Assembly (NCBI GenBank): GCA_017527155.1
Contig: JAFXQI010000029.1
Coordinates: forward strand, 1-63,714
From: Kiritimatiellia bacterium
GTDB taxonomy: Bacteria > Verrucomicrobiota > Kiritimatiellia > CAIQIC01 > Lenti-01
Direction of reading: 5' to 3'
DNA: 63,714 bases
A model generated the notes under the pieces. That model searched no databases and was not told the origin of the DNA. It saw only the letters and a list, made by a program, of their open reading frames with translations. Both the position numbers and the translations under genes were made by a program. How positions within the stretch are numbered: the first letter of the stretch is position 1; each line of letters opens with the position of its first letter. Below are positions 1 to 63,714 of this stretch, one piece after another.

Positions 1-107
1 AGGTCTCCCGGCTACGCATCGCGGAGCTGGAAGACGCCATCAACTCCATCCACCGTCGCCTTCTCCAAGGCCGCACCGCCCATGAAACCTACCTCGCCGC
101 CGCATGA
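1..107 (+). CDS. C-terminal fragment of an unrecognised protein
   Basis: The reading frame that starts at base 3 is open from the window edge to a TGA at 105-107. It gives about 34 residues with a helical, charged look (RIAELEDAINSIHRRLLQGR). No family is recognisable from so little. It is taken as coding because its codon use matches the neighbours and the downstream glycosyltransferase is on the same strand. The gene starts outside the window. Confidence 0.5.
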   Translation, partial: VSRLRIAELEDAINSIHRRLLQGRTAHETYLAAA

Positions 108-220
108 CTCCCCTGTGTCCGATTTCGCTTGCAAATCGCCCTCCTGCGGCGGCCGCGGTTCGCGGTTGTCATCGGCGGGGGGGGTGTGGTAGAGGGGTGG
201 GAGGAACGAAGGAGAAGCGC

Positions 221-1204
221 ATGAAATTGGTCATCCAGATGCCGGCCTTGAACGAGGAAGCGTCGATCGCGCAGGTGCTGCGGTCGTTGCCGGAGACGTT
301 GCCGGGCATCGACGAAATCGTGAAGCTGGTGGTGGACGACGGGTCGACCGACCGCACGGCGGAACTCGCGCGCGCGGAGGGGGCGGTCGTGGTGTCGCAT
401 CCGCGCAACCGCGGCGTGGGGATGGCGTTCCGCACGGGCATCGCGAAGGCGGCGGAGCTGGGCGCGGACCTGGTAGTCACCATCGATTCCGACGGGCAGT
501 TCGACGTGAACGACATCCCGAAGCTGCTGGCACCGATTCTCGGAGGAAAGGCCGATTTCGTCACGGCATCGCGCTTCCTGGACCCGGCGCTGGTGCCGGA
601 GATGCCGGGGGCGAAGCGGTGGGGCAACGACGTGATCGCGCGCTGGATCAGCGCCATCACGAAGCAGACGTTCCGGGACGTCTCGTGCGGCTTCCGCGCG
701 TATTCGCGCAACGCGTTCCTGCGGCTGAACCTGCTCGGTGCCTTCACGTACACGCACGAGGTGTTCCTGACGCTGGCGTTCGCGGACGTGCCGATCAAGG
801 AAATCCCCGTGAAAGTCCGCGGCGTGCGCGAACACGGCAAGAGCCGCGTGGCGAGCAACCTGTTCCGCTACGCGCACCGGACGGCGTCGATCATCCTCAA
901 GACCTACCGCGACTACCGGCCGCTCCACTTCTTCTGCTACGGCGCGCTCGCGCTCGGGGTGGTCGGGTTCGCCTTGCTGGGCTTCCTGGCATGGTTCCGC
1001 TGGACGACCGGCGGCTTCTCCCCGCACAAGTGGGCGGGCTTCGCGGGGGCGGGGTTCCTGGCCGCGGCGGGGGTGTCGTGGATGGTCGGGATCGTGGCGG
1101 AGATGCTCGTGCGCATCCGTACCGCCGCCGACGAGTCGCTCTTCCGCGTCCGCCGTCTCGAAATGGAAACCCGGTCCTGCAAGGAACGGCCGTCCGGCCG
1201 CTGA
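221..1204 (+). CDS. Family 2 glycosyltransferase (polyprenyl-phosphate sugar transferase type)
   Basis: This is a 327-residue GT-A fold glycosyltransferase. The N-terminus has the nucleotide-sugar motif VVDDGSTD at about residues 37-43, and the metal-binding DSDGQFD lies near residue 90. Two hydrophobic stretches near residues 235-260 and 275-305 suggest C-terminal membrane anchoring, as in enzymes that load sugars onto polyprenyl phosphate. The ATG at 221 was chosen because GAAGGAG lies just upstream; an in-frame ATG at 104 would add a non-homologous N-terminus. The exact donor and acceptor cannot be read from the sequence. An SPFH protein follows after 27 bases. Confidence 0.88.
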   Translation: MKLVIQMPALNEEASIAQVLRSLPETLPGIDEIVKLVVDDGSTDRTAELARAEGAVVVSHPRNRGVGMAFRTGIAKAAELGADLVVTIDSDGQFDVNDIPKLLAPILGGKADFVTASRFLDPALVPEMPGAKRWGNDVIARWISAITKQTFRDVSCGFRAYSRNAFLRLNLLGAFTYTHEVFLTLAFADVPIKEIPVKVRGVREHGKSRVASNLFRYAHRTASIILKTYRDYRPLHFFCYGALALGVVGFALLGFLAWFRWTTGGFSPHKWAGFAGAGFLAAAGVSWMVGIVAEMLVRIRTAADESLFRVRRLEMETRSCKERPSGR

Positions 1205-1231
1205 TTCCGCCAAACCGAAAGGAGCCTCCAC

Positions 1232-2071
1232 ATGGCCATGCACATTCCCTCCAACGCTTCGTCCGCCGCCATTCCCGCCCGCTGGGGACTGGTTCCCGTC
1301 GTGCTGCTCGCCGTCGTCGTCCTGCTGTATTCCGCGCTCGGCACGGTTCCGGCCGGACACCGCGGCGTGCTGCTCCGCCTCGGGCGCGTCACCGGCGAAG
1401 TCAAGGGCGAGGGCCTCTACGCCAAGATCCCCTTCATCGACACCGTCCGCATCATGGACTGCCGCATCCAGAAGGAGCAGGTCAAGACCGAGTGCTCCTC
1501 GAAGGACCTGCAGACCATCAACGCCATCCTCGCGCTGAACTTCCGCGTCCAGCCCGACCGCTGCCAGGACGTCTACCAGAACATCGGCATGCGCTACCTC
1601 GAAACCATCGTCGCGCCCGCGATGCAGGAAGGCGTGAAGGCCGCCATCGCCCAGTACACCGCCGAAGAACTCGTCACCAAGCGCGAGACCGTCCGCGAGC
1701 GCATGACCGAACTCCTCGGCCAGCGCCTCGCCCCCCTCGGCATCAAGACCGAGACGCTCAACATCATCAACCTCACCTTCGGCACCGCCTTCAACCAGGC
1801 GATCGAAGCGAAAGTCACGGCCGAGCAGAACGCCCTCGCCGCCAAGAACGTCCTCGCCCAGCGCCAGTACGAAGCGCAGCAGCTCGTCGCCACCGCCAAG
1901 GGCAAGGCCGAGGCGATGCAGATCGAAGCCGAGTCCCTCCGCACCAATCCCTCCATCCTGCGCCTGCGCGCGCTGGAGAAATGGAACGGCCAGCTCCCGC
2001 GCGTGATGGGCTCCACCGCCCTCCCGTTCGTCGACGTCGACGGCCTCACCGCCAACCCCTCCGGCAACTGA
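1232..2071 (+). CDS. SPFH/prohibitin-like membrane protein
   Basis: This 279-residue protein has one transmembrane segment at about residues 17-38 (LVPVVLLAVVVLLYSAL), then an SPFH/band 7 domain starting with VPAGHRGVLLRLGRV. A long Ala/Gln/Glu-rich helical region follows from about 190 (AEQNALAAKNVLAQRQYEAQ). This is the usual prohibitin-like layout: membrane anchored and oligomeric, often linked to FtsH protease or membrane microdomains. AAAGGAG lies about 8 bases before the ATG. Assignment to the SPFH superfamily is firm; the partner is not visible, since no protease gene is adjacent. Confidence 0.87.
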   Translation: MAMHIPSNASSAAIPARWGLVPVVLLAVVVLLYSALGTVPAGHRGVLLRLGRVTGEVKGEGLYAKIPFIDTVRIMDCRIQKEQVKTECSSKDLQTINAILALNFRVQPDRCQDVYQNIGMRYLETIVAPAMQEGVKAAIAQYTAEELVTKRETVRERMTELLGQRLAPLGIKTETLNIINLTFGTAFNQAIEAKVTAEQNALAAKNVLAQRQYEAQQLVATAKGKAEAMQIEAESLRTNPSILRLRALEKWNGQLPRVMGSTALPFVDVDGLTANPSGN

Positions 2072-2102
2072 CCCCGCCGGCCGCCCACCGGCCGGACACG
2101 GG

Positions 2103-2121
2103 TTTTCCAATGGTTGGAAAA
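2103..2121. repeat. 19-bp palindrome, single copy
   Basis: TTTTCCAATGGTTGGAAAA lies 32 bases after the SPFH stop codon. It belongs to the palindrome family that forms arrays at 5.65, 6.4, 8.1 and 34.7 kb. Confidence 0.8.
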
Positions 2122-2170
2122 CGGCGGACTGAAGGAGGGTTCAGGATTGGCTGCAGCTTTCCAGACGGGT

Positions 2171-2242
2171 CCCTCCCGCAAGGTCGCGCGGAAGCGCGCC
2201 CCGGGAGGGGCGCCGGGGGGAGGGACGCGCTTCCGCGCGTCC
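2171..2242. repeat. Double-hairpin REP-like element, copy 1
   Basis: The left half, GGTCGCGCGGAAGCGCG, folds on itself, and so does the right half, GGACGCGCTTCCGCGCGTCC. The two halves are also near reverse complements. The flank CTTTCCAGACGGGTCCCTCC is shared in diverged form with the copies at 15.27 and 52.82 kb. Confidence 0.75.
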
Positions 2243-2309
2243 CTTGCGCGCACCCCCATGTCCTGAATACAGCCCCCATCGTTCCAACCCCATCGTCGCG
2301 ATCCACTAA

Positions 2310-2465
2310 AGCGGTTTAAGAAATAGTGTGGCCGTAGCATGACATGGCCTCTGGTAGGGCGAGCACTCCGTGCGAGCCGCACACACGGGTGGAACGGCTC
2401 GCTCGGAGAGCTCGCCCTACCGGTCTGGAAGATAAAACAAGAGCCACACTACTTCTGAAACCGCT
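2310..2465. mobile_element. Miniature inverted-repeat element with 4-bp target duplication
   Basis: The ends are inverted repeats: AGCGGTTTAAGAAATAGTGT on the left matches the reverse complement of the right end with few changes. Inside is a second inverted pair, GGTAGGGCGAGC...CGAGCCG. CTAA flanks both sides (2306-2309 and 2466-2469). Removing the element restores CCACTAAAGTCCCCGAAGAA, which matches the uninterrupted repeat arm near 5300. It has no coding capacity. A diverged relative appears to bracket the repeat block at 52.77-52.95 kb. Confidence 0.7.
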
Positions 2466-2696
2466 CTAAAGTCCCCGAAGAACTGGCTTCCGGTTCTGCG
2501 GAGCTCCCTCCCAAGAAACTCCGTGCCGCCTTCCTCCGCGCGCTCCGTGTTTTGCGCCGCAGGCACGGGGAGAAAGAAGAACGAACGGGCTTTCCCCATG
2601 TGTGGACGGAGCTTGTCGGATCGGCATCCAGGGGCTTCCCTTTTGGCGCGCTTTGTGCGAAACTGATGGACAACATCCCAAAAAGGAGCGGACAAC

Positions 2697-4508
2697 ATGA
2701 ACACCTCCCCCACTACCGCAATCAAGGCCTTCGCCTTCGCCTTGGCCATCCTGCTGGCCCCGGCAATGGTGCTTGGCGATGGCTTCCTCAACGTGGACCT
2801 CAACTATGACTTCGAATCAGGTTCGGAAACGGAGGTGTACGTGTGCGGCTGTTTCAACAAATCCGCAACCAACATCACGATTCCCGAGGTAGTCGTGTAT
2901 GAATATGTAGTGCTGGATGAAGATGGCCAAGGTATTGTCAAGCAGCGCACTTGTCGCGTGACGCGCATCGGGAGGAATGCGTTTTCCGATTGCAACGCCT
3001 TGACGAGCGTGACGATTTCCGCCAGCGTGACAAACATCGGGGAGTATGCGTTTTGCCGTTGCAACGGCCTGACGAACGTGGCGATTCCAGACAGCGTGAC
3101 GAGCATCGGGGAGCATGGGTTTTCCGATTGCAGCGGCCTGACGAGCATGGCGATTCCCGCCAGCGTGACAAACATCGGGGAGTATGCGTTTTGCCGTTGC
3201 AGCGGCCTGACGAACGCAACGATTGGCAACGGCGTGACGCGCATCGGGAGGGATGCGTTTTCCGGTTGCAGCGGCTTGACGAGCGTGACTATTGGCAACA
3301 ACGTGACGAGTATCGGGTACGAGGCGTTTTCCGGTTGCAGCAGCTTGACGAGTGTGACGATTCCCGACAGTGTGACGAGCATCTGGAACGCTGCGTTTAA
3401 AGGTTGCAGCGGCCTGACGAGCGTGACGATTCTGGGCAATGTCACGAATGATACTTCCCCATTCATCAACTGCACGAATCTCACGACACTCGTCTTAGGG
3501 GAGGAGATGACAAAAGTCGGAAACCGCATGTTTTATGCTTGCAGCGGTCTGATGAGCGTGACGATTCCCAACAACGTGACAAGCATCGGGAACTCAGCCT
3601 TCGAGAATTGCTCAAATCTTACGAGCATGGCCATTGGCAACGGCGTGACAAACATCGGGACACACGTGTTTTCCGGGTGCAACTCACTGGAATCCTTTTC
3701 GGTGGCAAGCGACAACCCGGCCTTCAAGTCGGTTGATGGGCTTCTCCTGACGAAAGATGGGAAAACATTGTTGTACGGCGTAAACGGTGATGTCGTAATC
3801 CCTGATGGAGTCACGGAATTGAGCACCTATGCCTTCAACAACTACGGCGAACTGACGAGTATCGTCATCCCCAACAGCGTGATTCGTTTCCCAACGGAGG
3901 CTTTCGATGGTTGCGACAAGCTCTGGATATCCTGGTACCGCACCTTGGCCAACCTCGCGGCGGGTAGCGGGGCATCCGGCGGCTTGCCAGGCGACGCCGG
4001 CAAAACCGTGTCGTTCACCGTCACGAACGTCATCGTCCACTACGTGACGCAGAGCCTCCCGGGCGACGCGGTGACGCCGTCCACGAACTCGACGGGCATC
4101 GTGAACATCGTGGCCGAAGTGACGGCCGGCAAGGCGATTGCCATATCGGAGGACTGGGCGAAGCAGTATCCGGGCTTCGCGGAACAATACGGCGCCGACT
4201 TCTCCGCCGCGCTGACGATGGAGAACGGCAAGCGCGACGGCACCGGCGCCCCGATGTACGTCTGGCAGGATTACGTGGCGGGGACGGACCCGACGGATCC
4301 GGCGTCGGTGTTCACCGCGTCGGTCACCTTCGACGCCGAAACCGGCGAACCCGTCATCAGCTGGTCCCCGGAACTCTCCCCGGAGGAAGCGGCCAAGCGG
4401 CTCTACACCGTCTCCGGCAAGGTCAAGATGACCGACCCCGACTGGCTCCCGCTCGACGGCAACGCCTCCGACTTCAACTTCTACCGCGTCACCGTCGAAA
4501 TGAAGTGA
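2697..4508 (+). CDS. Secreted BspA-type leucine-rich repeat protein
   Basis: This 603-residue protein begins with a signal peptide (AFAFALAILLAPAMVLG, cleavage near 28). From about residue 80 to 400 it carries BspA/LRR_5 repeats with the recurring phrases SVTIPDSVTSIG and AFSGCSGLT. A non-repeat C-terminal part of about 170 residues includes YVAGTDPTDPASVF, a motif often seen near the end of secreted PVC proteins. The repeats are nearly identical at DNA level, so copy number may vary between strains. AAAAGGAG lies 8 bases before the ATG. The family is exported and often surface exposed; the ligand is unknown. Confidence 0.88.
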   Translation: MNTSPTTAIKAFAFALAILLAPAMVLGDGFLNVDLNYDFESGSETEVYVCGCFNKSATNITIPEVVVYEYVVLDEDGQGIVKQRTCRVTRIGRNAFSDCNALTSVTISASVTNIGEYAFCRCNGLTNVAIPDSVTSIGEHGFSDCSGLTSMAIPASVTNIGEYAFCRCSGLTNATIGNGVTRIGRDAFSGCSGLTSVTIGNNVTSIGYEAFSGCSSLTSVTIPDSVTSIWNAAFKGCSGLTSVTILGNVTNDTSPFINCTNLTTLVLGEEMTKVGNRMFYACSGLMSVTIPNNVTSIGNSAFENCSNLTSMAIGNGVTNIGTHVFSGCNSLESFSVASDNPAFKSVDGLLLTKDGKTLLYGVNGDVVIPDGVTELSTYAFNNYGELTSIVIPNSVIRFPTEAFDGCDKLWISWYRTLANLAAGSGASGGLPGDAGKTVSFTVTNVIVHYVTQSLPGDAVTPSTNSTGIVNIVAEVTAGKAIAISEDWAKQYPGFAEQYGADFSAALTMENGKRDGTGAPMYVWQDYVAGTDPTDPASVFTASVTFDAETGEPVISWSPELSPEEAAKRLYTVSGKVKMTDPDWLPLDGNASDFNFYRVTVEMK

Positions 4509-4869
4509 CGGGGGGAGGCCGCGGTTTTCCGAGCGGTTTCCTCTGTTTTCCGTCCGGGCCTGCGGCGGCAAACACGGAGGGGACGGAGGAAGGAGGCACG
4601 GAGGTGTTTTTGGGGGAGTTTGCGGGAGGAACATTCTCGCTCCGCAAACGCCCCACAAACGCGTCCCGGGGGCGCACGGGGGGGGAGGGAAGAGTGGCTT
4701 CTGGTTCTGCGAAGCTCCCCCAGTGGGTTTCCACTTCTCTCCCGGCCGCATTCCAAGCGTCCGGCTCGCCGGGACGGCTCGCCCCACCATGGGCCGCTCG
4801 GGGGAGGGCAGGCCGACCGACCGCCATTCCGTTTCGCCGGGGGGGCGGAGGGGGGCGTGAGATTATGGA

Positions 4870-5325
4870 AAACATTGGTTCTTCGGGGATTTTAGTGGAT
4901 TGCGTCGATGGGGGGGCCGATGGGGCCGTATTCAAGGCATGGGGTACGCGCAAGCATTCGCCCCCCTCCGAGAGGGGGGTGCCGCCCGGTGGAAGGCTCG
5001 GCAATGGGATTGTGCCTTCGGAGCAAATGGAAAGGGCGGCGGGGGGAGTACTGCGGGTGGCTGTCGATGCAGGCGTCCACTTGGTCCATCCGCAAAATTC
5101 TTGATTCGTTCGTTCCCGGTGCGGAGTCGCGCTTGCCGCGACGGCCAAGCGCAGTACTCCCCCCGTCGCGGCCCCTGCCGTTTCCCTTCTTCCATGCATG
5201 GACATCCCATTCATGGCCGCGCCACCCCCCTCTCGGAGGGGGGCGGATCCTGACACCCTCCTTGTTCCTTGCATTCGCGGAATTCGGGAGACGGTTCCAC
5301 TAAAGTCTCCGAAGAACCAAAACAT
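4870..5325. repeat. Long inverted repeat, hairpin-forming
   Basis: The left arm (about 4870-4990) and right arm (about 5210-5325) are imperfect reverse complements. Both contain TTGGTTCTTCGG, TTTTAGTGGA (changed on one side) and CCCCCCTCCGAGAGGGGGG. A second internal pair, GGGGGGAGTACTGCG, lies at 5043 and, inverted, near 5152. Part of the same arm, interrupted by a mobile element, is found at 2256-2490. The element has no gene and looks like a non-autonomous mobile or foldback element. Confidence 0.65.
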
Positions 5326-5399
5326 GGGCATTTTCGCTTGGTTTCCGCGTTGGAGGGGCTGGTTTTTCTTTCGCTTTCCAGGCGCGGTCCCGGCCGCAT

Positions 5400-5463
5400 G
5401 GTCGCGCGGAAGCGCGACCCTCCCGGGGCGGTCTCCGGGGGGAGGGACGCGCTTCTGCGCGTC
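5400..5463. repeat. Double-hairpin REP-like element, copy 2
   Basis: GGTCGCGCGGAAGCGCGACC is followed by GGGAGGGACGCGCTTCTGCG. It is the same two-hairpin design as the copies at 2.2, 15.3 and 52.8 kb, with a T in place of C in the second loop. Confidence 0.75.
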
Positions 5464-5641
5464 CGCGGCGGGATTTTCCGCGCGGGGAAGATTCCCCCTT
5501 GCGGTGGCGTCGGGGGAATCGGTAGGATGCGGGGGTTATGGACTTGGATTGCCGGACAGTCGATTCTGCGGTTTGCCTTCCGCGCCCGAAGGGCGGGCGG
5601 GGGGCGGGCGCGGCGTGCCGCGGCGCGGGGGAGGGAGCGGA

Positions 5642-5698
5642 AATTTTTTTCCAATCATTGGAAAACCGGCGAAAATATTTTCCAATCGTTGGAAAACT
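5642..5698. repeat. Two 19-bp palindromes
   Basis: TTTTCCAATCATTGGAAAA and TTTTCCAATCGTTGGAAAA stand side by side with a GC-rich spacer. The centre base differs between units, but the arms are constant. Confidence 0.8.
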
Positions 5699-5920
5699 CG
5701 CCGCCCTCCTTCTCCGGCTGGCGGTGACGCCGGCGCGCGCGTGGGCCGGCAAAGGGATGCCCGGGCCCGACGAGGTGGTGATGCAGAGGCAGGGCCCCGT
5801 TTGGCCAATGTGGCGCGATGTGGAAAAGGGGAAGGGGGCGCCCCATGACCGCACTCCTACAGCTCTCCTTATTTCAACAGAAAAACTGACAATGTCTTCA
5901 GATTGTGCATCTAGAAAGCC

Positions 5921-6325
5921 ATGAAAACGAAATATATTATTGCTTTGCTTTCCGTGATCTTCCTGTGTTCATGCAGTAAGCAAGAAGTGAAATCATGCGG
6001 TTCTCTGGAGGGCGATTGGCTGCTGTCGGGGGAATCGGCCAACAACAGGCGAATTCGCTTGAGCGCGAATGGCAATGCGTATTTCATGAATGTTCAAGGC
6101 AATGATGTCGGGATTAAAAACCATAATCTGATTTCTCCAAATGGAAGATGGGCGTTGTCCCATAATGGGAAAGAGCTGGAAATGGAGTTTCATCTTGACG
6201 GGGCCCTCTATTCGCATTCCGGGGAAATCGCCCATGTGAAGGAAGGTTTTGAAATATGGTTTGGTGTAGGCGATCCGGATGCATATGTGTGGAGGAAATG
6301 GAAATATGTCCGGGAAGCAGAATAG
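5921..6325 (+). CDS. Small AT-richer lipoprotein, unknown function
   Basis: This 134-residue protein starts with a lipoprotein signal, IALLSVIFLCSC, where the last Cys (residue 18) would be lipidated. The rest is predicted beta-rich (LEGDWLLSGESANNRRIRLS) and resembles small lipocalin-like or META-like lipoproteins, but no family is certain. Its base composition is clearly more AT-rich than the neighbours, which suggests recent acquisition. There is no strong Shine-Dalgarno sequence; AGAAAG lies just before the ATG. Confidence 0.7.
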   Translation: MKTKYIIALLSVIFLCSCSKQEVKSCGSLEGDWLLSGESANNRRIRLSANGNAYFMNVQGNDVGIKNHNLISPNGRWALSHNGKELEMEFHLDGALYSHSGEIAHVKEGFEIWFGVGDPDAYVWRKWKYVREAE

Positions 6326-6326
6326 A

Positions 6327-6475
6327 ATTATGGGGATTATGGGGACAATGGGGATTATGGGGACAGACCCCAACTTTCCCAATCATTGGAAAAATTTTTT
6401 CCAATCATTGGAAAAATATGGAAAGTTTTTTCCAATCGTTGGAAAATCTGAGAAAAAAGGGGACAGACCCCGAAT
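6327..6475. repeat. Short tandem repeat, 19-bp palindromes and GGGGACAGACCCC motif
   Basis: The segment begins with a tandem GGGGATTATGGGGACAATGG text. It then holds three palindromes of the TTTTCCAATCATTGGAAAA type between two copies of GGGGACAGACCCC (near 6359 and 6459). That motif is itself palindromic and is a common dispersed repeat in several bacterial phyla, as far as I recall. All of it lies between the lipoprotein gene and the next membrane protein gene. Confidence 0.75.
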
Positions 6476-6529
6476 TTCATCCACGCGGCTGGAAGCCGCA
6501 TCCCCCAAGCTTGGAGACAGGAGGGCGGC

Positions 6530-7264
6530 ATGAAACGGTTTCTCAAGAAATTCGTGGAATCGTGGTGGCTGGCGCCGTTGTGTTTCGCGGTGGCGGCGGT
6601 AGTGCAGGTTCCGCTTTCTTCGTGGTGCTTCGACAGGGCTTGGGATGCGGCTTTGAAGGCCGGTGCGCCGTCGGAACGTTGGGCCGCCATCATGGGTGGG
6701 TTCTGCGTCGGGTTTGGCCTTCTCATGCTGGTTTTCAAGGTGCTGGCCGTCGTTGCGGTCGTATTGGCGGCGGTCAGGCGGAAGTGGGGGCGCGTTTTGG
6801 CGGGGGTGGGAGCTTGCGTGGCGGCCTTGGTGGTTGCGTTGGGAGCGGTGGTTGCGGGATTGACGTGGGGAGAGGTTCGGAAAATCGAGTGTGAGTACGG
6901 CGGCAGGGAACCTTCCTTCGAGGAAATCGAACAGGATTGGTGCCACATCTACTACGTCATCATCCCCCATTGGGTCAGCATCGACTGGCGGCGGCGGCTC
7001 CGCGCTTTACCCGACGGGAGTTTCCTCCTGGCCGTGGAGGGCGGAAGCACGGAAAGAATAGAGGCGGAATACCGCGAGTGGAAAGCCAAGGGAAGTCAGC
7101 CGGGGCCTTCTCTTCCCTACCTTCCCTACAATGAGGACTTGTGGACGGAATGGAACCCCTCGAAAGAGGCGGTCGCGGAGAGAATACGGACCGGACATTG
7201 GCCGGAGAAGATTTCAAGCGAGAGCCCCCTTCTTCCCCAAGAGGAGAATCCAGCAGAACCATGA
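6530..7264 (+). CDS. Membrane protein, unknown function
   Basis: This 244-residue protein has two or three transmembrane segments in the first 125 residues (LAPLCFAVAAVVQVPL, then GLLMLVFKVLAVVAVVLA and VAALVVALGAVVAGLTWG). A soluble C-terminal part follows with several Trp and acidic residues. No family is recognised. GGAGACAGGAGGG precedes the ATG. It resembles the next gene in design (N-terminal helices, outside domain with Trp), so the two may be distant relatives or act together; this is inference. Confidence 0.65.
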   Translation: MKRFLKKFVESWWLAPLCFAVAAVVQVPLSSWCFDRAWDAALKAGAPSERWAAIMGGFCVGFGLLMLVFKVLAVVAVVLAAVRRKWGRVLAGVGACVAALVVALGAVVAGLTWGEVRKIECEYGGREPSFEEIEQDWCHIYYVIIPHWVSIDWRRRLRALPDGSFLLAVEGGSTERIEAEYREWKAKGSQPGPSLPYLPYNEDLWTEWNPSKEAVAERIRTGHWPEKISSESPLLPQEENPAEP

Positions 7265-7306
7265 GCGCTCTCCTCCAGCAATCCTTGCTTATCCCTTGCG
7301 CGAAGG

Positions 7307-7394
7307 CGCGGCAGGATGCCGCACCTCCGGAAGTGAGGCAGCACCTTTTGCACAAGCGGTGCCTGGCTTCCGGAGGTGCGGCTTCCAGCCGCGC
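7307..7394. repeat. Perfect-core inverted repeat before a start codon
   Basis: GCCGCACCTCCGGAAG in the left arm (about 7318) is matched by CTTCCGGAGGTGCGGC in the right arm (about 7367), and the similarity extends to about 42 bases each side. It ends only 16 bases before the next ATG. A half copy of the arm, GCGGCTGGAAGCCGC, lies before the previous gene at about 6485. It may be a small foldback element or an RNA hairpin in the leader. Confidence 0.7.
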
Positions 7395-7409
7395 CAGAGA
7401 GGGCGTGCA

Positions 7410-8093
7410 ATGAAAGCGGGAGGGAAGAGGCTTTTGCGATGGCTGCTGATTCTCTGCGGGGTGGCGGTCTTGGGCCCCCTTGCCCATTTTTGTTGGTGTT
7501 CCACGCTGGGAAGCGTGGCCTTGCTTTGCGCCGTGCCCTCCGCGCTGGCGGGACTCCTGCTCTGGCTGGGGAAGCGGTTGCTGGGCCGTGGTCGGCGCTG
7601 GGGAATGGCCCTCGTGACAATTGCCGTGGCCGTGTTCGTCGCCGTGCTGGCTTTGCTGGCGAATGTTGCTTGGCAGGCCGGTCCGTGGCACGACGGAATC
7701 GTCACGCACCGCACGGCGCCGGACGGACGCGAATACGTCCTTTCCCAGGCGTGGTCCGACTGGTACGGCGGCTATGACACCCGCCTTTTCGTCCGGGAAG
7801 CGGACGGAGAGTGGCAGTCATGCTGGAGGGTGCGCACCTGGAAGCCGATGTTCGGGAGTGGCTGTGAAATCCGGTTGCCCGAGCCGGACGAGGGGAAACC
7901 CGACGTCCGCTTGGCAAACGGAACGGACTGGTGGTTCTCTCCCGTTGCCCCGACCGTCCACCCGGCGGAGACGACGCCCGAAGAGCTCCATGCCTTCCAT
8001 CGGCAGGGAATGGCCAATCTCCGCGCCGGGAAACCGTACTGCGGGGGCGAGTGGAAGACTTCCCCGGAAGCGACGCAAGGGGGAGCACCGTGA
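7410..8093 (+). CDS. Membrane protein, unknown function
   Basis: This 227-residue protein has three hydrophobic segments near the N-terminus (WLLILCGVAVLGPLAHFC, ALLCAVPSALAGLLLWL and LVTIAVAVFVAVLALLAN). A soluble domain follows with WSDWYGGYDTRLFV and SCWRVRTWKP. No family is recognised. The ATG follows the large hairpin closely, and the Shine-Dalgarno is weak (AGAGAGGG). It lies just before the mre operon but is separated from it by six palindromes, so co-transcription is uncertain. Confidence 0.65.
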   Translation: MKAGGKRLLRWLLILCGVAVLGPLAHFCWCSTLGSVALLCAVPSALAGLLLWLGKRLLGRGRRWGMALVTIAVAVFVAVLALLANVAWQAGPWHDGIVTHRTAPDGREYVLSQAWSDWYGGYDTRLFVREADGEWQSCWRVRTWKPMFGSGCEIRLPEPDEGKPDVRLANGTDWWFSPVAPTVHPAETTPEELHAFHRQGMANLRAGKPYCGGEWKTSPEATQGGAP

Positions 8094-8132
8094 CGGCGCG
8101 GCTCCAGCGGCCCGCCCGCGGGCGGCGGGAAG

Positions 8133-8286
8133 TTTTCCAACCATTGGAAAAAAAGTTTCCAATCATTGGAAAATTTGGGCTGTTTTTTCCAACCATTGGA
8201 AAAATTTTTTCCAATCATTGGAAAAATCCGGAAAATTTTTTCCAATCGTTGGAAAACCGGCGAAAAATTTTTCCAATCGTTGGAAA
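8133..8286. repeat. Array of six 19-bp palindromes
   Basis: Six units of TTTTCCAAY(C/R)TTGGAAAA type stand in tandem with short, irregular, mostly A/T or GGCG spacers. Four centres are CAT-type and the last two CGT-type. The array occupies almost the whole spacer before mreC and ends 21 bases before its GTG. Spacers are far too short and irregular for CRISPR. Confidence 0.85.
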
Positions 8287-8307
8287 CTTCTTGCAGGAGG
8301 GTGTGCG

Positions 8308-9243
8308 GTGAAGGAACGCGGCTGGATTGCGCTGTGCGTGCTGGCGCTGGGGGTGCTGGCGGTGATGAATCTTCCGGAGTCGGCGACGGTGAGGGTCAAG
8401 GGGGCGATCCGCGACGGGGTGAGTCCCCTGCAGGCCGGGGTGCGCGGGGGGATGCGGGAGCTCGGCGAGACGTGGAGGTATGTGCGGGGGATCGGGGACC
8501 TGGCGCTGGAGAACCGGGCGCTGTCGGAGGAAATCGCGTACCTGCGCGGGGAGCTGCGCGTGGCCCGGGAGCTGGAGGAGGAGAACCGCAAGCTCCGCGA
8601 CCAGCTGGGCTTCCTCCAGCGGCCGCAGCCGAGCCAGTTGGTGGCGTGCGAGGTGATCGGCCGCGACAGTACGGGCTGGTGGAACACGGCGCGCATCGAC
8701 AAGGGGCGCCGGGCCGGGGTCGCGGAGGGGCGCGCGGTGCTGACGGCGGACGGGCTGGCGGGGCGGACGGTGAGCGTGTCGGACCGTACGGCGGACGTGC
8801 TGCTGCTGTCGGACCCGGCGTGCAAGGTGTCGGTGCGGATCGCGCGGACGGGGGCGTCGGCGGTGGTGGAAGGGACGGGGGGGCTGGGCGGAGGGGAGTC
8901 GTTCTGCCGGCTGGTGCATCTTTCGCCGAAGGCGGACGTGCGGGACGGGGACGAGATCGTGACGTCGGGCATGGGGGGGCTCTTCCCGAAGGGGGTGCTC
9001 GTCGGGACGGTGCGGAACGTGCGGCCGGAGGCGTCGGGGCTGGAGCAGGTGGCGGACGTGGAGCCGGCGGCGAACCTGGATTTGCTGGAATATGTGTTCG
9101 TTTCGGCGACGGCCGCGGACCTGGCCGCCGCCGCGGAGTTGGCCGCCGCGGAGGAGGCGCCGGGCGGCGGCGCCGACGGCCTCGCGGACCTCGCGGACGC
9201 GCCGGAGGGTGAGCTGGCGGAGCCGGCGGAGGAGCAGCCGTAG
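8308..9243 (+). CDS. mreC: Rod shape-determining protein MreC
   Basis: This 311-residue protein has an N-terminal membrane helix (ALCVLALGVLAVM), a coiled coil at about 60-100 (LALENRALSEEIAYLRGELR) and the beta-barrel MreC domain (GWWNTARIDKGRRAGV, DGDEIVTSGMGGLFP, GVLVGTV). The C-terminus adds an Ala/Glu-rich tail. MreC is the periplasmic scaffold that links MreB to the elongation peptidoglycan synthase. The GTG start at 8308 has GCAGGAGGG upstream. mreD and PBP2 follow, but mreB is not in the window. Confidence 0.92.
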   Translation: MKERGWIALCVLALGVLAVMNLPESATVRVKGAIRDGVSPLQAGVRGGMRELGETWRYVRGIGDLALENRALSEEIAYLRGELRVARELEEENRKLRDQLGFLQRPQPSQLVACEVIGRDSTGWWNTARIDKGRRAGVAEGRAVLTADGLAGRTVSVSDRTADVLLLSDPACKVSVRIARTGASAVVEGTGGLGGGESFCRLVHLSPKADVRDGDEIVTSGMGGLFPKGVLVGTVRNVRPEASGLEQVADVEPAANLDLLEYVFVSATAADLAAAAELAAAEEAPGGGADGLADLADAPEGELAEPAEEQP

Positions 9244-9245
9244 GG

Positions 9246-9761
9246 ATGATGGCGGGGCTCTTCACGGCGCTTTGGCTGCTCTTCTGGCTGTTGGCGTGCG
9301 GGACGCTGCAGGCGCTGGCGCCGGCGTGGCGGCACATGGGGCATCCGTCGTTCCCGTTCTTGCTGGGGGTGGTGCTGTACGCGGCGTACAACAAGAAGCG
9401 GCGGTGGTTCTTCGCGGCGGTGCTGCTGGCGGCGCTGCTCGCGGATTCGCTTTCGCTGGCGCCGCTGGGGACGTCGGCGCTCGCCTTCCTGGCCGCGGGC
9501 GCCGTCGCGATGCTCCTGCGCATCCCGCTGCGCACCGACAAGATCCGCACGCTCCTGCTCGCCGGCGCGCTCTGTTCGGCCGTCGCCACCGGCGTGATGG
9601 CGCTGACGCTGCGCGCGAAGGGCATCGAGTTCGCCGGCGCCGACGCCGTGGGCCGCCGCGTCGCGGGCTCCGCGCTGCTCGGCGCGGCGACGGTGCCGCT
9701 GCTGTTCGCGGCGATGCGCTGGATGGAGCGGCTCCTGGGCATCTGGGAGGACCGCGACTGA
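9246..9761 (+). CDS. mreD: Rod shape-determining protein MreD-like
   Basis: This 171-residue, very hydrophobic protein has about five transmembrane helices, lies 2 bases after mreC and overlaps the PBP2 start by one base. MreD sequences are poorly conserved, so the assignment rests on size, topology and the mreC-x-PBP2 position. MreD is the inner-membrane partner of MreC in the elongasome. Confidence 0.8.
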   Translation: MMAGLFTALWLLFWLLACGTLQALAPAWRHMGHPSFPFLLGVVLYAAYNKKRRWFFAAVLLAALLADSLSLAPLGTSALAFLAAGAVAMLLRIPLRTDKIRTLLLAGALCSAVATGVMALTLRAKGIEFAGADAVGRRVAGSALLGAATVPLLFAAMRWMERLLGIWEDRD

Positions 9762-11731
9762 TGCAGAAGGTCCGCACCAACGCGGAAATCCACGTATGGC
9801 GCATCGCGGTGCTGGGGCTGGCGATGCTGGTGCTCTTCGGGGTGCTGGTGGCGCGGCTGTGGACCTTGCAGGTGGCGCGCGAGGGGTACTTCCAGCGCCG
9901 CCTGGAGCGCCAGAGCCTGCGGAGCGTGCGCCTCTCGGGCAGCCGCGGGGCGATCCTGGACCGCAACGGGGTGCCGATGGCCGAGAACCGTCCCAGCCAC
10001 TGCCTCTCCGTCTATCCCGAGGAAATCCGCAAATCCAGCCGCTCGCGCTCGACGGCCGACCAGGTGGGGCTCGTGCTCGACCGCCTCGCCGAGACGATGG
10101 ACCGCCCGCGCATGCTCTCCGCGCAGGACGTCAAGATGCACCTCAACCGCCGCACGCCGCTCCCGCTCGTCGCCTGGCGCGACCTCGACGAGACGGCCAT
10201 CGCCCGCTACGCCGAGCACGCCGACGCCTTCCCCGGCACCGAACTGACCGTCGAGCCCGTGCGCGTCTATCCGGGCGGCAAGCTCGCGTGCCACCTGCTC
10301 GGCTACATCGGGCGCGCCGCCGAAACCAACCTGCCCGTCCCCCTCGACGACGACGGCAACCCCGAGCGCTACAACTTCTACCTCCCCGAGATGACCGGGC
10401 GCAGCGGCGTCGAAAAAAGCTGCAACGGCGTCCTGCAGGCCTCCGACGGCGGGCGGCTGGACCTGCAGGTGGACGTCGCCGGCTACCGGTTCGACGAAGT
10501 CTCCCAGCGCCCCCCCGGCCACGGCGGCACCGTCACCCTCGCCATCGACGCGCGCATCCAGAAGGCCGCCGAGGACGCCCTCGCGGGCGAGCGCGGAGCG
10601 GCGGTCGTCGTCGATCCGCGGAACGGCGACGTCCTGGCGCTGGCGAGCGTCCCCGGCTACGACCCCAACGCCTTCGTCCCCTCCATCCCCGCCGGCCTCT
10701 GGAAGCAGATGCTCTCCGACACCAACCGCCCCCTCTTCAACCGCGCCGCGCTGGGCGAATACGCCCCCGGGTCCACCTTCAAGCCCGTGACCCTCCTCGC
10801 CGCGCTGGGCGAGGGCGCCGTCACGCCCGCCACCCGCTTCGACTGCCCCGGGCGCTTCGACCTCGGCACCGCCGTCTTCCGCTGCTGGCAGAGCTGGGGG
10901 CACGGCACCATCGACCTGCGCCACGCCGTCCGCTACTCCTGCAACGTCTACCTCTTCCACGCCGCCCTCCTCGCGGGCGCGCCGGCGATCCAGCGGATGG
11001 CGCGCTCCTGCGGCTTCGGCGAGCCCACCGGCATCGCCCTCGACGCCGAGCGCGCGGGCCTCGTCCCCGACGCCGACTGGAAGCGCCGGCGCCTCAAGGA
11101 CGGCTGGCGCGACGGCGACACCTGCAACCAGGCCATCGGCCAGGGCGCCCTCCTCGTGACCCCCTTGCAGCAGGCCCTCTACTGCGCCGCCCTGGCGAAC
11201 GGCGGCACCCTCTGGCGGCCACGGCTCGTGCTGAACATCCGCACCGCCGCCGGCACCTTGCAGGAAGTCCCCGCCGCCCTGGCCGCCCACCAGCCCGCGT
11301 GGAAAAAAGACCACATCGCGGCCATCCGCGAAGGCATGCGCGACGTCGTCAACGCCTCCGACGGCTCCGGCAAGCGGGCCAAACTCCCCTACGTGACGGT
11401 TGCGGGCAAGACCGGCACCGCCGAATACGGCATCAAGGGCGCCGGCCGCAAGATGACGTGGTTCATCGGCTTCGCCCCCTACGACACCCCGCGCTACGCC
11501 TTTGCGATGCTGGTGGAAGACGGCGCCTCCGGCGGCTCCACCGTCGCCCCAAAGGCCAAACGCATGCTCGACCAGATCCTCCGCGAAGTCGACGGCCTCG
11601 GCACCCCCGAACCGGCGCCCGCGCCCGAACCACCCCCCGCGCCCGTTGCCGAGCCCGAGCCCGCCCTCGCCGAGCCCGATCCCGCCGCAGACGCCCCGGC
11701 CGACGAGCCCGCCGACGAACCGGCACCTTGA
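9761..11731 (+). CDS. mrdA: Penicillin-binding protein 2, elongation transpeptidase
   Basis: This 656-residue protein has a signal anchor at about 13-33, the PBP dimerisation region with RGAILDRNGVPMAEN, and a transpeptidase domain with all three active-site motifs: STFK (catalytic Ser about 338), SCN (about 393) and KTGT (about 550). It cross-links peptidoglycan during side-wall growth. The C-terminus carries a 45-residue Pro/Glu/Ala tail that ordinary PBP2 lacks. The start overlaps the mreD stop. No rodA follows in this window. Confidence 0.93.
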   Translation: MQKVRTNAEIHVWRIAVLGLAMLVLFGVLVARLWTLQVAREGYFQRRLERQSLRSVRLSGSRGAILDRNGVPMAENRPSHCLSVYPEEIRKSSRSRSTADQVGLVLDRLAETMDRPRMLSAQDVKMHLNRRTPLPLVAWRDLDETAIARYAEHADAFPGTELTVEPVRVYPGGKLACHLLGYIGRAAETNLPVPLDDDGNPERYNFYLPEMTGRSGVEKSCNGVLQASDGGRLDLQVDVAGYRFDEVSQRPPGHGGTVTLAIDARIQKAAEDALAGERGAAVVVDPRNGDVLALASVPGYDPNAFVPSIPAGLWKQMLSDTNRPLFNRAALGEYAPGSTFKPVTLLAALGEGAVTPATRFDCPGRFDLGTAVFRCWQSWGHGTIDLRHAVRYSCNVYLFHAALLAGAPAIQRMARSCGFGEPTGIALDAERAGLVPDADWKRRRLKDGWRDGDTCNQAIGQGALLVTPLQQALYCAALANGGTLWRPRLVLNIRTAAGTLQEVPAALAAHQPAWKKDHIAAIREGMRDVVNASDGSGKRAKLPYVTVAGKTGTAEYGIKGAGRKMTWFIGFAPYDTPRYAFAMLVEDGASGGSTVAPKAKRMLDQILREVDGLGTPEPAPAPEPPPAPVAEPEPALAEPDPAADAPADEPADEPAP

Positions 11732-11746
11732 TTTCGCCCCCCCTCT

Positions 11747-11791
11747 CTCGACTGCAATCGAATGCAGTCGAATGCAATCGATTGCAATCGA
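11747..11791. repeat. Short tandem/inverted repeat
   Basis: The words TCGAATGCAATCGA and TCGACTGCAATCGA alternate, and the block as a whole is close to palindromic. It lies 15 bases after the PBP2 stop. A transcription-terminating role is possible, but no U-run follows. Confidence 0.6.
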
Positions 11792-12029
11792 GTTTTCCCC
11801 GCCCCTGTCGGAGCGCGGGCGGCCCGCCCGCATTCCCACCCACGTCCCGCCCGCGGAGCGGGCGCACCGCAACCCGTCACCCGTCTCCCGTCACGGCGCG
11901 GCCCCGCGGACTGATTCCCGCCCATTCCGCTCCCCGGGCCCACAGCAGGCTTGAGCCTCCGCCCTCCCGCGCGTATCATGCCCCCCATGAACGCAACCGC
12001 CACTCCCAACCCCCAACCCACCGCCTGAC

Positions 12030-13544
12030 ATGCCCGCCCTGCCCCTCCGATTCCTCTGGGTCCGCAACACCATCGCCCGGCCCGGCCCCGCGCCCGTGCA
12101 GGAACTCTCCTTCGCGCTCGCGGTGGACCGCATGGGCTTCGGCAAGTCCGTGACCGTCCACTGGTCCGGCGAAGACGGCCTCTGGCACGAGCTCCCCGCC
12201 CGCTACGCCGCCGACCTCCCCGACGGCCGCGAACTCTGGCGCGCCGACCACGCCGTCGTCCTCGCGCGCGGCACGTCCCTCCCGGGCGACATCCGCTTCT
12301 CCGCGCGCCTCGACCACGACGGCCGCGCCTGGTGGGACTCCCGCTTCGGCCAGGACTACGACGCGCCGGCCGACTCCGGCGTGCAGCTCCTCTCCGGCCC
12401 GCCCGCGCAGATCCTCGACCCCTCCCCGGCGCTGCCCGAGGGCGCCCGCTCGCTGCCCGTCGCCGTCGCGGTCCGCCAGGACCTCGCGCCGACCGACGTC
12501 TACATCCACTGGACCACCGACGCCTGGAAGACCGCGCGCGTCTCCCGCGCCATCCTGCGGCGCGACTGGTGGTTCCACGCCGGCGCCTCCGCCGCGCGCA
12601 ACCCCAACCGCGCGGGCGTGGGCATCTGGGCCGCGCGCCTGCCGATCCGCGACGCCGCGGCCATCGAGTACGCCGCCGAAATCCGCACCGGGCGCAGCGG
12701 CATCCTGTGGGACAACGCGGGCGGCCTCAACCACCGGGCCCGGCGCGGCAACCTGCGCGTCCTGACCCTGAACCTCCACACGTGGCAGGAAGACGACCAG
12801 CTGCGCAAATTCGAGACCATCGCGAAAGCCATCGCCGAAGAGCGCATCGACCTCGTCTGCTTCCAGGAAGTCGCCGAGCCCTGGAACGGCGGCGCCGGCG
12901 ACTGGTCCCAGAACGCCGCCAACATCATCAACTCCCACCTTCCCACCCCCTACCACATCCACGCCGACTGGTCGCACATCGGCTTCGACCGCTGGCGCGA
13001 AGGCCTGGCGATCCTCTCGCGGCACCCCTTCGTCTACACCGACTCCGGCTACGTCTCCGACGAAACCGATCCCCACACCATCCACTCCCGCCGCGTCGTC
13101 ATGGCCCAGATACGCCTCCCCCACGCCGGCCTGCTCAACGTATTCTCCGCCCACCTCTCCTGGCCCGAGAACGGTTTCGATTCCCAATTCGACCGCCTTC
13201 TCGCCTGGGCGCGCGAAAAACAGCCCGCCGACGCCGCCGGCACCCTCATCTGCGGCGACTTCAACATCGAGGCCCAGTCCCCGTCCTTCCGGCGCATTGC
13301 CGAAACCAGCGGCTACGAAGAACAAGTCCTCAAGATCACCCGCCCCGACGCCTTCCAGCACATCTTCCGCGCCCGCGACGCCGCCTCCACCGACCTCCTC
13401 GCCGGCGACCGCCGCATCGACTACCTCTGGCTCTCCCCCGCCTCCCGCCTCCGCGCCGTCTCCGCCACCCAACTCTTCACCCCCGACCGCTACGGCCCCG
13501 TCTCCGACCACCCCGGCTACCTCGTCGAATTCGAAATCCGCTAG
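12030..13544 (+). CDS. Endonuclease/exonuclease/phosphatase-fold protein with N-terminal carbohydrate-binding-like domains
   Basis: This 504-residue protein has two parts. Residues about 1-235 contain two similar beta-sandwich units with WSGEDGLWHELPA and IHWTTDAWKTARVS, which resemble CBM21-type starch-binding repeats. From about 245, an EEP-fold catalytic domain shows LTLNLHTW, the metal-binding Glu in DLVCFQEV, GDFNIE and SDHPGYL. Family members cleave phosphodiesters in nucleic acids, phospholipids or phosphoinositides. No signal peptide is seen. A PLD-family protein follows after 68 bases, so the two may form a two-gene phosphodiesterase unit; the substrate is unknown. Confidence 0.8.
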   Translation: MPALPLRFLWVRNTIARPGPAPVQELSFALAVDRMGFGKSVTVHWSGEDGLWHELPARYAADLPDGRELWRADHAVVLARGTSLPGDIRFSARLDHDGRAWWDSRFGQDYDAPADSGVQLLSGPPAQILDPSPALPEGARSLPVAVAVRQDLAPTDVYIHWTTDAWKTARVSRAILRRDWWFHAGASAARNPNRAGVGIWAARLPIRDAAAIEYAAEIRTGRSGILWDNAGGLNHRARRGNLRVLTLNLHTWQEDDQLRKFETIAKAIAEERIDLVCFQEVAEPWNGGAGDWSQNAANIINSHLPTPYHIHADWSHIGFDRWREGLAILSRHPFVYTDSGYVSDETDPHTIHSRRVVMAQIRLPHAGLLNVFSAHLSWPENGFDSQFDRLLAWAREKQPADAAGTLICGDFNIEAQSPSFRRIAETSGYEEQVLKITRPDAFQHIFRARDAASTDLLAGDRRIDYLWLSPASRLRAVSATQLFTPDRYGPVSDHPGYLVEFEIR

Positions 13545-13567
13545 CCCGCCTTCCTCCCTCCACCTGG

Positions 13568-13608
13568 AAACCCGAAATCCCGAACCCCCGAAATCCCGAA
13601 ATTCCGAA
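13568..13608. repeat. Short tandem repeat in the 12.0/13.6-kb intergenic
   Basis: The word CCCGAAATCCCGAA is repeated about three times with small changes. It occupies the place where a ribosome binding site would be expected for the next gene. Confidence 0.6.
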
Positions 13609-13612
13609 CAAC

Positions 13613-15223
13613 ATGCAACACGCCGAACACTACGCCCACCCCACCCAAGCCTACCTTGGCGGCACCTTTCCGCGCCGCAACGACCTTGGGGACCTGTTCT
13701 TCCTCCGCTGGGGGCAGATCACCTTCGACTGCGCCTGGGGGGCCGAACTGAACATCAAAGTCATCCTGAGCGTGTGGCACGAAGACAACACCTGCGACCG
13801 CTACATCGTCCACACCGACCCCTACGACATCGGCCCGACGACCCACCGCCGTCGCACCCGCGACTTCTACATCCACCCCGCGCCGCGGGCGCAGGGGCGC
13901 GTCGTCGGCATCAAATTCTCCTACATCGCGCACCTGCACGGCCACTCCATCCCGTCCGAGCGCGAATACCTCTACATGACGCGCGAGCAGGCCGCCGACG
14001 GCCGCGACCAACTCCACGACATCACCGACCTGCACTCCACGCCCAACACCTACCGCACCGTCGAAAGCGACTCCTCCATCCTCCAGCGCGACGTCGACTG
14101 GATGAACCACCACGTCGAATCCCTGGGCGTCATCCCCAAATTCACCAAAGGGCAGGCCTGGCACCCCTACCATCCCAAGCGCTACATCCACGACATGCTC
14201 GACACCATGATCTGGCGCCACAACACCGAGCCCGACCGCGACCACTCCGTCAAAGTCTGCGTCGACTGCATCGACGACACCGACTTCGTCCGCCACCTCC
14301 TGCACGCCCACGCCTCCGGCGTCCCCGTCCAGATCGTCACCGACTGGCGCAAGATGACCCTCACCAACGCCGACACCTACCTTGCCGTCAAACGCTCCGG
14401 CATCGAACTCCTCGGCGAAGTCTGCACCACGCGCGACCCCTCCTCCGAAGTCGCGCCCGACATGCACAACAAATTCATCACCTTCGGCGACGAAGACGCC
14501 ATCGTCGGCTCCTTCAACATCACCTTCGACCGCTGGGGCTCCAACTGGGAATCCGGCATGACCTTCCGGTCCCGCGGCATCGTGCGCCTCCTCGACAACA
14601 TCTTCCAGTCCGTCCGCGGCGGCGTCATCCAGCCCTACGGCATCGACCCCTTCTCCCCCTTCAACCTCCTCTACACCTTCGGGCAGACCAAGATGCTCGA
14701 TGGCACCCTCTACCTCCCCCACCACGCCATCCTCTCCGAGATCAACCGCGCCAAGTTCGACATCTCCGTCTGCCTCTTCCTGATCGGCGAACTGCGCGGC
14801 GCCCACGGCGACAGCGTCATCGACGCCCTCATCCGCGCGCGCGACCGCGGCGTCCACGTCCGCCTCATCCTCAACGGCCACCTCGCGCGCGAAGGCGACC
14901 CCGGGGCGCCCCATTCCTGGGACGAAGAAATCCACCGCCCCCTCCTCCCCGCCGTCCGCCGCCTCCGCGACGCCGGCCTCGCGGTGGCGCTCGTCTACGG
15001 CGTCCACGACCGCGACGTCCCCTACTCCCCGATCCACTCCAAGCAGTGCGTCATCGACCGCCAGATCATCCTCGACGGCTCCTTCAACTGGTACAACACC
15101 TCCGTCGTCTCCCACGACATGCTGATCGTCCTCAACCACTACGACATCGCCCAACTCTACCTCCAGGAAGCCGACCAGATCCTCTCCACCTTCCGCACCC
15201 TCTGGCTCACCGACGCCCGGTAG
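13613..15223 (+). CDS. Phospholipase D-like domain protein
   Basis: This 536-residue protein has an N-terminal beta-rich domain (DCAWGAELNIKVILSVWHED) and two PLD-type half sites. The first is MHNKFITFGDEDAIVGSFN at about 288-306, the second IHSKQCVIDRQIILDGSFN near 478-496. Each has the HxK pair and the GSFN tail of an HKD motif, with the usual Asp position occupied by D or shifted. PLD proteins of this type cut phospholipids, cardiolipin or nucleic acid backbones. No signal peptide is seen. The short tandem repeat upstream leaves no clear Shine-Dalgarno. Confidence 0.8.
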   Translation: MQHAEHYAHPTQAYLGGTFPRRNDLGDLFFLRWGQITFDCAWGAELNIKVILSVWHEDNTCDRYIVHTDPYDIGPTTHRRRTRDFYIHPAPRAQGRVVGIKFSYIAHLHGHSIPSEREYLYMTREQAADGRDQLHDITDLHSTPNTYRTVESDSSILQRDVDWMNHHVESLGVIPKFTKGQAWHPYHPKRYIHDMLDTMIWRHNTEPDRDHSVKVCVDCIDDTDFVRHLLHAHASGVPVQIVTDWRKMTLTNADTYLAVKRSGIELLGEVCTTRDPSSEVAPDMHNKFITFGDEDAIVGSFNITFDRWGSNWESGMTFRSRGIVRLLDNIFQSVRGGVIQPYGIDPFSPFNLLYTFGQTKMLDGTLYLPHHAILSEINRAKFDISVCLFLIGELRGAHGDSVIDALIRARDRGVHVRLILNGHLAREGDPGAPHSWDEEIHRPLLPAVRRLRDAGLAVALVYGVHDRDVPYSPIHSKQCVIDRQIILDGSFNWYNTSVVSHDMLIVLNHYDIAQLYLQEADQILSTFRTLWLTDAR

Positions 15224-15270
15224 CGCGGCTTGCGTTTTCCTGCCGCTTCCCGGACGTTTCCCTCCCACAA

Positions 15271-15334
15271 GGTCGCGCAGAAGCGCGACCCTCCCGTTGC
15301 CCTCTCCCCGGGGAGGGACGCGCTTCCGCGCGTC
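15271..15334. repeat. Double-hairpin REP-like element, copy 3
   Basis: GGTCGCGCAGAAGCGCGACC and GGGACGCGCTTCCGCGCGTC form two hairpins. The preceding CCTGCCGCTTCCCGGACG is shared with copies 1 and 6. Confidence 0.8.
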
Positions 15335-15340
15335 CGCAAA

Positions 15341-15404
15341 GGTCGCGCGGAAGCGCGACCCTCCCGTTGCGCTCTCCCCGGGGAGGGACGCGCTTCCGCG
15401 CGTC
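15341..15404. repeat. Double-hairpin REP-like element, copy 4
   Basis: This is a near-identical tandem repeat of copy 3, starting 70 bases after it. The first unit has GCAGAAGC and this one GCGGAAGC. Confidence 0.8.
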
Positions 15405-15452
15405 CTCACCGCTCTCCACGCCCCCTGCCTCGCCCTCGCCGGCGAGATCTGA

Positions 15453-15737
15453 AAATTTTTCCAATCCTGGGAGTGGTCAGGCGAAGAACTTGTGTTTTCG
15501 TTCGTGCAAAGCCGGGTAGGGCGGCGAGTCCCCTCGCCGCCGGAACTCGGAACGTGCAAGCGAATGTCATGGGTGATGCGGATGCCATTCAGCCGGAACG
15601 CGGGGAAACATGCGTCCGCACATTTCCGGCGCCGTCCTCCGGCATGACGGACACCGGCGGGCAGGGACTGCCCGCCCTACCCCTCCTTGCACTTGGGAAA
15701 TTGCAAGGTTTTCACCTGACAACTCCATTGGAAAAAT
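15453..15737. mobile_element. Miniature inverted-repeat element (GTCAGGCGAAG family), copy A
   Basis: The core runs from GTCAGGCGAAGAAC (15476) to TTTTCACCTGAC (15720), so the ends are inverted repeats. Inside, GGGTAGGGCGGCGAGTCCC pairs with GGGACTGCCCGCCCTACCC, so nearly the whole unit folds back. Outer flanks TTTTCCAAT (left) and ATTGGAAAAA (right) extend the symmetry and equal the arms of the 19-bp palindromes. A nearly full copy is at 56.4 kb and a left-half copy at 37.67 kb. Confidence 0.75.
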
Positions 15738-15759
15738 CCCCCCCCCCCGTTTTTCCTCG

Positions 15760-16419
15760 TCACTCCCCGGCGTGGGGTTCCCCGCATTCCGGCATGTCCT
15801 GCCGGTGGGGACCGCCGCGCGGCCCACGGCGGTGCGGCCGCATCGGCGGGCGCTCGCCGGAGAGGATGCAGCGGCACTGCTCCTCGATCCACTCGTCGCG
15901 GTTGGCTTCGCCTTCTTCGATCATCGCCTTCAGGTCCGCGAGCTGGCGGTCCAGACGGGCCTTCTGCTCCCCGATGCGCTTCTCGGCGGCGGCGAGGCGC
16001 GCCTGGAGCCGCTCGTGCTGGCGGTCGGCCATCTCGCCGAGCTTCGCGCGCAGGGCGTCGGCCAGCTCGGCCTTCTTCGCCTCGTCGGTTTCCGCGCGCA
16101 CGTCCTTGCACAGCTTGCGGAAGGCCGCGAACTCGGCCCGCTCTTCCTCCGTCGGCCCCTCGCCGCACTCCGGCGGCGGGCACGGGGGACGCATTCCCTC
16201 CGGCCCGCGGCAGCGTGCCTTGTCCGGCCGCCCGCACGGACCGCACCCGCCGTCCGGCGGCGGTACCGGCTTGCCCATGCCCGGGCAGCCGGCCTTTCCG
16301 CAGAAGGACGGCGGCGGCGCTCCATCCCCCTCCGGCCCGTCTCCGGGCATCTCCGTCTGCGCGTACGCGGCCGCGGCGGCCAGCGCCAGGACCGGAATCC
16401 ATTTCCATGCCGTTTTCAT
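15760..16419 (-). CDS. Secreted Cys/Pro-rich coiled-coil protein
   Basis: This 219-residue protein has a signal peptide (WKWIPVLALAAAAAYA, cleavage near 20), then a Pro/Gly/Cys-rich segment (about 30-85, with CPPPECG and GCGPCGR). A long charged coiled coil covers about 90-185 (RAKLGEMADRQHERLQARLA). It resembles Spy/CpxP-like or RsmP-like metal-responsive periplasmic proteins in layout only. It follows the sigma and anti-sigma genes on the same strand, so it may be their target or partner. AAAGGAG lies 8 bases before the ATG. Confidence 0.7.
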   Translation of the reverse strand: MKTAWKWIPVLALAAAAAYAQTEMPGDGPEGDGAPPPSFCGKAGCPGMGKPVPPPDGGCGPCGRPDKARCRGPEGMRPPCPPPECGEGPTEEERAEFAAFRKLCKDVRAETDEAKKAELADALRAKLGEMADRQHERLQARLAAAEKRIGEQKARLDRQLADLKAMIEEGEANRDEWIEEQCRCILSGERPPMRPHRRGPRGGPHRQDMPECGEPHAGE

Positions 16420-16450
16420 CGTCGTGCTCCTTTCGGTTTGGTTTTCCTCA

Positions 16451-16834
16451 TCACAGGCTCGGGAACGCCGTCGCGTCCGAACCGAAATCCAGCGCCTCGA
16501 AGGCCAGCAGCGTCGTCTCCAGCTCCTCGAACTCCGCATCGTACGGCGAAAGCCATTCCGCCTCCGCCTCCGCGAACGCCGCGTCCTCCGCCACGGTCGG
16601 CGACCGCATCCGCCACGCCCCGGCCACCAGCGCCACCGCCGCCGCCACGGCCACCGCCGACATCCACATCGCGCGCAGGACCCGCATCCGCCGCGCCCGG
16701 ACCCGCCGTTCGATGCCCTCGATCGTCCCGACCGGCATCGCCGGCAGCTTGCACGCCTCCAGCGCCCGCGCCAGCGCGCGTTCTTCCGCCGTGGCGGTCG
16801 CCTCGAAACCCGTTGCGTCCATCGTCGTCTTCAT
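16451..16834 (-). CDS. Small single-pass membrane protein, likely anti-sigma factor
   Basis: This 127-residue protein has one transmembrane helix at about 57-76 (MSAVAVAAAVALVAGAW), a basic cytosolic segment before it and an acidic C-terminal part. It starts 1 base after the ECF sigma factor stop, the standard place for a membrane-bound anti-sigma factor. No HxxxCxxC zinc motif is present, so it is not a classical ZAS-type anti-sigma. The role is inferred from position. Confidence 0.65.
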   Translation of the reverse strand: MKTTMDATGFEATATAEERALARALEACKLPAMPVGTIEGIERRVRARRMRVLRAMWMSAVAVAAAVALVAGAWRMRSPTVAEDAAFAEAEAEWLSPYDAEFEELETTLLAFEALDFGSDATAFPSL

Positions 16835-16835
16835 C

Positions 16836-17429
16836 TCACCGCATCTCCTTCCAGTCCGAATAATCCGCCGCCAGCGCCGCGCGCAGCTTCGCGAGCGCGT
16901 ACTGCATCCGCGCCAGCACCGTCCCGAGGGGACAGCCCTGGATGTCCGCGATTTCCCTGAACGCCAACCGCCCGTCCATCCGCAGCGAAAACGTCTCCCG
17001 CTGCGCCCCCGGCAGCTCCGCCACCGCCGCCGCGATGCGTTCCCCGAGCTCCCGCGACGCGACCAGCCGGTCCGGCGCCAGCGTCCCCGCGTCCGCGACG
17101 GTCACCTCCCCCTCCGCCGTCTGCGCCAGCGGGACCTCCCGGCGCGAGCGCCGGAACGAATCCATCGCCAGGTTGTGCGCGATCCGGAACAGCCACGGCG
17201 CCATCGGCGGCCGCACGAACGACCGCGGCCGGGCGAGCGCCCGCGCCCACGTCTCCTGGAACCAGTCCTCCGCCGTCCCCGCGTCCCCCGCCAGCCGCAG
17301 CAGATACCCGAACAGCGGCCGCCGGTACCTCTCCACCAGCCGCACCAGCGCCTCCCGCTCCCCGCGCCGGTGGTAGGCCTGCCAATCCGCCAGGTCCGCC
17401 GTGTTTTCCTTTTCCGGGTTCGTGTCCAT
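16836..17429 (-). CDS. ECF-type RNA polymerase sigma factor
   Basis: This 197-residue protein has region 2 with YLLRLAGDAGTAEDWFQETW and the promoter -10 contact area WLFRIAHNLAMDSFRR. Region 4 follows with ELPGAQRETFSLRM, then the helix-turn-helix FREIADIQGCPLGTVLARMQ. ECF factors direct transcription of small stress or envelope regulons, often including their own operon. The ATG at 17429 has AGAGAG six bases before it; an in-frame ATG at 17444 is also possible. The predicted anti-sigma gene is immediately downstream. Confidence 0.9.
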   Translation of the reverse strand: MDTNPEKENTADLADWQAYHRRGEREALVRLVERYRRPLFGYLLRLAGDAGTAEDWFQETWARALARPRSFVRPPMAPWLFRIAHNLAMDSFRRSRREVPLAQTAEGEVTVADAGTLAPDRLVASRELGERIAAAVAELPGAQRETFSLRMDGRLAFREIADIQGCPLGTVLARMQYALAKLRAALAADYSDWKEMR

Positions 17430-17506
17430 GCCATCTCTCTTCATCCCCTACAACGCCGCCCCCCCGGATTTATTGCATGGCACCGGAAAAAGTTCGTCCC
17501 CCCCGC

Positions 17507-18085
17507 TTACGCCTCCGCCAGCCCCTCCAGCGTCTCTTCCTTGAGCTTCTTGAGCTTGCCCCGCACCGCCAGCTTCTTGACGTACTTGAACCGGTCGATG
17601 AACAGCGTCCCCTCCAGATGGTCGATTTCGTGCTGCGCCGCGCGCGCGACGAACCCCACCAGCTCCGTCTCCCGCTCCCGCCCGTCGAGGTCCAGGTACG
17701 CCACCCGCACCCGCCACGGACGCTCCACGCTCCCGTTGATCCCGGGAAAGCTCAGGCACCCCTCCTCCTGCGCCGCCGTCTCGTCCTCCGACGCCTCGAC
17801 GATGCGCGGATTGAACAGCACCAGCGGCATCTCCACGTCCGGGTTCAGCCGCTCCCCGCCCTTGCCGCGCTCTTCGACGTCGTACTCCGCCGGCACGTCG
17901 ATCACGCACACCGACTCCGTCCGCCCCACCTGCTGCGCCGCCAGCCCCACCCCGTTCGCGCGGTGCATGGTGAAGACCATGTCCTTCGCAAGCTTGCGCA
18001 GTTCCGGCGTGACGGTCTCCACGGCCACCGCCTTCTCCCTCAGCACGGGCGCCCCGTACGTCTGTATCGTCAGTTCCTTGCTCAT
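17507..18085 (-). CDS. def: Peptide deformylase
   Basis: This 192-residue protein carries all three deformylase motifs: GVGLAAQQ (45-52), EGCLSFPG (zinc ligand Cys110) and QHEIDHLEG (zinc ligands His152 and His156, catalytic Glu between). It removes the formyl group from new N-termini in the cytosol. The start at 18085 gives the usual length; an in-frame ATG four codons earlier is possible. No fmt gene is next to it. Confidence 0.95.
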   Translation of the reverse strand: MSKELTIQTYGAPVLREKAVAVETVTPELRKLAKDMVFTMHRANGVGLAAQQVGRTESVCVIDVPAEYDVEERGKGGERLNPDVEMPLVLFNPRIVEASEDETAAQEEGCLSFPGINGSVERPWRVRVAYLDLDGRERETELVGFVARAAQHEIDHLEGTLFIDRFKYVKKLAVRGKLKKLKEETLEGLAEA

Positions 18086-18116
18086 GGTCCCCACCATACC
18101 CCGCCCCCCCCCGCTT

Positions 18117-18163
18117 GGCAAAAGCAAAACAACGCCCGGGGCGGCATCGTGCCGCACCGGGCG
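18117..18163 (-). terminator. Rho-independent terminator after the ParB-like gene
   Basis: Read on the minus strand, CGCCCGGTGCGGCA and TGCCGCCCCGGGCG form a strong stem around a 3-base loop. TTGTTTTGCTTTT follows. It lies 19 bases after the stop of the ParB-like gene and separates it from def. Confidence 0.75.
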
Positions 18164-18181
18164 GGCCGGGCCGGACGTCCG

Positions 18182-18967
18182 TCAGTCGAGGAGGCCGGGG
18201 AAGGCCTTGCGGACGCGGTCGGCGAGGGCCTTGGCGTCGCCCTTGCCGCTGACGGCTTCGAGCAGCGCCAGGACGTCGGCGCCGCTGACGTTGTACATCG
18301 TCGTGCTCGACTTCTTCAGCTTCGCGCTCGCGCTGCGGTAGGTCAGCACCTTGCCCGCGCGGCGGCTGCCGTTGCGGATCGCGTCGAGCTCGCGCTCCAG
18401 GACCGCGCGCTCCTGCCCGGCTTCCGCCGACATGACCGCCTTGCAGACCGCCTTCGCCTTCGCCCAGCTGATGTCGCCGCGCTCGAGCCTCGAGCGGATC
18501 CGCGAGTCCATCCCCGGCGCGTACTTGAGGATGTCCTCGATCCACGCCTCGCTCTTGTCCAGGAACCGCGCGATCCGCGCCGTGTCCCAGTTGGCGTTCG
18601 CCATGAAGATCACCGCGTCGAAGTAGTCCGTGATCCGCGCGTCCAGCCGGTCCGCGTTGAGCTTGAGGTTCAGCGCCTGGATTTCGTCGAGGTCGCCGTG
18701 CACCACGCGCACGTCGATGCGGTCGAAGAAGCCGGGGCGGCTCTCGCGGATGCGCCGGATCGCGTTGTAGCGGTGGAAGCCGCCGACGAGGTAGAACTCG
18801 CCCGGGTTGCGTTCCCACACCACGAGCGGCTCCAGCAGCCCGTTGCGCGCGATGTCCTCGGCGTAGTGCGCCACTTTCGTCTCGTTCAGCGGACGGTGGT
18901 TGGCCACCGACGGATGCAGGTGGATCTGGTCGATGCCCACGTAGTCGAAGCGTTTGGTTGTCAGCAT
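18182..18967 (-). CDS. ParB/Srx-fold protein, chromosome-encoded orphan
   Basis: This 261-residue protein has an N-terminal ParB-like nuclease domain: IDQIHLHPSV, LNETKVAHYAEDI, then the nucleotide-binding signature VGGFHRYNAI (about 61-70). A helical region follows with an HTH-like segment around FLDKSEAWIEDILKYAPG. There is no adjacent parA, and the C-terminus (SSTTMYNVSGADVLALLEAV) does not match the usual ParB dimerisation domain. It may be a regulator related to ParB/KorB-type proteins rather than a partition protein. GAAAGGAA precedes the ATG. Confidence 0.78.
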   Translation of the reverse strand: MLTTKRFDYVGIDQIHLHPSVANHRPLNETKVAHYAEDIARNGLLEPLVVWERNPGEFYLVGGFHRYNAIRRIRESRPGFFDRIDVRVVHGDLDEIQALNLKLNADRLDARITDYFDAVIFMANANWDTARIARFLDKSEAWIEDILKYAPGMDSRIRSRLERGDISWAKAKAVCKAVMSAEAGQERAVLERELDAIRNGSRRAGKVLTYRSASAKLKKSSTTMYNVSGADVLALLEAVSGKGDAKALADRVRKAFPGLLD

Positions 18968-19175
18968 GGCGGTTTCCTTTCGTTGTGAAATCCGGCGCGC
19001 ATCCTAGCACGGGCCGCCGGGAAAGTAAAACGTTTTACGCGAGGGGGTGGGATTTCCGGAAAACGACTTGCGACTCGCGACGGGCGACTTGGGGATGGGG
19101 AACGCGCGAGATTATGGAAAAAGATGCCAAAACACCCCGTTTTCGCGCATTTCGAGCGGTGGGCTTCCGACGACC
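18968..19175. other. Spacer with decayed leader element
   Basis: GAGATTATGGAAAAAGATGC starts at 19108. It matches tag type B of the dispersed leader elements (GAGATTACGGAAAA) with one change, and is followed by AAAACACCCCGTTTTCGC. The CCTCCC-ATG end is not recognisable. The element points into the 3' end of the next minus-strand gene. Confidence 0.5.
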
Positions 19176-20936
19176 TCAGGGGTCCTGCCAGGTCACGACG
19201 GGGGGCTCGGCGGGGAGGCTGGCGCCGGTCTTGCGGGCGTGGTCGAGGTCGGCCGCCGCGTCGGGGTCGTACCACCAGTAGGCGTGGGCGGAGCGTTCGT
19301 CGCCGTACTTGCCGAGGGGCTGGTCGGGGCGGCCGAACTTGTTCCACCACAGCAGGCGGGTCCCGGTCTTGTTCCAGAGCAGGATGTAGGGGGTGCGGGA
19401 GACGAGGATGGCGTCGATCCGCCGCAGGATGCCGTTGCGGCGCCGGAGGTCGAACTCGGTGCGCTGCTCGGCGATGAGGGCGTCGACCGCCTCGTCGCGG
19501 AAGCCGGTGATGTTCTGGCCGGACGGGCGGTCGGCCTCGGCGGAGCTCCACATGGATTCGGGATCGTGGAAGAGGCCGCTGCTCCAGGCGGCCCAGGTCA
19601 TGTCGTAGTGGTATTCGTCCATGTCGCGCGACCAGGCCGCCCAGTCCTTCTTGTCGACCGCCAGCTCGATGCCGACGTCCTTGAGGTCTTCCTGGAAGAT
19701 CGCCGTGAACTTGTCGTCGGTGCCGCCCCGCGAGAGGTAGCGCAGGCGCAGGGGCTCGCCGTCGCGGGCGAGCAGGCCGGTGGCCGGGTCGGCGGCGTAG
19801 CCGGCTTCGGCGAGGAGGGCGCGGGCGCGGTCCTTGTCGAAGGGGACCGGCTCCGCGGGGCACGGGTGGGCCGCGTCGTAGAGGTCTTCCCAGTAGGAGC
19901 GGTGGAGGAAGTAGGCGCCCGACATGAGGGTGCGGTTCATGCGGTCGCGGTCGTAGAGGCTCGCCAGCGCCAGCCGCACGCGCGGGTCGTCCAGCGGCGG
20001 GCGCCGGGCGTTCAGCGCGATGCCCTGGAAGCCGCAGGGACGGCGGTTCGCGATCTCCTGCTTGACGATCCAGCGGCGGTCGAACTTCTCCCCCTGCGTC
20101 CGCTCGGACCAGACGTGGGCCGTGTAGACCGGGAAGAGGTCGATTTCGCCCTTCAGGAAGGCCTCGAAGGCGTTCTCGCGGTCCTCGAAGAAGCGGTAGA
20201 CCAGGCGGTCGAAGTTCGCCACGTGCCGGAACCGCGGCAGCTCCGCCGCCCACCAGTCCGCGCGGCGTTCCAGGACCACCTGCAAGCCCTCCTGGACCTC
20301 GCCGAGGCGGTAGGGGCCCGACACGACCGGAAACTCGAAGTTCTGCAGGTTGAAGTCCTTCCCCTCCCACGCGTGCTTCGGCAGGACCTGCAGGCCCGCC
20401 AGCGCGTCGAGGTTCTCCCAGTGGACTTCGCGCGCCGTGAACCGGATCGTCGAGTCGTCCACCACCTCGGGGTCCTCGAAGCGGTCGAGGCTGATCTTGT
20501 GCGGGCCGGTCAGGTTCTCCGGCGCGCGCACCGCGGCGAAGGTCCACGCGACGTCGTGCGCCGTCACCGGCTCGCCGTCGCTCCAGCGGGCGAGCGGGTT
20601 CATGTGGAAGGTGAACGTGCGCCCGCCCTCGTCCATCTCGCAGCGGGCGGCGAGCATCGGCTGCCATTCGAGGGTCAGGGAATCGCGCGCGAGGAGGGTC
20701 TCGTAGAACTGGCCGAACAGCTCCGCCGACATCACGTTCTGGTCGAGGTAGTAGTTGAAGCTCTTGGGGTACGGCCCCATGTAGGCGACCAGCTGGCCGC
20801 CCTTCTCCGCGAACTCGCTCGCCAGCGGATCCGGCGCCTCCTCCCACCCCTCGTGGGGAAATGTCTCCGCCGACGCCGCGGCGGCGCCCGCCGCCAGCAG
20901 CAGCGCCCATGCAAGATGTTTTGCCGATGCCTTCAT
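19176..20936 (-). CDS. YejA-like peptide-type ABC solute-binding protein (SBP family 5)
   Basis: This 586-residue protein has a signal peptide (LAWALLLAAGAAAASA). The opening of the mature protein (EGWEEAPDPLASEFAEKGG) and the core LARWSDGEPVTAHDVAWTF are typical of family 5 oligopeptide-binding proteins of the YejA/MppA type. LARDSLTLEWQPMLA and ALASLYDRDRMNRTL are further conserved parts. It would deliver peptides or similar solutes to an inner-membrane permease. A YejE-like permease is encoded 12 kb away; no YejB or ATPase gene is in the window. Confidence 0.88.
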   Translation of the reverse strand: MKASAKHLAWALLLAAGAAAASAETFPHEGWEEAPDPLASEFAEKGGQLVAYMGPYPKSFNYYLDQNVMSAELFGQFYETLLARDSLTLEWQPMLAARCEMDEGGRTFTFHMNPLARWSDGEPVTAHDVAWTFAAVRAPENLTGPHKISLDRFEDPEVVDDSTIRFTAREVHWENLDALAGLQVLPKHAWEGKDFNLQNFEFPVVSGPYRLGEVQEGLQVVLERRADWWAAELPRFRHVANFDRLVYRFFEDRENAFEAFLKGEIDLFPVYTAHVWSERTQGEKFDRRWIVKQEIANRRPCGFQGIALNARRPPLDDPRVRLALASLYDRDRMNRTLMSGAYFLHRSYWEDLYDAAHPCPAEPVPFDKDRARALLAEAGYAADPATGLLARDGEPLRLRYLSRGGTDDKFTAIFQEDLKDVGIELAVDKKDWAAWSRDMDEYHYDMTWAAWSSGLFHDPESMWSSAEADRPSGQNITGFRDEAVDALIAEQRTEFDLRRRNGILRRIDAILVSRTPYILLWNKTGTRLLWWNKFGRPDQPLGKYGDERSAHAYWWYDPDAAADLDHARKTGASLPAEPPVVTWQDP

Positions 20937-20962
20937 CGCCGTCCACCCTTTCCCGTCCGCAC

Positions 20963-22096
20963 CTAGCGGCGTTTGCCGTGCTTCTTGTTCTTCTTTTTGC
21001 CGGATTTCCGCGACGCCTTCTCCGACCGTTTCCGGGCGAACCAGATCTGGGCCTCCGGCGTCTTGCCCCATTCTTGCATCTCGATTTCGTTGTGTCCGCA
21101 GACGATCCAGCGACGTTGGGAGGCTATGAACTGGTCGCGAAATCCTGGCGGCGGTCCCCAGTATTCGCGGCCGTCTTCGTCGTTGTCGAAGAGTTCGACG
21201 TAGGGGTCTTCGGCAGCGGAGACCCGCACCTGGCGGCAGGCTTCGGCGACCATCGCCCGCGGGGACTCGCAGTCCCCCGGTGGCGTGTGTTCCAGCGCCC
21301 ATGCCATCACGGCGGCATTGATTGGCGTATCTTCGACGTAGCCGGGATCGCTCCACCCCAGCAACGCCTCCGCCGTGGCCGGGAGCCAGCGGGACATCCC
21401 GTCCACGAAACGGAGCAGCGCCTTTGCCTCCTTCAAGGCGAGCCCGTATTCCGGTTCGAAACGGGAAAGATAAACTACCCCATCGAACACGCGTGTCGCG
21501 GAGTCGATGCGGATGTGGGAGCGGAACTCCAACGCTTCCAGGAAGTCGGTGTCGCGCGCGTCGTCCCAGAGGCCCAGACCGCGGAGGATCGAGAGGGCGT
21601 CGTCGAGGGCAATCGCACCGTAGAGGTTGGCGAGGGCATCCAGCGCGCGCTCGTGTTCCGCGAGACGGCGGCGGCGGGACGGGATGGCAAGCGCCGCCGG
21701 GCAGGTCGGCCAGGCATCGAGGAACTCCGCCGGGAGCGTTAGGCGCAGCGCGGTGTCGCCGGTGATATCGATCCGCATCGGCAGATGGCGGACGAGGACA
21801 TCCAGATTTCCTCCGCGAATCGTCCCCGGACGCCCTTCCATCAGGGACAGGATTTCCGCGCAAGTCGACTCCGGGAAGACATCGGCCCATGACGCAACCC
21901 CACCGAGCACTTCGGCGATTTCCTCCGGGGGGGGCGAACTCCGCGAAGCATTCCACGCCCACGTCGCGCCGAACGTATCCGGCATCCCGGCGAACAACTC
22001 CGCCGTCGGCACGCGCGCGATTTCGATGGCGTACTCCGTCTCCGATCGCAGTTTCCCGGAATCGTCATCCTTGGCCTTGACCCGTTCCTTGTCCAT
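20963..22096 (-). CDS. Unrecognised 377-residue protein
   Basis: No family is recognised. The protein is soluble and mostly helical, with a short conserved-looking core (LANLYGAIALDDALSILRGL) and WWPPP-like segments. It ends in a very basic tail (KASRKSGKKKNKKHGKRR). The composition resembles SEC-C or plasmid pRiA4b-type proteins, but no signature is present. It lies 26 bases upstream of the solute-binding protein gene on the same strand. The start is supported by GAGGAGCAAG before the ATG. Confidence 0.6.
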   Translation of the reverse strand: MDKERVKAKDDDSGKLRSETEYAIEIARVPTAELFAGMPDTFGATWAWNASRSSPPPEEIAEVLGGVASWADVFPESTCAEILSLMEGRPGTIRGGNLDVLVRHLPMRIDITGDTALRLTLPAEFLDAWPTCPAALAIPSRRRRLAEHERALDALANLYGAIALDDALSILRGLGLWDDARDTDFLEALEFRSHIRIDSATRVFDGVVYLSRFEPEYGLALKEAKALLRFVDGMSRWLPATAEALLGWSDPGYVEDTPINAAVMAWALEHTPPGDCESPRAMVAEACRQVRVSAAEDPYVELFDNDEDGREYWGPPPGFRDQFIASQRRWIVCGHNEIEMQEWGKTPEAQIWFARKRSEKASRKSGKKKNKKHGKRR

Positions 22097-22176
22097 GCTT
22101 GCTCCTCGTTGTTGAACTCCTCCCCTACTACCCCACCCCAGCCCTCCCTTTCAACTCCAATCTCCCCCATGATGAA

Positions 22177-22231
22177 AGATTACGGAAAAAGCTTGACCTC
22201 CCACCTCCCATCCCCCATCCTCTCCCCCATG
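22177..22231 (+). promoter_or_regulatory. Dispersed leader element, tag B, in front of family protein 1
   Basis: AGATTACGGAAAAA (tag B) begins the element, a C/A/T-rich stretch follows, and it ends in CATCCTCTCCCCCATGAAA, which includes the gene start. No Shine-Dalgarno sequence lies before that ATG; the CCTC run resembles the anti-SD instead. The tag recurs in inverted form inside the gene at 22984-22998. Confidence 0.65.
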
Positions 22232-23152
22232 AAAAAGCACCTCCTCAACGTCCTCGACAACACCGGCAAGGTCTTCCACGGCCTCCGCGGCATGAACCGC
22301 AATCTCGTCGGCCCCGGCGCCGACCGCTTCCTCCCCATCCTGCTCGCGCTGACGCCGGCGATCTTCGCCGCCTTTGCGGTCACCGAGGCCGGGGCCGCCT
22401 TCTTCGGCGAACTCGCCCGCCGCCGGCGCCTCCGCGAAAAGCTCCCGGATTCCCCGTCCTTGCGCGGCGCCCCGACCCCGGCCGAACTGGAAGACGACTG
22501 GATGGCCGACCCGCGGACCCTCACCACGCGCCTGCGCCTGGGTTCGCGCCTGGCGGACCTCGATCCGACCATCGACCACACGGTCGTGCGCAAGAAAAAC
22601 CGCCACGGCAAACTCGTCATCCGCTCCCGCAAGGGCGGCCTGAAGGGATGGCTTTCCGACCGCCGGGTCCGCATCCCCTACTCCACCGCCATGCGCTACA
22701 AGAAGCTCGCGCAACGATTGCGCGCCGTGCTGGAGCTGGATGACCGCCTCCCGCTGGAATGGGTCCTGTCCGGCGTGCCGGCGGACCGACCGCTTCCCGC
22801 CGAGCTGGATGGCCCCTGCGCGGCGGCGACTCGGCGGCTGGCGAAGATCCTGCGGGAGAACCGGTCGCTGGCGGGGCTGGCGCGGTACGTGGAAGCGAAG
22901 CTGGGGATCGTGCGGGTCCTGGCGGTGCGGAAGGCGCAGGTGCGGCGGCGGGCGGGGGGAGCGAAATCGCGGAAAAGAGGCGGTTTTTCCGTAATCTCAT
23001 GTGGACGGTCGGTCTCGCTGGCACCGGAACGGGTGGAGGGGACGAAGGCGGCGCTGGCGGAGCTGCTGGCGGAGGAAAACCTGTCGGGGAGGGCATTGGA
23101 ATTGCAATCGAAGGCGAAACGCTGGCTGGAGTCGGTGGCGGACGGGGCTTGA
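22229..23152 (+). CDS. Family protein 1 with leader tag: membrane-anchored, DNA-binding-like
   Basis: This 307-residue protein has a hydrophobic segment at about 34-58. The conserved core at 84-181 contains RLRLGSRLADLDP and the helix pair GLKGWL...YSTAMRYKKLAQRLR, which looks like a DUF3102-type DNA-binding helical unit. A variable C-terminal part follows. Family protein 2 at 47.27 kb shares the core at roughly half identity, including DPRTL, GSRLADL, GLKGW, YSTAM.YKKLA and PLEW. Codons for FSVIS (253-257) are an inverted copy of the tag in its own leader. Function is unknown; a role tied to the dispersed tags is inference. Confidence 0.75.
   Translation: MKKHLLNVLDNTGKVFHGLRGMNRNLVGPGADRFLPILLALTPAIFAAFAVTEAGAAFFGELARRRRLREKLPDSPSLRGAPTPAELEDDWMADPRTLTTRLRLGSRLADLDPTIDHTVVRKKNRHGKLVIRSRKGGLKGWLSDRRVRIPYSTAMRYKKLAQRLRAVLELDDRLPLEWVLSGVPADRPLPAELDGPCAAATRRLAKILRENRSLAGLARYVEAKLGIVRVLAVRKAQVRRRAGGAKSRKRGGFSVISCGRSVSLAPERVEGTKAALAELLAEENLSGRALELQSKAKRWLESVADGA
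22984..22998 (-). repeat. Inverted copy of tag B inside family gene 1
   Basis: TTTTTCCGTAATCTC is the exact reverse complement of GAGATTACGGAAAAA; 14 bases match the leader tag at 22177-22190 perfectly. It encodes FSVIS in frame, about 50 codons before the stop. Confidence 0.8.
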
Positions 23153-23229
23153 GGATCGCGTCCGGGGTCGGGGCCGGAATCGGTCGGGGCTTGCAATCGG
23201 CGGGCGGGGAGGGTAGGTTTCAGAGCGTC

Positions 23230-23383
23230 GCCGGGCGCCGTCCCGGCCGGCCGCCGCGCATTGGTCCCCATGCGGCGCGCCGCGGCAAAACCCCGCCAGG
23301 GCCGGAAGGCAGCAACGGTATGCCGTATGGCGCGGGCGCGAGGGTGTCGCCGGTGCGCGACGGCCGGTCGGACGGCGCAAGGC
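23230..23383 (+). ncRNA. ffs: Signal recognition particle RNA, small bacterial type
   Basis: The universally conserved tip motif is present as CAGGGCCGGAAGGCAGCAAC at about 23297-23316. GGGCGCCGTCCCGGCCGGCC on the left pairs with GGCCGGTCGGACGGCGC on the right to form the long closing stem. The size (about 150 bases), the fold and the position just before dnaX all agree. The exact ends are uncertain by several bases. It scaffolds Ffh for membrane-protein targeting. Confidence 0.87.
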
Positions 23384-23421
23384 GGCGTCCCCCCCGTCCC
23401 ATACCCACCGCAGGAGCGAGC

Positions 23422-24888
23422 ATGTCATACGAAGTCCTGGCGCGAAAGTGGCGCCCGCAGAAATTCGACCAAGTCGTGGGGCAGCAGCCCGTCATCCAGA
23501 CGCTGTCGCGCGCGATCCAGACGGGGCGCGTCGCGCACGCGTACATCTTCGTTGGGCCGCGCGGCACCGGCAAGACCACCACCGCCCGCCTGCTCGCCAA
23601 GGCCCTCAACTGCATGAACCGCGGCGAGGGCGCCGAGCCGTGCGACGAATGCGACTCGTGCCGCGAGATCACGGCCGGCAACAGCCTGGACGTCATCGAA
23701 ATCGACGGCGCCAGCAACAACAACGTGGACCAGATCCGCGAACTCCGCGAAAACGCCCGCTACGCGCCGGCGCGCGGCCCGTACAAGATCTACATCATCG
23801 ACGAAGTCCACATGCTCTCGACGGGCGCCTTCAACGCCCTCCTCAAGACGCTGGAGGAGCCGCCCGCGCACGTCAAGTTCCTGCTCGCCACGACCGACGT
23901 GCACAAGGTGCCGGTGACGATTCTCTCCCGCTGCCAGCGGTTCGACCTGCGGCGCATCGGGCTCAAGGAAATCGCGGGCCGCCTGCGCGAAATCGCGGTC
24001 GCCGAGAAGTGGGAGGTCAGCGACGAGGCGTTGCTCGCCATCGCCCGCAGCGCGGACGGCGGCCTCCGGGACGCCGAATCCGCGCTCGACCAGATCGTCG
24101 CCTTCAAGGGGGAGAAGGTGGACGAGGAGGACGTGCTGGACGTGTTCGGCCTGGCCTCGTGGGGGGCGATTGCGGGGCTGGCGGAAGCGGTCCTCAAGGG
24201 CGACGCCCCGGCGGTGTTGCAGGAAATCGGCCGCCAGGACGACGCCGGACGCGACCTCCAGCGGCTGCTCCAGGAGCTCCTCTCCCACTTCCGCAACCTG
24301 CTCGTCTGCGCGTACGCGCCGGAGATGGCGGGAACCTTCGACATGACGCCCGCCCAACTCGACACGCTAAAGGCGCAGGCCGCGCTCGGCGACGGCGAAA
24401 AGCTGCTCCGCGTGGTGGAAATCCTCGCGGCGGCGGCGAACCAGGCCCGGTTCGCGCTGTCGCGCCGCACGGTGCTGGAGGTGGCGCTGCTGAAGGCCGC
24501 CCGGGCCGCGTCGGTGGTCAGCCTCGACGAGCTGATCGCGCGCATCCAGGATCTTCCGGCGGAGGAGGACGCGCCGGCCGCCTCCGCCGTTGCCCCCGCA
24601 CCCAAACCGGCGCCCGCGGCTCCCGCCGCCGTGAAACAACCCGTCCCCGCCCCGGCTCCCGCTCCGGCCCCCAAGCCCGCGCCTCCGCCTCCACCCCCTC
24701 CGGCCCCCAAGCCGCCGCCGCCGAAGCCCAAGCCCGAGCCAAAACCCGCGCCCGCCCCCGAGCCGCCGAAGCCTGCCGCACCGCCCAAGCCCCGCCTGTC
24801 GCGGTCCCAGGAGGACGCCATCCTGGCCCACCCCCTCGTCGGCAAGGCGATGGAACTTTTCCAGGCCGAACTCCTCGACGTACGCTGA
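23422..24888 (+). CDS. dnaX: DNA polymerase III subunit tau/gamma
   Basis: This 488-residue clamp-loader ATPase has Walker A VGPRGTGKTT (44-53), the zinc knuckle Cys64, 74, 77 and 80, Walker B with IIDEVHML (about 121) and sensor 1 LLATTD. From about 370 it has a Pro/Ala/Lys-rich linker of roughly 90 residues, then a short C-terminal segment. The linker is unusually long and simple compared with the folded tau C-terminus of Escherichia coli. CAGGAG precedes the ATG. recR follows after 3 bases. Confidence 0.95.
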   Translation: MSYEVLARKWRPQKFDQVVGQQPVIQTLSRAIQTGRVAHAYIFVGPRGTGKTTTARLLAKALNCMNRGEGAEPCDECDSCREITAGNSLDVIEIDGASNNNVDQIRELRENARYAPARGPYKIYIIDEVHMLSTGAFNALLKTLEEPPAHVKFLLATTDVHKVPVTILSRCQRFDLRRIGLKEIAGRLREIAVAEKWEVSDEALLAIARSADGGLRDAESALDQIVAFKGEKVDEEDVLDVFGLASWGAIAGLAEAVLKGDAPAVLQEIGRQDDAGRDLQRLLQELLSHFRNLLVCAYAPEMAGTFDMTPAQLDTLKAQAALGDGEKLLRVVEILAAAANQARFALSRRTVLEVALLKAARAASVVSLDELIARIQDLPAEEDAPAASAVAPAPKPAPAAPAAVKQPVPAPAPAPAPKPAPPPPPPPAPKPPPPKPKPEPKPAPAPEPPKPAAPPKPRLSRSQEDAILAHPLVGKAMELFQAELLDVR

Positions 24889-24891
24889 CCC

Positions 24892-25485
24892 ATGGACGAA
24901 CTCCAACAGCTCGCCGACGCCCTGTCCCTGCTGCCCGGCATCGGCCACCGGAGCGCCGCGCGCCTCGCGATGCACCTCGCGCGGCATCCCGACGACGCGG
25001 CGGCGCCGCTGGCCGCCGCCCTCGACGCGGCGCGCCGCAATCTCGCGGTATGCTCCCTCTGCGGCAACGTGACGCCTCGCGCGGCCAACCCGTGCCGCCT
25101 GTGCAGCGATCCCCGGCGCGACGCCTCGCTCCTGTGCGTCGTCGAAGACCCCGGCGACATCCCGCTCGTCGAGCGCAGCGGCGAATACCGCGGACGCTAC
25201 TTCGCCCTCATGGGCCGCCTCTCCCCGATGCGCGGCGACGGCCTCGGCAGCCTGCGCCTCCCCCTCCTGCTCGAGCGCGCGAAGGACGTGAAGGAAGTCA
25301 TCCTCGCCCTCGACGGCAACGTCGAAAGCGAAGCCACGGCCTCCTACATCCGCCACGCCCTGGCCGCCCGCCACCCGACCCTGCGCGTCACGCGCCTCGC
25401 CCTCGGCATCCCCGCCGGCAGCGCCCTCTCCTACTCCGACCCCGTCACCCTCGCCGGCGCCATCCGCGGCCGTACGGTGCTGTGA
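24892..25485 (+). CDS. recR: Recombination mediator RecR
   Basis: This 197-residue protein has the N-terminal helix-hairpin-helix (LSLLPGIGHRSAARLAMH), the zinc finger CSLC...CRLC (Cys54, 57, 68, 71) and a Toprim domain from VVEDPGD to EATASYI. RecR works with RecO to load RecA on single-stranded gaps. recO is present in this window at 26.3 kb on the other strand. The stop codon overlaps the GTG start of the next gene. Confidence 0.96.
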   Translation: MDELQQLADALSLLPGIGHRSAARLAMHLARHPDDAAAPLAAALDAARRNLAVCSLCGNVTPRAANPCRLCSDPRRDASLLCVVEDPGDIPLVERSGEYRGRYFALMGRLSPMRGDGLGSLRLPLLLERAKDVKEVILALDGNVESEATASYIRHALAARHPTLRVTRLALGIPAGSALSYSDPVTLAGAIRGRTVL

Positions 25486-26159
25486 TCCTCCTCCGCACCG
25501 ACTCCCCTTCCGCGCCACCCGCCGACCAGATGGCGCTCGACGCCACCCTCCTCCTCGACGAAGCCGCCCCGCCCCGGCTCCGCGTCTACCGCTGGGACGC
25601 CCCCGCCCTCACCTTCGGCTACGCCCAGCACTGGCGCGACATCGTCCCCCTCCTTCCCGTCGGCGACCCGACCCGCGCCGCCCGCCGCCCCACCGGCGGA
25701 GGAATCGTCTTCCACGGCGGCGACCTCACCTTCACTGCCGCCTTCCCCGCGCCCCCCGTCTGGAACCCCTCCCGCCTCTACGCCGACCTCCACGCCCGCC
25801 TGCACCGAGCCCTGGCCGACGCCGGACATCCCGCCGTCCTGCTCCGCACCCCGCCGCAGCCCGCCGCCACCGGCCCCATGCAGTGCTTTGCGTCCCCCGT
25901 CCCCATGGACCTCGCGACCCCCGACGGAAAATCCAAAATCCTCGGCGGCGCCCTCCGCCGCATCCGCTCCCGCGTCCTCTACCAAGGCTCCCTCCGCCTC
26001 TCCCCCGCCCTCCCCGACACCCCCGCCCTCCGCGACGCCCTCGCCGCCGCCTGGGCCGCTTTCCTCGGCTGTACCGCCATCGCCCCCGCTCCCGCCCCCC
26101 TCCCGCCCCCCGACCTCCTCGCCCGCTACCGCTCCCCCGCCTGGCGCGAACGCCGTTGA
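25482..26159 (+). CDS. Lipoate/octanoate transferase family (LplA/LipM-like)
   Basis: This 225-residue protein has the hallmark RRPTGGGIVFH near residue 67, a possible catalytic Cys in MQCFASPVPMDL and the conserved Lys in GKSKILGGALRR. Those features fit the biotin/lipoate A/B transferase fold, closest to LipM-type octanoyltransferases or LplA ligases. It would attach octanoate or lipoate to E2 or GcvH domains. The GTG at 25482 overlaps the recR stop (GTGA), which implies translational coupling. The distinction between ligase and transferase is unresolved. Confidence 0.85.
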   Translation: MILLRTDSPSAPPADQMALDATLLLDEAAPPRLRVYRWDAPALTFGYAQHWRDIVPLLPVGDPTRAARRPTGGGIVFHGGDLTFTAAFPAPPVWNPSRLYADLHARLHRALADAGHPAVLLRTPPQPAATGPMQCFASPVPMDLATPDGKSKILGGALRRIRSRVLYQGSLRLSPALPDTPALRDALAAAWAAFLGCTAIAPAPAPLPPPDLLARYRSPAWRERR

Positions 26160-26331
26160 GCGCCCGCCCCTTCCTCCCTCAAAAAACACTCTGGACATCC
26201 GTTCCGCAACATGCCACACTGTGCCGAATGACTGAACGAACGACCCAATCCGACTCCGCCCCCCTCCACCCCCACATGGGCCGCCGCTGCCACGCCTGGG
26301 ACTACTCCGGCCGCGCGCGGCGGGGTCCTCC

Positions 26332-27117
26332 TCACGCCGGCTCCGGCGCCTCCAGAATCTCCAGCGCCGCATTCCTCGCCCGCGGCGCCACGTCCGCATG
26401 CCGTTCGAGCCACAGCCCGACCGCCTGCCGGAGCTCCCGGTATACGGCGGCTGGCAACGCCGGCGGGATGCTCCGCCCCCCGGTGATGGCCGCCAGGATG
26501 GCCAACGTCGACGCCCCCAACGGCAGGAGCTCCCCCCTTCCCTCCCCGCCCGCCGCGCATCCCGGACACAGCAGGCGACCTCCCCGCGCATCCAGGAAAG
26601 CCGCCGGCCCGCTCCCCGGCCCTCCCGGAAGCAGAAGCGGGGCGCGGCAGCGCGCGCACCGCGTCCAGTCCGGGGCGAGCCCGAGCGTCCGCAGCAGCCG
26701 CAGCTCGAAGCGCGGCAGGAACGCCGGCCCCGGCGTGCGGTCCGCCAGCGCGTCGAGCGTGTCGTCGAGCAGCCGGTACAGGGCAGGATCCGCCGGTCCC
26801 TCCGGCAGGATGCGGTCGAACAGCGACGCCGCGTACGAGGCCGCCGCGCACGCCCGCCAGTCGCGGCGCAGCGCCGGCCGCGGCGCGAGCGGGGTGCATT
26901 CCTTGAGCAGATGCAGATGGCGCGGCGCCCGGGCGTAGTACAGCAGTTCGCACGTGTAGAAGAGGTCGTACTGCCCCAGGAACGGACTGTCCGGCCGCTG
27001 GCTCCCCTTCGCCGCCGTCGCCAGCTTGCCGCCGTCCGCCGTCAGCCAGGTCACGATCTGCGACGTGTTCGTCAGCGGCACCGTCCGCAGGACGATTCCC
27101 TGGTCCTTGACGATCAT
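26332..27117 (-). CDS. recO: DNA repair protein RecO
   Basis: This 261-residue protein has an N-terminal OB fold (VKDQGIVLRTVPLTNTSQIV), a helical middle and a C-terminal zinc-finger-like part with C..C (CARCRAPLLL) and CPGC. It fits RecO in length and layout. It binds single-stranded DNA and RecR in gap repair. The ATG overlaps the stop of ybeY (ATGA), so the two are translationally coupled. Confidence 0.88.
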   Translation of the reverse strand: MIVKDQGIVLRTVPLTNTSQIVTWLTADGGKLATAAKGSQRPDSPFLGQYDLFYTCELLYYARAPRHLHLLKECTPLAPRPALRRDWRACAAASYAASLFDRILPEGPADPALYRLLDDTLDALADRTPGPAFLPRFELRLLRTLGLAPDWTRCARCRAPLLLPGGPGSGPAAFLDARGGRLLCPGCAAGGEGRGELLPLGASTLAILAAITGGRSIPPALPAAVYRELRQAVGLWLERHADVAPRARNAALEILEAPEPA

Positions 27118-27578
27118 GGCCGCAGGATGCCGCCCCACCCGGACGCCCCTTCCGCGTCCAGCCACTGCGTTTCGCGGCGGCGCATGGAGCGGCGGGCGGC
27201 GGGCGTGTCGTCGTCGTGGCCCGCGAGATGGTCGAGGCCGTGCGCGAGGTACAGCGCAAGCTCCCGCGCGGCCCCGCCGGGACGCCCCGCGCCTTCCTGG
27301 AGGGCGCGTTCGGCGTTGATGACCAGCTCCGCCGTTGCGGGCTGGATGCCGGGGATGGCGGCGTAGGCGAGCGATATCACGTCGGTCTGCCGCCGGATGC
27401 CGAACACCCGCTCCTTGCAGCCGGGCATGTCGCCGTCGCCGACGAGCAGGATGGACAACTCGGCGTACGGCTCCGCGCCGTCGCCGAACGCCCGCACGGC
27501 GAGCCGGGCGGCCAGGGCGGAGAGGGCGGAGCGGTCGATGGCGACCGCGCTGCGCCGTTGCTGGATGTGGATGCGCAT
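27114..27578 (-). CDS. ybeY: Endoribonuclease YbeY, 16S rRNA maturation factor
   Basis: This 154-residue protein has ELSILLVGDGDM, TDVISLAY and the metal motif HGLDHLAGHDD (113-123). In the family the third metal ligand is normally His, as in HGxLHLxGYDH. Here that position is Asp123 and the preceding Tyr position is His121, so the site may use His121 or a carboxylate. It processes the 3' end of 16S rRNA. A leader element (27645-27704) lies about 70 bases upstream and points at the gene. Confidence 0.88.
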   Translation of the reverse strand: MRIHIQQRRSAVAIDRSALSALAARLAVRAFGDGAEPYAELSILLVGDGDMPGCKERVFGIRRQTDVISLAYAAIPGIQPATAELVINAERALQEGAGRPGGAARELALYLAHGLDHLAGHDDDTPAARRSMRRRETQWLDAEGASGWGGILRP

Positions 27579-27644
27579 GGGAGGGAGTATGGCTTGGACC
27601 GGGGGGGCTGTCACGTCTTTTCGGGGACCGGAGGAGAAGATGTT

Positions 27645-27704
27645 TTCATGGGGCGGAGGACGACGGAAACAAACGGAAAACGTCCATGTTTTCCGTAATC
27701 TCGC
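27645..27704 (-). promoter_or_regulatory. Dispersed leader element, tag B, in front of ybeY
   Basis: On the minus strand it reads GAGATTACGGAAAACATGG, then a TTTTCC hairpin, then CGTCCTCCGCCCCATGAAA. The ATG at 27650 opens a 12-codon frame that ends 33 bases before the ybeY start. Tag and ATG end match the other copies. Confidence 0.65.
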
Positions 27705-27747
27705 GAATGCCGGGAGACAGCGGGGACCGGGCAGGAGAGCCGGGGCT

Positions 27748-28797
27748 TTACTTGGACTGGCGTTCCAGACGGAGGTGGGCGGCCATGAGCTCGCCGGGAT
27801 TGGTCTGGGCGGCGAGAAGGGAGAGTTCGCCGCAGAGGACGCAGGCGGCGCAGATCGCCGCCAGGCGCCGGGCGTTCGCGCCGGGTTCGCGCGGTTCGAG
27901 GCAGCCGAGGAGACGGAGGTTCTCGGTGACGGCCGGGAGGCCCTTGCCGTTGCCGACGGTGCCGACGATCAGGTTCGGAAGGGTGCAGGAGAAGCGGAGG
28001 TCGCCTTCGGGCGTCTCTTCGGCGAGGACGAACCCCTGCGAGCCTTCGACGATGTTCGCGGCGTCCTGCCCGGTCGCGAGATAGAACGCGAGGAGCATGT
28101 TGGCGAAGTGGGCGTTGGCGGAGCGGACGGTGCCGGCGAGGGCGGTACCGGCCCAGTTCTTGCGCCAGGCGAGTTCGGCGATGCGCGCGGGCGTGGTGTG
28201 GAGGTAGCGGCCGACGAGGCGCGCGGGCAGGACGGTTTCCGCCACGACGGACTTGCCGCGGCCGAGGATGCCGTTGACGGCGGAGGCTTTCTTGTCGCAG
28301 CAGAGGTTGCCGGAGATGGAGCCGTAGCGGCACTCGGGGCGGCGGGCGAGGATCCAGTCCATGAGCGCGTCGGCGGCGCGGGTGGCCATGTTGTGGCCGG
28401 AGGCGTCGCCGGTCGCGAAGGCGAACCGGGCGTAGACGAGGTGCCCGAGCGGCTCGCAGTGGAGGCTCTGCAGCCGGGCGAAGCGGGAGGTTCCGGCGGC
28501 GACGGCGCGCAGGTCGTCGAGGGAGGCTTCGAGGAAGCGGACGAGGTCGGCGGCGGCGACGGCGTCGGGGGCGTCGAGGAGGATGGAGCGGGTCATGGTC
28601 TCGCCGGTGACGACGACCCGTATCCCGCCGCCGCGGGCGGTGGCGCGGGCGCCGCGTTCGACGCTCGGCCAGAGCGGGGTCTCGTAGGTGGCGAGGGGGA
28701 GCATGAACTCGCCCTCGACCTCGGGCCCCGCCAGCAGGACGGGCCCCACCAGCCGCATGGGAATCGGAAGGGACAGGCTTTCGGCTTCGGTTGTCAT
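27748..28797 (-). CDS. Hydroxymethylglutaryl-CoA reductase, class I-like
   Basis: This 349-residue protein has the class I signatures FATGDASGHNMAT, ISGNLCCDKKASAVNGI (catalytic Lys in DKK), RGKSVVAE, NAHFANML with GQDAAN (catalytic Asp) and SCTLPNLIVGTVG. The C-terminus has AAHLRLERQ, where His is in the place of the catalytic His of eukaryotic and archaeal enzymes. It makes mevalonate from HMG-CoA and NAD(P)H. Soluble, with no membrane domain. No other mevalonate gene is nearby. An IspD-like gene of the rival MEP pathway is at 46.4 kb. Confidence 0.9.
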   Translation of the reverse strand: MTTEAESLSLPIPMRLVGPVLLAGPEVEGEFMLPLATYETPLWPSVERGARATARGGGIRVVVTGETMTRSILLDAPDAVAAADLVRFLEASLDDLRAVAAGTSRFARLQSLHCEPLGHLVYARFAFATGDASGHNMATRAADALMDWILARRPECRYGSISGNLCCDKKASAVNGILGRGKSVVAETVLPARLVGRYLHTTPARIAELAWRKNWAGTALAGTVRSANAHFANMLLAFYLATGQDAANIVEGSQGFVLAEETPEGDLRFSCTLPNLIVGTVGNGKGLPAVTENLRLLGCLEPREPGANARRLAAICAACVLCGELSLLAAQTNPGELMAAHLRLERQSK

Positions 28798-28847
28798 GTC
28801 AAGCTCCCAGGAAACTAGAAAACCAGAAAACTAGAAATCCAGAAAGA

Positions 28848-30173
28848 CTAGAACTCCTCCGCTTCGAGTGCCGCGATGCGTGCGGCGACCTGCGAGGCGC
28901 GCGGATCGGAGGGGAAACGGCGCTCGAATTCGCGGTAGGCGGCGATGCCCTTGGCGGTCATGCCGAGCTTGTCGCCGTAGAGGGCGGCGAGCTCCCAGCG
29001 GGCGTCTGGGTTGTCGGGTTCGAGCTCGACGAGCCGGCGCAGGGAGAGGACGGCGGTATCGCATTCGTCGAGCGCGGCGGCGGCCCGGGAGAGGCCGAGC
29101 AGGACGAGCGGGTTGTCGGGGGCGAGGGTCTGCGCGCGCGAGAAGATGGGGAGGGCTTCGGCGGCGCGCCCGGCTTCGAGATGGTACTCGCCGGCTTCGA
29201 GCAGCACGCCCACGCTGTCGCCGAAGGCGTCGAGGGCGCGCGCGACGATTTCGCCGCGCTGGGACGCGTTGCCGCCGGCCCGCGCGGCTTCGAGGGCGCG
29301 CAGCGCGCAGAGGGCGGCGCCTTCGCGGTCGCCCTTCGCGAGCGCGGCCTGGGCCTGGCGCCACTGGAGGCCGACCTGGCGGCCGGGGTCGGCGGGGACC
29401 GGGGCCTGGAAGGAGGTCTGCGGCGGCGTCTCCCCCGCGAGACGCGCGGCGGCGGCGGCGGCGCGCGGGCCGTTGGGGGCAACGGCGAGGTACTGGCGGA
29501 AGTATTCCGCCGCCTGGTCGGTGAGCCCCTCGGAACTGGAATGGAGGACGCCCAGATCGTAGAGGGCGGGCGGGTAGTCCTTCTGCATTTCGAGGGCGGC
29601 CATGAAGTGGGTTTCGGCCTGCGGGAGCTGGCCTTCGAGCATCGCGGCGCGGCCGAGGCCGACGGCGGCGGCGGCACAGCGGCCGTCGCGCTTGCGGGCC
29701 TCGAAGTAGACGCGCTTGGCCTGGTCGAGGCGGCCGATGCGCGTCATGTGCTCGCCGATGAGGAGCAGCGCGCGGGTGTCCGCCGGATCGAGGTCGGTGG
29801 CCTTGCGCAGGTAGCGGACGCCGGCGGTGGTGTCGCCGCGTCCGAGGGCGAGGGCCCCCGCGTTGTAGAGCGGCTCGAACGCGGCCGGCGCGAGCTCGAT
29901 GGCGCGCGCGAAGGCCTCGGCGGCTTCGTCGTCCCGCCCGAGGGCGCGGCGGGCGAGGCCGAGGCGGTTCCACGCGTCGGCGGCCGCGGGGCCGTCGGGT
30001 TCGGCGGCGAGGGCGCGTTCGAGCTTGCCGGCGGCGGCTTCGATGCGGCCGGCCTCCATGTCGCGGGCGGCGTCCCGGAGGAGCTTTTCGGGGGTGGCGC
30101 GCCCGCAGCCGGCGGCGGCGAGGAGCGCGCAGGCCAGTACGGCGGATGCAAGGACGGCGGGACGCGGGCTCAT
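28848..30173 (-). CDS. TPR-repeat lipoprotein
   Basis: This 441-residue protein has a lipoprotein signal with the lipobox LLAAAGC (Cys about 23). At least eight tetratricopeptide repeats follow, for example AADAWNRLGLARRALGRDDE and PALYDLGVLHSSSEGLTDQA. TPR proteins form protein-binding scaffolds; in this position it would be an outer- or inner-membrane scaffold facing the periplasm. The ATG overlaps the stop of the upstream TPR/coiled-coil gene, so the two are coupled. A short tandem repeat (GAAACTAGAAAACC type) lies just after the stop. Confidence 0.8.
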   Translation of the reverse strand: MSPRPAVLASAVLACALLAAAGCGRATPEKLLRDAARDMEAGRIEAAAGKLERALAAEPDGPAAADAWNRLGLARRALGRDDEAAEAFARAIELAPAAFEPLYNAGALALGRGDTTAGVRYLRKATDLDPADTRALLLIGEHMTRIGRLDQAKRVYFEARKRDGRCAAAAVGLGRAAMLEGQLPQAETHFMAALEMQKDYPPALYDLGVLHSSSEGLTDQAAEYFRQYLAVAPNGPRAAAAAARLAGETPPQTSFQAPVPADPGRQVGLQWRQAQAALAKGDREGAALCALRALEAARAGGNASQRGEIVARALDAFGDSVGVLLEAGEYHLEAGRAAEALPIFSRAQTLAPDNPLVLLGLSRAAAALDECDTAVLSLRRLVELEPDNPDARWELAALYGDKLGMTAKGIAAYREFERRFPSDPRASQVAARIAALEAEEF

Positions 30174-31732
30174 GGCAGGATGGCGTCGAGCTGGGGATCG
30201 GGAGCGACGCCGGCGTCGAGCGCCTTGCGGTAGGCGTCGCGGGCGGTATCGAGGTCGCGCGGCTCGGTCATGGCGCAGACGAGGGCGAGGTTGTAGTAGT
30301 ACTCGCCGCCGATGTCCGGATTGAGCTCGATGGCGTTCCGCAGGGCCTCGCGCGCCCCCGCATAGAAGCCTTCGCCGAGCCAGGCCGCGCCGAGGTTGGC
30401 GTGGATCGCCGCGTCGTCGGGATGCTCCACGCTCAGCGCGTGCAGGAGCTCGGCGGCGGCCGCGTAGTGCTGGAGTCGGATGAGCACGATGCCTTCGAGC
30501 GTCGCCAGCGCCGCGTCCTCCGGGGCGTCCTCGCGGGCTTTCTGTACCGTCGCGAAAGCCGTCTCCGTCTCCCCGTTCGCCAGCAGCACGCGCACGAAAT
30601 CGGCCGCCTCCATGCCGCGCGGGATCGGCCGCGCCGGCCACGTCGCCACGACGCGCTCCGCGGGCGCCGCGGGCGCCGCGGCGGGAGCCGGAGCGGGAGC
30701 CGGTTCATCATCGAGGGCGGCTTCGTCCTCCCGCAATTCCGGGATGCTCTCATTGTCCGCGAAGTCCTCCTCCGCGGCCGGTTCCGGCCAGTCGAAGGCC
30801 GCCGGATCGAACGCCGGCACCTCCGGTGCCGCTTCCGGCTCCGGCGCGGGGGCGGTTTCCGGCGCCGCCACGGCGGCGGCGGCCCGCGACTGCGCCTCCG
30901 CCGCGATTTCCGCGGCCTGCGCGACGCGCGCCTCGCAGTCCTCGAGGTCCTGGCGCAGGTCGGCGAGCTGGTCCTGGAGTTCGCGGTTCTCGCCGCGGAC
31001 GCGGTTGAGCTGGCGCTCGACGTCGTTGAGCGCCCCTTCGAGGTCCGCCTTCGACGCCAGCTGCGCCTTCAGGCGCTCGTTCTCCGCCCGCAGCGACTGC
31101 GTCTCCGCCTGCTGCCGCGATTGCAGGTCCCGCAACCGCGCCAGCTCCGAATCCGCCTCGACCGACCGCTGCGAAAGGCTGCGGTTCGCCCGGTCGAGAT
31201 CGCCGCGCACGCGGGCGAGTTCGGCGCGGGCCTGCTGCTCCGCGTTGCGGGCCGAATCGAGCTGCGACTGGAGGGCGTCCGCGCGCCGGAGGGCGCTCTG
31301 GTAGAGGGATTCGGGGACGCCGGCCGCCGTCGCGGGCGGGAGCGGCGCCGGGGCGTAGCCGGAGTCGTAGTCCGGCTGGGCGCCGTAGTAGGCGGCGGGG
31401 GCGGTGGCGGCGGTCTGGGCGGACGTGAAGGCGGCGCGCTCGCCGACGCGCTGGTTGATTTCGGCGATGCGGTTGTCGCAGTAGGCGGCGCGGTAGCGGA
31501 CGATGCGCGGCTCCCAGTCGGGGAACCCGGCCGCGAGCCGTTCGTACAACCGCTTGGCCTCCTGGTACTGCCCGAGGGCCTCGTCGAGGCGCCCGGCATC
31601 GAAACTCTGGTCGCCCTGGACGACCTGCACGTACGCGTCGGTCTGCAGCTGTTCCGCGTCGGAAGGCGCGGCGCCCGCCGCGGCGGACCCCAGCAGCAGG
31701 CAGGCGGACAAAAGGAAGGCAATCGTTTTCAT
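30170..31732 (-). CDS. Periplasmic coiled-coil and TPR protein
   Basis: This 520-residue protein has a signal peptide (FLLSACLLLGSAAAGA) and a helical N-terminal region of TPR-like shape (FDAGRLDEALGQYQEAKRL). A long coiled coil spans about 155-290, rich in Gln, Arg and Glu (LQSRQQAETQSLRAENERLK). An acidic Pro/Ala linker and C-terminal TPRs (ATLEGIVLIRLQHYAAAAEL) follow. The layout is like PVC or Bacteroidetes scaffold proteins of the cell envelope. The stop overlaps the next start (ATGA), giving a two-gene operon. GGATGGAGGA precedes the ATG. Confidence 0.75.
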   Translation of the reverse strand: MKTIAFLLSACLLLGSAAAGAAPSDAEQLQTDAYVQVVQGDQSFDAGRLDEALGQYQEAKRLYERLAAGFPDWEPRIVRYRAAYCDNRIAEINQRVGERAAFTSAQTAATAPAAYYGAQPDYDSGYAPAPLPPATAAGVPESLYQSALRRADALQSQLDSARNAEQQARAELARVRGDLDRANRSLSQRSVEADSELARLRDLQSRQQAETQSLRAENERLKAQLASKADLEGALNDVERQLNRVRGENRELQDQLADLRQDLEDCEARVAQAAEIAAEAQSRAAAAVAAPETAPAPEPEAAPEVPAFDPAAFDWPEPAAEEDFADNESIPELREDEAALDDEPAPAPAPAAAPAAPAERVVATWPARPIPRGMEAADFVRVLLANGETETAFATVQKAREDAPEDAALATLEGIVLIRLQHYAAAAELLHALSVEHPDDAAIHANLGAAWLGEGFYAGAREALRNAIELNPDIGGEYYYNLALVCAMTEPRDLDTARDAYRKALDAGVAPDPQLDAILP

Positions 31733-31825
31733 GATCCTCCATCCTGCCCTTTCCCCACCCAAAAGTCACATCTTTTTTCCCGCCCGTTCCCCGTCCCCTC
31801 CCCCTCCCGCCTCCCCGGACCGCCC

Positions 31826-32338
31826 CTACTCCTCTGCCCGTCCGGCGGCGCCCTCCCCCGACGGCAAGGCGCCCGCCGTCCCGCCCGGGCTTCCCGCACC
31901 GAGCGAGGGATGCACGATCCGGCGGATCCACGGCAGGATTCCCGTCGACGTCTTCTCCAGCTCCGCCTGCGCCTCCTTCAAGGCGGCCTGCCAGGCGGCG
32001 GCGAAACCGGGCGCCCGCTCGGTCATCATCGCGGCGGCCTTGTCGAGGACGTATAGCTTCTGCAATTCGGCGCGGTCCGGCTTGTTCTTCAGCTCCGCCA
32101 CCGTGATCTGCAGGTTCTTGTTCTGCTCCTTCAGCGCGGCGACTTCGTCCTGCAAGGACTGCGTTCCCTTGGCGCTGAGGTCGGCCGCCGTACGGCAATG
32201 GTCCTCCAGACGCCGCACCTCGCGCCGCAGCGCCCGCTTGGCCGACCATCCCGAAAACAACGCCCAAACCGCGAACACCAGCCCGAGCCCCAGCCCCCAC
32301 GTGAACGGATGCGCCAACGCTGTCAAAAGAATGTCCAT
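31826..32338 (-). CDS. Single-pass membrane protein with coiled coil
   Basis: This 170-residue protein has one transmembrane helix at about 11-30 (FTWGLGLGLVFAVWALF). A coiled coil follows at about 34-95 (LQDEVAALKEQNKNLQITVA), then a Gly/Ala/Glu-rich tail. No family is recognised. AAGGAGATTC stands just before the ATG. It precedes the TPR pair on the same strand by 94 bases and may belong to the same transcript. Confidence 0.7.
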   Translation of the reverse strand: MDILLTALAHPFTWGLGLGLVFAVWALFSGWSAKRALRREVRRLEDHCRTAADLSAKGTQSLQDEVAALKEQNKNLQITVAELKNKPDRAELQKLYVLDKAAAMMTERAPGFAAAWQAALKEAQAELEKTSTGILPWIRRIVHPSLGAGSPGGTAGALPSGEGAAGRAEE

Positions 32339-32426
32339 CGTGAATCTCCTTCTGCCCTCGACTCTACCCGCCTCCCCCTCCTTTGGCAACCCCGAAGCCC
32401 GCCCCCCGGACGCCCCGCGCCCGCAT

Positions 32427-32489
32427 TCGCGATATCAAGGAAAACACGCGGATTTCCAAGCGTTTTGCCCATATCCTCCCACCATGGAA
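32427..32489 (+). promoter_or_regulatory. Dispersed leader element, tag C
   Basis: TTCGCGATATCAAGG (tag C), then AAAACACGCGG...CGTTTT, then ATATCCTCCCACCATGGAAA. The ATG at 32484 opens a 12-codon frame ending at 32522, inside the 3' end of the convergent permease gene. No gene follows on the same strand, so this copy is unlikely to drive anything. Confidence 0.6.
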
Positions 32490-32505
32490 AACACACCCCG
32501 CCCCT

Positions 32506-33963
32506 TCACTCCCACCGGCTAACCGGCCGCGGGTCGTACGCCGCCCGCAGTCCCTCCCCCACGAACACGCCCGCGAGCATCACCGCGAACAGCGCCAGCG
32601 CCGGATACAGCGCCAACCACCACGCCCACGGGAACTCCTGCGCCTGCGCCAGCAGCTCGCCCCAGCTCGGCGACGGCGGCGGCAGGCCGAATCCCAGGTA
32701 ATCCAGCGCCGCCATCGACCCGATCGCCCCCACCAGCTGGAACGGGAAGAACGTCACCAGCGGCACCAGCGCGTTCGGCAGGATGTGGCGGAACACGATC
32801 TTCGGCCCCGACAGCCCGAGCCCCTGCGCCGCCTCCACGAACGGCTGTTTCCGCAACCGCAAGAACTCCGCCCGCATGTAGTGCGAAATCCCCACCCAGT
32901 TGAACAGCGCGTACACCCCCAGCAGCAGCCCGAACCCCTGCCCGTACACGCTCCCCAGCAGAATCAGCACGTACAAAAACGGCAACGACTCCCAAATCTC
33001 GATCACCCGCTGCCCCACCAAATCCACCGCCCCCGCGCAATACCCCTGCACCGCCCCCGCGAGCGTCCCGAGCCCCATCGTCGCGACCACCAGCAGCAGC
33101 CCGAACGACAGCGACGTCCGCAGCGCGTACAGCATCCGCGCCGCCACGTCCCGCCCCGACGAATCCAGCCCCAGCGGATGCCCCTTCACCGGCCGCATCG
33201 GGAACCGCACCTCCTCCCGCGACTCCCGGTGCGTCCATCCCGGCGTGCCCGGCGCCGGGAACCCCTCCGGCCACGTCGGCGACTCCACATCGTCCACCAC
33301 CGCCTTCAGCGTCCCTCCCGCCACCGGCGCCTCCCGCCACGTCACCCGCACCCGCGACGGCGCCGCCCCGCGCGGCTCGTACGGCGAAAGCGCGACCATC
33401 CGCCCCCCCTCCACCGTCCCCTCGACCGCCCCCGCCGCCTTGTCCGCCCGCCGCGCCGCCAGCCCCTCCCGCACCGCATCCGGCAGCGCCGCCTCGTCCA
33501 CGACCCCGCCCCGTGCCAGCCCGAACCGCTCCGCCTCCCCGCCGACGCGCACGATCCGCCCCTCCCCGTCGATTTCCGCATACGCCGCATGCTCCTCCGG
33601 CACCGCCACCACCGTCTTGACCTTCGGCAACTCGATCGACCCCGCCGGAACGCTCTCCAGCGGCCCCCACCGCAGCACCGGCCACACCACCACCGCCCCC
33701 TCGAACACCCCGTCCCGTTCCAGCGCCCGGTAATCCGGCCGCGTCATCCGCCCGCTCCCGTTGAACGCATCCTCCGGATAGAACTTCACCACCGGCCAAT
33801 AACACTCCCCCCCCATCCGCACGAACAGCGGCCTGTCGTTCGCGATCCACTCCGAAAACAGACTCACCCCATACCCCGCCACCAGCACCCAGAACGCCCA
33901 CCACGCCCGCCGCATCCCCCGGAACCTCGCCCACCGCCGCTTGGTGATCGGGTGAAGCCTCAT
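32506..33963 (-). CDS. YejE-like ABC transporter permease
   Basis: This 485-residue protein has one N-terminal helix (AFWVLVAGYGVSLFSEWI), a periplasmic insert of about 200 residues, and five more helices in a C-terminal binding-protein-dependent permease domain. The insert opening (DRPLFVRMGGECYWPVVKFY) is typical of YejE. The cytosolic EAA loop is EAAQGLGLSGPKIVFRHILP. The insert is longer than in E. coli YejE. It pairs with YejB and the YejF ATPase in peptide import, but neither is encoded beside it. The YejA-like binding protein at 19.2 kb is a likely partner. Confidence 0.87.
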   Translation of the reverse strand: MRLHPITKRRWARFRGMRRAWWAFWVLVAGYGVSLFSEWIANDRPLFVRMGGECYWPVVKFYPEDAFNGSGRMTRPDYRALERDGVFEGAVVVWPVLRWGPLESVPAGSIELPKVKTVVAVPEEHAAYAEIDGEGRIVRVGGEAERFGLARGGVVDEAALPDAVREGLAARRADKAAGAVEGTVEGGRMVALSPYEPRGAAPSRVRVTWREAPVAGGTLKAVVDDVESPTWPEGFPAPGTPGWTHRESREEVRFPMRPVKGHPLGLDSSGRDVAARMLYALRTSLSFGLLLVVATMGLGTLAGAVQGYCAGAVDLVGQRVIEIWESLPFLYVLILLGSVYGQGFGLLLGVYALFNWVGISHYMRAEFLRLRKQPFVEAAQGLGLSGPKIVFRHILPNALVPLVTFFPFQLVGAIGSMAALDYLGFGLPPPSPSWGELLAQAQEFPWAWWLALYPALALFAVMLAGVFVGEGLRAAYDPRPVSRWE

Positions 33964-34116
33964 CGCGCGCCTCCCGTGGAGTGGTTGCTCTTTGTGGTCT
34001 TTGTGGCTTTCATTCTGGTTCGGTTGTTCGGTGGTTCGGCAGTTCGGCAGTTCGCGTGCTGGGGGCGCGGGCGGCCCGCCCGCGGCTTGTCAAACCCACC
34101 GCTCTCTCGTCTCTCG

Positions 34117-34656
34117 TCACTCGTCACCCGTCTCTCTCAACTCGTCCCTCGCCCCTTTGTTTTCGATCCGGCGCTGCCGGAAGAACCCCTTCAGCACCGC
34201 CGCGCACTCCCCCTCCAGCACGCCCGGCAGCACCTCCGCGCGGTGGTTCAGCTCGGGCGTCTGCAAAATCTTGAACCGCGACACCGCCCCGCCCCTGAGC
34301 GGATCGCTCACCCCCCACACCACGAGCGGAATCCGCGCCAGCACGATCGCCCCCGCGCACATCGGACACGGCTCCTTCGTCACGTACAGGATGTGTCCTT
34401 CCAGCCGCCAATCCCCCGCCGCCGACGCCGCCTGCGTGATGGCCAGAACCTCCGCATGCGCCGTTGGGTCCTTGAGCGTCCGCGTCTGGTTCCACGCCTT
34501 CCCCACCAACTGCCCCGCCGCGTCGTAAATCACCGCACCGACCGGCACCTCCCCCTCCTCCGCGGCCCGCCGCGCCTGCCCCAGCGCCAGCCGCATCCGC
34601 TGCTCGTGCAGGAACCGGAACTCCTCCCCCATCGCATCCGCCAGCCACCCGTTCAC
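34117..34656 (-). CDS. tadA: tRNA adenosine deaminase TadA
   Basis: This 179-residue protein has the zinc motif HAEVLA (His and catalytic Glu) and PCPMC (two Cys ligands). It converts A34 to inosine in tRNA-Arg. The GTG at 34656 has AAGGAGGG five bases before it; an upstream frame extension runs through three palindromes and is not coding. Three 19-bp palindromes lie 24-86 bases upstream, where a promoter would be expected. Confidence 0.92.
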   Translation of the reverse strand: MNGWLADAMGEEFRFLHEQRMRLALGQARRAAEEGEVPVGAVIYDAAGQLVGKAWNQTRTLKDPTAHAEVLAITQAASAAGDWRLEGHILYVTKEPCPMCAGAIVLARIPLVVWGVSDPLRGGAVSRFKILQTPELNHRAEVLPGVLEGECAAVLKGFFRQRRIENKGARDELRETGDE

Positions 34657-34679
34657 GCCGCCCTCCTTCCGCCGTCGAA

Positions 34680-34742
34680 GTTTTCCAACCATTGGAAAAA
34701 AAGTTTCCAACCATTGGAAAAAATTTTTCCAATCATTGGAAA
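34680..34742. repeat. Array of three 19-bp palindromes before tadA
   Basis: The units are TTTTCCAACCATTGGAAAA, TTTCCAACCATTGGAAAA and TTTTCCAATCATTGGAAAA. They stand in the spacer between the tadA start and the 3' end of the next gene. An AT-rich stretch with ATCGAA/TTCGAT words lies beside them (34757-34800). Confidence 0.85.
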
Positions 34743-34911
34743 ACTTTTCCGCCGCCCGTCCCACTCGATTCCATCGAAAGAATCGATTTTTTCGAAACAA
34801 TCGAAATTCATCCTTGTCCCCCTTTGTCCTGTTTGTCTTCCAAAAAATCGTTTCCTTCAAAAGTTGTGCCGAGTTGTTTTTCCAAGTTGTCAAAATTGTC
34901 GTTCTGGATTT

Positions 34912-35625
34912 TCAATTTTGTCCACCTTGCAAATTTGTTTCTTGTTTTGTTTCTTTTGTTTCCCCCTTTTCCACCCTCACCACCCTGAACCCCACGTCCC
35001 TCCCCCTGTACCCCGCCGGGAACGCCTGCCGCTTCTCCACCCGCAGCGACGCCGCATCCGGCTCCGACCACGCCCCGCCGCGCGCCTCGTCCCCGTCCGC
35101 GACCCACTCGAACACGTTCCCCGCCATGTCGCGCAGCCCGTACCCGTTCGCCGGATACATCCCCGTCCGCGGCGCCGGCGCCAACGCATCCACGCACGCC
35201 ATCTTCCGCGGCTCCCCGCCCCATCCCCACGGCCACGGCGCCCCGCGCACGCCGCCGCGCGCCGCCCACTCCCACTCCGCCGACGTCGGGAGCCGCACCG
35301 TCCGCCCCTCCCGCTTCCCGAGCCACGCCGCATACCCCTCCGCCTCCGCGCGCGACACCTCCGATACCGCCGCCCGCCGCGACACCCCGCGCCGCACCTG
35401 CCACTTCCCGTCCTCCCCCCGCTCCAGCTGCGCCGTCTCCGCGAACCCCGCCGCCCCGCCGTCGTTCAGCCACGCCGCGAACTCCCCCGCCGTCACCTCG
35501 CACCGTCCGAACTCCAGCGCCGCCCCGTCCCCGCCCGGCACCGGCGGCACCCCGCGCCACGCCCCCCCGCAGCCGCCGCACAACAGCGCCAGCGCCACCA
35601 GCGCACCTGACCATCTATCGCCCAT
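34912..35625 (-). CDS. FGE/SUMF1-domain lipoprotein
   Basis: This 237-residue protein has a lipoprotein signal (LVALALLCGGC). A formylglycine-generating-enzyme-type domain follows, with EVTAGEFAAWLN, RLPTSAEWEWAARGG, YGLRDMAGNVFEWVAD and the C-terminal DVGFRVVR. These domains occur in sulfatase-activating enzymes, but most bacterial lipoprotein versions lack the two active Cys; here the only Cys residues are near the lipobox and at two non-motif positions. A binding role is therefore more likely than sulfatase maturation. The last 20 residues come from AT-rich DNA and look appended. Confidence 0.82.
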   Translation of the reverse strand: MGDRWSGALVALALLCGGCGGAWRGVPPVPGGDGAALEFGRCEVTAGEFAAWLNDGGAAGFAETAQLERGEDGKWQVRRGVSRRAAVSEVSRAEAEGYAAWLGKREGRTVRLPTSAEWEWAARGGVRGAPWPWGWGGEPRKMACVDALAPAPRTGMYPANGYGLRDMAGNVFEWVADGDEARGGAWSEPDAASLRVEKRQAFPAGYRGRDVGFRVVRVEKGETKETKQETNLQGGQN

Positions 35626-35746
35626 TCCTCGTCCACTCGTCGTTTCGTCGTCTCGTCGTCCTCCAACCATTCAACCGCATCCGGCTTTGACAATCCAGCG
35701 GAAATTCGCATAATGGCCGCCGAACCATCCAACCAAGGATCGACCG

Positions 35747-36685
35747 ATGACCGCGAAAAAATCCAAGTGCTGTGGCAACCACGCCAAACTCCCCCTGACC
35801 GTCCTGCTGGGCATCGCCCTGGCCGCGGCCGCGGGCTTCGCCTCCCGCGCCGAACTCGCGTGCGCCGACTGGGCCGCGCTCGCCGCCATCGGCATCGCCG
35901 CCGCCCACTTCATCCTCTCCGCGGCCGACGCCATCCGCATCTGCCTCGCCATCAAGTCCGGGCCCCTTCCCGACGGATTCGAACCCGCCGACCGCGCCGT
36001 CGCCGCCGAGCGCGCTGCCGCCCTCGCCGGCCGCACCCCGCTCCACGCCCGCCTCCGCCACCTCCTGACCGCGTGGGGCTCCGGCGCCACCGGACCGCAG
36101 GTCACCGCCATGGCCTCCGCCCAGAACGTACGCGCCCAGACCGTCCTCGCCGCCGAGACCGCCGGCATCGTCGCCCTCGCCCTGATCTCCTCCGGCTTCG
36201 GCCCCGACCAGGGACTCCTCCAGGCCGGCACCGCGGTCGCCGCCCTGAACCTCCTCCTCGGCATCGTCCGCTTCCAGCAGACCGCCTGCATCGCCGGCTA
36301 CATCGAAGGCCGCCTCCTGGCGCGCATCGGCAACGACACCCCGGCCGCGGCCGCTGCCGACTTCGCCAAGGCCGCCAAGGAAGCCGCCTCCGCCTCCGCC
36401 GACACCCTCGCCGCCGCGCAGGAAAAAGCCTCCGCCCGCCTCGCGCAGGCGCAGGACGCCATCGCCAAGCAGCTCGACCGCATCGCGGGCCTCGCCTCCA
36501 CCATCGACCAGACCCTGCAGCTCCAGAAGTCCGTCGACGGCACCCTCAAGGGCGTCACCGCCGCCGAAGAATTCAAGTCCACCCTCCTCGAACTCAAGCG
36601 CCATCTCGCCGACTCCGACCAACTCCTCAAGAACGCCGCCCGCCCCCGCACCCTGCGCCTCGTCGAGAACCCCGGCGAAGACTGA
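35747..36685 (+). CDS. Membrane protein with C-terminal helical tail, unknown function
   Basis: This 312-residue protein has four hydrophobic segments (for example PLTVLLGIALAAAAGFA, LAALAAIGIAAAHFILSAA and TAGIVALALISSGFG). A long Ala/Lys/Glu-rich helix follows from about 210 to 300 (KAAKEAASASADTLAAAQEK). The N-terminus has a Cys-rich KCCG. The layout is reminiscent of MotA/TolQ-like proteins, but no signature confirms it. A strong terminator stands 28 bases after the stop. Confidence 0.68.
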   Translation: MTAKKSKCCGNHAKLPLTVLLGIALAAAAGFASRAELACADWAALAAIGIAAAHFILSAADAIRICLAIKSGPLPDGFEPADRAVAAERAAALAGRTPLHARLRHLLTAWGSGATGPQVTAMASAQNVRAQTVLAAETAGIVALALISSGFGPDQGLLQAGTAVAALNLLLGIVRFQQTACIAGYIEGRLLARIGNDTPAAAAADFAKAAKEAASASADTLAAAQEKASARLAQAQDAIAKQLDRIAGLASTIDQTLQLQKSVDGTLKGVTAAEEFKSTLLELKRHLADSDQLLKNAARPRTLRLVENPGED

Positions 36686-36693
36686 TCCTTCCC

Positions 36694-37560
36694 ATGGAAG
36701 CCCCTTTCCACCCGGCGGCGGAGCCCACTCCGCCGCCGTTTGTTTCCCCCGCCAAGCCCCTAGGTTCTCTAGGGTTTCTAGACAATCTAGGATCTCTAGA
36801 CAATCTAGCCCCCCCCGACTCCCAAGAACAACCCACCGCAAACTCGTCACTCGTCACTCGTCACTCGTCACTCCCTCCCCCCTTGCCCCCCGGCCTCTAC
36901 CTCGTCGGCACCCCCATCGGCAACCTCGAAGACATCACCCTGCGCGCCCTCCGCGTCCTGCGCACGGCCACGTGCATCCTGGCCGAGGACACCCGCCACA
37001 CCCGCCCGCTCCTCGACCGCTACGCCATCCACACCCCGCTCCTCTCCCTCCACAAATGGAACGAGCGCGCCCGCGAGTCCGAAATCCTCTCCCGCATCCA
37101 GTCCGGCCAAGCCCTGGCGCTCGTCACCGACGCCGGAATGCCCGGCATCTCCGATCCCGGCGCCCGCACCGCCGCCGCCGTCCGCGACGCGGGGCTGCCC
37201 GTGACCGTCATCCCCGGCCCGAGCGCCGTCACCTCCGCCATCGCCCTCTGCGGCTGCAGCAACACCCCCGCCTTCCGCTTCGAAGGCTTCCTCGACCACA
37301 AGACCGCGACCCGCCGCCGCCGTCTCCGCGAACTCGCGGACGAACCCTGCCCCGTCGTCTTCTACGAATCCACCCACCGCATCCTGAAACTCCTCGACGA
37401 AGTCGAAGAAGAGCTCGGCCCCGACCGCCGCCTTTTCATCGCCCGCGAACTCACGAAGAAATTCGAAGAAACCCTCCTCGCCCCGCCCCCCGCCCTCCGC
37501 GCCCACTACAAAACCCACTCCCTCAAGGGCGAATTCGTGGTCATCCTCCTCCCCCCCTGA
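36694..37560 (+). CDS. rsmI: 16S rRNA (cytidine-1402-2'-O)-methyltransferase RsmI
   Basis: The protein has the tetrapyrrole-methylase-type SAM fold with LVGTPIGNLEDIT, LAEDTRHT, TDAGMPGISDPG and GPSAVTSAI. It methylates the ribose of C1402 in 16S rRNA. From the ATG at 36694 it is 288 residues, but the first 63 are low complexity: they translate a terminator hairpin and two tandem repeats. A TTG at 36883 would give a 225-residue product that begins 8 residues before the first motif. The C-terminal helical domain of longer RsmI proteins is missing; the chain ends after KGEFVVILLPP. Confidence 0.88.
   Translation: MEAPFHPAAEPTPPPFVSPAKPLGSLGFLDNLGSLDNLAPPDSQEQPTANSSLVTRHSSLPPPLPPGLYLVGTPIGNLEDITLRALRVLRTATCILAEDTRHTRPLLDRYAIHTPLLSLHKWNERARESEILSRIQSGQALALVTDAGMPGISDPGARTAAAVRDAGLPVTVIPGPSAVTSAIALCGCSNTPAFRFEGFLDHKTATRRRRLRELADEPCPVVFYESTHRILKLLDEVEEELGPDRRLFIARELTKKFEETLLAPPPALRAHYKTHSLKGEFVVILLPP
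36713..36746 (+). terminator. Rho-independent terminator after the 35.7-kb gene
   Basis: GGCGGCGGAG and CTCCGCCGCC form a perfect 10-bp stem around CCCA. GTTTGTTT follows. It lies after the 35.7-kb gene and before the conserved part of RsmI, so it also argues against the long rsmI start. Confidence 0.8.
36759..36875. repeat. Two short tandem repeats before rsmI
   Basis: The first block repeats CTAGGGTTTCTAGACAATCT-like words (about 36759-36808). The second repeats GTCACTCGTCACTC four times (about 36844-36875). Neither looks protein-coding. A similar TCGTCACTCGTCAC block is at 34107-34145. Confidence 0.65.
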
Positions 37561-37610
37561 CTCCGCCCCGTCTGCGAGCGCGTTGGCCGGAACGGTTGAA
37601 GAAACAGGGC

Positions 37611-37748
37611 GCTCTCCACGGGGAGGGACGCGCTTCTGCGCGTCCGCGAAAGAAAAACCGGCGCCCCAACGGAGTTGTCAGGCGAAGGACGTGTGTCTCC
37701 CTTCGTGCAAAGCGGGCAGGACGCCGAGTGCCCTCTCCCACCGGCGGC
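37611..37748. repeat. Half REP element and left half of a GTCAGGCGAAG element
   Basis: GGGAGGGACGCGCTTCTGCG (37621) is the right half of the double-hairpin element. CCAACGGAGTTGTCAGGCGA (about 37668) is the left end of the miniature inverted-repeat family, matched to about 37735 (CGTGCAAAGCGGGCAGGACG) and then broken off at the grpE stop. The right half is absent. Confidence 0.65.
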
Positions 37749-38351
37749 TCACGCGGGAGAACCGGAGGAGACGACGACCTGGGCGGGCCGCAGGAGCTTG
37801 TCCCCCATCCGGTAGCCGCGGCGGGTCTGGGCGAGGACGGTGCCTTCGGGAACGTCGGGAGACGGCATGTGGGTGATGGCGTCGTGGAGGTTGGGGTCGA
37901 AGGGTTGCCCCTCGGCATCGATGGGGGTGACGCCGGACTTGGCAAGGGCCCCTTCGAGCTGGCTCTTGACCAGGCGCAGGCCTTCGAGGAGGGCTTCGGG
38001 TGCGTTGGCCTTGACGCCGTTGGCGAGACCGAGTTCGAAGTTGTCGAGGGCGGGGAGCAGGTCCTTGAGGAGCTTTTCGTTCGCGTAGACGGCCCAGTCC
38101 TTGCGCTCGCGGTCGATGCGCTTGCGGTAGTTGTCGAAGTCGGCCTGGAGGCGGAGCAATTGGTCCCGGAGGGCGTCTTCGGGGGACGGGGCGGCGTCTT
38201 CGGCGGGGACTTCCTGCCCGGCGTCTTCGGCACCGGGGATTTCGGGGGCGGCCTCGGGGGCGGCCTCGGCTTCTTCGTTGGCCAGTTCGCGCTCGGCGGT
38301 CTCTTCGGCGGGGGCGGATGGGGTTTCGTGCGGATGGTGGTGTGTCTTCAT
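37749..38351 (-). CDS. grpE: Nucleotide exchange factor GrpE
   Basis: This 200-residue protein has an acidic N-terminus (about 1-70), the long coiled coil with LRLQADFDNYRKRIDRER, then LLPALDNFELGL and the C-terminal beta domain (FDPNLHDAI, GTVLAQTRRGYRMGDKLLRP). It releases ADP from DnaK. The ATG at 38351 has AGGA seven bases upstream; an ATG eight codons earlier is possible. dnaK and dnaJ are not adjacent. A leader element lies about 310 bases upstream on the same strand. Confidence 0.95.
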   Translation of the reverse strand: MKTHHHPHETPSAPAEETAERELANEEAEAAPEAAPEIPGAEDAGQEVPAEDAAPSPEDALRDQLLRLQADFDNYRKRIDRERKDWAVYANEKLLKDLLPALDNFELGLANGVKANAPEALLEGLRLVKSQLEGALAKSGVTPIDAEGQPFDPNLHDAITHMPSPDVPEGTVLAQTRRGYRMGDKLLRPAQVVVSSGSPA

Positions 38352-38460
38352 GTCGCGGTCCTGTTTCCTTGTCATCCGGCAAAGATACCCACGCTTTCCC
38401 GAAACGTCAAATCCCGCGCGCCTCCTCCCCGGCGCGCATCGTCGTTTTTCGCCCCCTCTG

Positions 38461-38868
38461 CCGCCCCCGTGGCAGGACCTTGCACAAACGCCGGCGGGAG
38501 CGCTCGGCTGCGCACCCGCCGTCGCCAGGCTCGGCTGCGTAGCGACGGCGCCCCCGCCGTCGGCAGGCGCCTGGGATGCCGAAGTCAAGTGCCCCCCCCG
38601 GCAAGGCAGAGGGTGGGGGGGAGAACACCCGCCTCGCCAGCGGCAGGAATCGCCAGTCGTTCATGGGAGGGAGGATGGGGAAAAACAGGGGAAAACTTCA
38701 AGGATTTTCCTGTTTCCAAAAGAGATGGCGAGGCGCGCATCTCCGGCACGGCCCCACTCCTCCGCTCCCGTTGCCGGGACCTTGCGCAAACGACGGCGCC
38801 CCCCGCCATCGCGCCCCACGGGAGCGCTCGGTTGCGTAGCGACGGCGCCCCCGCCGTCGGGTGGCGGA
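38461..38868. repeat. Two direct repeats of about 100 bp (38461-38571 and 38764-38868)
   Basis: Both units share GGACCTTGCRCAAACG, GGGAGCGCTCGG and GCGTAGCGACGGCGCCCCCG. They bracket a leader element. The spacer as a whole (38352-38930) lies between two minus-strand genes, so it is upstream of grpE and downstream of the hybrid kinase. No gene is apparent. Confidence 0.7.
38660..38722 (-). promoter_or_regulatory. Dispersed leader element, tag A
   Basis: On the minus strand: CTCTTTTGGAAACAGG (tag A), AAAATCCTTGAAG, TTTTCCCC..., then CATCCTCCCTCCCATGAAC. The ATG at 38664 opens an 85-codon frame that crosses the direct repeat, without recognisable protein features. grpE is the next gene on this strand. 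Confidence 0.65.
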
Positions 38869-38930
38869 TGAACGGTCCCGGAGCGGGATTCTTCCGGGCG
38901 CGGAAGCGCCGTCCCCCCCTTCCCCATCCT

Positions 38931-41837
38931 CTACGCCTTGCCGGCGAGGACTTGGGCGAGCTTGGCGGAGGTGACGGGCTTGAAGAGGATGCCGTCGAAG
39001 CCCATGGCGGCGGCCTGGGACTGGAGTTCGACGTCGGCGGTCACGATCACGACGCGGAGGGACGCCAGGGCCGGATCGGCGCGGACGGCCCGGACCAGGC
39101 CTTCGCCGTCGAGGTTCGGCATCCACATGTCGGTGAGGACCAGGTCGTAGGGTGCGGTGCCGGGGGTGCGGAGGAGGTCCAGCGCCTCGCGTCCGTCGGC
39201 GGCCAGCGCGATCTCGAATTGCCCCAGGTGCTTGAGGAAGGCCTGGAGGACCATGAGGTTCATCCGGGAATCGTCGACGAGCAGGATGCGCCGCACGGCG
39301 AGGGCTCCCGCGGCGGGCGGTTCCGCGGCGGCGAGTTCGTCTTCCTCCGCCGGGGCGGCCGATGCGGGACGGACGCCGGGGATTTCGACGGAGAAGACGG
39401 AGCCGCGTCCGGGTTCGGACTCGATGCCGAGGGTCCCGCCCATGGCGGCGGCGAGCTGGCGGCAGATGGCAAGGCCGAGGCCGGTACCGCCGTTGCGCGC
39501 GTGCCGGGTGCCGTTGCCGACCTGGACGTAGGCGGAGCCGATGCGCGCGAGGTCGGCGGGCGCGATCCCGCAGCCGGTGTCTTCGACTTCGAGCCGGAAG
39601 GTTCCGGTTTCCGCTCCCTCCGGCCAGTCGTAGGCGGCGCGCAGCTCGACGTGGCCGCGCTCGGTGAACTTGACGGCGTTGCCGACGATGTTGAACACGA
39701 TCTGCCGCAACCGCTGGGGATCGAGCATCAGCGGAGGCATCTCCCCGACGCGGCAGCGCAGGTCGAGTCCGGGCTTGCCGGCGGTGGCGCGGAAAGAGGC
39801 CATGACGCCGCGCAGCAGGCGGGGGCAGTCGGTGGGCTCGGGGACGATCTCCATCTTGCCGGACTCGAGCTTGGAGAGGTCGAGGATGTCGTTGACCAGG
39901 CCGAGGAGGGTGCGGCCGCTGACGATGATCGAGTCGACGGCCTGTTCGCGCTCGGCGTCGGTGTCGAAGCCGGTCTTGAGCATCTCGGAGAAGCCGATGA
40001 TGGCGTTGAGCGGGGTGCGGATGTCGTGGGAGACGGTGGAGAAGAAGTAGCTCTTGGCGCGGGCCCGCTCGGTCTCGAGTTCGCGTTCGCGCCGCCGCAG
40101 CACGGCGTAGAGGCAGAAGAGCAGCGCGAAGGAGAGCGCCGTCAGCCCGATCTGCACGAGGCTGTTGATTACAATCGAGCGGTTGACCGCCGCGAGCTTG
40201 GTCCGCAGGATGTCCATCCAGACGTAGTCGTCGCGGTGCGGGGCCCCGCCGCCGTCGTCCTCCCCGGAGGCCATGCAGATCTCGGTGTGCCGGCGGACAA
40301 TCTCGTCGAAGGCACGCTGGGTGGTGTCGGAGGTGGATTGGCGGATCCAGAGCACCGACATCGCCAGCACCATCGCCAGCAGGGAGAGCCACACCACCGT
40401 CGACTGCCCCAGCCGCAGGCCGCGGTCGCGCCGGAACGCGAACAGGAAGCACGCAAGCCCCGCGATGCACCAGAGGACGACCACGAGGTAGGACATCGTG
40501 CCCATCGACGCCGTGCCCGGCGCGAAATTCGGCAGGATGAACAGCACCGCCACCGCCACCGACAGCACCAGCCCGCACACCCCCGCCGCGCGCCCCAGCC
40601 GGCCGCGCGCGGTGCGCACCGCCGCCGCCGAGGTGTAGGCGTAGGCGACGCCCGCGCCCACCACCGCGATGTCCGCCACGATCTCCAGCACCGCGTACCC
40701 CAGCGCCGATACCGCCACCGCCACCGCCGCGATCGCCAGCACCGCGTTGCGCGGCACCCCCGCCGCGTTCGTCCCGCCGAACCAGCGCGGGACCGTCCCG
40801 TCCGACGCCATCGCCGCAAGCAGGCGGCTGGCGGCGACCGTGTTGCCGACGAGGTTCGTGAACAGCGCGCCCGCCGCCATCGCCCCCACCACCGCCGGCC
40901 CGGCCCGGCCGAGCAGGCGGATCGCCGTCCCGTACGCCGGATAGGGCGCCCCGCCCAGCCGCGCCAGGCCGTCCGCCCAGTCCGTGCCGCCCGCCGCCGG
41001 CACGAGCGCGGGGAGGGCCGAGAGCAGCGCGTACGCCAGCACCGTCGTGCCCAGCGCCGCCACCATCACGCCGAACGAGCTCTTCGCCGGGAACCGGAAA
41101 TCGCCCGACAGGTTCGAGATCGACTCGAACCCCACGAACAGCCACGGCGAAAGCGCCACGATCCCCAGCACCTGCATCAGCGGACTCCCCGCCGCCGGGT
41201 CCGGCGAGAAAGCCGGCGCCAGCGCCCGCAATCCCCCCGGATTCGCCCCCGCCGCCGCGCCGGCGCACGCCGCGATCCCCGCCGCGAGCGCGAGGGCCAG
41301 CGCCGTCTGCACCGCGTACGCCAGGCGCCGCCTGCAGCAGACCGCCGCGGCCAGCGCGATCGCCGCCGCCGACAGCAGGATGTGCCCCATCCACACCTCG
41401 TGGCCGGCCACGTCGTAGCGGAAGCCGAACGCCAGCAGGTCCGTCCCCACGAGATGGCGAACCACGGCCACCAGCGCCGTCGCGTCCATCCACACGATCG
41501 CCATGTACGTCAGGCACAGGAACCAGCCCCCGATGAAGCCGTGGTCGATGCCGAACGCCTCCGCCGCGTACGCGTAGACGCCGCCGGGGCCCGGATGCCG
41601 GTTGATCATCACGTGGTAGTTCCAGGCGACGACGGCCATCACCAGCCCGCCGGCCAGCACCCCCAGCACCGTGCCCAGCGGGCCGGCCTTCGGCAGGAAC
41701 GTCGTCCCCGGCAGCTCGATCGCATCCCACCCCACCGCGCAGCCGAACGCCATCGCCCACGCCGCCAGCAGCGACAGCGCGCCGCCGCCGGCCGCCGCCG
41801 CGCCACTCCGGCTTCCGTCTGGATGGGCTTCGTTCAT
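38931..41837 (-). CDS. Hybrid histidine kinase with an amino-acid-permease-like sensor domain
   Basis: This 968-residue protein fuses three parts. Residues about 20-470 carry some 12 membrane helices with the APC permease signature (MAFGCAVGWDAIELPGTTF, HPGPGGVYAYAAEAFG). After two more hydrophobic segments comes a histidine kinase core with SHDIRTPLNAIIGFSEM (phosphorylated His near 600), NAVKFTE, DTGCGI and GGTGLGLAI. A receiver domain at the end has VLTDMWMPNLDG and Lys in FKPVTS. It probably senses or transports a small amine or amino acid. CbrA-type kinases have an SSS transporter instead; this one is APC-like. Confidence 0.88.
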   Translation of the reverse strand: MNEAHPDGSRSGAAAAGGGALSLLAAWAMAFGCAVGWDAIELPGTTFLPKAGPLGTVLGVLAGGLVMAVVAWNYHVMINRHPGPGGVYAYAAEAFGIDHGFIGGWFLCLTYMAIVWMDATALVAVVRHLVGTDLLAFGFRYDVAGHEVWMGHILLSAAAIALAAAVCCRRRLAYAVQTALALALAAGIAACAGAAAGANPGGLRALAPAFSPDPAAGSPLMQVLGIVALSPWLFVGFESISNLSGDFRFPAKSSFGVMVAALGTTVLAYALLSALPALVPAAGGTDWADGLARLGGAPYPAYGTAIRLLGRAGPAVVGAMAAGALFTNLVGNTVAASRLLAAMASDGTVPRWFGGTNAAGVPRNAVLAIAAVAVAVSALGYAVLEIVADIAVVGAGVAYAYTSAAAVRTARGRLGRAAGVCGLVLSVAVAVLFILPNFAPGTASMGTMSYLVVVLWCIAGLACFLFAFRRDRGLRLGQSTVVWLSLLAMVLAMSVLWIRQSTSDTTQRAFDEIVRRHTEICMASGEDDGGGAPHRDDYVWMDILRTKLAAVNRSIVINSLVQIGLTALSFALLFCLYAVLRRRERELETERARAKSYFFSTVSHDIRTPLNAIIGFSEMLKTGFDTDAEREQAVDSIIVSGRTLLGLVNDILDLSKLESGKMEIVPEPTDCPRLLRGVMASFRATAGKPGLDLRCRVGEMPPLMLDPQRLRQIVFNIVGNAVKFTERGHVELRAAYDWPEGAETGTFRLEVEDTGCGIAPADLARIGSAYVQVGNGTRHARNGGTGLGLAICRQLAAAMGGTLGIESEPGRGSVFSVEIPGVRPASAAPAEEDELAAAEPPAAGALAVRRILLVDDSRMNLMVLQAFLKHLGQFEIALAADGREALDLLRTPGTAPYDLVLTDMWMPNLDGEGLVRAVRADPALASLRVVIVTADVELQSQAAAMGFDGILFKPVTSAKLAQVLAGKA

Positions 41838-41930
41838 CGTCGCATTCTCCGAATTCCGTTGCAATATACCCCTCTTTCCCCCGGATGGGAACCCCTGATT
41901 GCCTTTCCGGAGGCCTCTCTTTTTTCCCGG

Positions 41931-41959
41931 TTGACACGGAGACGCGGGCGTGGTTTATT
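41931..41959 (+). promoter_or_regulatory. Strong sigma70-type promoter
   Basis: TTGACA (41931-41936) and TTTATT (41954-41959) are separated by exactly 17 bases. Transcription would start near 41966, about 49 bases before the ATG of the Whirly-like gene. It is the clearest consensus-type promoter in the window. Confidence 0.7.
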
Positions 41960-42014
41960 CATGAACAGAAGTTCACATCCCGTGGACGGACACAACCAAC
42001 CCGAAAGGAACACC

Positions 42015-42578
42015 ATGAACACGCCCGATGCCCCCGCCGCCCCCTCCCCCGCCGCCGCCCTGCCGCCCAACGCCCCGAAGGCCTACCCGCCGCGCCTCGT
42101 CTTCTACCATCCGAACGGGAAAGGGACGGGCTGCGCCGTGCAGTTCGACCTGCGTCCGGCCGCCGGGGACCGCGAAGGCTGCCTCTTCGCGGCCTTCGCC
42201 AACCAGAAGAGCCTCGCCGAAGGCCCCCGCAACGCCCCTTCGGGCTCCCGCCAGGCCGCGACCTTCAACTGGGCCGAGAAAATCACCGTCAAGCTGAACT
42301 TCTCCGACGTCTGCCAGCTGCTCATGGTCCTCTCCGGGAAGGCCACCTCCGCCTGCGACGGAAAAGGCCTCTTCCACGACACCGGCGAAACCCTCACCAT
42401 CATCCACATGGCCCGCCAGACCGAACCCGTCGCCGGCATCGCCTTCGAGGTCTCCAAGAAGCGCAAGAACGCCGACGGTACTCCCCAGCGCTCGCGGATC
42501 CTCTTCACGGAATCCGAATCCCTCGGCCTCTCACGCCTCTTCTCCGCCATCCTCCTGCCGCTCGCCTTCGGCATCTGA
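42015..42578 (+). CDS. Whirly-like single-stranded DNA-binding fold protein
   Basis: This 187-residue protein has a Pro/Ala-rich first 25 residues, then two beta-rich halves. The first has FNWAEKITVKLNFSDVCQLL and GLFHDTG, the second GIAFEVSKK, RSRILFTESESLGLSRLFSA and ILLPLAFG. The order of motifs (W-x-K-x-hydrophobic strand, FHD, then a strand followed by a helix and a LP-hydrophobic end) parallels plant Whirly and related PUR/MRP folds that bind single-stranded DNA. This is my own pattern match and unproven. GAAAGGAA precedes the ATG. Confidence 0.7.
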   Translation: MNTPDAPAAPSPAAALPPNAPKAYPPRLVFYHPNGKGTGCAVQFDLRPAAGDREGCLFAAFANQKSLAEGPRNAPSGSRQAATFNWAEKITVKLNFSDVCQLLMVLSGKATSACDGKGLFHDTGETLTIIHMARQTEPVAGIAFEVSKKRKNADGTPQRSRILFTESESLGLSRLFSAILLPLAFGI

Positions 42579-42580
42579 CC

Positions 42581-42713
42581 CGCCCCCGGCCCCGCGGGTG
42601 GTAGGGCGAGCTCTCCGAGCGAGCCGCCCCAGCCTCCCCTTCGCACCCCGCCCCCAGCCCCGCGGGTGGTGGGGCGAGCTCTCCGAGCGAGCCGCCCCCC
42701 CTCCCCTTGCGGT
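42581..42713. repeat. Two tandem 67-bp repeats
   Basis: Both units carry CCCCGCGGGTGGT followed by GGGCGAGCTCTCCGAGCG. That core also forms the inner arms of the miniature element at 2.3-2.5 kb. The block lies between the Whirly-like gene and the convergent acidic protein gene. Confidence 0.7.
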
Positions 42714-42765
42714 TCGCCCCGCCTGCCCGCCCCGCCCCTTGCCCTCCCCTCCCGACGGCCGGGAC

Positions 42766-43239
42766 CTATTCCCCGTCCTCGTCGAAATCGTCCTCGTCCA
42801 AATCCTCGTCGTCCTCCCCGTCCTCGTCGTCGAGATCGAGATCGTCCATCTCCGCGATCTTCTGGTTCCAGTCGAACGCCAGTTGCAGGAACTCGTTGAA
42901 CTCCTCGACGAACTTGTCCTCGGTCAGCTTCCAGTACGGGAGGATGTGGAACGCGATCACCGTTCCGATGATCGGCATCCGGCCGATCCCCGGCAACCCG
43001 AACATCGGACCCGACGCCAGCTCGAACAGCTCCTGCGCCTCGTCGAAGGTCACCCCCTTCGGAATCTTCTCGGCGATGGTGCACATCATCCGGATGCCCC
43101 GGCCGTCGTCGTCCTCGCGGATGATTCCCTGCATGTCGTCATCGACGATGAGCGCATACATCCCGGAGTCCTGTTTGCGGATTTCGAAGTCCGGGTCGTC
43201 CGAAATGAGCGTGATGAGTTGATCGAGTTTCTTTTCCAT
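42766..43239 (-). CDS. Acidic protein, possibly CesT/YbjN-like
   Basis: This 157-residue protein has a folded part at about 1-125 (DDPDFEIRKQDSGMYALIVD, LFELASGPMFGLPGIG) and a C-terminal tail made almost only of Asp and Glu (DLDLDDEDGEDDEDLDEDD). The folded part recalls chaperones of the CesT/YbjN class, where about 140 residues form an alpha/beta sandwich. No firm family. The acidic tail could bind basic proteins. GGTAGCGGAG lies before the ATG. Confidence 0.65.
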   Translation of the reverse strand: MEKKLDQLITLISDDPDFEIRKQDSGMYALIVDDDMQGIIREDDDGRGIRMMCTIAEKIPKGVTFDEAQELFELASGPMFGLPGIGRMPIIGTVIAFHILPYWKLTEDKFVEEFNEFLQLAFDWNQKIAEMDDLDLDDEDGEDDEDLDEDDFDEDGE

Positions 43240-43367
43240 GGCTCCGCTACCTTTGGGTTGGGCTTTCCGGGCGGCCCCGCCCCGGCCTCCCGGGACATCC
43301 CGCCATCCCCTCCACCATACCCGCCCCCACCCCGCCGGTCAACCATGCCCTCGCCCCCTCCGGTCCG

Positions 43368-43429
43368 CTTTTGGCAACAGGAAAATCCCCTTGTTTTCAC
43401 CGTTTTCCACCCCTTTTCCCTCCCATGGA
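43368..43429 (+). promoter_or_regulatory. Dispersed leader element, tag A, in front of truB
   Basis: CGCTTTTGGCAACAGG (tag A), then AAAATCCCCTTG, GTTTTCCACC, and TTTTCCCTCCCATGGAC. The ATG at 43425 is in frame with truB and could add 23 residues to it; the truB-like part starts at 43494. Confidence 0.6.
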
Positions 43430-43493
43430 CACCACCTCCCCCACTCCACCTTTCCCCTCGACACCGCCCTCGGCATTCGGCATCCTCACGTCC

Positions 43494-44228
43494 ATGAACG
43501 CAACCCTCACCCCTCTCGACGGCGTCCTGCTGGTCGACAAGCCCACCGAGCACACCTCCCACGACGTCGTCGCGCGCATCCGCCGCCGCTTCCGCATCGC
43601 GAAAGTCGGCCACGGCGGCACCCTCGACCCCTCCGCCACCGGCCTGCTCGTCATCCTGCTCGGCAAGGCGACCAAGATATCCGACCGCGTCATGGGCCAC
43701 GACAAGACCTACGAAGGCACCCTCCGCCTCGGCATCGAGACCGACAGCCAGGACGCAGACGGCCGCATCGTCGCCGAGGCCCCGCCCGAAGCCGTCGCCG
43801 CCGTCACCGCCGACGCCCTCCGCGCCCAGATGGAGGCCCGCCGGGGCGACCAGATGCAGACGCCGCCCATGGTATCGGCCATCAAGATCGACGGCGTCCC
43901 CCTCTACAAGCTCCACCACCAGGGCGAGACCGTCGAACGCAAGCCCCGCTGCATCCACGTCTACCGCTTCGATCTGCTCGGTTTCACCCCGCCCACCGCC
44001 CGCTTCCGCGTCGAATGCACCAAGGGCACCTACATCCGCACCCTCGTCCACGACATCGGCCAATCCCTCGGCTGCGGCGCCCATCTCACGGCCCTGCGCC
44101 GCCTGCAGTCCGGTCCCTTCACGCTGGCCGACGCCACGCCCCTGGAGGAACTCCTCGCCCTCCCCGACGCCGCCGCCCTCGCGCCGCGGATCATCTCCCT
44201 CCCGTCCGCCCTCGCGATGCTCCCCTGA
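43494..44228 (+). CDS. truB: tRNA pseudouridine-55 synthase TruB
   Basis: This 244-residue protein has the pseudouridine synthase motifs DGVLLVDKPTEHTSHDVV and GHGGTLDPSATGLL (catalytic Asp in GGTLDP), then KTYEGTLRLGIETD and STYIRTLVHDIG-like (GTYIRTLVHDIG). It modifies U55 in the T arm of tRNAs. The start at 43494 fits the family; the upstream ATG at 43425 belongs to a repeat. The C-terminal PUA domain is short or absent. The following gene starts 16 bases downstream. Confidence 0.93.
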   Translation: MNATLTPLDGVLLVDKPTEHTSHDVVARIRRRFRIAKVGHGGTLDPSATGLLVILLGKATKISDRVMGHDKTYEGTLRLGIETDSQDADGRIVAEAPPEAVAAVTADALRAQMEARRGDQMQTPPMVSAIKIDGVPLYKLHHQGETVERKPRCIHVYRFDLLGFTPPTARFRVECTKGTYIRTLVHDIGQSLGCGAHLTALRRLQSGPFTLADATPLEELLALPDAAALAPRIISLPSALAMLP

Positions 44229-44243
44229 AGCCGGAGAACCGCC

Positions 44244-44609
44244 ATGATCGTAGCCCTGCTGCTGGCCGTCCTGCCCATCTTCCTCCTCGTGGTGCTCGGC
44301 ACGGCCGTCGTCTGCCGCATCCGCAAGATCCCCATGCCGCGCGCCCTCGGCTGGCCCGACGCCCTGACCCTCCTGCTCATCCCGGCCGTCTGGTCGGCCT
44401 TCGAGCACGTCGGCGAACCCAAGAGCCTGGCGAACCTGGCCGAGCTGATTTATCTCGGCTGGTTCTGGTGCCTCTGCCTGCCCGTCCGCTACGTCCTGGC
44501 CGCGCAGGGCAAACTCCGCACCCCCCATCCCGCCGCCTGGACGACCCTCGTCCTGGTCCTCGCCGCCACCGTTCTCTCCGCCATCTTCTTCCCCTGCCTT
44601 CCCGAATAG
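44244..44609 (+). CDS. Small membrane protein, unknown function
   Basis: This 121-residue protein has about four helices (LLLAVLPIFLLVVLGTAVV, DALTLLLIPAVWSAF, LIYLGWFWCLCLPVRYV and TTLVLVLAATVLSAIFF). No family is recognised. It lies between truB and the EamA transporter with 15- and 8-base gaps, so the three are probably one transcript. Confidence 0.7.
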   Translation: MIVALLLAVLPIFLLVVLGTAVVCRIRKIPMPRALGWPDALTLLLIPAVWSAFEHVGEPKSLANLAELIYLGWFWCLCLPVRYVLAAQGKLRTPHPAAWTTLVLVLAATVLSAIFFPCLPE

Positions 44610-44617
44610 GTTCCGCC

Positions 44618-45499
44618 GTGGACCCCAAGACCCTGCGCGCCAACCTCCTCCTCCTGCTCGCGGCCCTCATCTGGGGCGTGGCCTTCGTCGCGCAGAAGAG
44701 CGGCCTCGACTCCCTCTCCCCCGTCGCCTTCAACGGCTGCCGCTTCCTGCTGGGCGGACTGGTCCTCCTGCCGTTCGCCCTCGCCCGCCGCCGGCGCGAC
44801 GCCGCCCCCGGACCGGACCGCGGCCTCTGGCTCGGCGGACTCCTCTGCGGAACCTGCCTCTTCGTGGCATCGAGCGCACAGCAGATCGGCCTCAAGTGGA
44901 CGACGGCGGGCAAGGCCGGATTCCTGACCGCCCTCTACGTCGTGATCGTCCCCCTCCTGGCCGCGCTGGCCGGACGCCGCGTCCGCCCGCTCCTGTGGCT
45001 CTGCATCGCGCTGGCGGTGGCAGGGCTCCGGTTGCTGTGCCTGGACGCGGACTTCTCGTTGGCCTCCGTCAACCGCGGCGACGCATGGGAGCTGGCCTGC
45101 GCGCTGGCCTTCGCGGTGCACATCCTGGCCATCGACCGGTTCGCGCCGCACGCCGACGGCATCCGCCTTTCCTGTCTCCAGTTCCTCGTCTGCGGCCTGC
45201 TCTCCCTGCCGTTCGCGGGCCTCCCCGCCCCCGCGGCCCTGGCGGCGGCCTGGCTTCCCCTCGCCTACACGGGCATCCTCTCCTGCGGCGTCGCCTACAC
45301 CCTCCAGACCGTCGCCCAGAAGAACACCTCCCCGACGGTCGCCTCCCTCATCATGTGCCTCGAATCGCTCTTCGCCCTCCTCGCCGGCGTCGCGATCCTC
45401 CGCGAACCGGTATCCCCCCGCGAATGGCTCGGCGCCGGCCTCCTCCTTGCCGCCCTCCTTCTCGCCCAGCTCCCGGCACGGTCCCGCCGCGGCACGTGA
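44618..45499 (+). CDS. EamA-family (DMT) transporter
   Basis: This 293-residue protein has ten hydrophobic helices in two homologous halves. The signature LLAALIWGVAFVAQKSGLDS opens the first half and LESLFALLAGVAILREPVS is near the end of the second. EamA proteins export or import metabolites such as amino acids and nucleosides; the substrate cannot be told. The GTG at 44618 was chosen since it gives the full first helix with a short lead. Confidence 0.87.
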   Translation: MDPKTLRANLLLLLAALIWGVAFVAQKSGLDSLSPVAFNGCRFLLGGLVLLPFALARRRRDAAPGPDRGLWLGGLLCGTCLFVASSAQQIGLKWTTAGKAGFLTALYVVIVPLLAALAGRRVRPLLWLCIALAVAGLRLLCLDADFSLASVNRGDAWELACALAFAVHILAIDRFAPHADGIRLSCLQFLVCGLLSLPFAGLPAPAALAAAWLPLAYTGILSCGVAYTLQTVAQKNTSPTVASLIMCLESLFALLAGVAILREPVSPREWLGAGLLLAALLLAQLPARSRRGT

Positions 45500-45674
45500 T
45501 GCCCCCCTGCTGACGTGGCGCAACGCGGCAGGCAATGCCCCGGCCCCCTGGCCGCCCGCCCGCCCTTCCGCGCTCCCGTGCGTCCGCGCCGGGCCGCCGC
45601 CGGCCGGAAATCAGGACTTGAAAAAACCGGCCGGAAAGGGCATCCTAGGCCATTCTGTTCCGAAAGGGTGCACT

Positions 45675-46121
45675 ATGATTGGTAAAAAGCCTTTGACAGT
45701 CGAAACGATTTCCCTGGACCTCAAGGGGAACGACAAGGAAGAGATCCTGGCCGAAATGGTCGATCTCCTTGCCGCCTCGGGCCACATCCGCGACAAGGAA
45801 GCGGTCCTCAAGGCCGTCACCGACCGCGAAAAGCGGATGAGCACCGGCATGCAGAACGGCATCGCCATCCCCCACGGCAAGACCGACAGCGTGGACTGCC
45901 TGGTCGCCGCCCTCGGCATCAAGCGCGAAGGCATCGATTTCGGGGCGCTCGACGGGCAGCCCTCGACCATTTTCGTCATGACCGTCTCCCCCGACAGCCG
46001 GACCGGCCCGCACATCCAGTTCCTGGCCGAAGTCAGCCGCCCGCTCAACGACGCCTCCGTCCGCGCGAAAATCCTTTCCGCCGCCTCCCGCGAGGAAGTC
46101 CTCAAGCTCCTGCTGGGCTGA
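45675..46121 (+). CDS. PTS EIIA domain protein (PtsN/fructose type)
   Basis: This 148-residue protein is a stand-alone EIIA type 2 domain. The phosphorylated His is in the motif IAIPHGKTDSVD (about 65-76). RMSTGMQNG and VMTVSPDSRTGPHIQFLAEV fit the fold. Members either phosphorylate sugars with an EIIBC or act as nitrogen-PTS regulators; no EIIBC gene is near, so a regulatory role is favoured. GAAAGGG precedes the ATG. A candidate promoter TTGAAA is at 45618. Confidence 0.88.
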   Translation: MIGKKPLTVETISLDLKGNDKEEILAEMVDLLAASGHIRDKEAVLKAVTDREKRMSTGMQNGIAIPHGKTDSVDCLVAALGIKREGIDFGALDGQPSTIFVMTVSPDSRTGPHIQFLAEVSRPLNDASVRAKILSAASREEVLKLLLG

Positions 46122-46420
46122 TCCGGCCCCGTCCTCTCCTTCCCATCCCGCCGGCCACCTCCCCGCGGTCGCGCGGGATTGCCGTCTTCCCCCGGTTGCC
46201 TCCCCGCGCCCGGCTCCGCTTCATTCCCTTCGCTTCCGCGTCCGGTTTTCCCTGCGCAATCCGCCGTTTCCCGATTGCACCACCCCGGGAGGACTCCCTC
46301 CATTCCGACCCGATGCAAAACAACGGCTTGACATGAACCGCCCTTTACGGCAAAAGACCGATGGTGCCGGATGCCGCGGCAAGCGGCTTGTCTTGGCGTC
46401 CGCGCCGCGAGGAGAGCGCA

Positions 46421-47116
46421 ATGAGACACTTGGCATGGGCGCTGGTGATGGCCACCGGCAAGGCGGAAAAACTCCCCGAGGGAGCCGACATTCCCTTCCT
46501 CTACCTCAACGACCGCCCCCTCTTCGCCCACTCCGTCGCGGCCCTCATGCAATGCCCCGAAATCGACGGCATCGTCCTGTGCGTTCCCCGCGAGCGCGCC
46601 GAGAGCGTCCTCGCCGCCGTCCAGCTCTACGGCTTCTCCAAGGTCCGCAAGATCGTCGCCGCCAAGCCCGGCCACGCGCCCTGCATGGCCGCCGCGCTCG
46701 CCCACGTCCCCGACGACGTCGAATGGCTCTGCCTCCACGACCCGTCGCGGCCCGTGCTGGACCCCGCCACCGTCGCCTCCGTCCTCCGTACCGCCCGGCG
46801 CCACGGCTCCGGCATCGCCGCCGTCCCCCTCTCCGACCGCGTCGTCGCCGCCCGGAAAGGCTCCTACGCCGCCGACTGCTCCGGCGGCGATTCCCTCTGG
46901 TCCGTCGTATCCCCGCGCGTCTGGCCCGCCGCCGCCCTCCGCCAGGCCTATCCCGCCGCCGCCAAGGACCGCCCCCGCTTCGACGACGACTGGGACGCCA
47001 TGCTCGCCCGGGGCCTCGTCCCCCGCCTCGTCCCCGTCCCGCCTTCCTTCCGCATCCGCAACGCCGCCGACCTCGACCCCGCCCTCTGGGAACTCAAACG
47101 CGCCGGCCTCGCCTGA
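46421..47116 (+). CDS. IspD-like nucleotidyltransferase
   Basis: This 231-residue protein has the GT-A fold of IspD/TarI cytidylyltransferases. It has LNDRPLFAHSVAAL, LCVPRERAESVLAA and LCLHDPSRPVLDPATV (IspD usually HDAARP). The N-terminal glycine loop is changed to VMATGKAEKLPE, and the usual DTIK motif is LSDRVVA. It may be a diverged MEP-pathway enzyme or one with a different substrate. GAGGAG lies 7 bases before the ATG. It is adjacent to, but 150 bases from, family gene 2. Confidence 0.7.
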   Translation: MRHLAWALVMATGKAEKLPEGADIPFLYLNDRPLFAHSVAALMQCPEIDGIVLCVPRERAESVLAAVQLYGFSKVRKIVAAKPGHAPCMAAALAHVPDDVEWLCLHDPSRPVLDPATVASVLRTARRHGSGIAAVPLSDRVVAARKGSYAADCSGGDSLWSVVSPRVWPAAALRQAYPAAAKDRPRFDDDWDAMLARGLVPRLVPVPPSFRIRNAADLDPALWELKRAGLA

Positions 47117-47207
47117 TTTTCCCCTCCCCCCCCACCCCGGCACGCCCCTCCCGCCCCCTCCCGCCGCCCCCGCTTTCCCCCCGTCTCCAGTCCCCATGTC
47201 CCATCCA

Positions 47208-47268
47208 CTCGCGATATCAAGGAAAATTCTTGCCATTCCCCCAATTTTCATCCATCATCCCCCCCATG
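47208..47268 (+). promoter_or_regulatory. Dispersed leader element, tag C, in front of family protein 2
   Basis: CTCGCGATATCAAGG (tag C), then AAAATTCTTGCCATTCCCC, AATTTTCATCC, and ATCATCCCCCCCATGAAC with the gene start at 47266. No Shine-Dalgarno is present. An exact inverted copy of the 15-base tag lies inside the gene at 48059-48073. Confidence 0.7.
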
Positions 47269-48249
47269 AACAAATCTCCCATCTTCCCTCGCGGCTATCT
47301 CAAGGCATTGGCCAACGACTGTTTCGGCCCCCATCCCGGCCCCGTCTGCGGAGGGTCTTACGCCACCCTGGCGGAGGCCTGCTTCGGACTCGCCCTCTTC
47401 GGCGGGAGCCTTGCCGCCCATCTCCTCTGGTACGGCGGCAAAACCCTCCTCTCCCGGATTCTCCGCCACGTCTCGCCGCCCGAGCCGCTTCCACCGGCCG
47501 CCCCCCAGGCCCCCGTCTCCCTCCGCGGCGTCCCGGCGCCAGAAGACATCGAAGACGTCTGGGACCTGGACCCGCGCACCCTCTGCGGTCGCCTCCGCAT
47601 CGGCTCGCGCCTGGCCGACCTGGAGCCGACGCTGGACTCGCGTTTCGTCTTCAAGAAGGCCCGAAACGGCTCCCGCCGCATCGTCGCCCGGCAACCCGGC
47701 CTCAAGGGATGGATGAAGGAACACGTCCCCTCCGTCAAATACTCCACCGCCATGCACTACAAGAAACTGGCCACGCGCCTCCGCCAGCTCGTCGGCCTCG
47801 ATCCACGCATCCCGTTGGAGTGGCTCCTCCCCGACAACGAAGAGTCCCTGTCCGCCCTCGCTCCCGCCGACCGCCGGGGGGCCGCCGCCGCCCGGAGCAA
47901 GCTATCCCGCCTGCTCGCCGAGGCCCCCCGGTACACCCATCTCGTGCGGGCGGTCGAATCCAAGCTCGGCATCATGCGGATGGTAACGATCCGTCGCATC
48001 CAGCCGCTCAGGCCCGGTCGCGGAAAGCGCCGGAAGGCGGTGGATTCCGCGAAGAATCCCTTGATATCGCGAGCATCCCGTTCCGGCTTCGCTGCGACAA
48101 CGGACGAGATGCGGACGAAGGCCTTCTGGGATGCCGTCCGGAAGATACTGGGCGAGCGGAATCCCGACCGGGAAACCCGGCAACTGCAATCCGACATCCG
48201 CGCGTGGCTGAACGCGCCCTTGCAGGCCCGTCAGAACCGGCGGCGGTAG
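47266..48249 (+). CDS. Family protein 2 with leader tag
   Basis: This 327-residue protein has a hydrophobic segment at about 36-56 (EACFGLALFGGSLAAHLLWY). The conserved core at 91-188 contains DPRTLCGRLRIGSRLADLEP, then GLKGWMKEHVPSVKYSTAMH and YKKLATRLRQLVGLDPRIPL. The C-terminal part is unlike protein 1 in most places, but both end in a helix with LQS..R.WL. Residues 264-270 (NPLISRA) are encoded by the inverted tag C. Its function is unknown; the helix pair in the core suggests nucleic-acid binding. Confidence 0.75.
   Translation: MNKSPIFPRGYLKALANDCFGPHPGPVCGGSYATLAEACFGLALFGGSLAAHLLWYGGKTLLSRILRHVSPPEPLPPAAPQAPVSLRGVPAPEDIEDVWDLDPRTLCGRLRIGSRLADLEPTLDSRFVFKKARNGSRRIVARQPGLKGWMKEHVPSVKYSTAMHYKKLATRLRQLVGLDPRIPLEWLLPDNEESLSALAPADRRGAAAARSKLSRLLAEAPRYTHLVRAVESKLGIMRMVTIRRIQPLRPGRGKRRKAVDSAKNPLISRASRSGFAATTDEMRTKAFWDAVRKILGERNPDRETRQLQSDIRAWLNAPLQARQNRRR
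48059..48073 (-). repeat. Inverted copy of tag C inside family gene 2
   Basis: CCTTGATATCGCGAG is the perfect reverse complement of the leader tag CTCGCGATATCAAGG at 47208-47222. The adjacent ATTCTT is also shared. Confidence 0.85.
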
Positions 48250-48285
48250 GGAGGGCAGGGCTGGCCGCGCCGGGGGAAAATCCCG

Positions 48286-49227
48286 CTATTTTTCCAGACC
48301 GAGCCGGCGTACGGCGATGCGCGGGAGCTGTTTGGCCGACCGCCAGAACGGGGCCCAGCGGGCCCCGAATGGCAGCGGCTCCGGCAAGTTGGCGCGCCGG
48401 ATGTCCTCCAGCAGGGAGGTGCGGTCGAGCCAGTCCTGCTGGTTGAAGAACGTGTAGTGGTGGCAGACCGCATGGGCGTCGAAGACCACCAGCTTGCGGT
48501 TCTCGCGGATCCACGCGCCCCAGTCCACCTCGTCGTGCTCGCGGACGCCGCCGAGCTCGGTCCAGTGGCGGTAGTCGTAGCAGATGCAGTTGATGCTGAA
48601 GCGGTCATGGAATGGCACCCACCGCTCCGCCGCCGCGCGGCGCATCCGTCCGTTGGCATCGGGAAGGGAGAGGAAATGCCGGATCATCCAGTCTGCCAGA
48701 TGCGGATAGAACCAGACGCATCCGGAGGCCGCGGCCTCCCACCGCGCATGGGGCAGCCGCAGGAACTCCTCGCGCAGTTCGGGGAACGTCCCGAGGAGAA
48801 TCCACGCCCCGAGCCCGTTGTTGGGGATGGTGGCGGAAACCAGCGCGAGGTCCGGGTCGGCGGCGTGGCGGTCGTGGGTTTCGGCGAGCCGGAGGTCCCA
48901 GTCGGCGGAGACGAACACGTCCTCGTCGATCTTGAAGTACAGCGCATCGGGATGCCGCCGGACGCATTCGTTCTGGAGGTTGGAGATGTACCATCCCTTG
49001 CCGCGCGGCCCGGAGATGACATCCCACGGGATGTCGGGATGCTCCCGCACCAGCCGCCCGACGTACCGCCGGTGGCGTCCGACGACGCCATTGAGCAGCA
49101 GCGCCACGGCATCGAAACGCCGGATGGAGCCTCCCTGGATGAGCATGTCCATGCAGAGGCGGAAGCAATCCAGCCGGTGGCTGGTGAGGATCATGAGGAC
49201 TTTCGGTCGCGCCATGCGTCCATCCAT
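48286..49227 (-). CDS. Glycosyltransferase-like protein
   Basis: This 313-residue protein begins with a Rossmann-type strand (RPKVLMILTSHRLDCFRLCM). It has a possible DxD-type motif in YFKIDEDVFVSADWD, and W-rich C-terminal parts (EVDWGAWIRENRKLVVFDA). The layout fits a GT-A glycosyltransferase; the family is not certain. The start MDGRM at 49227 was chosen; MARPK at 49215 is also possible. The tRNA-Pro gene is encoded 42 bases upstream on the same strand. Confidence 0.7.
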   Translation of the reverse strand: MDGRMARPKVLMILTSHRLDCFRLCMDMLIQGGSIRRFDAVALLLNGVVGRHRRYVGRLVREHPDIPWDVISGPRGKGWYISNLQNECVRRHPDALYFKIDEDVFVSADWDLRLAETHDRHAADPDLALVSATIPNNGLGAWILLGTFPELREEFLRLPHARWEAAASGCVWFYPHLADWMIRHFLSLPDANGRMRRAAAERWVPFHDRFSINCICYDYRHWTELGGVREHDEVDWGAWIRENRKLVVFDAHAVCHHYTFFNQQDWLDRTSLLEDIRRANLPEPLPFGARWAPFWRSAKQLPRIAVRRLGLEK

Positions 49228-49269
49228 ACCACTCCCCCGCCCGCAATGCCACCGAAAACCGCCGTGCGA

Positions 49270-49346
49270 TGGTCGGGGCGGCGGGATTCGAACCCGCGAC
49301 ATCAAGCTCCCAAAGCTTGCGCTCTACCAGGCTGAGCCACGCCCCG
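49270..49346 (-). tRNA. tRNA-Pro (anticodon TGG)
   Basis: The cloverleaf has the acceptor pair CGGGGCG/CGCCCCG, D arm GTGGCTCAGCCTGGTAGAGC, anticodon stem CAAGC/GCTTG around TTTGGGA, and T arm GCGGGTTCGAATCCCGC. CCA is encoded. Confidence 0.95.
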
Positions 49347-49361
49347 GTCCGCGACATGGCG

Positions 49362-49389
49362 GAAAAGAAAAACCTCCGTGGACCGGAGG
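49362..49389 (-). terminator. Terminator between tRNA-Asp and tRNA-Pro
   Basis: On the minus strand, CCTCCG and CGGAGG form a 6-bp stem and TTTTTCTTTTCC follows. The tRNA-Asp transcript would end here; tRNA-Pro needs its own promoter or readthrough. Confidence 0.7.
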
Positions 49390-49405
49390 CTTCCGTTTTT
49401 GGAAC

Positions 49406-49482
49406 TGGCGGGGTCGACGGGACTTGAACCCGCAACACCCAGATCGACAGTCTGGTACTCTAACCAATTGAGCTACGACCCC
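49406..49482 (-). tRNA. tRNA-Asp (anticodon GTC)
   Basis: The acceptor pair is GGGGTCG/CGACCCC. The anticodon loop is CTGTCGA in CCAGA/TCTGG, and the T arm is GCGGGTTCAAGTCCCGT. CCA is encoded. Confidence 0.95.
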
Positions 49483-49661
49483 GTAACCCAAAAACGCAAG
49501 CGACTATAGCGTCTCTTCCGCCAATGGCAAGAAAAAAAACGCCCTGGCCCACATTTTTCTCCTACCCCCCTTCCCCCTGCCCTTTTCCGGCTGGCGGAAG
49601 AAACGGCCCGCTGCCGTTTTGGATTGCCGCCGCGCGCGCGAAATCCTAGAGTGGGCGCGAC

Positions 49662-50420
49662 ATGGATACCTTGGTCGTCATCCCCACCTACAACGAAAAG
49701 GACAATTGCGAAGCGATCGTCCGCGCCGTGCTGTCGGCGTGCCCCGAGGCCGAGGTGCTGGTCGTCGACGACAATTCGCCGGACGGCACCGGGCAGATCG
49801 CCGACCGCATGGCCGCCGCCGAACCGCGCGTGCACGTCCTGCACCGCGAGAAGAAGCAGGGACTCGGCCGCGCGTACATCGCGGGGTTCCGCTGGGCGCT
49901 GGAGCGGCCGCAGTACGAGTTCGTGATGGAGATGGATGCCGACTTCTCGCACGACCCGAAGGCCGTCCCGCAGCTGCGCGCCGCGGCCGCCGACGCCGAC
50001 CTCGTGCTCGGCTCGCGCTACATCGGCGGCATCCGCGTCATCAACTGGCCCATGAACCGGCTGCTGCTCAGCACCGGCGCGGCGCTGTACGTCCGCACGG
50101 TCACGGGCATGCCGTTCGGCGACCCCACCGGCGGCTTCAAGTGCTTCCGCCGCGCCGTGCTCGAAAGCATCCCCCTCGACAAGATCCGCTCCAACGGCTA
50201 CTCGTTCCAGATCGAAATGACGCACACCGCCTGGCACCTCGGGTTCAGGGTCAAGGAGACCCCCATCGTGTTCGAGGAGCGCCGCGACGGCCAGTCCAAG
50301 ATGAACGGCGGCATCGTGAACGAAGCCCTCTGGATGGTCTGGAAACTCCAGGCCCGCGTGGGCTTCCGCCGCCGCCCGCGCAAGGTCCACCCCAGGAGCG
50401 TCGCCGCCACCGCGCCGTGA
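49662..50420 (+). CDS. DPM1-like polyprenol phosphate glycosyltransferase
   Basis: This 252-residue protein starts with TLVVIPTYNEKDNCEAIV, then VLVVDDNSPDGTG, MEMDADFSHDPKAV (metal-binding D.D) and GGFKCFRR. This is the dolichyl-phosphate mannosyltransferase-type core without membrane helices. It would move a sugar from a nucleotide sugar to polyprenyl phosphate at the cytosolic face. Its stop overlaps the GTG of the UbiA-family gene (GTGA), which suggests linked roles in a lipid-linked sugar pathway. Confidence 0.88.
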   Translation: MDTLVVIPTYNEKDNCEAIVRAVLSACPEAEVLVVDDNSPDGTGQIADRMAAAEPRVHVLHREKKQGLGRAYIAGFRWALERPQYEFVMEMDADFSHDPKAVPQLRAAAADADLVLGSRYIGGIRVINWPMNRLLLSTGAALYVRTVTGMPFGDPTGGFKCFRRAVLESIPLDKIRSNGYSFQIEMTHTAWHLGFRVKETPIVFEERRDGQSKMNGGIVNEALWMVWKLQARVGFRRRPRKVHPRSVAATAP

Positions 50421-51307
50421 AACCCCTTTCCACATTGTTCCGGCTCCTGCGCGTCAACCAGTGGACGAAGAACGCGGTCGTCTTCGCGGCGTTCTTCTTC
50501 GCGCTGGGCGACCGGAACCAGTCGCTCACCCTCTGGCTGTGCTGGAAATCCGCCCTGGCGGCGCTGGCCTTCGCGCTGGTTTCCTCGTCCATCTACATCC
50601 TCAACGACCTGAAGGACGCCCCGAAGGACCGCCTGCATCCGGTCAAGTGCCGCCGCCCCATCGCCGCGGGCGAGGTCGGCACCGCCGCCGCGCTGGCCGT
50701 CTCCGCCGCCGTGCTGGGCATCGGGTCGTGGGGGGCGTGGCAGATCGCCCCGCGCCTGTTCGCGGTGACGTCCGCCTACTTCGTCATGCAGCTCGCCTAC
50801 ACCTTCGGCCTCAAGAAGGTTTCCCTGCTCGACGTCATGATCATCGCCGCGGGCTTCGTCATGCGCGCCGTGGCGGGCGCCGAAGCGGTACGCGTGCCGA
50901 TCAGCCCGTGGCTGCTCGTCTGCACGTTCTTCCTGGCGCTGTTCCTGGCCCTCTGCAAGCGCCGCCACGAGAAGGCGAACCTCGCCGGCCAGGGGACCCG
51001 CGACGCCCTCGACGGCTACGACGCGAAGCTCCTCGACCTCCTCGTCGCGGTCACCGCCGGCGCCACCATCGTCGTCTATTCCATCTACACCCTCTGGCCC
51101 GACACGGTGGCCAAGTTCGGCACCAACCGCCTGGCGGCGACCATCCCGTTCGTGGTCTTCGGCGTCTTCCGCTACCTCGACCTCGCCTACCGCCGCGACC
51201 AGGGCGACCGCCCCGAGCGCGTGCTCCTCACCGACCTCCCCCTCCTGCTGGACATCGCGCTTTTCGGCGCGACCGTCCTCGCGGCCCTCTTCCTCTTCCG
51301 GAGCTGA
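50417..51307 (+). CDS. UbiA-family prenyltransferase (decaprenyl-phosphate phosphoribosyltransferase-like)
   Basis: This 296-residue protein has about eight helices and the UbiA motif NDLKDAPKDRLHPVKCRRPI, with its second Asp-rich site around YDAKLLDLLVAV. RLLRVNQWTKNAVVFA at the N-terminus is typical of the DPPR synthase subgroup. It transfers phosphoribose or a related group onto a polyprenyl phosphate. The GTG start overlaps the glycosyltransferase stop. TrkA follows after 4 bases. Confidence 0.85.
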   Translation: MKPLSTLFRLLRVNQWTKNAVVFAAFFFALGDRNQSLTLWLCWKSALAALAFALVSSSIYILNDLKDAPKDRLHPVKCRRPIAAGEVGTAAALAVSAAVLGIGSWGAWQIAPRLFAVTSAYFVMQLAYTFGLKKVSLLDVMIIAAGFVMRAVAGAEAVRVPISPWLLVCTFFLALFLALCKRRHEKANLAGQGTRDALDGYDAKLLDLLVAVTAGATIVVYSIYTLWPDTVAKFGTNRLAATIPFVVFGVFRYLDLAYRRDQGDRPERVLLTDLPLLLDIALFGATVLAALFLFRS

Positions 51308-51311
51308 ACCC

Positions 51312-52664
51312 GTGCGCATCGTGGTCATCGGCGGCGGCGTCACCGGCTCGCACCTCGCGGAAAAGTTCTGCGAGGACGAACACGACGTCGTGGTCGTCGA
51401 CGAATCCGCCGACGTCCTGGCGTCGCTCGACGCCCACCTCGACCTGCTGACCGTGCAGGGCAACGGCGCCGATCCCGAAGTGCTGGAAGAAGCCGGCATC
51501 GGCCGCGCCGACCTGCTGCTGGCCGTCACCGACCGCGACGACACCAACCTGCTCGCGTGCATCTTCGCGAAGGCCCGCGGCGTCGAACGCACCGCCGCCC
51601 GCGTCTCCGCGCCCGGCTACATGACGAGCCGGCACGTCGATTTCGCCAAGCTCGGCGTCGACCTCCTCGTCAACCAGTACGACGAATACGCCCGCGACGT
51701 CTGCGACGTCCTGCGCATGCCCGGCTCCGTCGAAGTGACCGACCTGCTCGACGGCCGCGTCATGGTCGTCGGCATGTCCATCCACATGGACAGCCCGCTG
51801 CTCGGCAACACCCTGTCCGGCTTCGGCAACCCCGACTGGATCCGCCGCATCCGCTTCCTGGCCGTCGCGCGCGGCGAAGAAGTCCTCGCGCCGCACGGCG
51901 GGACCTCCTTCCTGGTGGGCGACGACGTCTACTTCGCGGGCGAACCCGACGCCATCTCGACCTTCCTCCAGTGGGCCTGGCCCGAGCACCGGAAGTTCCA
52001 GCGGATCGTCATCGCGGGCGGCGGCGAACTCGGACTCCAGCTCGCCCGCAAGCTCGAGCAGGCGCGGATGCCGACGGTCCTGGTCGAGAAGGACCCCGAC
52101 CGGGCCGACTACTGCTCCGAGCGCCTCCGCCGCACCCTGGTCATCAAGGGCGACGCGCTCGAGCGCCAGACCCTCTCCGGCATCGGCGATCCCGAAGACA
52201 TGGCGTACGTCGCGGCGACCGGCTCCGACGAACTGAACATCATCGGCTGCCTCGTCGCCGAGCGCTACGGCGCCCGCTTCACCGCCGCGAAGATCGCCAA
52301 GCCCGAGTACATCGAGATCGCCGAACAGCTCCGCCTGCTGGACCGCGTCGTCGACCCGAACCTCGCGATGGTCAACGCCATCCTGCACTTCGTCCGCGGC
52401 CGCAACGTCTCGGCGGTGGCGCTGTTTTCGCGGCTGCCCGGCGAACTCATCGAACTCAAGCTCGACGACGCCCACCCCTGGGCCGGCCGCGCCATCCGCG
52501 ACCTCCCCGCCCTTCCCGAAGACGTCATCCTGGTCGCCGCCCTCCGCTCCGGCCGCGTCCTGGTGGCGACGGGCGACCTCCTCCTCGCCTCCGGCGACCG
52601 CATCGTCCTCTACTGCCAGCCCGACACCGTCGAACGCCTCGACCGCCTCCTCGGCGGCGGCTGA
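51312..52664 (+). CDS. trkA: Trk potassium uptake protein TrkA
   Basis: This 450-residue protein has two RCK units. The first opens with IVVIGGGVTGSHLAEKF and the second with IVIAGGGELGLQLARKL near 230; each has a Gly-rich nucleotide site and an acidic residue (VVVDES, VLVEKD). TrkA-C domains follow each. It is the NAD(H)-binding gate of the TrkH/G channel, in the cytosol. No trkH is next to it in this window. It lies 4 bases after the UbiA-family gene, so may share a transcript. Confidence 0.94.
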   Translation: MRIVVIGGGVTGSHLAEKFCEDEHDVVVVDESADVLASLDAHLDLLTVQGNGADPEVLEEAGIGRADLLLAVTDRDDTNLLACIFAKARGVERTAARVSAPGYMTSRHVDFAKLGVDLLVNQYDEYARDVCDVLRMPGSVEVTDLLDGRVMVVGMSIHMDSPLLGNTLSGFGNPDWIRRIRFLAVARGEEVLAPHGGTSFLVGDDVYFAGEPDAISTFLQWAWPEHRKFQRIVIAGGGELGLQLARKLEQARMPTVLVEKDPDRADYCSERLRRTLVIKGDALERQTLSGIGDPEDMAYVAATGSDELNIIGCLVAERYGARFTAAKIAKPEYIEIAEQLRLLDRVVDPNLAMVNAILHFVRGRNVSAVALFSRLPGELIELKLDDAHPWAGRAIRDLPALPEDVILVAALRSGRVLVATGDLLLASGDRIVLYCQPDTVERLDRLLGGG

Positions 52665-52734
52665 GCGGCCTCCCGGGACAACACGTCCGCGCAAGGCCAG
52701 CCGTTTTTCCCATCCGTCGCACCCGGCGCACAAC

Positions 52735-52764
52735 GGAAAAGGGCATCCCGCATCGGGGATGCCC
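52735..52764 (-). terminator. Hairpin, possible terminator of the 52.96-kb gene
   Basis: GGGCATCCC and GGGATGCCC form a 9-bp stem. On the minus strand TTTTCCGTTGTG follows. It lies 200 bases after the outer-membrane-protein gene, with the repeat block in between. Confidence 0.5.
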
Positions 52765-52774
52765 GGTTGCCGCT

Positions 52775-52950
52775 GGAGCGGTTTGGGTTTTTCCGCAGCT
52801 TTCCGGAAGTTTCTCAACCACCAGGTCGCACGGAAGCGCGACCCTCCCGTTGCGCGCTCCAGAGGGAGGGACGCGCTTCTGCGCGTCCGCGGTGGAAATG
52901 CCTGGCGGGACGGTGGATCGAGGCCACGCTGTTTCTCAAACCGATCCGGG
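52775..52950. repeat. REP-like element (copy 6) inside a diverged miniature element
   Basis: GGTCGCACGGAAGCGCGACC and GGGACGCGCTTCTGCGCG (52823-52888) form the two hairpins. The outer parts, GGAGCGGTTTGGG on the left and CTGTTTCTCAAACCGAT on the right, resemble the ends of the 2.3-kb element, strongly diverged. Confidence 0.6.
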
Positions 52951-52963
52951 ATGGACGGCGGAA

Positions 52964-53782
52964 TCAGAAGTTGTAGCCGACCTGGAAGAGCAGCTGGGTG
53001 TCGGTCTTGTCGTTGCCGGGGGCGGGCATGTTGTTGTAGTTGATCACGCCCTTGCAGGTGAGGGAGAGATGCAGGAACATCGGGATGTCCACGCCGGCTT
53101 CGCCGTTGGCGAGATGGCGGTCGAATTCGTCGAAGTCGGCCAGGAAGTCGGCGGCTTCGAAGAAGGAGACGCCGTCGGCGAATTCGGGCGTCCAGTCGCA
53201 ACGCTCGGCGACGCGCCAGGCGGTGTAGTCGTCGCTGCCGAGGCCGGCGTACTTCTCCTGGACCTGCGCGACGCCGGCTTCGACGGAGAGCTTGAGGGTG
53301 TCGAGGTCGACGAGGTAGGTGCCGAGGCCGAGGCTTTCGATGAAGCGGTACTTGAGGTCGGCGATGTCGTCGTGGTCGGCGGAGACGCGGCCGTAGAGGA
53401 AGAACCAGTCGAAGCGCTGCTTGATGTCGATCGCGCCCTTGACCTGGCCGACGGTCTGTTCGTCGCGGGTCGTGCCGTCGGAGTCCTCGACTTCCTCTTC
53501 CTCGTACGCGCCGTCGATGGTGGCGACGACGACGGTCTTGCCCTGGAGCTTCTTGGCGTCGGCGTGGGCGCTGAAGCCTTCCTTTTCGGTGTTGCCGCTG
53601 CGGAGATCGACGCCGGCGGCGATCTTGCCCTGCCAGCTCTGCGGGAGGGCGGCTTCTTCTTCGCTGATGCCCGCGGCGAGCCCGGCGGAGGTTTCCTGCG
53701 CGGCGGCGATGGCGTCGGCGGCGAGTGCCGCGGCGGCGGAGAAGGCGGAGGCGGCGGCGAGGATGGCGAGAATGCGTTTCAT
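52964..53782 (-). CDS. DUF481-type outer membrane protein
   Basis: This 272-residue protein has a signal peptide (ILAILAAASAFSAAAALA). A beta-barrel-like series follows: SWQGKIAAGVDLRSGNTEKE, then WFFLYGRVSADHDDIADLKY and the terminal FQVGYNF with the C-terminal Phe of outer-membrane barrels. GNT in the first strand is typical of DUF481 (salt-induced YdiY). It would form a small barrel in the outer membrane. AAAGGAAAAC lies before the ATG. Confidence 0.85.
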   Translation of the reverse strand: MKRILAILAAASAFSAAAALAADAIAAAQETSAGLAAGISEEEAALPQSWQGKIAAGVDLRSGNTEKEGFSAHADAKKLQGKTVVVATIDGAYEEEEVEDSDGTTRDEQTVGQVKGAIDIKQRFDWFFLYGRVSADHDDIADLKYRFIESLGLGTYLVDLDTLKLSVEAGVAQVQEKYAGLGSDDYTAWRVAERCDWTPEFADGVSFFEAADFLADFDEFDRHLANGEAGVDIPMFLHLSLTCKGVINYNNMPAPGNDKTDTQLLFQVGYNF

Positions 53783-53957
53783 GGTTTTCCTTTGGTTGGG
53801 GTGGGTCGGAAGGGGCGCTTCCGTTCGTTCGCGCGCAAGGTAGCAGAGGCGCGGGGGCCGGGTCAAGCCGCGGAAGAGCCCAGCGGGCGGCGACACTTTT
53901 TTTCACAACGGGAAGGCGAATTGTGGTAAGGATGGAACCCCGAACAGGTACAGCGGG

Positions 53958-54998
53958 ATGAAACCGGAGCAGATGGCCATGAAAACACCTTTTCGCATTG
54001 TCGCAGGCACCTTCGCGGTGCTCCTGGCGCTGGGGCCCGTGGCGGGCTGTACCTTCGGCGGTCGCACGTCCGTCGCCGGCGGAACCGCCGCCGCCGTGCC
54101 GGTCGCGGACAAGGAATGGCATTCGCTCGCCAAGAGCGGGCGCGCCGCCTACCTGCGCAACGACTTCAAGGCGGCGCTGCCGCTCTTCGCCTCCGCCGCC
54201 AACCGCTCACGGGCGCTCGACGACCCCAACGGGCTCGCCGTCGCGCTGCTCGACCAGGCGCGGTGCCTGGAGGAGCTGGAAATCGTAGATGCCCTCGCGG
54301 TCCGCGACAGAGAGGCGTCCACCGCCACCCCTGTCGTCAGGGAGGATTCGTTCATGCCGGAACGGTTGCGCCTCCTGGACGAACTCCGCGCCCTGCGCTC
54401 CGATGACCGTCTGTCCGTCAAGAGACGCGCCGAGCTCGATGTCGCGGTCGCCGGTTTGCCGCGGGAGTGGACCGAATTGGACGCGATCGTGGACCGCACT
54501 CCTCCGGACGTCCTTTCTCCCGCCGACCGCGCCCGCCTTCTTTTCGCCCGCATCGAGCCATTGGATCCAGACGACCCAGCCGCCGCCTGCGACCTCCTGA
54601 AGGAGTGTCCGCCCGATGACGAACTTCCGCCCTTCCTGCGTGCCCGGCGGCAAATCATGCGCATCCTGTATTGCGAGGTCGACGAACTCGAAACCCTCGA
54701 ATCCGTCGTGGCCATCTACCGTGAGGCCGGGCGCGCCGACGGGGTCGCTTTTGCCCTGTCCAGCGACATTTATCAGTATATCCGCTCCCCTGACCCCGTG
54801 CATGTGGGCGACATGCTCCTCCGTGGTGCCGCCACCTGCCACGCGCTCGGCTATGTGCACCTTGCCGCCAGCCTTCTCGACCGTGCCGAAGCGGTCGACA
54901 ATCCGGCCATCCGCGAGTGCACTGAAAAACTGCGCGCGAGCCTGCGCATTCCGTCCACCCATGATTCCGCCGACCCGAAAGGAGAATCCGCACCATGA
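53958..54998 (+). CDS. Lipoprotein with TPR-like helices
   Basis: This 346-residue protein has a lipobox (LGPVAGC, Cys about 31). A mostly helical body follows, beginning AKSGRAAYLRNDFKAALPLF. Several helical pairs resemble TPR repeats. No firm family. Its stop overlaps the next ATG by four bases, so it starts a coupled group with an SH3 protein and an M48 protease. The start may be Met6 (MAMKTP) or Met1. Confidence 0.72.
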   Translation: MKPEQMAMKTPFRIVAGTFAVLLALGPVAGCTFGGRTSVAGGTAAAVPVADKEWHSLAKSGRAAYLRNDFKAALPLFASAANRSRALDDPNGLAVALLDQARCLEELEIVDALAVRDREASTATPVVREDSFMPERLRLLDELRALRSDDRLSVKRRAELDVAVAGLPREWTELDAIVDRTPPDVLSPADRARLLFARIEPLDPDDPAAACDLLKECPPDDELPPFLRARRQIMRILYCEVDELETLESVVAIYREAGRADGVAFALSSDIYQYIRSPDPVHVGDMLLRGAATCHALGYVHLAASLLDRAEAVDNPAIRECTEKLRASLRIPSTHDSADPKGESAP

Positions 54999-55468
54999 AA
55001 CAAAACCGTTTTTTGCCGACCGCCGCGCTCGCGCTGGCGCTGGCCGCCGCCGCGGTGAACGCGGCGCAGATGAGCGTGCAGGTCCAGAACGGCGTCCTGC
55101 GCGACAAGGCGTCGTTCCTGGGCAAGCCGGTCGGCAACGTCGCCTACGGCGACCGCGTGGACGTGCTGGCCTCGCAGGGCGACTGGCGGCAGGTCCGCGC
55201 GGCGTCCGGCGCGGCGGGATGGCTCCACGGATCGGCCCTCGACAGCAAGCGCGTGGCGCTCTCCGCCGCGTCCGGCGGCGACGTTCGGCTCGCGGCCAGC
55301 ACCGACGAGGTCGCGCTCGCGGGCAAGGGCTTCAGCCAGGAAGTCGAAACCGCGTACAAGAAGCAGAACCGCTCGCTCGACTACGCGTGGGTGGACCGCA
55401 TGGCGACCTTCAAGGTCACCGACGCCGAAGCCCTCCGCTTCCTCCAGGAAGGAGGGCTGGAGCCGTGA
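54995..55468 (+). CDS. Secreted bacterial SH3-domain protein
   Basis: This 157-residue protein has a signal peptide (FLPTAALALALAAAAVNA). An SH3b domain at about 25-85 shows VQNGVLRDKASFLGKPVGNV, YGDRVDVLASQGDWRQV and GWLHGSAL. Such domains often bind peptidoglycan or partner proteins. The C-terminal half is helical. AAAGGAG lies before the ATG. The stop overlaps the protease GTG. Confidence 0.85.
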   Translation: MKQNRFLPTAALALALAAAAVNAAQMSVQVQNGVLRDKASFLGKPVGNVAYGDRVDVLASQGDWRQVRAASGAAGWLHGSALDSKRVALSAASGGDVRLAASTDEVALAGKGFSQEVETAYKKQNRSLDYAWVDRMATFKVTDAEALRFLQEGGLEP

Positions 55469-56373
55469 CCCGCCGCATCGCCGTCGTTTCCGTTTTCGCC
55501 GCCGCGCTCGCGTTCGCCCTCGCCGGATGCGACACCGTCAACCAGCTCGTCGAGGTCGGCACCGGCGCCGCCGTCGCGTCGGGGCATCTCACCGCCGGCC
55601 AGGCGCAGAGCATCAACAAGTCCGCCGCGGCCGTCGTCAAGACGTTCGAGGACATCACGCCCGAGCAGGAACACTACATCGGCCGCACCGTCGCCGCCAC
55701 CTGCCTCTCGCGCTATCCCGCGCAGGACGACGCCCGCCTCAACGCCTACCTCAACCTCCTCGGCCAGACCCTGTCGCGGTTCTCCTCGCGGCCGGAGACG
55801 TTCGGCGGATACCACTTCCTGCTGCTGAAGTCGGACGACATCAACGCCTTCGCGGCGCCGGGCGGGCTGATCCTCGTCACGCGCGGGCTCGTGGACTGCT
55901 GCGCCACCGAGGACGAACTCGCGGCGGTGCTCGCGCACGAAATCGGCCACGTGCAGAACCGCGACGGCCTGCGGGCCATCCGTACCGGGCGGCTCAACGC
56001 CGCGCTGACCACCCTCGCCGCCGAGGGCGCCAAGAACCTCGCCGGGCCCGAACTCGCCGAGGTGACCGCCGCCTTCGACGAAAGCGTGTCGGAAATCACC
56101 TCCACGATGATGAACAGCGGCTACGCCCGCCGCCAGGAATTCCAGGCCGACGCCGCGGCCGTGGGCATCCTCCGCGCCGCCGGCTATCCGCCGTCCGCCC
56201 TCGTCGCCATGCTCCGCAACATGGAAAAGCGCTGGGACTCCTCCCGCCACGACTTCGCCGCCACCCACCCGTCCCCCTCCGACCGCATCGCGCAACTCAA
56301 GAAGCTCGTGCCCGAAACGGCGGTTGCCGTCTCCCCCGACCGCACCCGCCGCTTCCTCGCCGCCACGCGCTGA
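55465..56373 (+). CDS. M48-family metalloprotease lipoprotein
   Basis: This 302-residue protein starts with a lipobox (LAFALAGC, Cys about 22). The zinc site is VLAHEIGHVQN (HExxH) near 155, followed by the glutamate in RRQEFQADAAAV and HPSPSDRIAQL. It matches the YcaL/LoiP/BepA-type M48 proteases that handle outer-membrane protein quality control. It forms a coupled three-gene unit with the lipoprotein and SH3 genes. GGAAGGAGG lies before the GTG. Confidence 0.92.
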   Translation: MTRRIAVVSVFAAALAFALAGCDTVNQLVEVGTGAAVASGHLTAGQAQSINKSAAAVVKTFEDITPEQEHYIGRTVAATCLSRYPAQDDARLNAYLNLLGQTLSRFSSRPETFGGYHFLLLKSDDINAFAAPGGLILVTRGLVDCCATEDELAAVLAHEIGHVQNRDGLRAIRTGRLNAALTTLAAEGAKNLAGPELAEVTAAFDESVSEITSTMMNSGYARRQEFQADAAAVGILRAAGYPPSALVAMLRNMEKRWDSSRHDFAATHPSPSDRIAQLKKLVPETAVAVSPDRTRRFLAATR

Positions 56374-56411
56374 TATCCCTCCTCCGCTCCAGGCTCGTCC
56401 GCCCGGCGCGG

Positions 56412-56680
56412 CCAATGGAGACGTCAGGCAAAGAACGTGTGGTTTCGTTCGTGAAAAACCGTGTGGGTAGGGCGGCGAGTCCCCTCGCCGCCGGAAACGG
56501 GGACGTGCAAGTGGATGTCATGGGATCTGCGGATGCAAGTCGGCCAGAATCCGGGGGAAATGCGTCCGCACATTTCCGGCCGCTCCCTTTGGCATGACGG
56601 GCTCCGGCGGGCAGGGACTGCCCGCCCTACCCCTCCCTGCTCCTGGGAAATCGCAAGGTTTCCGCCTGACAACCCAAACG
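56412..56680. mobile_element. Miniature inverted-repeat element (GTCAGGCGAAG family), copy B
   Basis: The core runs from GTCAGGCAAAGAACGTGTGG (56423) to TTTCCGCCTGAC (56670). GGGTAGGGCGGCGAGTCCCC and GGGACTGCCCGCCCTACCC are internal arms as in copy A. About 80% of the body matches copy A at 15.5 kb. It is followed directly by a tag-A leader element. Confidence 0.75.
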
Positions 56681-56742
56681 CTTTTGGAAACAGGAAAAAT
56701 CCTGATATTCCACGCGTTTTCCGTCATCCTTCCCTCCATGAA
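56681..56742 (+). promoter_or_regulatory. Dispersed leader element, tag A, upstream of a small secreted protein
   Basis: CTTTTGGAAACAGG (tag A), AAAAATCCTGATATTCC, CGTTTTCC, then TCATCCTTCCCTCCATGAAC. The ATG at 56738 opens a 28-codon frame that stops at 56824, before the gene at 56890. Confidence 0.65.
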
Positions 56743-56889
56743 CGACGGCGGTCGCTTTTCCCGCCGCGAGGCCGTCCGGGAGGGGAAACGGGCGCTGCCG
56801 GAAAGAAATCGCCGGGGCCTGTAACCATCCCCCTCCCGGCGGCGACTCATGGGGCAGAAGCCGGAAATCCGGCAGACAGGAGAAACCCC

Positions 56890-57228
56890 ATGAAGAACAT
56901 CCAATCCAATTCCGGGAAAGCCCGCCGTCTCGTCGCCATCCTCGCCGCCGCCGCCATGCTGGCCGCCCCGCTGACCGCTTCCGCCGGTCCCCGCCATGCC
57001 CCTCCGCCCCCGCCGTACCGCCACGGCGCGCCCTCCCGCATGGCATACCGGCATCCCGCTCCCCCGCCGCACTTCCAAGGTGAATACCGCCATCGCATGC
57101 CGCCGCCTCCGCCGCCGCACCACCGGGACCACCACCACCACGATTCCTCCGATGCCGCGACCGGCGTGGCCGTCGCCGTGGGGGCCATCGCCGCGGTCGG
57201 GCTCATCGCCGCCTTCTGCGCCGACTGA
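56890..57228 (+). CDS. Small secreted His/Pro-rich protein
   Basis: This 112-residue protein has a signal peptide (LVAILAAAAMLAAPLTASA). A segment rich in His, Pro, Arg and Tyr follows (HAPPPPPYRHGAPS, HHRDHHHHD), and a hydrophobic C-terminal stretch (VAVAVGAIAAVGLIAAF). The His clusters could bind metals; this is inference. ACAGGAGA lies before the ATG. It is convergent with rnc. Confidence 0.7.
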   Translation: MKNIQSNSGKARRLVAILAAAAMLAAPLTASAGPRHAPPPPPYRHGAPSRMAYRHPAPPPHFQGEYRHRMPPPPPPHHRDHHHHDSSDAATGVAVAVGAIAAVGLIAAFCAD

Positions 57229-57251
57229 GAAGCGACGCGTCCGGGAAAGAC

Positions 57252-57287
57252 CGCCCCGGTGGTTCCGCGAAAGGAGCCGCCGGGGCG
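57252..57287. terminator. Hairpin between convergent genes
   Basis: CGCCCCGG and CCGGGGCG close an imperfect 14-bp stem around CGCGAAA. No U-run follows, so it is a weak candidate for a two-way terminator. Confidence 0.4.
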
Positions 57288-57313
57288 TGGCGTGTGCAGG
57301 GGGGGGAACCGGC

Positions 57314-58036
57314 TCAGGGGGGCGGGATATCGCCGCGGCGGATGCGGTCGAGGGCGAGGGCGGCGGCGGCGGATTCGGCGCGGCGGAGGGCGGTGCCTTC
57401 GCCTTCGGCCCATACGGTGCCGCGGTGGGTGACGGCGACGCGGTAATGGCGGAGATGGGGCGGGCCGTCGGCGGAGAGCAGGACGTAGTCGGGATGGTCC
57501 TGCCAGTTGCGCTGGGTCCATTCCTGGAGTTCGCCCTTGGGGTTGATCTCGGTGGCGGCGTCGACGGCTTCGCGGAGGAGGTCGTCGAAGGCGGTGCGGA
57601 AGAGGTTGCGTACGGGCTCGGGACCGCCGTCGAGCCAGAGGGCGCCGATGACGGCTTCGAGGGCATCGGCCAGCGTGGAATCCGCGTCGCGGCCGCCGGA
57701 AAGGTCTTCGCCGCGCCCGAGCAGGAGGGAGGGGCCGAGGCCGATGCGGCGGGCGACGCGGGCGAGCGCGGCTTCGTTGGTGAGGCGGGAGCGGACCTTG
57801 GTGAGGCGGCCTTCGTGCCAACCGGGCTGCGTCAGGAGGAGGTGTTCGGCGGCTACCAGGCCGAGGGCGGCATCGCCGAGGTATTCAAGGCGCTGGTTGT
57901 CGTGCGGGGCGTCGGCGGGATGTTCGGCGGCGTAGGAGGGGTGGGTCAGCGCGGCGCGCAGGAGGGCGGGGTCGGCGAAGGAATGGCCGAGGCGCTCCTC
58001 CAGCGACCGGGAGGCGGCTCCGGGGCCGTCTGGCAC
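57314..58036 (-). CDS. rnc: Ribonuclease III
   Basis: This 240-residue protein has the RNase III signature NQRLEYLGDAALG (about 47-59) and the second acidic site ADALEAVIGALWLDGG. A double-stranded RNA-binding domain follows from about 165 (INPKGELQEWTQRNW, EGEGTALRRAESAAAALAL). It processes rRNA and long hairpins, which are plentiful in this window. The redoxin-like gene is downstream... on the same strand, rnc starts 8 bases after... its neighbour's end lies at 58045, so the two are close and probably co-transcribed. Confidence 0.94.
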   Translation of the reverse strand: MPDGPGAASRSLEERLGHSFADPALLRAALTHPSYAAEHPADAPHDNQRLEYLGDAALGLVAAEHLLLTQPGWHEGRLTKVRSRLTNEAALARVARRIGLGPSLLLGRGEDLSGGRDADSTLADALEAVIGALWLDGGPEPVRNLFRTAFDDLLREAVDAATEINPKGELQEWTQRNWQDHPDYVLLSADGPPHLRHYRVAVTHRGTVWAEGEGTALRRAESAAAALALDRIRRGDIPPP

Positions 58037-58044
58037 GGACGGGT

Positions 58045-59019
58045 TCAGGGCTGGGCCGCGAGGAGGCGGTCGACGGTGAAGGCGAGGTCGCTGCCGCGCA
58101 GGTCGCGGGCGACGACGGCGCCGTTGCGGTCGAGGAGGTAGCTGCTGGTTTCGCCGAAGATGCCGAGCTTGCGGGTCAGGTCGGGCGCGCCGGCGACGAC
58201 CGTCCAGGGCAGGGCCGGGGGTACCGCGCCGGGGGCGAGGCAGATGCCGACGATCTCGAATCCGTCGCCGTGCCGGGCGTTCCAGAGGGCTTCGAGGGCG
58301 GGACGGTTCTGTTCCCAGACCTTCCAGCCGGGGAGGAAGAAGTCGACGAGGACGATCTTGCCGCGGAGGGCGGAGAGGGTGACGGGACGGCCTTGGACGT
58401 CGGTGAAGGAGGCGTCGGGGAAGAGGATGCCGGGGGCGCTCCGGGCGCGGAGAAGGGCCTTTTCCATGACGGTCACGGGCACGGAATCCGAGTCGGCGTC
58501 GGCCTTGGGGCGGGCGATCAGGAGGGGATCGCCGGGGGTGGCGGCGCCGGACCAGGCGAGGGGACGGGGATTGTAGTGGCGGGAGGCCTTGTAGTCGCGG
58601 ATGACGCCCGCGACCCCCGCGGCGTCGCCGGCGTCGGAGAGGACTTCGGCGAGCTTGACGTAGAGGGGGGAGGCGTCGGTGCCGGGGATGGCATCGACCT
58701 GGCGGATGGCGTCGCGGAGGCCGGCGGCGGCGGCGTCATGGAGGTTGCGCATGTCGTTGGCGACCATCGCCTTGACGAGGGCGGCGCGCACGATGGCGGG
58801 GCCGTCGTTGCGGGAGGCCGCGTCGGAGGCGAGGGCGGCGACGTCGCGGTCGATCTCGGCCCATTCGGCGTCGGTGTAGTAGCCGCAACCCATGGACTGG
58901 AGGCGGCTGAGGACGGCGTTGTAGCGGGCGTCGGCCACGGTGTCCTGGGCGGTCGCGGCGGCGGGGAGGGCGGCCGCGAGGAGGGCGGCGGCGGCGAGGA
59001 AGATGGCGGATGCTTTCAT
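58045..59019 (-). CDS. Secreted redoxin/TlpA-like protein without CxxC
   Basis: This 324-residue protein has a signal peptide (LAAAALLAAALPAAATA), a helical N-terminal domain and a C-terminal thioredoxin-like fold (LFPDASFTDVQGRPVTLSAL, GKIVLVDFF). The position of the CxxC motif reads LPGWKVWEQ, so both catalytic Cys are lost. It is probably not a disulfide reductase and may bind partners or heme-like ligands. It lies 8 bases upstream of rnc on the same strand. GAAAGGAGA-like GCAAAGGAGA precedes the ATG. Confidence 0.8.
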   Translation of the reverse strand: MKASAIFLAAAALLAAALPAAATAQDTVADARYNAVLSRLQSMGCGYYTDAEWAEIDRDVAALASDAASRNDGPAIVRAALVKAMVANDMRNLHDAAAAGLRDAIRQVDAIPGTDASPLYVKLAEVLSDAGDAAGVAGVIRDYKASRHYNPRPLAWSGAATPGDPLLIARPKADADSDSVPVTVMEKALLRARSAPGILFPDASFTDVQGRPVTLSALRGKIVLVDFFLPGWKVWEQNRPALEALWNARHGDGFEIVGICLAPGAVPPALPWTVVAGAPDLTRKLGIFGETSSYLLDRNGAVVARDLRGSDLAFTVDRLLAAQP

Positions 59020-59093
59020 GGAATGGGTCTCCTTTGCAAGTGCGTGCATTCTGCCCGTCCGGGCCGGGTTTTCAAGATTTATTTCCCCGTTGG

Positions 59094-59963
59094 TCACTCG
59101 GGGGCGGTGAAGCTGAGGGCGAGGTAGTTGCCGCGCGCGTTGGAGGTGAGGTAGAGGGAGGCGGTACCGTCGGGAGCCGTCCAATCGGATTGCCAGTGGT
59201 AGGGGCGTTCGGCTTCGGGCAGGGCGGCGCACTCCTCGCGGATGGCGATCTGGATCTGGTGCTGCTCGTTCTTCTGGGAGAGGAGCTTGTGCTGGGCCTG
59301 CTGGAGGGTGCGTTCGAGATCGAGCAGCCCGGCGGCCACCATCGCGTTGCGGTTCTTCTGCCCGGCGTACTGCCGCTGGAGTTCCTTGCGGCGCGATTCG
59401 ATGGCGCGTTCCAGGGCGCGGACTTCGCGTTCGGCCGCCGCCACGCGGTCGCCGGCGACGCGGGACTGGGTTTCGAGCTTCCCGCTGACCGCCATCGGGG
59501 ATTCTTCGATGGGCGCCGGGCCGTGGAGGGTCGCCACCAGCGCGTGCAGGGAGCGGAAGGCGGCCTGCGCGTCGGGACCGGACAACTGCGGCAGGAAGCG
59601 CCGGCGCTTGGGGCTGGCGATGTGGATGATCTTGCGGACGAGGCCGCGCGGGGCGTCGGCGGTGGCGGGGGAGAAGACGTACTGGGAGAGGACGGGGCGG
59701 CCGTCGAGTTCGGCCATGTAGTAGTCGGAGGAGGGGGACTGGAGAACGGGATCGGTGCCGCGCGCGGCGGCGATTTCGGCGGGGGGCATGCCCCAGCGTT
59801 CGCCTTCCATCCATGGATCGCGCAGGATGCCGTGTCCGCCGGCGGTCGGCTGCGCCGCCTCCGCTTCGGGGGCGGGGGCGGGCCGGCAGGCGGCTAGACC
59901 CGCGAGCACGAGGCACGCGCCGAGGCTTCCGAGGGCCGCGATCCGGATGAAGGGCTTGGTCAT
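59094..59963 (-). CDS. Lipoprotein with coiled coil, unknown function
   Basis: This 289-residue protein has a lipobox (LVLAGLAAC, Cys about 24). A short beta-rich part follows (YYMAELDGRPVLSQYVF), a coiled coil at about 165-235 (AAEREVRALERAIESRRKEL) and a C-terminal Trp-rich part (YHWQSDWTAPDGTASLYLT). No family is recognised. AAAGGAG lies 7 bases before the ATG. Confidence 0.7.
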   Translation of the reverse strand: MTKPFIRIAALGSLGACLVLAGLAACRPAPAPEAEAAQPTAGGHGILRDPWMEGERWGMPPAEIAAARGTDPVLQSPSSDYYMAELDGRPVLSQYVFSPATADAPRGLVRKIIHIASPKRRRFLPQLSGPDAQAAFRSLHALVATLHGPAPIEESPMAVSGKLETQSRVAGDRVAAAEREVRALERAIESRRKELQRQYAGQKNRNAMVAAGLLDLERTLQQAQHKLLSQKNEQHQIQIAIREECAALPEAERPYHWQSDWTAPDGTASLYLTSNARGNYLALSFTAPE

Positions 59964-60144
59964 GGCGGGTCTCCTTTCGTGTCGATCCTTGTTCCAAGTG
60001 AAACTTACCGTGGATGGCCGCATTCCGCAAGGGGCGGCGAATGCAATTTGCGTTCCGGCCGGGCCGCCGGGCGAATGGGCCGCGTCCGGGACCTTGCCGC
60101 CGGTGAAAGGGTCCCCACGGGGATGGGAGCCGCGCTCGCGGTCT

Positions 60145-60179
60145 GAAACGGAAAGGCCCGCCGCAGATGCGTACGGGCC
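60145..60179 (-). terminator. Terminator of tRNA-Leu
   Basis: On the minus strand GGCCCG and CGGGCC form a stem around a 13-base loop with extra pairs. TTTCCGTTTC follows, 10 bases after the tRNA end. Confidence 0.55.
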
Positions 60180-60188
60180 GGAGAAGGA

Positions 60189-60276
<88 letters not shown>

Positions 60277-60404
60277 GGGATAGCGTTAACCTCGTGGTTG
60301 ACGATGGGGGAACATACCCTACCCGGATGCGGCTGGCAAGCATTTTGTTTTGGTTTTTCCGCAGGCGGGACCGGGGCGGCGCGGAGGGAGGGAGGGCGGG
60401 CGTT

Positions 60405-60467
60405 TTTTCATGGGGGGCAGGATGGGGGAAAACAGGGAAAAATGTCCGTGTTTTCCGTAATCTCAAG
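60405..60467 (-). promoter_or_regulatory. Dispersed leader element, tag B
   Basis: On the minus strand: GAGATTACGGAAAACACGG (tag B), ATTTTTCCCTG, TTTTCCCCC, ATCCTGCCCCCCATGAAA. The ATG at 60411 opens a 30-codon frame without recognisable features. The next gene on this strand is tRNA-Leu. Confidence 0.65.
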
Positions 60468-60506
60468 AGTGTTTCCGGAGGCGGGGGAGAGCTCGGGGCA
60501 GCGGGG

Positions 60507-61888
<1,382 letters not shown>

Positions 61889-61892
<4 letters not shown>

Positions 61893-63298
61893 GGCTTCTC
61901 CTCGGGGTGTGGGGCGGCGGCAGCGGCGGCGCGCGGGAATTCCATGCGCAAGCGGGCGCCGCTACGGCCGTCGCGCGGATCGACGGCATCCAGCCGCCCC
62001 CCCGCGTGTTCGACCGCGAGCCGCGCCATGAACAGGCCCAGGCCGGTCCCCTGCGGGCGGGTCGTGTAGAACATGTCGAAAACCTTCGCGCGCGCGGACC
62101 GCGGGATGCCGGGCCCGTTGTCCTCGACTTCCAGCGCGACACGGGGGGCGTCCGGAGCGGCCTCCACCGCGAGCCGTACCGGTCCCGGCGCGCGCCCGTG
62201 CTGCAGCGCGTTCAGCAGCAGGTTCAGGATGGCCCGCTGGATGCCCGCCGACGGGCCCGCGATGGGCGCCGGACCGTCCGGGAGGTCGAGGTCCAGCCCC
62301 ATTCCCGCGGCTTCGTAGCGGGGGGCGATCGTCTCCGCGCATTCGCGCGCGCAGGCGGCGAGGTCGGCGCGGTCGGCGGCGGCGGCGGCGGAGCGGTCCG
62401 GCCGCGCGAGCGTGAGGAACTCCCGGAAGACCGTGTCCATCCGGTCGAGCGTGTGCCGCATCCGTCCCGCGAGTTCCGCGACGCGCGCCGGGCGGGCGCC
62501 GGGCCCCTTCGCGGCTTCCTTCTCCAGCATCTGCGCATCGAGCCGCAGACTCGACATCGGATTGCGGAAATCGTGCACGATCCCGTTCGCGAGCATGCCC
62601 GAGAACGCCAGATGCTCCTCGCGGCGGCGCGCCCGCTCCCGCGCCTCCTCGCGGCGGGCGACCCACGCCACGAGCGCCAGGCACAGCGCGAAGGCCGCGC
62701 CGACCGTCGCCAGGCCGAGCCGGTACATCGAATCGATCGCGCGCACCGCCGTCCACTCCTCGCGCTCCACCGCGCGCCGGGCGAAGCCCGCCTCCAGTTC
62801 CAGCGGAGCGCCGCCGGACGCCGCCGGTTCCAGCACCGCCGTGAACGTCACCACCTGCACCCCGTCCGCCTCTCCCCCGTCCGCCAGCAGACGCCGCCCC
62901 ATCCGTACGGGCCCCGCCAGCCGCACCCCGGACGCCTCCGCATCCTCTCCGCCGCCCGACTCCTGGAACAACGTATCCCCACCCTGCCGCACCGCCACGA
63001 ACGCCAGATCCGGTTCCGCCCCCCGCAGCGATTCCACCCATCCCGCGAAGGCCCCCCATCCGCCGCCGCGCCCCGCGGCCGCTTCCGCCGCGCCCCGCGC
63101 GAGCCCCAGCGCCAGCCACTGGCCGCGTTCCGCCACCGACTGCGCGGCGGCCTGCCGCGCCGTGCGGTCGTGCCAATGCCGCAACCCGACGAGTCCCGCG
63201 GCGGCGAGCGCGGCGGCGGCCGCCACCCATGCGGCGGCCGCCCAGGCAAACGGCATCCGCCTCGTCCTGCGCTGTTCCATCCAGTCCATGCATCCCAT
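61889..63298 (-). CDS. NtrB-type sensor histidine kinase
   Basis: This 469-residue protein has a membrane helix at about 19-39 and a second at about 193-213 with an extracytosolic sensor domain between. The dimerisation domain has VHDFRNPMSSLRLDAQM (phosphorylated His242) and the ATP-binding domain NLLLNALQHG, DNGPGIP and GTGLGLFMA. It phosphorylates the NtrC-type partner encoded next. The signal is unknown. Its ATG at 63298 lies one base after the stop of a 28-codon frame that begins in a leader element. Confidence 0.93.
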
Positions 63299-63299
63299 T

Positions 63300-63386
63300 C
63301 TATCCCCGGACCCGCCCCCCGCAAGCCCGGAGTGGGGAGCCCTCCAAGAGGCGGCAAGGGGGGCGGGGACGGGAAATCGTGTTCAT
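63300..63386 (-). CDS. Possible 28-codon upstream frame before the sensor kinase
   Basis: An ATG that is the end of the leader element (63386) opens a 28-codon frame of basic, Pro/Gly/Arg-rich composition (MNTISRPRPP...). Its TAG (63300-63302) is separated from the kinase ATG by one base. This is typical spacing for translational coupling. No ribosome binding site precedes the ATG; the composition does not look like a real peptide. It could be chance. Confidence 0.3.
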   Translation of the reverse strand: MNTISRPRPPCRLLEGSPLRACGGRVRG

Positions 63387-63441
63387 GGGATGGAGAAAGG
63401 GTGGAAAACAGCGAAAAACCGACATGTTTCCCGTAATCTCA
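63382..63441 (-). promoter_or_regulatory. Dispersed leader element, tag B, in front of the sensor kinase
   Basis: On the minus strand: GAGATTACGGGAAACATG (tag B), TCGGTTTTTCGCTG, TTTTCCACCC, TTTCTCCATCCCATGAAC. It points to the kinase gene 83 bases downstream. Confidence 0.65.
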
Positions 63442-63461
63442 AATGACAGGCGCGATGACGG

Positions 63462-63487
63462 GAAAGGCGGCCCGGGAGGGGCCGCCT
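63462..63487 (-). terminator. Hairpin after the 63.5-kb partial gene
   Basis: AGGCGGCCC and GGGCCGCCT form a strong stem with a short loop. On the minus strand TTTCCC follows. It lies 26 bases after the stop of the partial gene. Confidence 0.45.
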
Positions 63488-63512
63488 GGCAGGGTTGGAG
63501 ATGGAGGAGGGC

Positions 63513-63714
63513 TCAGCGCTTGATGACGATCTTGCGGTGGACGGGAGCCGCCGGGGCCGGAGCCGCGGCAGGAGCGGCCGGAGCCGCGGGGGCGGCGGCC
63601 GGAGCGGGAGCGGGAGCGGGGGCCGCGGCGGGAGCGGCGGCGGGGCGGTTGTTGAGCTTGATGGTGATGCGCGGGCGGCCGCCGGCGGCCGGGGCGGCCG
63701 GGGCCGGGGACGGC
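63513..63714 (-). CDS. C-terminal fragment of an Ala/Pro-rich protein
   Basis: Sixty-six codons before a TGA at 63513-63515 are open to the window edge. The sequence is almost only Ala and Pro, with two similar basic beta-like words, RITIKLNNRP and RKIVIKR, at either end. Ala/Pro linkers of this kind connect folded domains in secreted or envelope proteins. The gene begins outside the window, so family and function cannot be read. Confidence 0.6.
   Translation of the reverse strand, partial: PSPAPAAPAAGGRPRITIKLNNRPAAAPAAAPAPAPAPAAAPAAPAAPAAAPAPAAPVHRKIVIKR

Follow-up and report, generated by a model that had tools for sequence, protein, structure and literature searches.

The leader of a gene from an uncultured Kiritimatiellae relative carries a 14-nt tag whose exact reverse complement lies within the coding sequence of the same gene, and this arrangement recurs, with a changed tag sequence, in two subfamilies of a large paralogous protein family. 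In our preferred explanation, to which we give an even chance of being correct, the leader tag is a promoter operator and the internal copy an intragenic auxiliary operator, the two being matched sites for a class-specific DNA-binding factor that provides autoregulation, probably via looping. The window referred to below is the whole stretch of DNA analysed, 63,714 nucleotides in length.

An inverted copy of the leader tag lies within family gene 1

The leader tag AGATTACGGAAAAA at 22177-22190 on the + strand has its exact reverse complement at 22984-22997, within the + strand gene at 22229-23152, where the copy encodes F-S-V-I-S. A direct sequence check established that both copies reported in the initial annotation are real, although the end given there for the internal copy (22998) was one base too far; the inverted match is 14 nt long. 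The codons used for FSVIS include the rare TTT and GTA, and on the antisense strand T-tracts follow ~10 and ~20 bp beyond the tag, a layout shared with the solo elements described below. An Rfam search gave no match at the site, the matches in the window being tRNAs and the SRP RNA only. The locus contains the following features.

22177-22190, + strand: leader tag of class I, AGATTACGGAAAAA, immediately 5′ of the −35 box
22193-22198, + strand: putative −35 box TTGACC, with a 17 bp spacer, assigned by the family leader pattern
22216-22221, + strand: putative −10 box CATCCT, separated from the ATG by 7 nt; predicted leaderless, Shine-Dalgarno absent
22229-23152, + strand: family gene 1, 307 aa, basic, with an N-terminal hydrophobic segment
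22962-22997, − strand: internal inverted site made up of T-tracts and the tag at 22984-22997

A chance origin of the pair, already thought unlikely in the initial annotation, was rejected on expected counts, shuffles and a survey that made no use of the tag. Seven copies of the tag at ≤2 mismatches were found in the window where 0.03 were expected. When the leader was shuffled, its longest inverted match was usually 7-8 nt, and the maximum in 5000 shuffles was 14. In the tag-blind test, the 90-nt leader of each gene was compared with the reverse complement of that same gene. Among all called genes of the window, the two highest scores were those of family gene 1 (14) and a paralog at 47266-48249 (15), and among 352 genes from fetched genome stretches only 4 reached ≥14, all of them members of the same family. 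Direct-orientation matches between leader and gene in the same comparison showed no like excess beyond GC-rich runs. The earlier view that the two copies belong together was upheld. The paralog has the same layout, built from a different tag.

47211-47224, + strand: class VI leader tag GCGATATCAAGGAA of family gene 2
47230-47258, + strand: putative promoter TTGCCA-N17-CATCAT, 7 nt before the ATG of family gene 2
47266-48249, + strand: family gene 2, class VI, 327 aa
48057-48070, − strand: internal inverted class VI tag (GCGATATCAAGGGA), 174 bp from the stop, with rare codons TTG and ATA

Tag classes coincide with protein clades and share one promoter geometry

The family comprises at least 61 paralogs in its own 3.23 Mb genome. 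A family search gave 49 matches in a sister species (G001, the rumen metagenome genome RUG11196), 10 distant ones from G003, which belongs to a third genus, and no match in any other relative searched. Many family genes form ortholog pairs between the two sister species. Searches of Pfam, PHROGs and PDB with the family protein found no relative. A hydrophobic N-terminal segment near residue 32 (KD19 > 1.6) is present in 68 of 77 members, and the proteins are possibly membrane-anchored. A conserved block around YSTLMRYKKLA looks like a helix-turn-helix, which is an impression; structure prediction from the two window proteins gave a pLDDT of 41 and was useless as a model.

Each paralog carries a class-specific tag at the same place upstream of a predicted leaderless σ70-type promoter, and four family members match none of the classes I-VII. 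The class tags are as follows.

Class I: GAGATTACGGAAAA, with a GATTCCAG subgroup
Class II: TTTGGGAACACGAAA
Class III: TTTGCAATCACGTGAAA
Class IV: TTTGAGATTATTTCATT
Class V: TTTGGCACCACGGTTTT
Class VI: GCGATATCAAGGAAAA
Class VII: TTTTGCAAACAGGAAAAA

These classes, defined from leader DNA, coincide exactly with the protein clades: seven changes, the minimum possible, account for their distribution. Such agreement would follow if every paralog recognised a site of its own.

The promoter assignment is predicted from the leader pattern. TTGNN-N15-19-[CT]ANN[CA]T occurs in 58 of 61 family leaders, 6-10 nt ahead of the ATG, and the tag immediately precedes its −35 box; in 54 of these 58, the spacer is 17 bp long. 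The pattern occurred in 0.9% of shuffled leaders and 6.8% of those of other genes. None of the 61 family leaders has a Shine-Dalgarno sequence, compared with 37% of genes. Because it directly abuts the −35 box, the tag would be in a position for an activator or repressor to contact RNA polymerase, and because it lies upstream of the predicted promoter, it would be outside the transcript of that promoter.

Tags are dispersed as solo elements on a promoter-like scaffold

The tag is not private to family gene 1. Genome-wide, there are 78 exact copies of GATTAYGGAAAA and 145 copies of GAGATTAYGGAAAAC at ≤2 mismatches, with none for reversed-pattern controls, and 57 exact class I copies occur in the sister species. 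Nearly all copies in the genome are intergenic and stand on a promoter-like scaffold of ~60 nt that starts with TTTTGAGATTAYGGAAAAC, continues with a T- or A-tract ~10 bp on and a second T-tract 10 bp further, and ends with CATCCT followed by ATGAAC or ATGAAA at +51/52. The A/T-tracts are phased at ~10.5 bp. According to gene calls seeded with GC-by-codon-position (coding fraction 0.82), 78 of 84 class I copies fall between genes, even though coding sequence makes up ~82% of the DNA. Family genes contain the other six, each in antisense orientation, and the same is true of the two class VI copies at the sampled loci that lie within genes. The gene downstream of a class I copy mostly runs in the same direction and typically lies 110-190 nt away.

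Other tags are dispersed as well: 132 copies of class VI (≤1 mismatch), 54 of the II/VII type and 20 of class III, with 0 for controls. These solos use the same scaffold, with the ATG fixed at +55 to +57 in nearly all of them, so that the distance from tag to ATG is constant in solos of classes I, VI, II and III. The window contains nine solos.

4859-4873, + strand: solo class I tag, scaffold broken by a ~441 bp insertion
19108-19122, + strand: solo class I tag lacking the ATG end
27688-27702, − strand: solo class I element with tag, T-tracts, −10-like box and ATGAA; the gene at 27114-27578 starts 124 nt downstream of it
32429-32442, + strand: solo class VI element, ATG at +55
38706-38720, − strand: solo class II/VII-type element
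43370-43384, + strand: solo class II/VII-type element (TTTGGCAACAGGAAA), ATG at +55
56683-56697, + strand: solo class II/VII-type element
60450-60464, − strand: solo class I element
63426-63440, − strand: solo class I element (GAGATTACGGGAAAC)

The mini-ORFs that begin at the solo ATG were rejected as conserved genes: the second codon is AAC or AAA in 53 of 63, yet frame and stops look random. In nine orthologous class I solos of G000 and G001, the spacer diverges by 6.8% and third codon positions by 3.3%; the stretch from the ATG to the next gene changes more slowly, at 2.2%. Four tandem units of ~284 bp, each beginning with a class I solo, occur at G000:C60:15794-16653 (L050). A second solo form, without the ATG and followed by a GC hairpin, was seen at L126 and L130 in the own genome and at L214 and L225 in a genome of another genus (G002); its near-identity between genera suggests either transfer or mis-binning. 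The insertion that splits the class I solo at 4859 lies at 4873-5325 and is missing from the sister species. Since TTGGTTCTTCGG and CCGAAGAACCAA, at its two ends, form a pair of inverted repeats and a copy of AAAACAT flanks it on either side, it looks like a small transposable element.

The internal copy is a trait of two subfamilies

An own-class inverted internal copy was present in class I in 14 of 14 full members and in class VI in 28 of 28 sampled members, in identical orientation in every sampled member and ortholog. It lies at about +740 to +783 in class I and at about +780 to +814 in class VI, where it is always 174 bp from the stop. Comparison of family members showed leader tags without any internal copy in classes II-V and VII. 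The homolog check proposed in the initial annotation, in which each relative would have both a leader tag and a matching inverted copy near the 3′ end, therefore came out as predicted for classes I and VI and failed for the remaining five. The internal copy may have arisen once and been lost once, given that classes VI and I flank the deepest fork of the midpoint-rooted tree.

Leader and internal copy changed together between the two subfamilies. Class I leaders matched class I internal regions at 12.3 of 14 positions and class VI internal regions at 10.5, whereas class VI leaders scored 12.7 against class VI and 10.6 against class I. When leaders were permuted among the class I and VI genes in 20000 trials, the permuted mean was 491 and the maximum 517, compared with an observed value of 537. 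Within class I, own leader/internal pairs also exceeded permuted ones (p = 0.009, relatedness not corrected), as exemplified by C21 and C60, which have GATTCCAG at both sites. Permutation within class VI gave no significant fine-scale covariation (p = 0.10).

Codon usage points to selection on the DNA of the internal copy. In class I, all 14 phenylalanine codons there are TTT (4.6% of F codons genome-wide) and all 10 valine codons are GTA (2.4%); in class VI, TTG (3.8% genome-wide) and ATA (1.5%) are each used in 18 of 18 cases. In both classes, the antisense strand also has T-tracts at the spacing of the solo scaffold. Rare codons in every member examined, together with these T-tracts, indicate that the internal copy is selected as a DNA site and is, on this sequence evidence, neither a promoter nor a protein motif alone. 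An antisense promoter was rejected as an explanation because, although the tag and T-tracts are there, the −10 box and an ATG at the scaffold distance are both missing. Classes I and VI have a comparable S-[VL]-I-S motif in common.

The initial annotation had also suggested that the two copies are terminal inverted repeats of a small mobile unit. This idea is contradicted by the coding homology within classes I and VI, which passes the internal copy and extends 150-174 bp beyond it to the stop, the copy itself being in frame. Terminal repeats of an insertion sequence or MITE were rejected on the same ground, as homology does not end at the repeats.

Discussion

In the operator reading, the leader tag would be a promoter operator in the position of an activator or repressor, immediately upstream of the −35 box in a leaderless σ70-type promoter, and the internal copy would be an auxiliary operator ~800 bp away in the 3′ coding region, in opposite orientation. 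The family products would read the tags of their own class, so that each gene would control itself; the promoter and intragenic sites would cooperate through DNA looping over the ~800 bp, and solos upstream of other genes would constitute the regulon of their class. Two binding sites had been one of three suggestions for the pair, and it is the best supported of them: the tag is 5′ of the −35 box in nearly all family leaders, and the copies covary between subfamilies. In two tag classes, the same site is found at the promoter and inside coding DNA, and the internal site bears the marks of DNA-level selection.

Several observations qualify this reading. Binding of the products to the tags is a prediction, made for proteins with neither a Pfam nor a PDB match and a model of low pLDDT. 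Many paralogs per tag class would be unusual for a specific autoregulator and count against one. Classes II-V and VII have leader tags (II/VII and III also solos) without an internal copy, so the internal copy is not essential. In G002 (65% complete), 30 class-I-like tags were found and no family gene was detectable, which means that something else can maintain a class-I-like tag. Many of the G002 tags (L039, L198-L226) are tandem direct repeats ~21 bp apart, and several lie near AAA_14/DUF4143 ATPase genes.

A more far-reaching version, which we offer tentatively and would sooner doubt than accept, is a hitherto unreported multi-class addressing system in which at least 61 possibly membrane-anchored proteins are matched to class-specific tags of 14-16 bp, protein, promoter tag and intragenic tag having diversified together. 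If this is true, each class tag marks dozens to more than 100 promoters, and in two classes the gene of the regulator contains a further, inverted copy.

Operators within genes and repeats matched to a class are both known types of element. The lac O2 and gal OI sites belong to autoregulated promoters with an intragenic auxiliary operator; as proposed for the present family, a second copy of the promoter operator stands in coding DNA, up to hundreds of bp away and capable of looping. The family differs in that the internal site is inverted and lies towards the 3′ end of the gene that encodes the putative regulator itself, that it overrides codon usage and survives subfamily divergence with a changed sequence, and that the proteins are without known relatives. 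ECF-type and other autoregulated regulator families have class-specific promoters, and the likeness lies in paralogous regulators that each have their own promoter signature. Unlike in those families, the core promoter here appears to be σ70-like and leaderless, and specificity would reside in the upstream tag rather than in the −35 and −10 boxes. Our literature search did not find tag, promoter and intragenic inverted copy maintained together across a radiating protein family, and a search on the tag and solo elements found nothing. The family would be a case of binding-site selection that overrides codon choice in a gene while the site sequence changed between subfamilies. It points, in a little-studied phylum, to several tag classes that operate side by side as a network across the genome, and to a natural code that links protein and site. 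It also calls for caution, as such short repeats can pass for mobile-element ends when they are really promoter parts.

In REPtrons, built from REP sequences and RAYT transposases, a gene lies between two inverted class-specific repeats that are also dispersed intergenically, and gene and repeat coevolve (PMC2817692). The family gene and its inverted tags could by analogy be a mobile or repeat-spreading unit, or a former one, with the hundreds of solos as non-autonomous elements, each class amplified by the cognate protein. Class-matched dispersed repeats together with a gene between two inverted copies resemble the RAYT/REP layout (PMC2817692). Exact class VI tags also differ in number between the sister species (93 versus 21; 187 versus 107 at ≤3 mismatches), and solo spacers diverge faster than third codon positions (6.8% versus 3.3%). 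The inverted pair is, however, confined to classes I and VI and has its 3′ copy within the reading frame, with 150-174 bp left to the stop; the tags have neither a palindrome nor a GT(A/G)G head. The HUH pattern of Y1 transposases was found in only 1 of 77 members, no His is invariant and no transposase domain was matched in Pfam. Mobility would leave unexplained why the repeats are locked to the −35 box, the −10 box and the start codon; many family genes pair as orthologs between species, and a filled/empty site pair was not found. We consider a REPtron-like origin unlikely.

Chromosome-organising sites of a nucleoid or membrane-tethering system, with the pair in family genes anchoring a short loop, would also fit the hundreds of intergenic sites scattered over the genome, the ~10.5 bp phasing of the A/T-tracts and the hydrophobic N-terminal segment of 68 of 77 proteins. 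The rigid spacing to promoter and start codon, together with class tags in the family's own leaders, points instead to transcription control and makes this explanation improbable.

Recombination that inverts the bracketed promoter and gene body is very improbable. Two inverted copies ~800 bp apart would permit it, and several synteny breaks between species lie near solo tags in a sample biased towards tags, but only one orientation was seen in all sampled genes of both classes and inversion would sever the C-terminus. In such comparisons (L027:2464 with L168; L019 with L164 and L115; L121 with L182), from loci picked around tags, a flanking gene is shared until the solo tag, after which the sequences diverge; at L027/L168, the sister species carry solos of different classes.

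Long-range pairing of the leader with the 3′ end of the mRNA, the third suggestion of the initial annotation, gains from the complementarity of the copies and their partial covariation within class I. It has little credibility, because in 58 of 61 leaders the tag is upstream of the −35 box; if the predicted leaderless promoter is right, the tag precedes the transcription start and is outside the mRNA. That the internal copy is a mere conserved protein motif resembling the tag is scarcely tenable, since a shared S-[VL]-I-S-like motif accounts for neither the invariant rare codons nor the T-tracts outside it.

Other features of the window

An SRP RNA gene lies at 23259-23358, between family gene 1 and dnaX. 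Dispersed palindromic repeats TTTTCCAATCATTGGAAAA, often in tandem, occur at 5652-5696, 6371-6446, 8129-8287 and 34677-34743. Tandem repeats of 69 nt (units of 23 residues) are present inside a gene at 2887-3681 and probably encode leucine-rich repeats.

Follow-up and report, generated by a model that had tools for sequence, protein, structure and literature searches.

A family of putative DNA-binding proteins in a rumen Kiritimatiellia genus, paired clade by clade with short dispersed DNA tags

The window analysed here, a stretch of 63,714 nucleotides, holds two paralogous genes, each with a short tag in its leader and a second, inverted copy inside the open reading frame (Table 1). The two copies of tag C bracket most of the ORF of P0001, the clade C paralogue; the 66-bp leader element has the same layout as gene-less (orphan) elements dispersed elsewhere, and the internal copy encodes part of NPLISR, in the linker of the protein. 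The preliminary description of this DNA had reported both this pair, which we confirm as a perfect 15-base match, and scattered tag copies without the gene, which are indeed present and more numerous than the genes. In the 3.2-Mb genome tag C has 65 exact and 34 one-mismatch copies, compared with 0 for a reversed control pattern, and a chance origin is excluded genome-wide. Tags B and C, described as unrelated, are not wholly so: they have a common frame (tag, GGAAAA, -35 box) and a common A/T-phased 3′ architecture.

Table 1 Positions of genes, tags and promoter-like motifs in the window
Feature	Position	Strand	Remarks
Leader tag B AGATTACGGAAAA	22177-22189	+	Leader of gene 1
Gene 1, clade B paralogue	22229-23152	+	307 aa
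Internal tag B GAGATTACGGAAAA	22985-22998	-	Inside gene 1; encodes FSVIS
Orphan tag B	27689-27702	-	Full architecture
Orphan tag C TTCGCGATATCAAGG	32426-32440	+	Full 66-bp architecture; intergenic
Orphan tag F TTTGGAAACAGGAAA	38706-38720	-	Full architecture
Orphan F-like tag TTTTGGCAACAGG	43369-43381	+	Full architecture
Leader element, CCA-tag-AAAA...ATGAA	47205-47270	+	66 bp; PWM score 59.7; reversed window 0 matches
Leader tag C CTCGCGATATCAAGG	47208-47222	+	Directly 5′ of promoter of P0001
-35-like hexamer TTGCCA	47230-47235	+	7 bp past tag C; read from sequence
-10-like hexamer CATCAT	47253-47258	+	7 nt 5′ of ATG; 17-bp spacer from TTGCCA
P0001, clade C paralogue	47266-48249	+	ATG ORF; 327 aa
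Internal tag C	48059-48073	-	Inside P0001; perfect 15-base reverse complement of leader tag
Orphan tag F	56683-56699	+	Full architecture
Orphan tag B	60451-60464	-	Full architecture
Orphan B-like tag TTTGAGATTACGG	63431-63443	-	PWM score 50

Read from its letters, the arrangement of TTGCCA, CATCAT and ATG in the P0001 leader looks like a sigma-70-like promoter of a leaderless mRNA, and its spacing recurs in paralogue leaders. A TTG lies about 35–39 bp 5′ of the ATG in 70 of 71 readable paralogues (38 of them at 36), the ORF starts with ATGAA in 69 of 71, and the leader tag is found immediately 5′ of the -35-like TTG. Such a fixed position beside the gene's own putative promoter is what would be expected of an autoregulator.

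Each gene had been said to carry its own tag twice; this holds for clades B and C only, and the other clades have no internal copy. The internal tag lies 168–195 nt 5′ of the stop codon in nearly all B and C members. Within the clade C internal tag, the Leu and Ile codons are TTG and ATA in 100% of members and the Ser and Arg codons are TCG and CGA in 91–95%, whereas the commonest codon at a conserved residue of this clade accounts on average for a fraction of 0.72; with codons frozen to this degree, the internal tag is under selection as DNA. The internal tag is also the better conserved copy and fits the orphan consensus better than the leader tag, which drifts. All 28 internal copies lack both TTG and CATGRA, and they retain the A/T steps at +12–14 and +22–24 despite coding, which suggests that the site reaches beyond the tag. 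A second inverted tag copy occurs only inside B and C genes or past two of the four E genes. In the latter (L064 and L065; G000:C93 and C29) an inverted E tag lies 250–255 bp 3′ of the stop, and the stretch between stop and tag is not homologous between the two genes.

Pattern searches and fetched stretches, from which all family and tag counts derive, gave 79 matches to the protein family in the host genome (3.2 Mb, 114 contigs), 45 in a rumen sister species (G001; MAG RUG11196) and 9 weaker ones in one further genus of the same family as the host. The related genus G003 has 9 relatives of shorter length, several of them hydrophobic at the N-terminus, in which we saw no leader matching the tag-leader design, and distant relatives occur in a goat-rumen Kiritimatiellae MAG. 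One clade E paralogue with its tag (L258) is on a contig filed under another phylum (JAEEIJ010000041.1, titled Bacteroidales bacterium), which is probably misbinned. Searches of Pfam, NCBIfam and PHROGs with P0001 and gene 1 returned no match at E ≤ 1, PADLOC and PDB sequences gave no match to the family, and a literature search found it nowhere described. Viral contigs and plasmids contained no relatives, and a phage or plasmid origin was rejected for this reason; viral contigs yielded two 18-mer matches.

P0001 comprises a hydrophobic helix (residues ~33–55), a conserved core (~84–240) around the family motif GLKGW...YSTAMxYKKLAxRLR, a basic linker (LRPGRGKRRK) and C-terminal helices. A hydrophobic N-terminal 19-mer (hydropathy ≥1.6) is present in 58 of 64 proteins. 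An Arg-rich stretch follows the hydrophobic helix and precedes the predicted DNA-binding domain, which by the positive-inside rule suggests that this domain is cytoplasmic. The core was modelled with a pLDDT of 89. Foldseek found nothing for this model at E ≤ 0.001 among PDB and viral models and the VIA-align rows were weak, and no known fold was assigned on these grounds. The top two VIA-align rows were DnaA domain IV, a DNA-binding domain, with weak Z scores of 4.3 (71 residues) and 3.8 (72 residues) at ~3 Å; this resemblance of a predicted structure counts as a lead at most.

In a maximum-likelihood tree of 64 proteins, tag classes C (23 proteins), B (6), E (4), G (3) and H (3) each form one branch, and classes D and F, which have a common TTTGnnAACAGGAAAA-like consensus, are intermixed. 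Leader-tag labels change 12 times on this tree compared with a mean of 37.6 when shuffled (0 of 200 shuffles as low), so that leader tags follow protein clades, as the preliminary description supposed. In clades B and C, leader and internal tags of the same gene agree at 328 of 364 positions, a level reached by 0 of 2,000 full shuffles; shuffles within clades reached it in 163 of 2,000, and there is thus no significant covariation inside a clade. The sequences of subclade L027/L029, in which both tags moved from ACGG to CCAG, offer one hint of joint change. The claim that tag and gene evolve together is therefore borne out between clades and not by leader–internal covariation within them. The description had itself named paralogues with non-matching tags as evidence against it, and clades D–H, without an internal tag, supply this in part: the co-varying protein/tag pair holds at the level of clades and fails as a two-tag design common to all of them.

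A profile of the sequence 3′ of the tag, with training restricted to DNA from outside the window, detected 2 gene leaders and 7 orphans within it, 9 elements in all, and 0 in the reversed sequence. Tags B, C and F are followed by one architecture, with A/T at positions 0–3, 12–14, 22–24 and 31–32 and CCATGAA ~43–48 past the tag. The orphan element measures ~66 bp and its A/T steps are phased at 10–11 bp (phasing of 0.37, compared with a maximum of 0.036 for shifted controls). Among 124 orphan copies read, 87 have CATG(A/G)A at about +43 and no TTG, 12 have TTG and 25 have neither; of 27 gene leaders, 26 have both motifs. None of 113 orphans scored by a simple gene finder fell inside a gene. 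Neighbouring genes are co-oriented with the orphan upstream in 68 of 105 cases and downstream in 67 of 101, and where a co-oriented upstream gene is present the orphan tag often begins 38–58 bp past its stop. Tags of clades E and G have few extra copies, which argues that a regulon is not general.

Other roles for the orphans were tried and rejected. The orphan ATGAA probably does not act as a start codon in general, since the ORF downstream is often only 7–80 codons long and tandem copies at G000:C60 do not stay in frame; speaking against a general coding role of ATGAA are also the orthologues L237 and L114, which differ by one base just past ATGA. An RNA element was dismissed as Rfam gave no match across the tags in the window.

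Further repeats accompany these elements or lie near them. At G000:C60:15794-16655 (L248), an orphan tag B element and a hairpin repeat form four tandem copies at ~280 bp spacing. Hairpin-like repeats (GGGAGGGACGCGCTTCCGCGCGTCC) occupy window positions 2168-2252, 5386-5474, 15257-15415, 37609-37655 and 52852-52898, and elsewhere some orphan elements (L035, L116, L117 and L126) have been copied along with such hairpins. Intergenic clusters of the TTTTCCAAYSATTGGAAAA palindrome, at 5652-8287 and 34677-34743, represent a second dispersed repeat family. A large ORF, possibly encoding a leucine-rich-repeat surface protein, contains 69-bp tandem coding repeats at 2887-3681.

The preliminary description proposed a specificity system and offered three forms of it. 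An addiction-type module finds no backing: there is no partner gene, homology between paralogues spans one gene only, and PADLOC, Pfam and NCBIfam gave no match to a defence or toxin family. Transposase and ends has indirect evidence in the sharp boundary at the tag, with no match to a known transposase family. Regulator and operator fits best. In this reading a family of DNA-binding proteins, membrane-anchored and sequence-specific, would have expanded in the genus, each clade recognizing its own tag core of ~13–15 bp together with 3′ A/T-rich minor-groove steps one helical turn apart. The leader tag, just 5′ of the protein's own -35 box, would act as an operator for autoregulation; the second, stronger and inverse copy that clades B and C have near the 3′ end of the ORF would serve as an internal operator, perhaps to loop the DNA across the gene, and orphan elements would be further intergenic targets of the same proteins.

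We give an even chance to the reading of the family as DNA-binding proteins that are sequence-specific, regulate their own genes through the leader site and have dispersed targets; tag binding, membrane location and regulatory direction are what we infer within it. Speaking for it are the TTG (70/71), the ATGAA start (69/71), clade-specific leader tags, frozen internal codons and phasing. Against it stand a DNA-binding domain with no family, fold or solved-structure match as proof, the orphans, which do not clearly serve the next gene as promoter elements (the downstream neighbour is opposite in 34 of 101 scored), and the lack of an internal site in most clades. Autoregulated bacterial regulators of the gal and lac type have upstream and internal operators. 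The tag genes may be analogous in having an operator-like site beside the -35 box and a second inside the gene, in an inverse orientation compatible with looping; they differ in their many dispersed phased sites, predicted membrane helix and expansion in one genus, and no known regulator domain was detected.

The main rival is tag-led transposition, in which tag-to-stop units (~1.04 kb) and 66-bp tag-to-ATGAA mini-elements would be copied to new intergenic sites through action on the tag by the proteins or by a host enzyme, in analogy to RAYT transposases and REPINs; on balance we consider it unlikely, though a serious contender. Its case rests on where homology ends. In paralogue pairs of >80% DNA identity, homology typically extends from the tag (-55 to -62 from ATG) to near the stop and no further, and flank similarity is absent even at 94–96% identity (L008 and L009, for example, are 95% identical over 1,030 bp). 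Homology of clade F copies ends before the stop, so that stop codons are borrowed from the flank, and some orphans are up to 95% identical across 66 bp with nothing outside, as are L060 and L138 at 95%. These sequence boundaries suggest copying of tag-led units, as does a tag consensus stronger than is usual for regulator sites (65 perfect versus 34 one-mismatch copies). However, there are no terminal inverted repeats and no constant right end, transposase families in Pfam, NCBIfam and PHROG gave no match, and in the sister species several orphans are conserved in position. Flank searches against the sister genome, limited by its broken synteny, revealed neither a target-site duplication nor a clean, collinear empty site. 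Gene order across window positions 10001-49999 is broken every 2–3 kb relative to G001, with blocks mostly 90–98% identical, and order breaks coincide with most of the window's intergenic regions, whether or not these carry a tag; misassembly of one MAG is a possible source. Because most gene boundaries in the 40 kb compared are sites of broken order, sharp edges may be a general feature of the genus. Both flanks could be mapped for 12 orphans, and in 11 of these the left and right flanks are on different sister-species contigs; most untagged block gaps are likewise split, and we therefore claim no tag-specific effect on rearrangement breakpoints. Like RAYTs and REPINs, the protein classes are paired and co-evolve with their own short dispersed extragenic repeat, of which many copies are gene-less. 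In contrast to RAYTs, which occur as one copy per class (PMC3116915), there are ~79 paralogues here; profile searches with P0001 and gene 1 detected no RAYT/Y1 (HUH) transposase domain, and the tags are non-palindromic single units rather than inverted pairs flanking a gene.

Chromosome anchoring, in which membrane-bound proteins would hold dispersed intergenic sites in a Noc-like manner, is consistent with the predicted membrane helix and the dispersed sites, and has a precedent: Noc is described as binding scattered sites and bringing DNA to the membrane (PMC4331003). Diverged DNA specificity among paralogues is likewise reported for ParB and Noc (PMC7383237). Nevertheless, anchoring does not account for the ~79 paralogues, for the tag's place in the leader, for the internal site or for the shortage of further sites in clades E and G; copy number and leader position differ from ParB/Noc, profile searches found no match to that family, structure comparison was not decisive on a ParB-type fold, and we regard this explanation as improbable. 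Less probable still, to the point of being remote, is that the tags label DNA as self for its import or exchange and have spread by biased uptake. Pasteurellacean uptake signal sequences (USS) also comprise a core followed 3′ by helically spaced A/T-rich segments, with perfect copies in excess of near-perfect ones (PMC1626085), and neighbours are reshuffled between the sister species although most blocks are 90–98% identical. However, USS are frequent within coding DNA (PMC1626085), whereas orphans are intergenic and the coding copies are the conserved internal B and C sites; several tag types coexist in one genome, usually end in CCATGAA and occur in gene leaders beside the -35 box, a position that uptake does not explain, and the predicted DNA-binding domain is suggested to be cytoplasmic. 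The resemblances to REPIN/RAYT, USS and Noc concern how the system might work, by analogy; the defining features of the first two fail.

Returning to DNA-binding regulators, a wider version, a new type of genome-wide system in rumen Kiritimatiellae in which dozens of membrane-anchored paralogues, with a phased intergenic site class for each main clade, are self-copying tag-led units that join in the extreme reshuffling of gene order between the sister species, seems to us doubtful, somewhat more so than transposition. As a rough extrapolation from the 7 orphans in the 64-kb window, sites would number a few hundred. If the clade tags are bound, a single genome would supply dozens of related DNA-binding proteins as a natural series whose diverged target sites can be read directly, each mapped by its own leader, and paired sequence data could then be used to test how DNA-binding specificity evolves. 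The family would also represent an undescribed expansion in an uncultured rumen lineage, in which orphan elements would explain part of the intergenic DNA.
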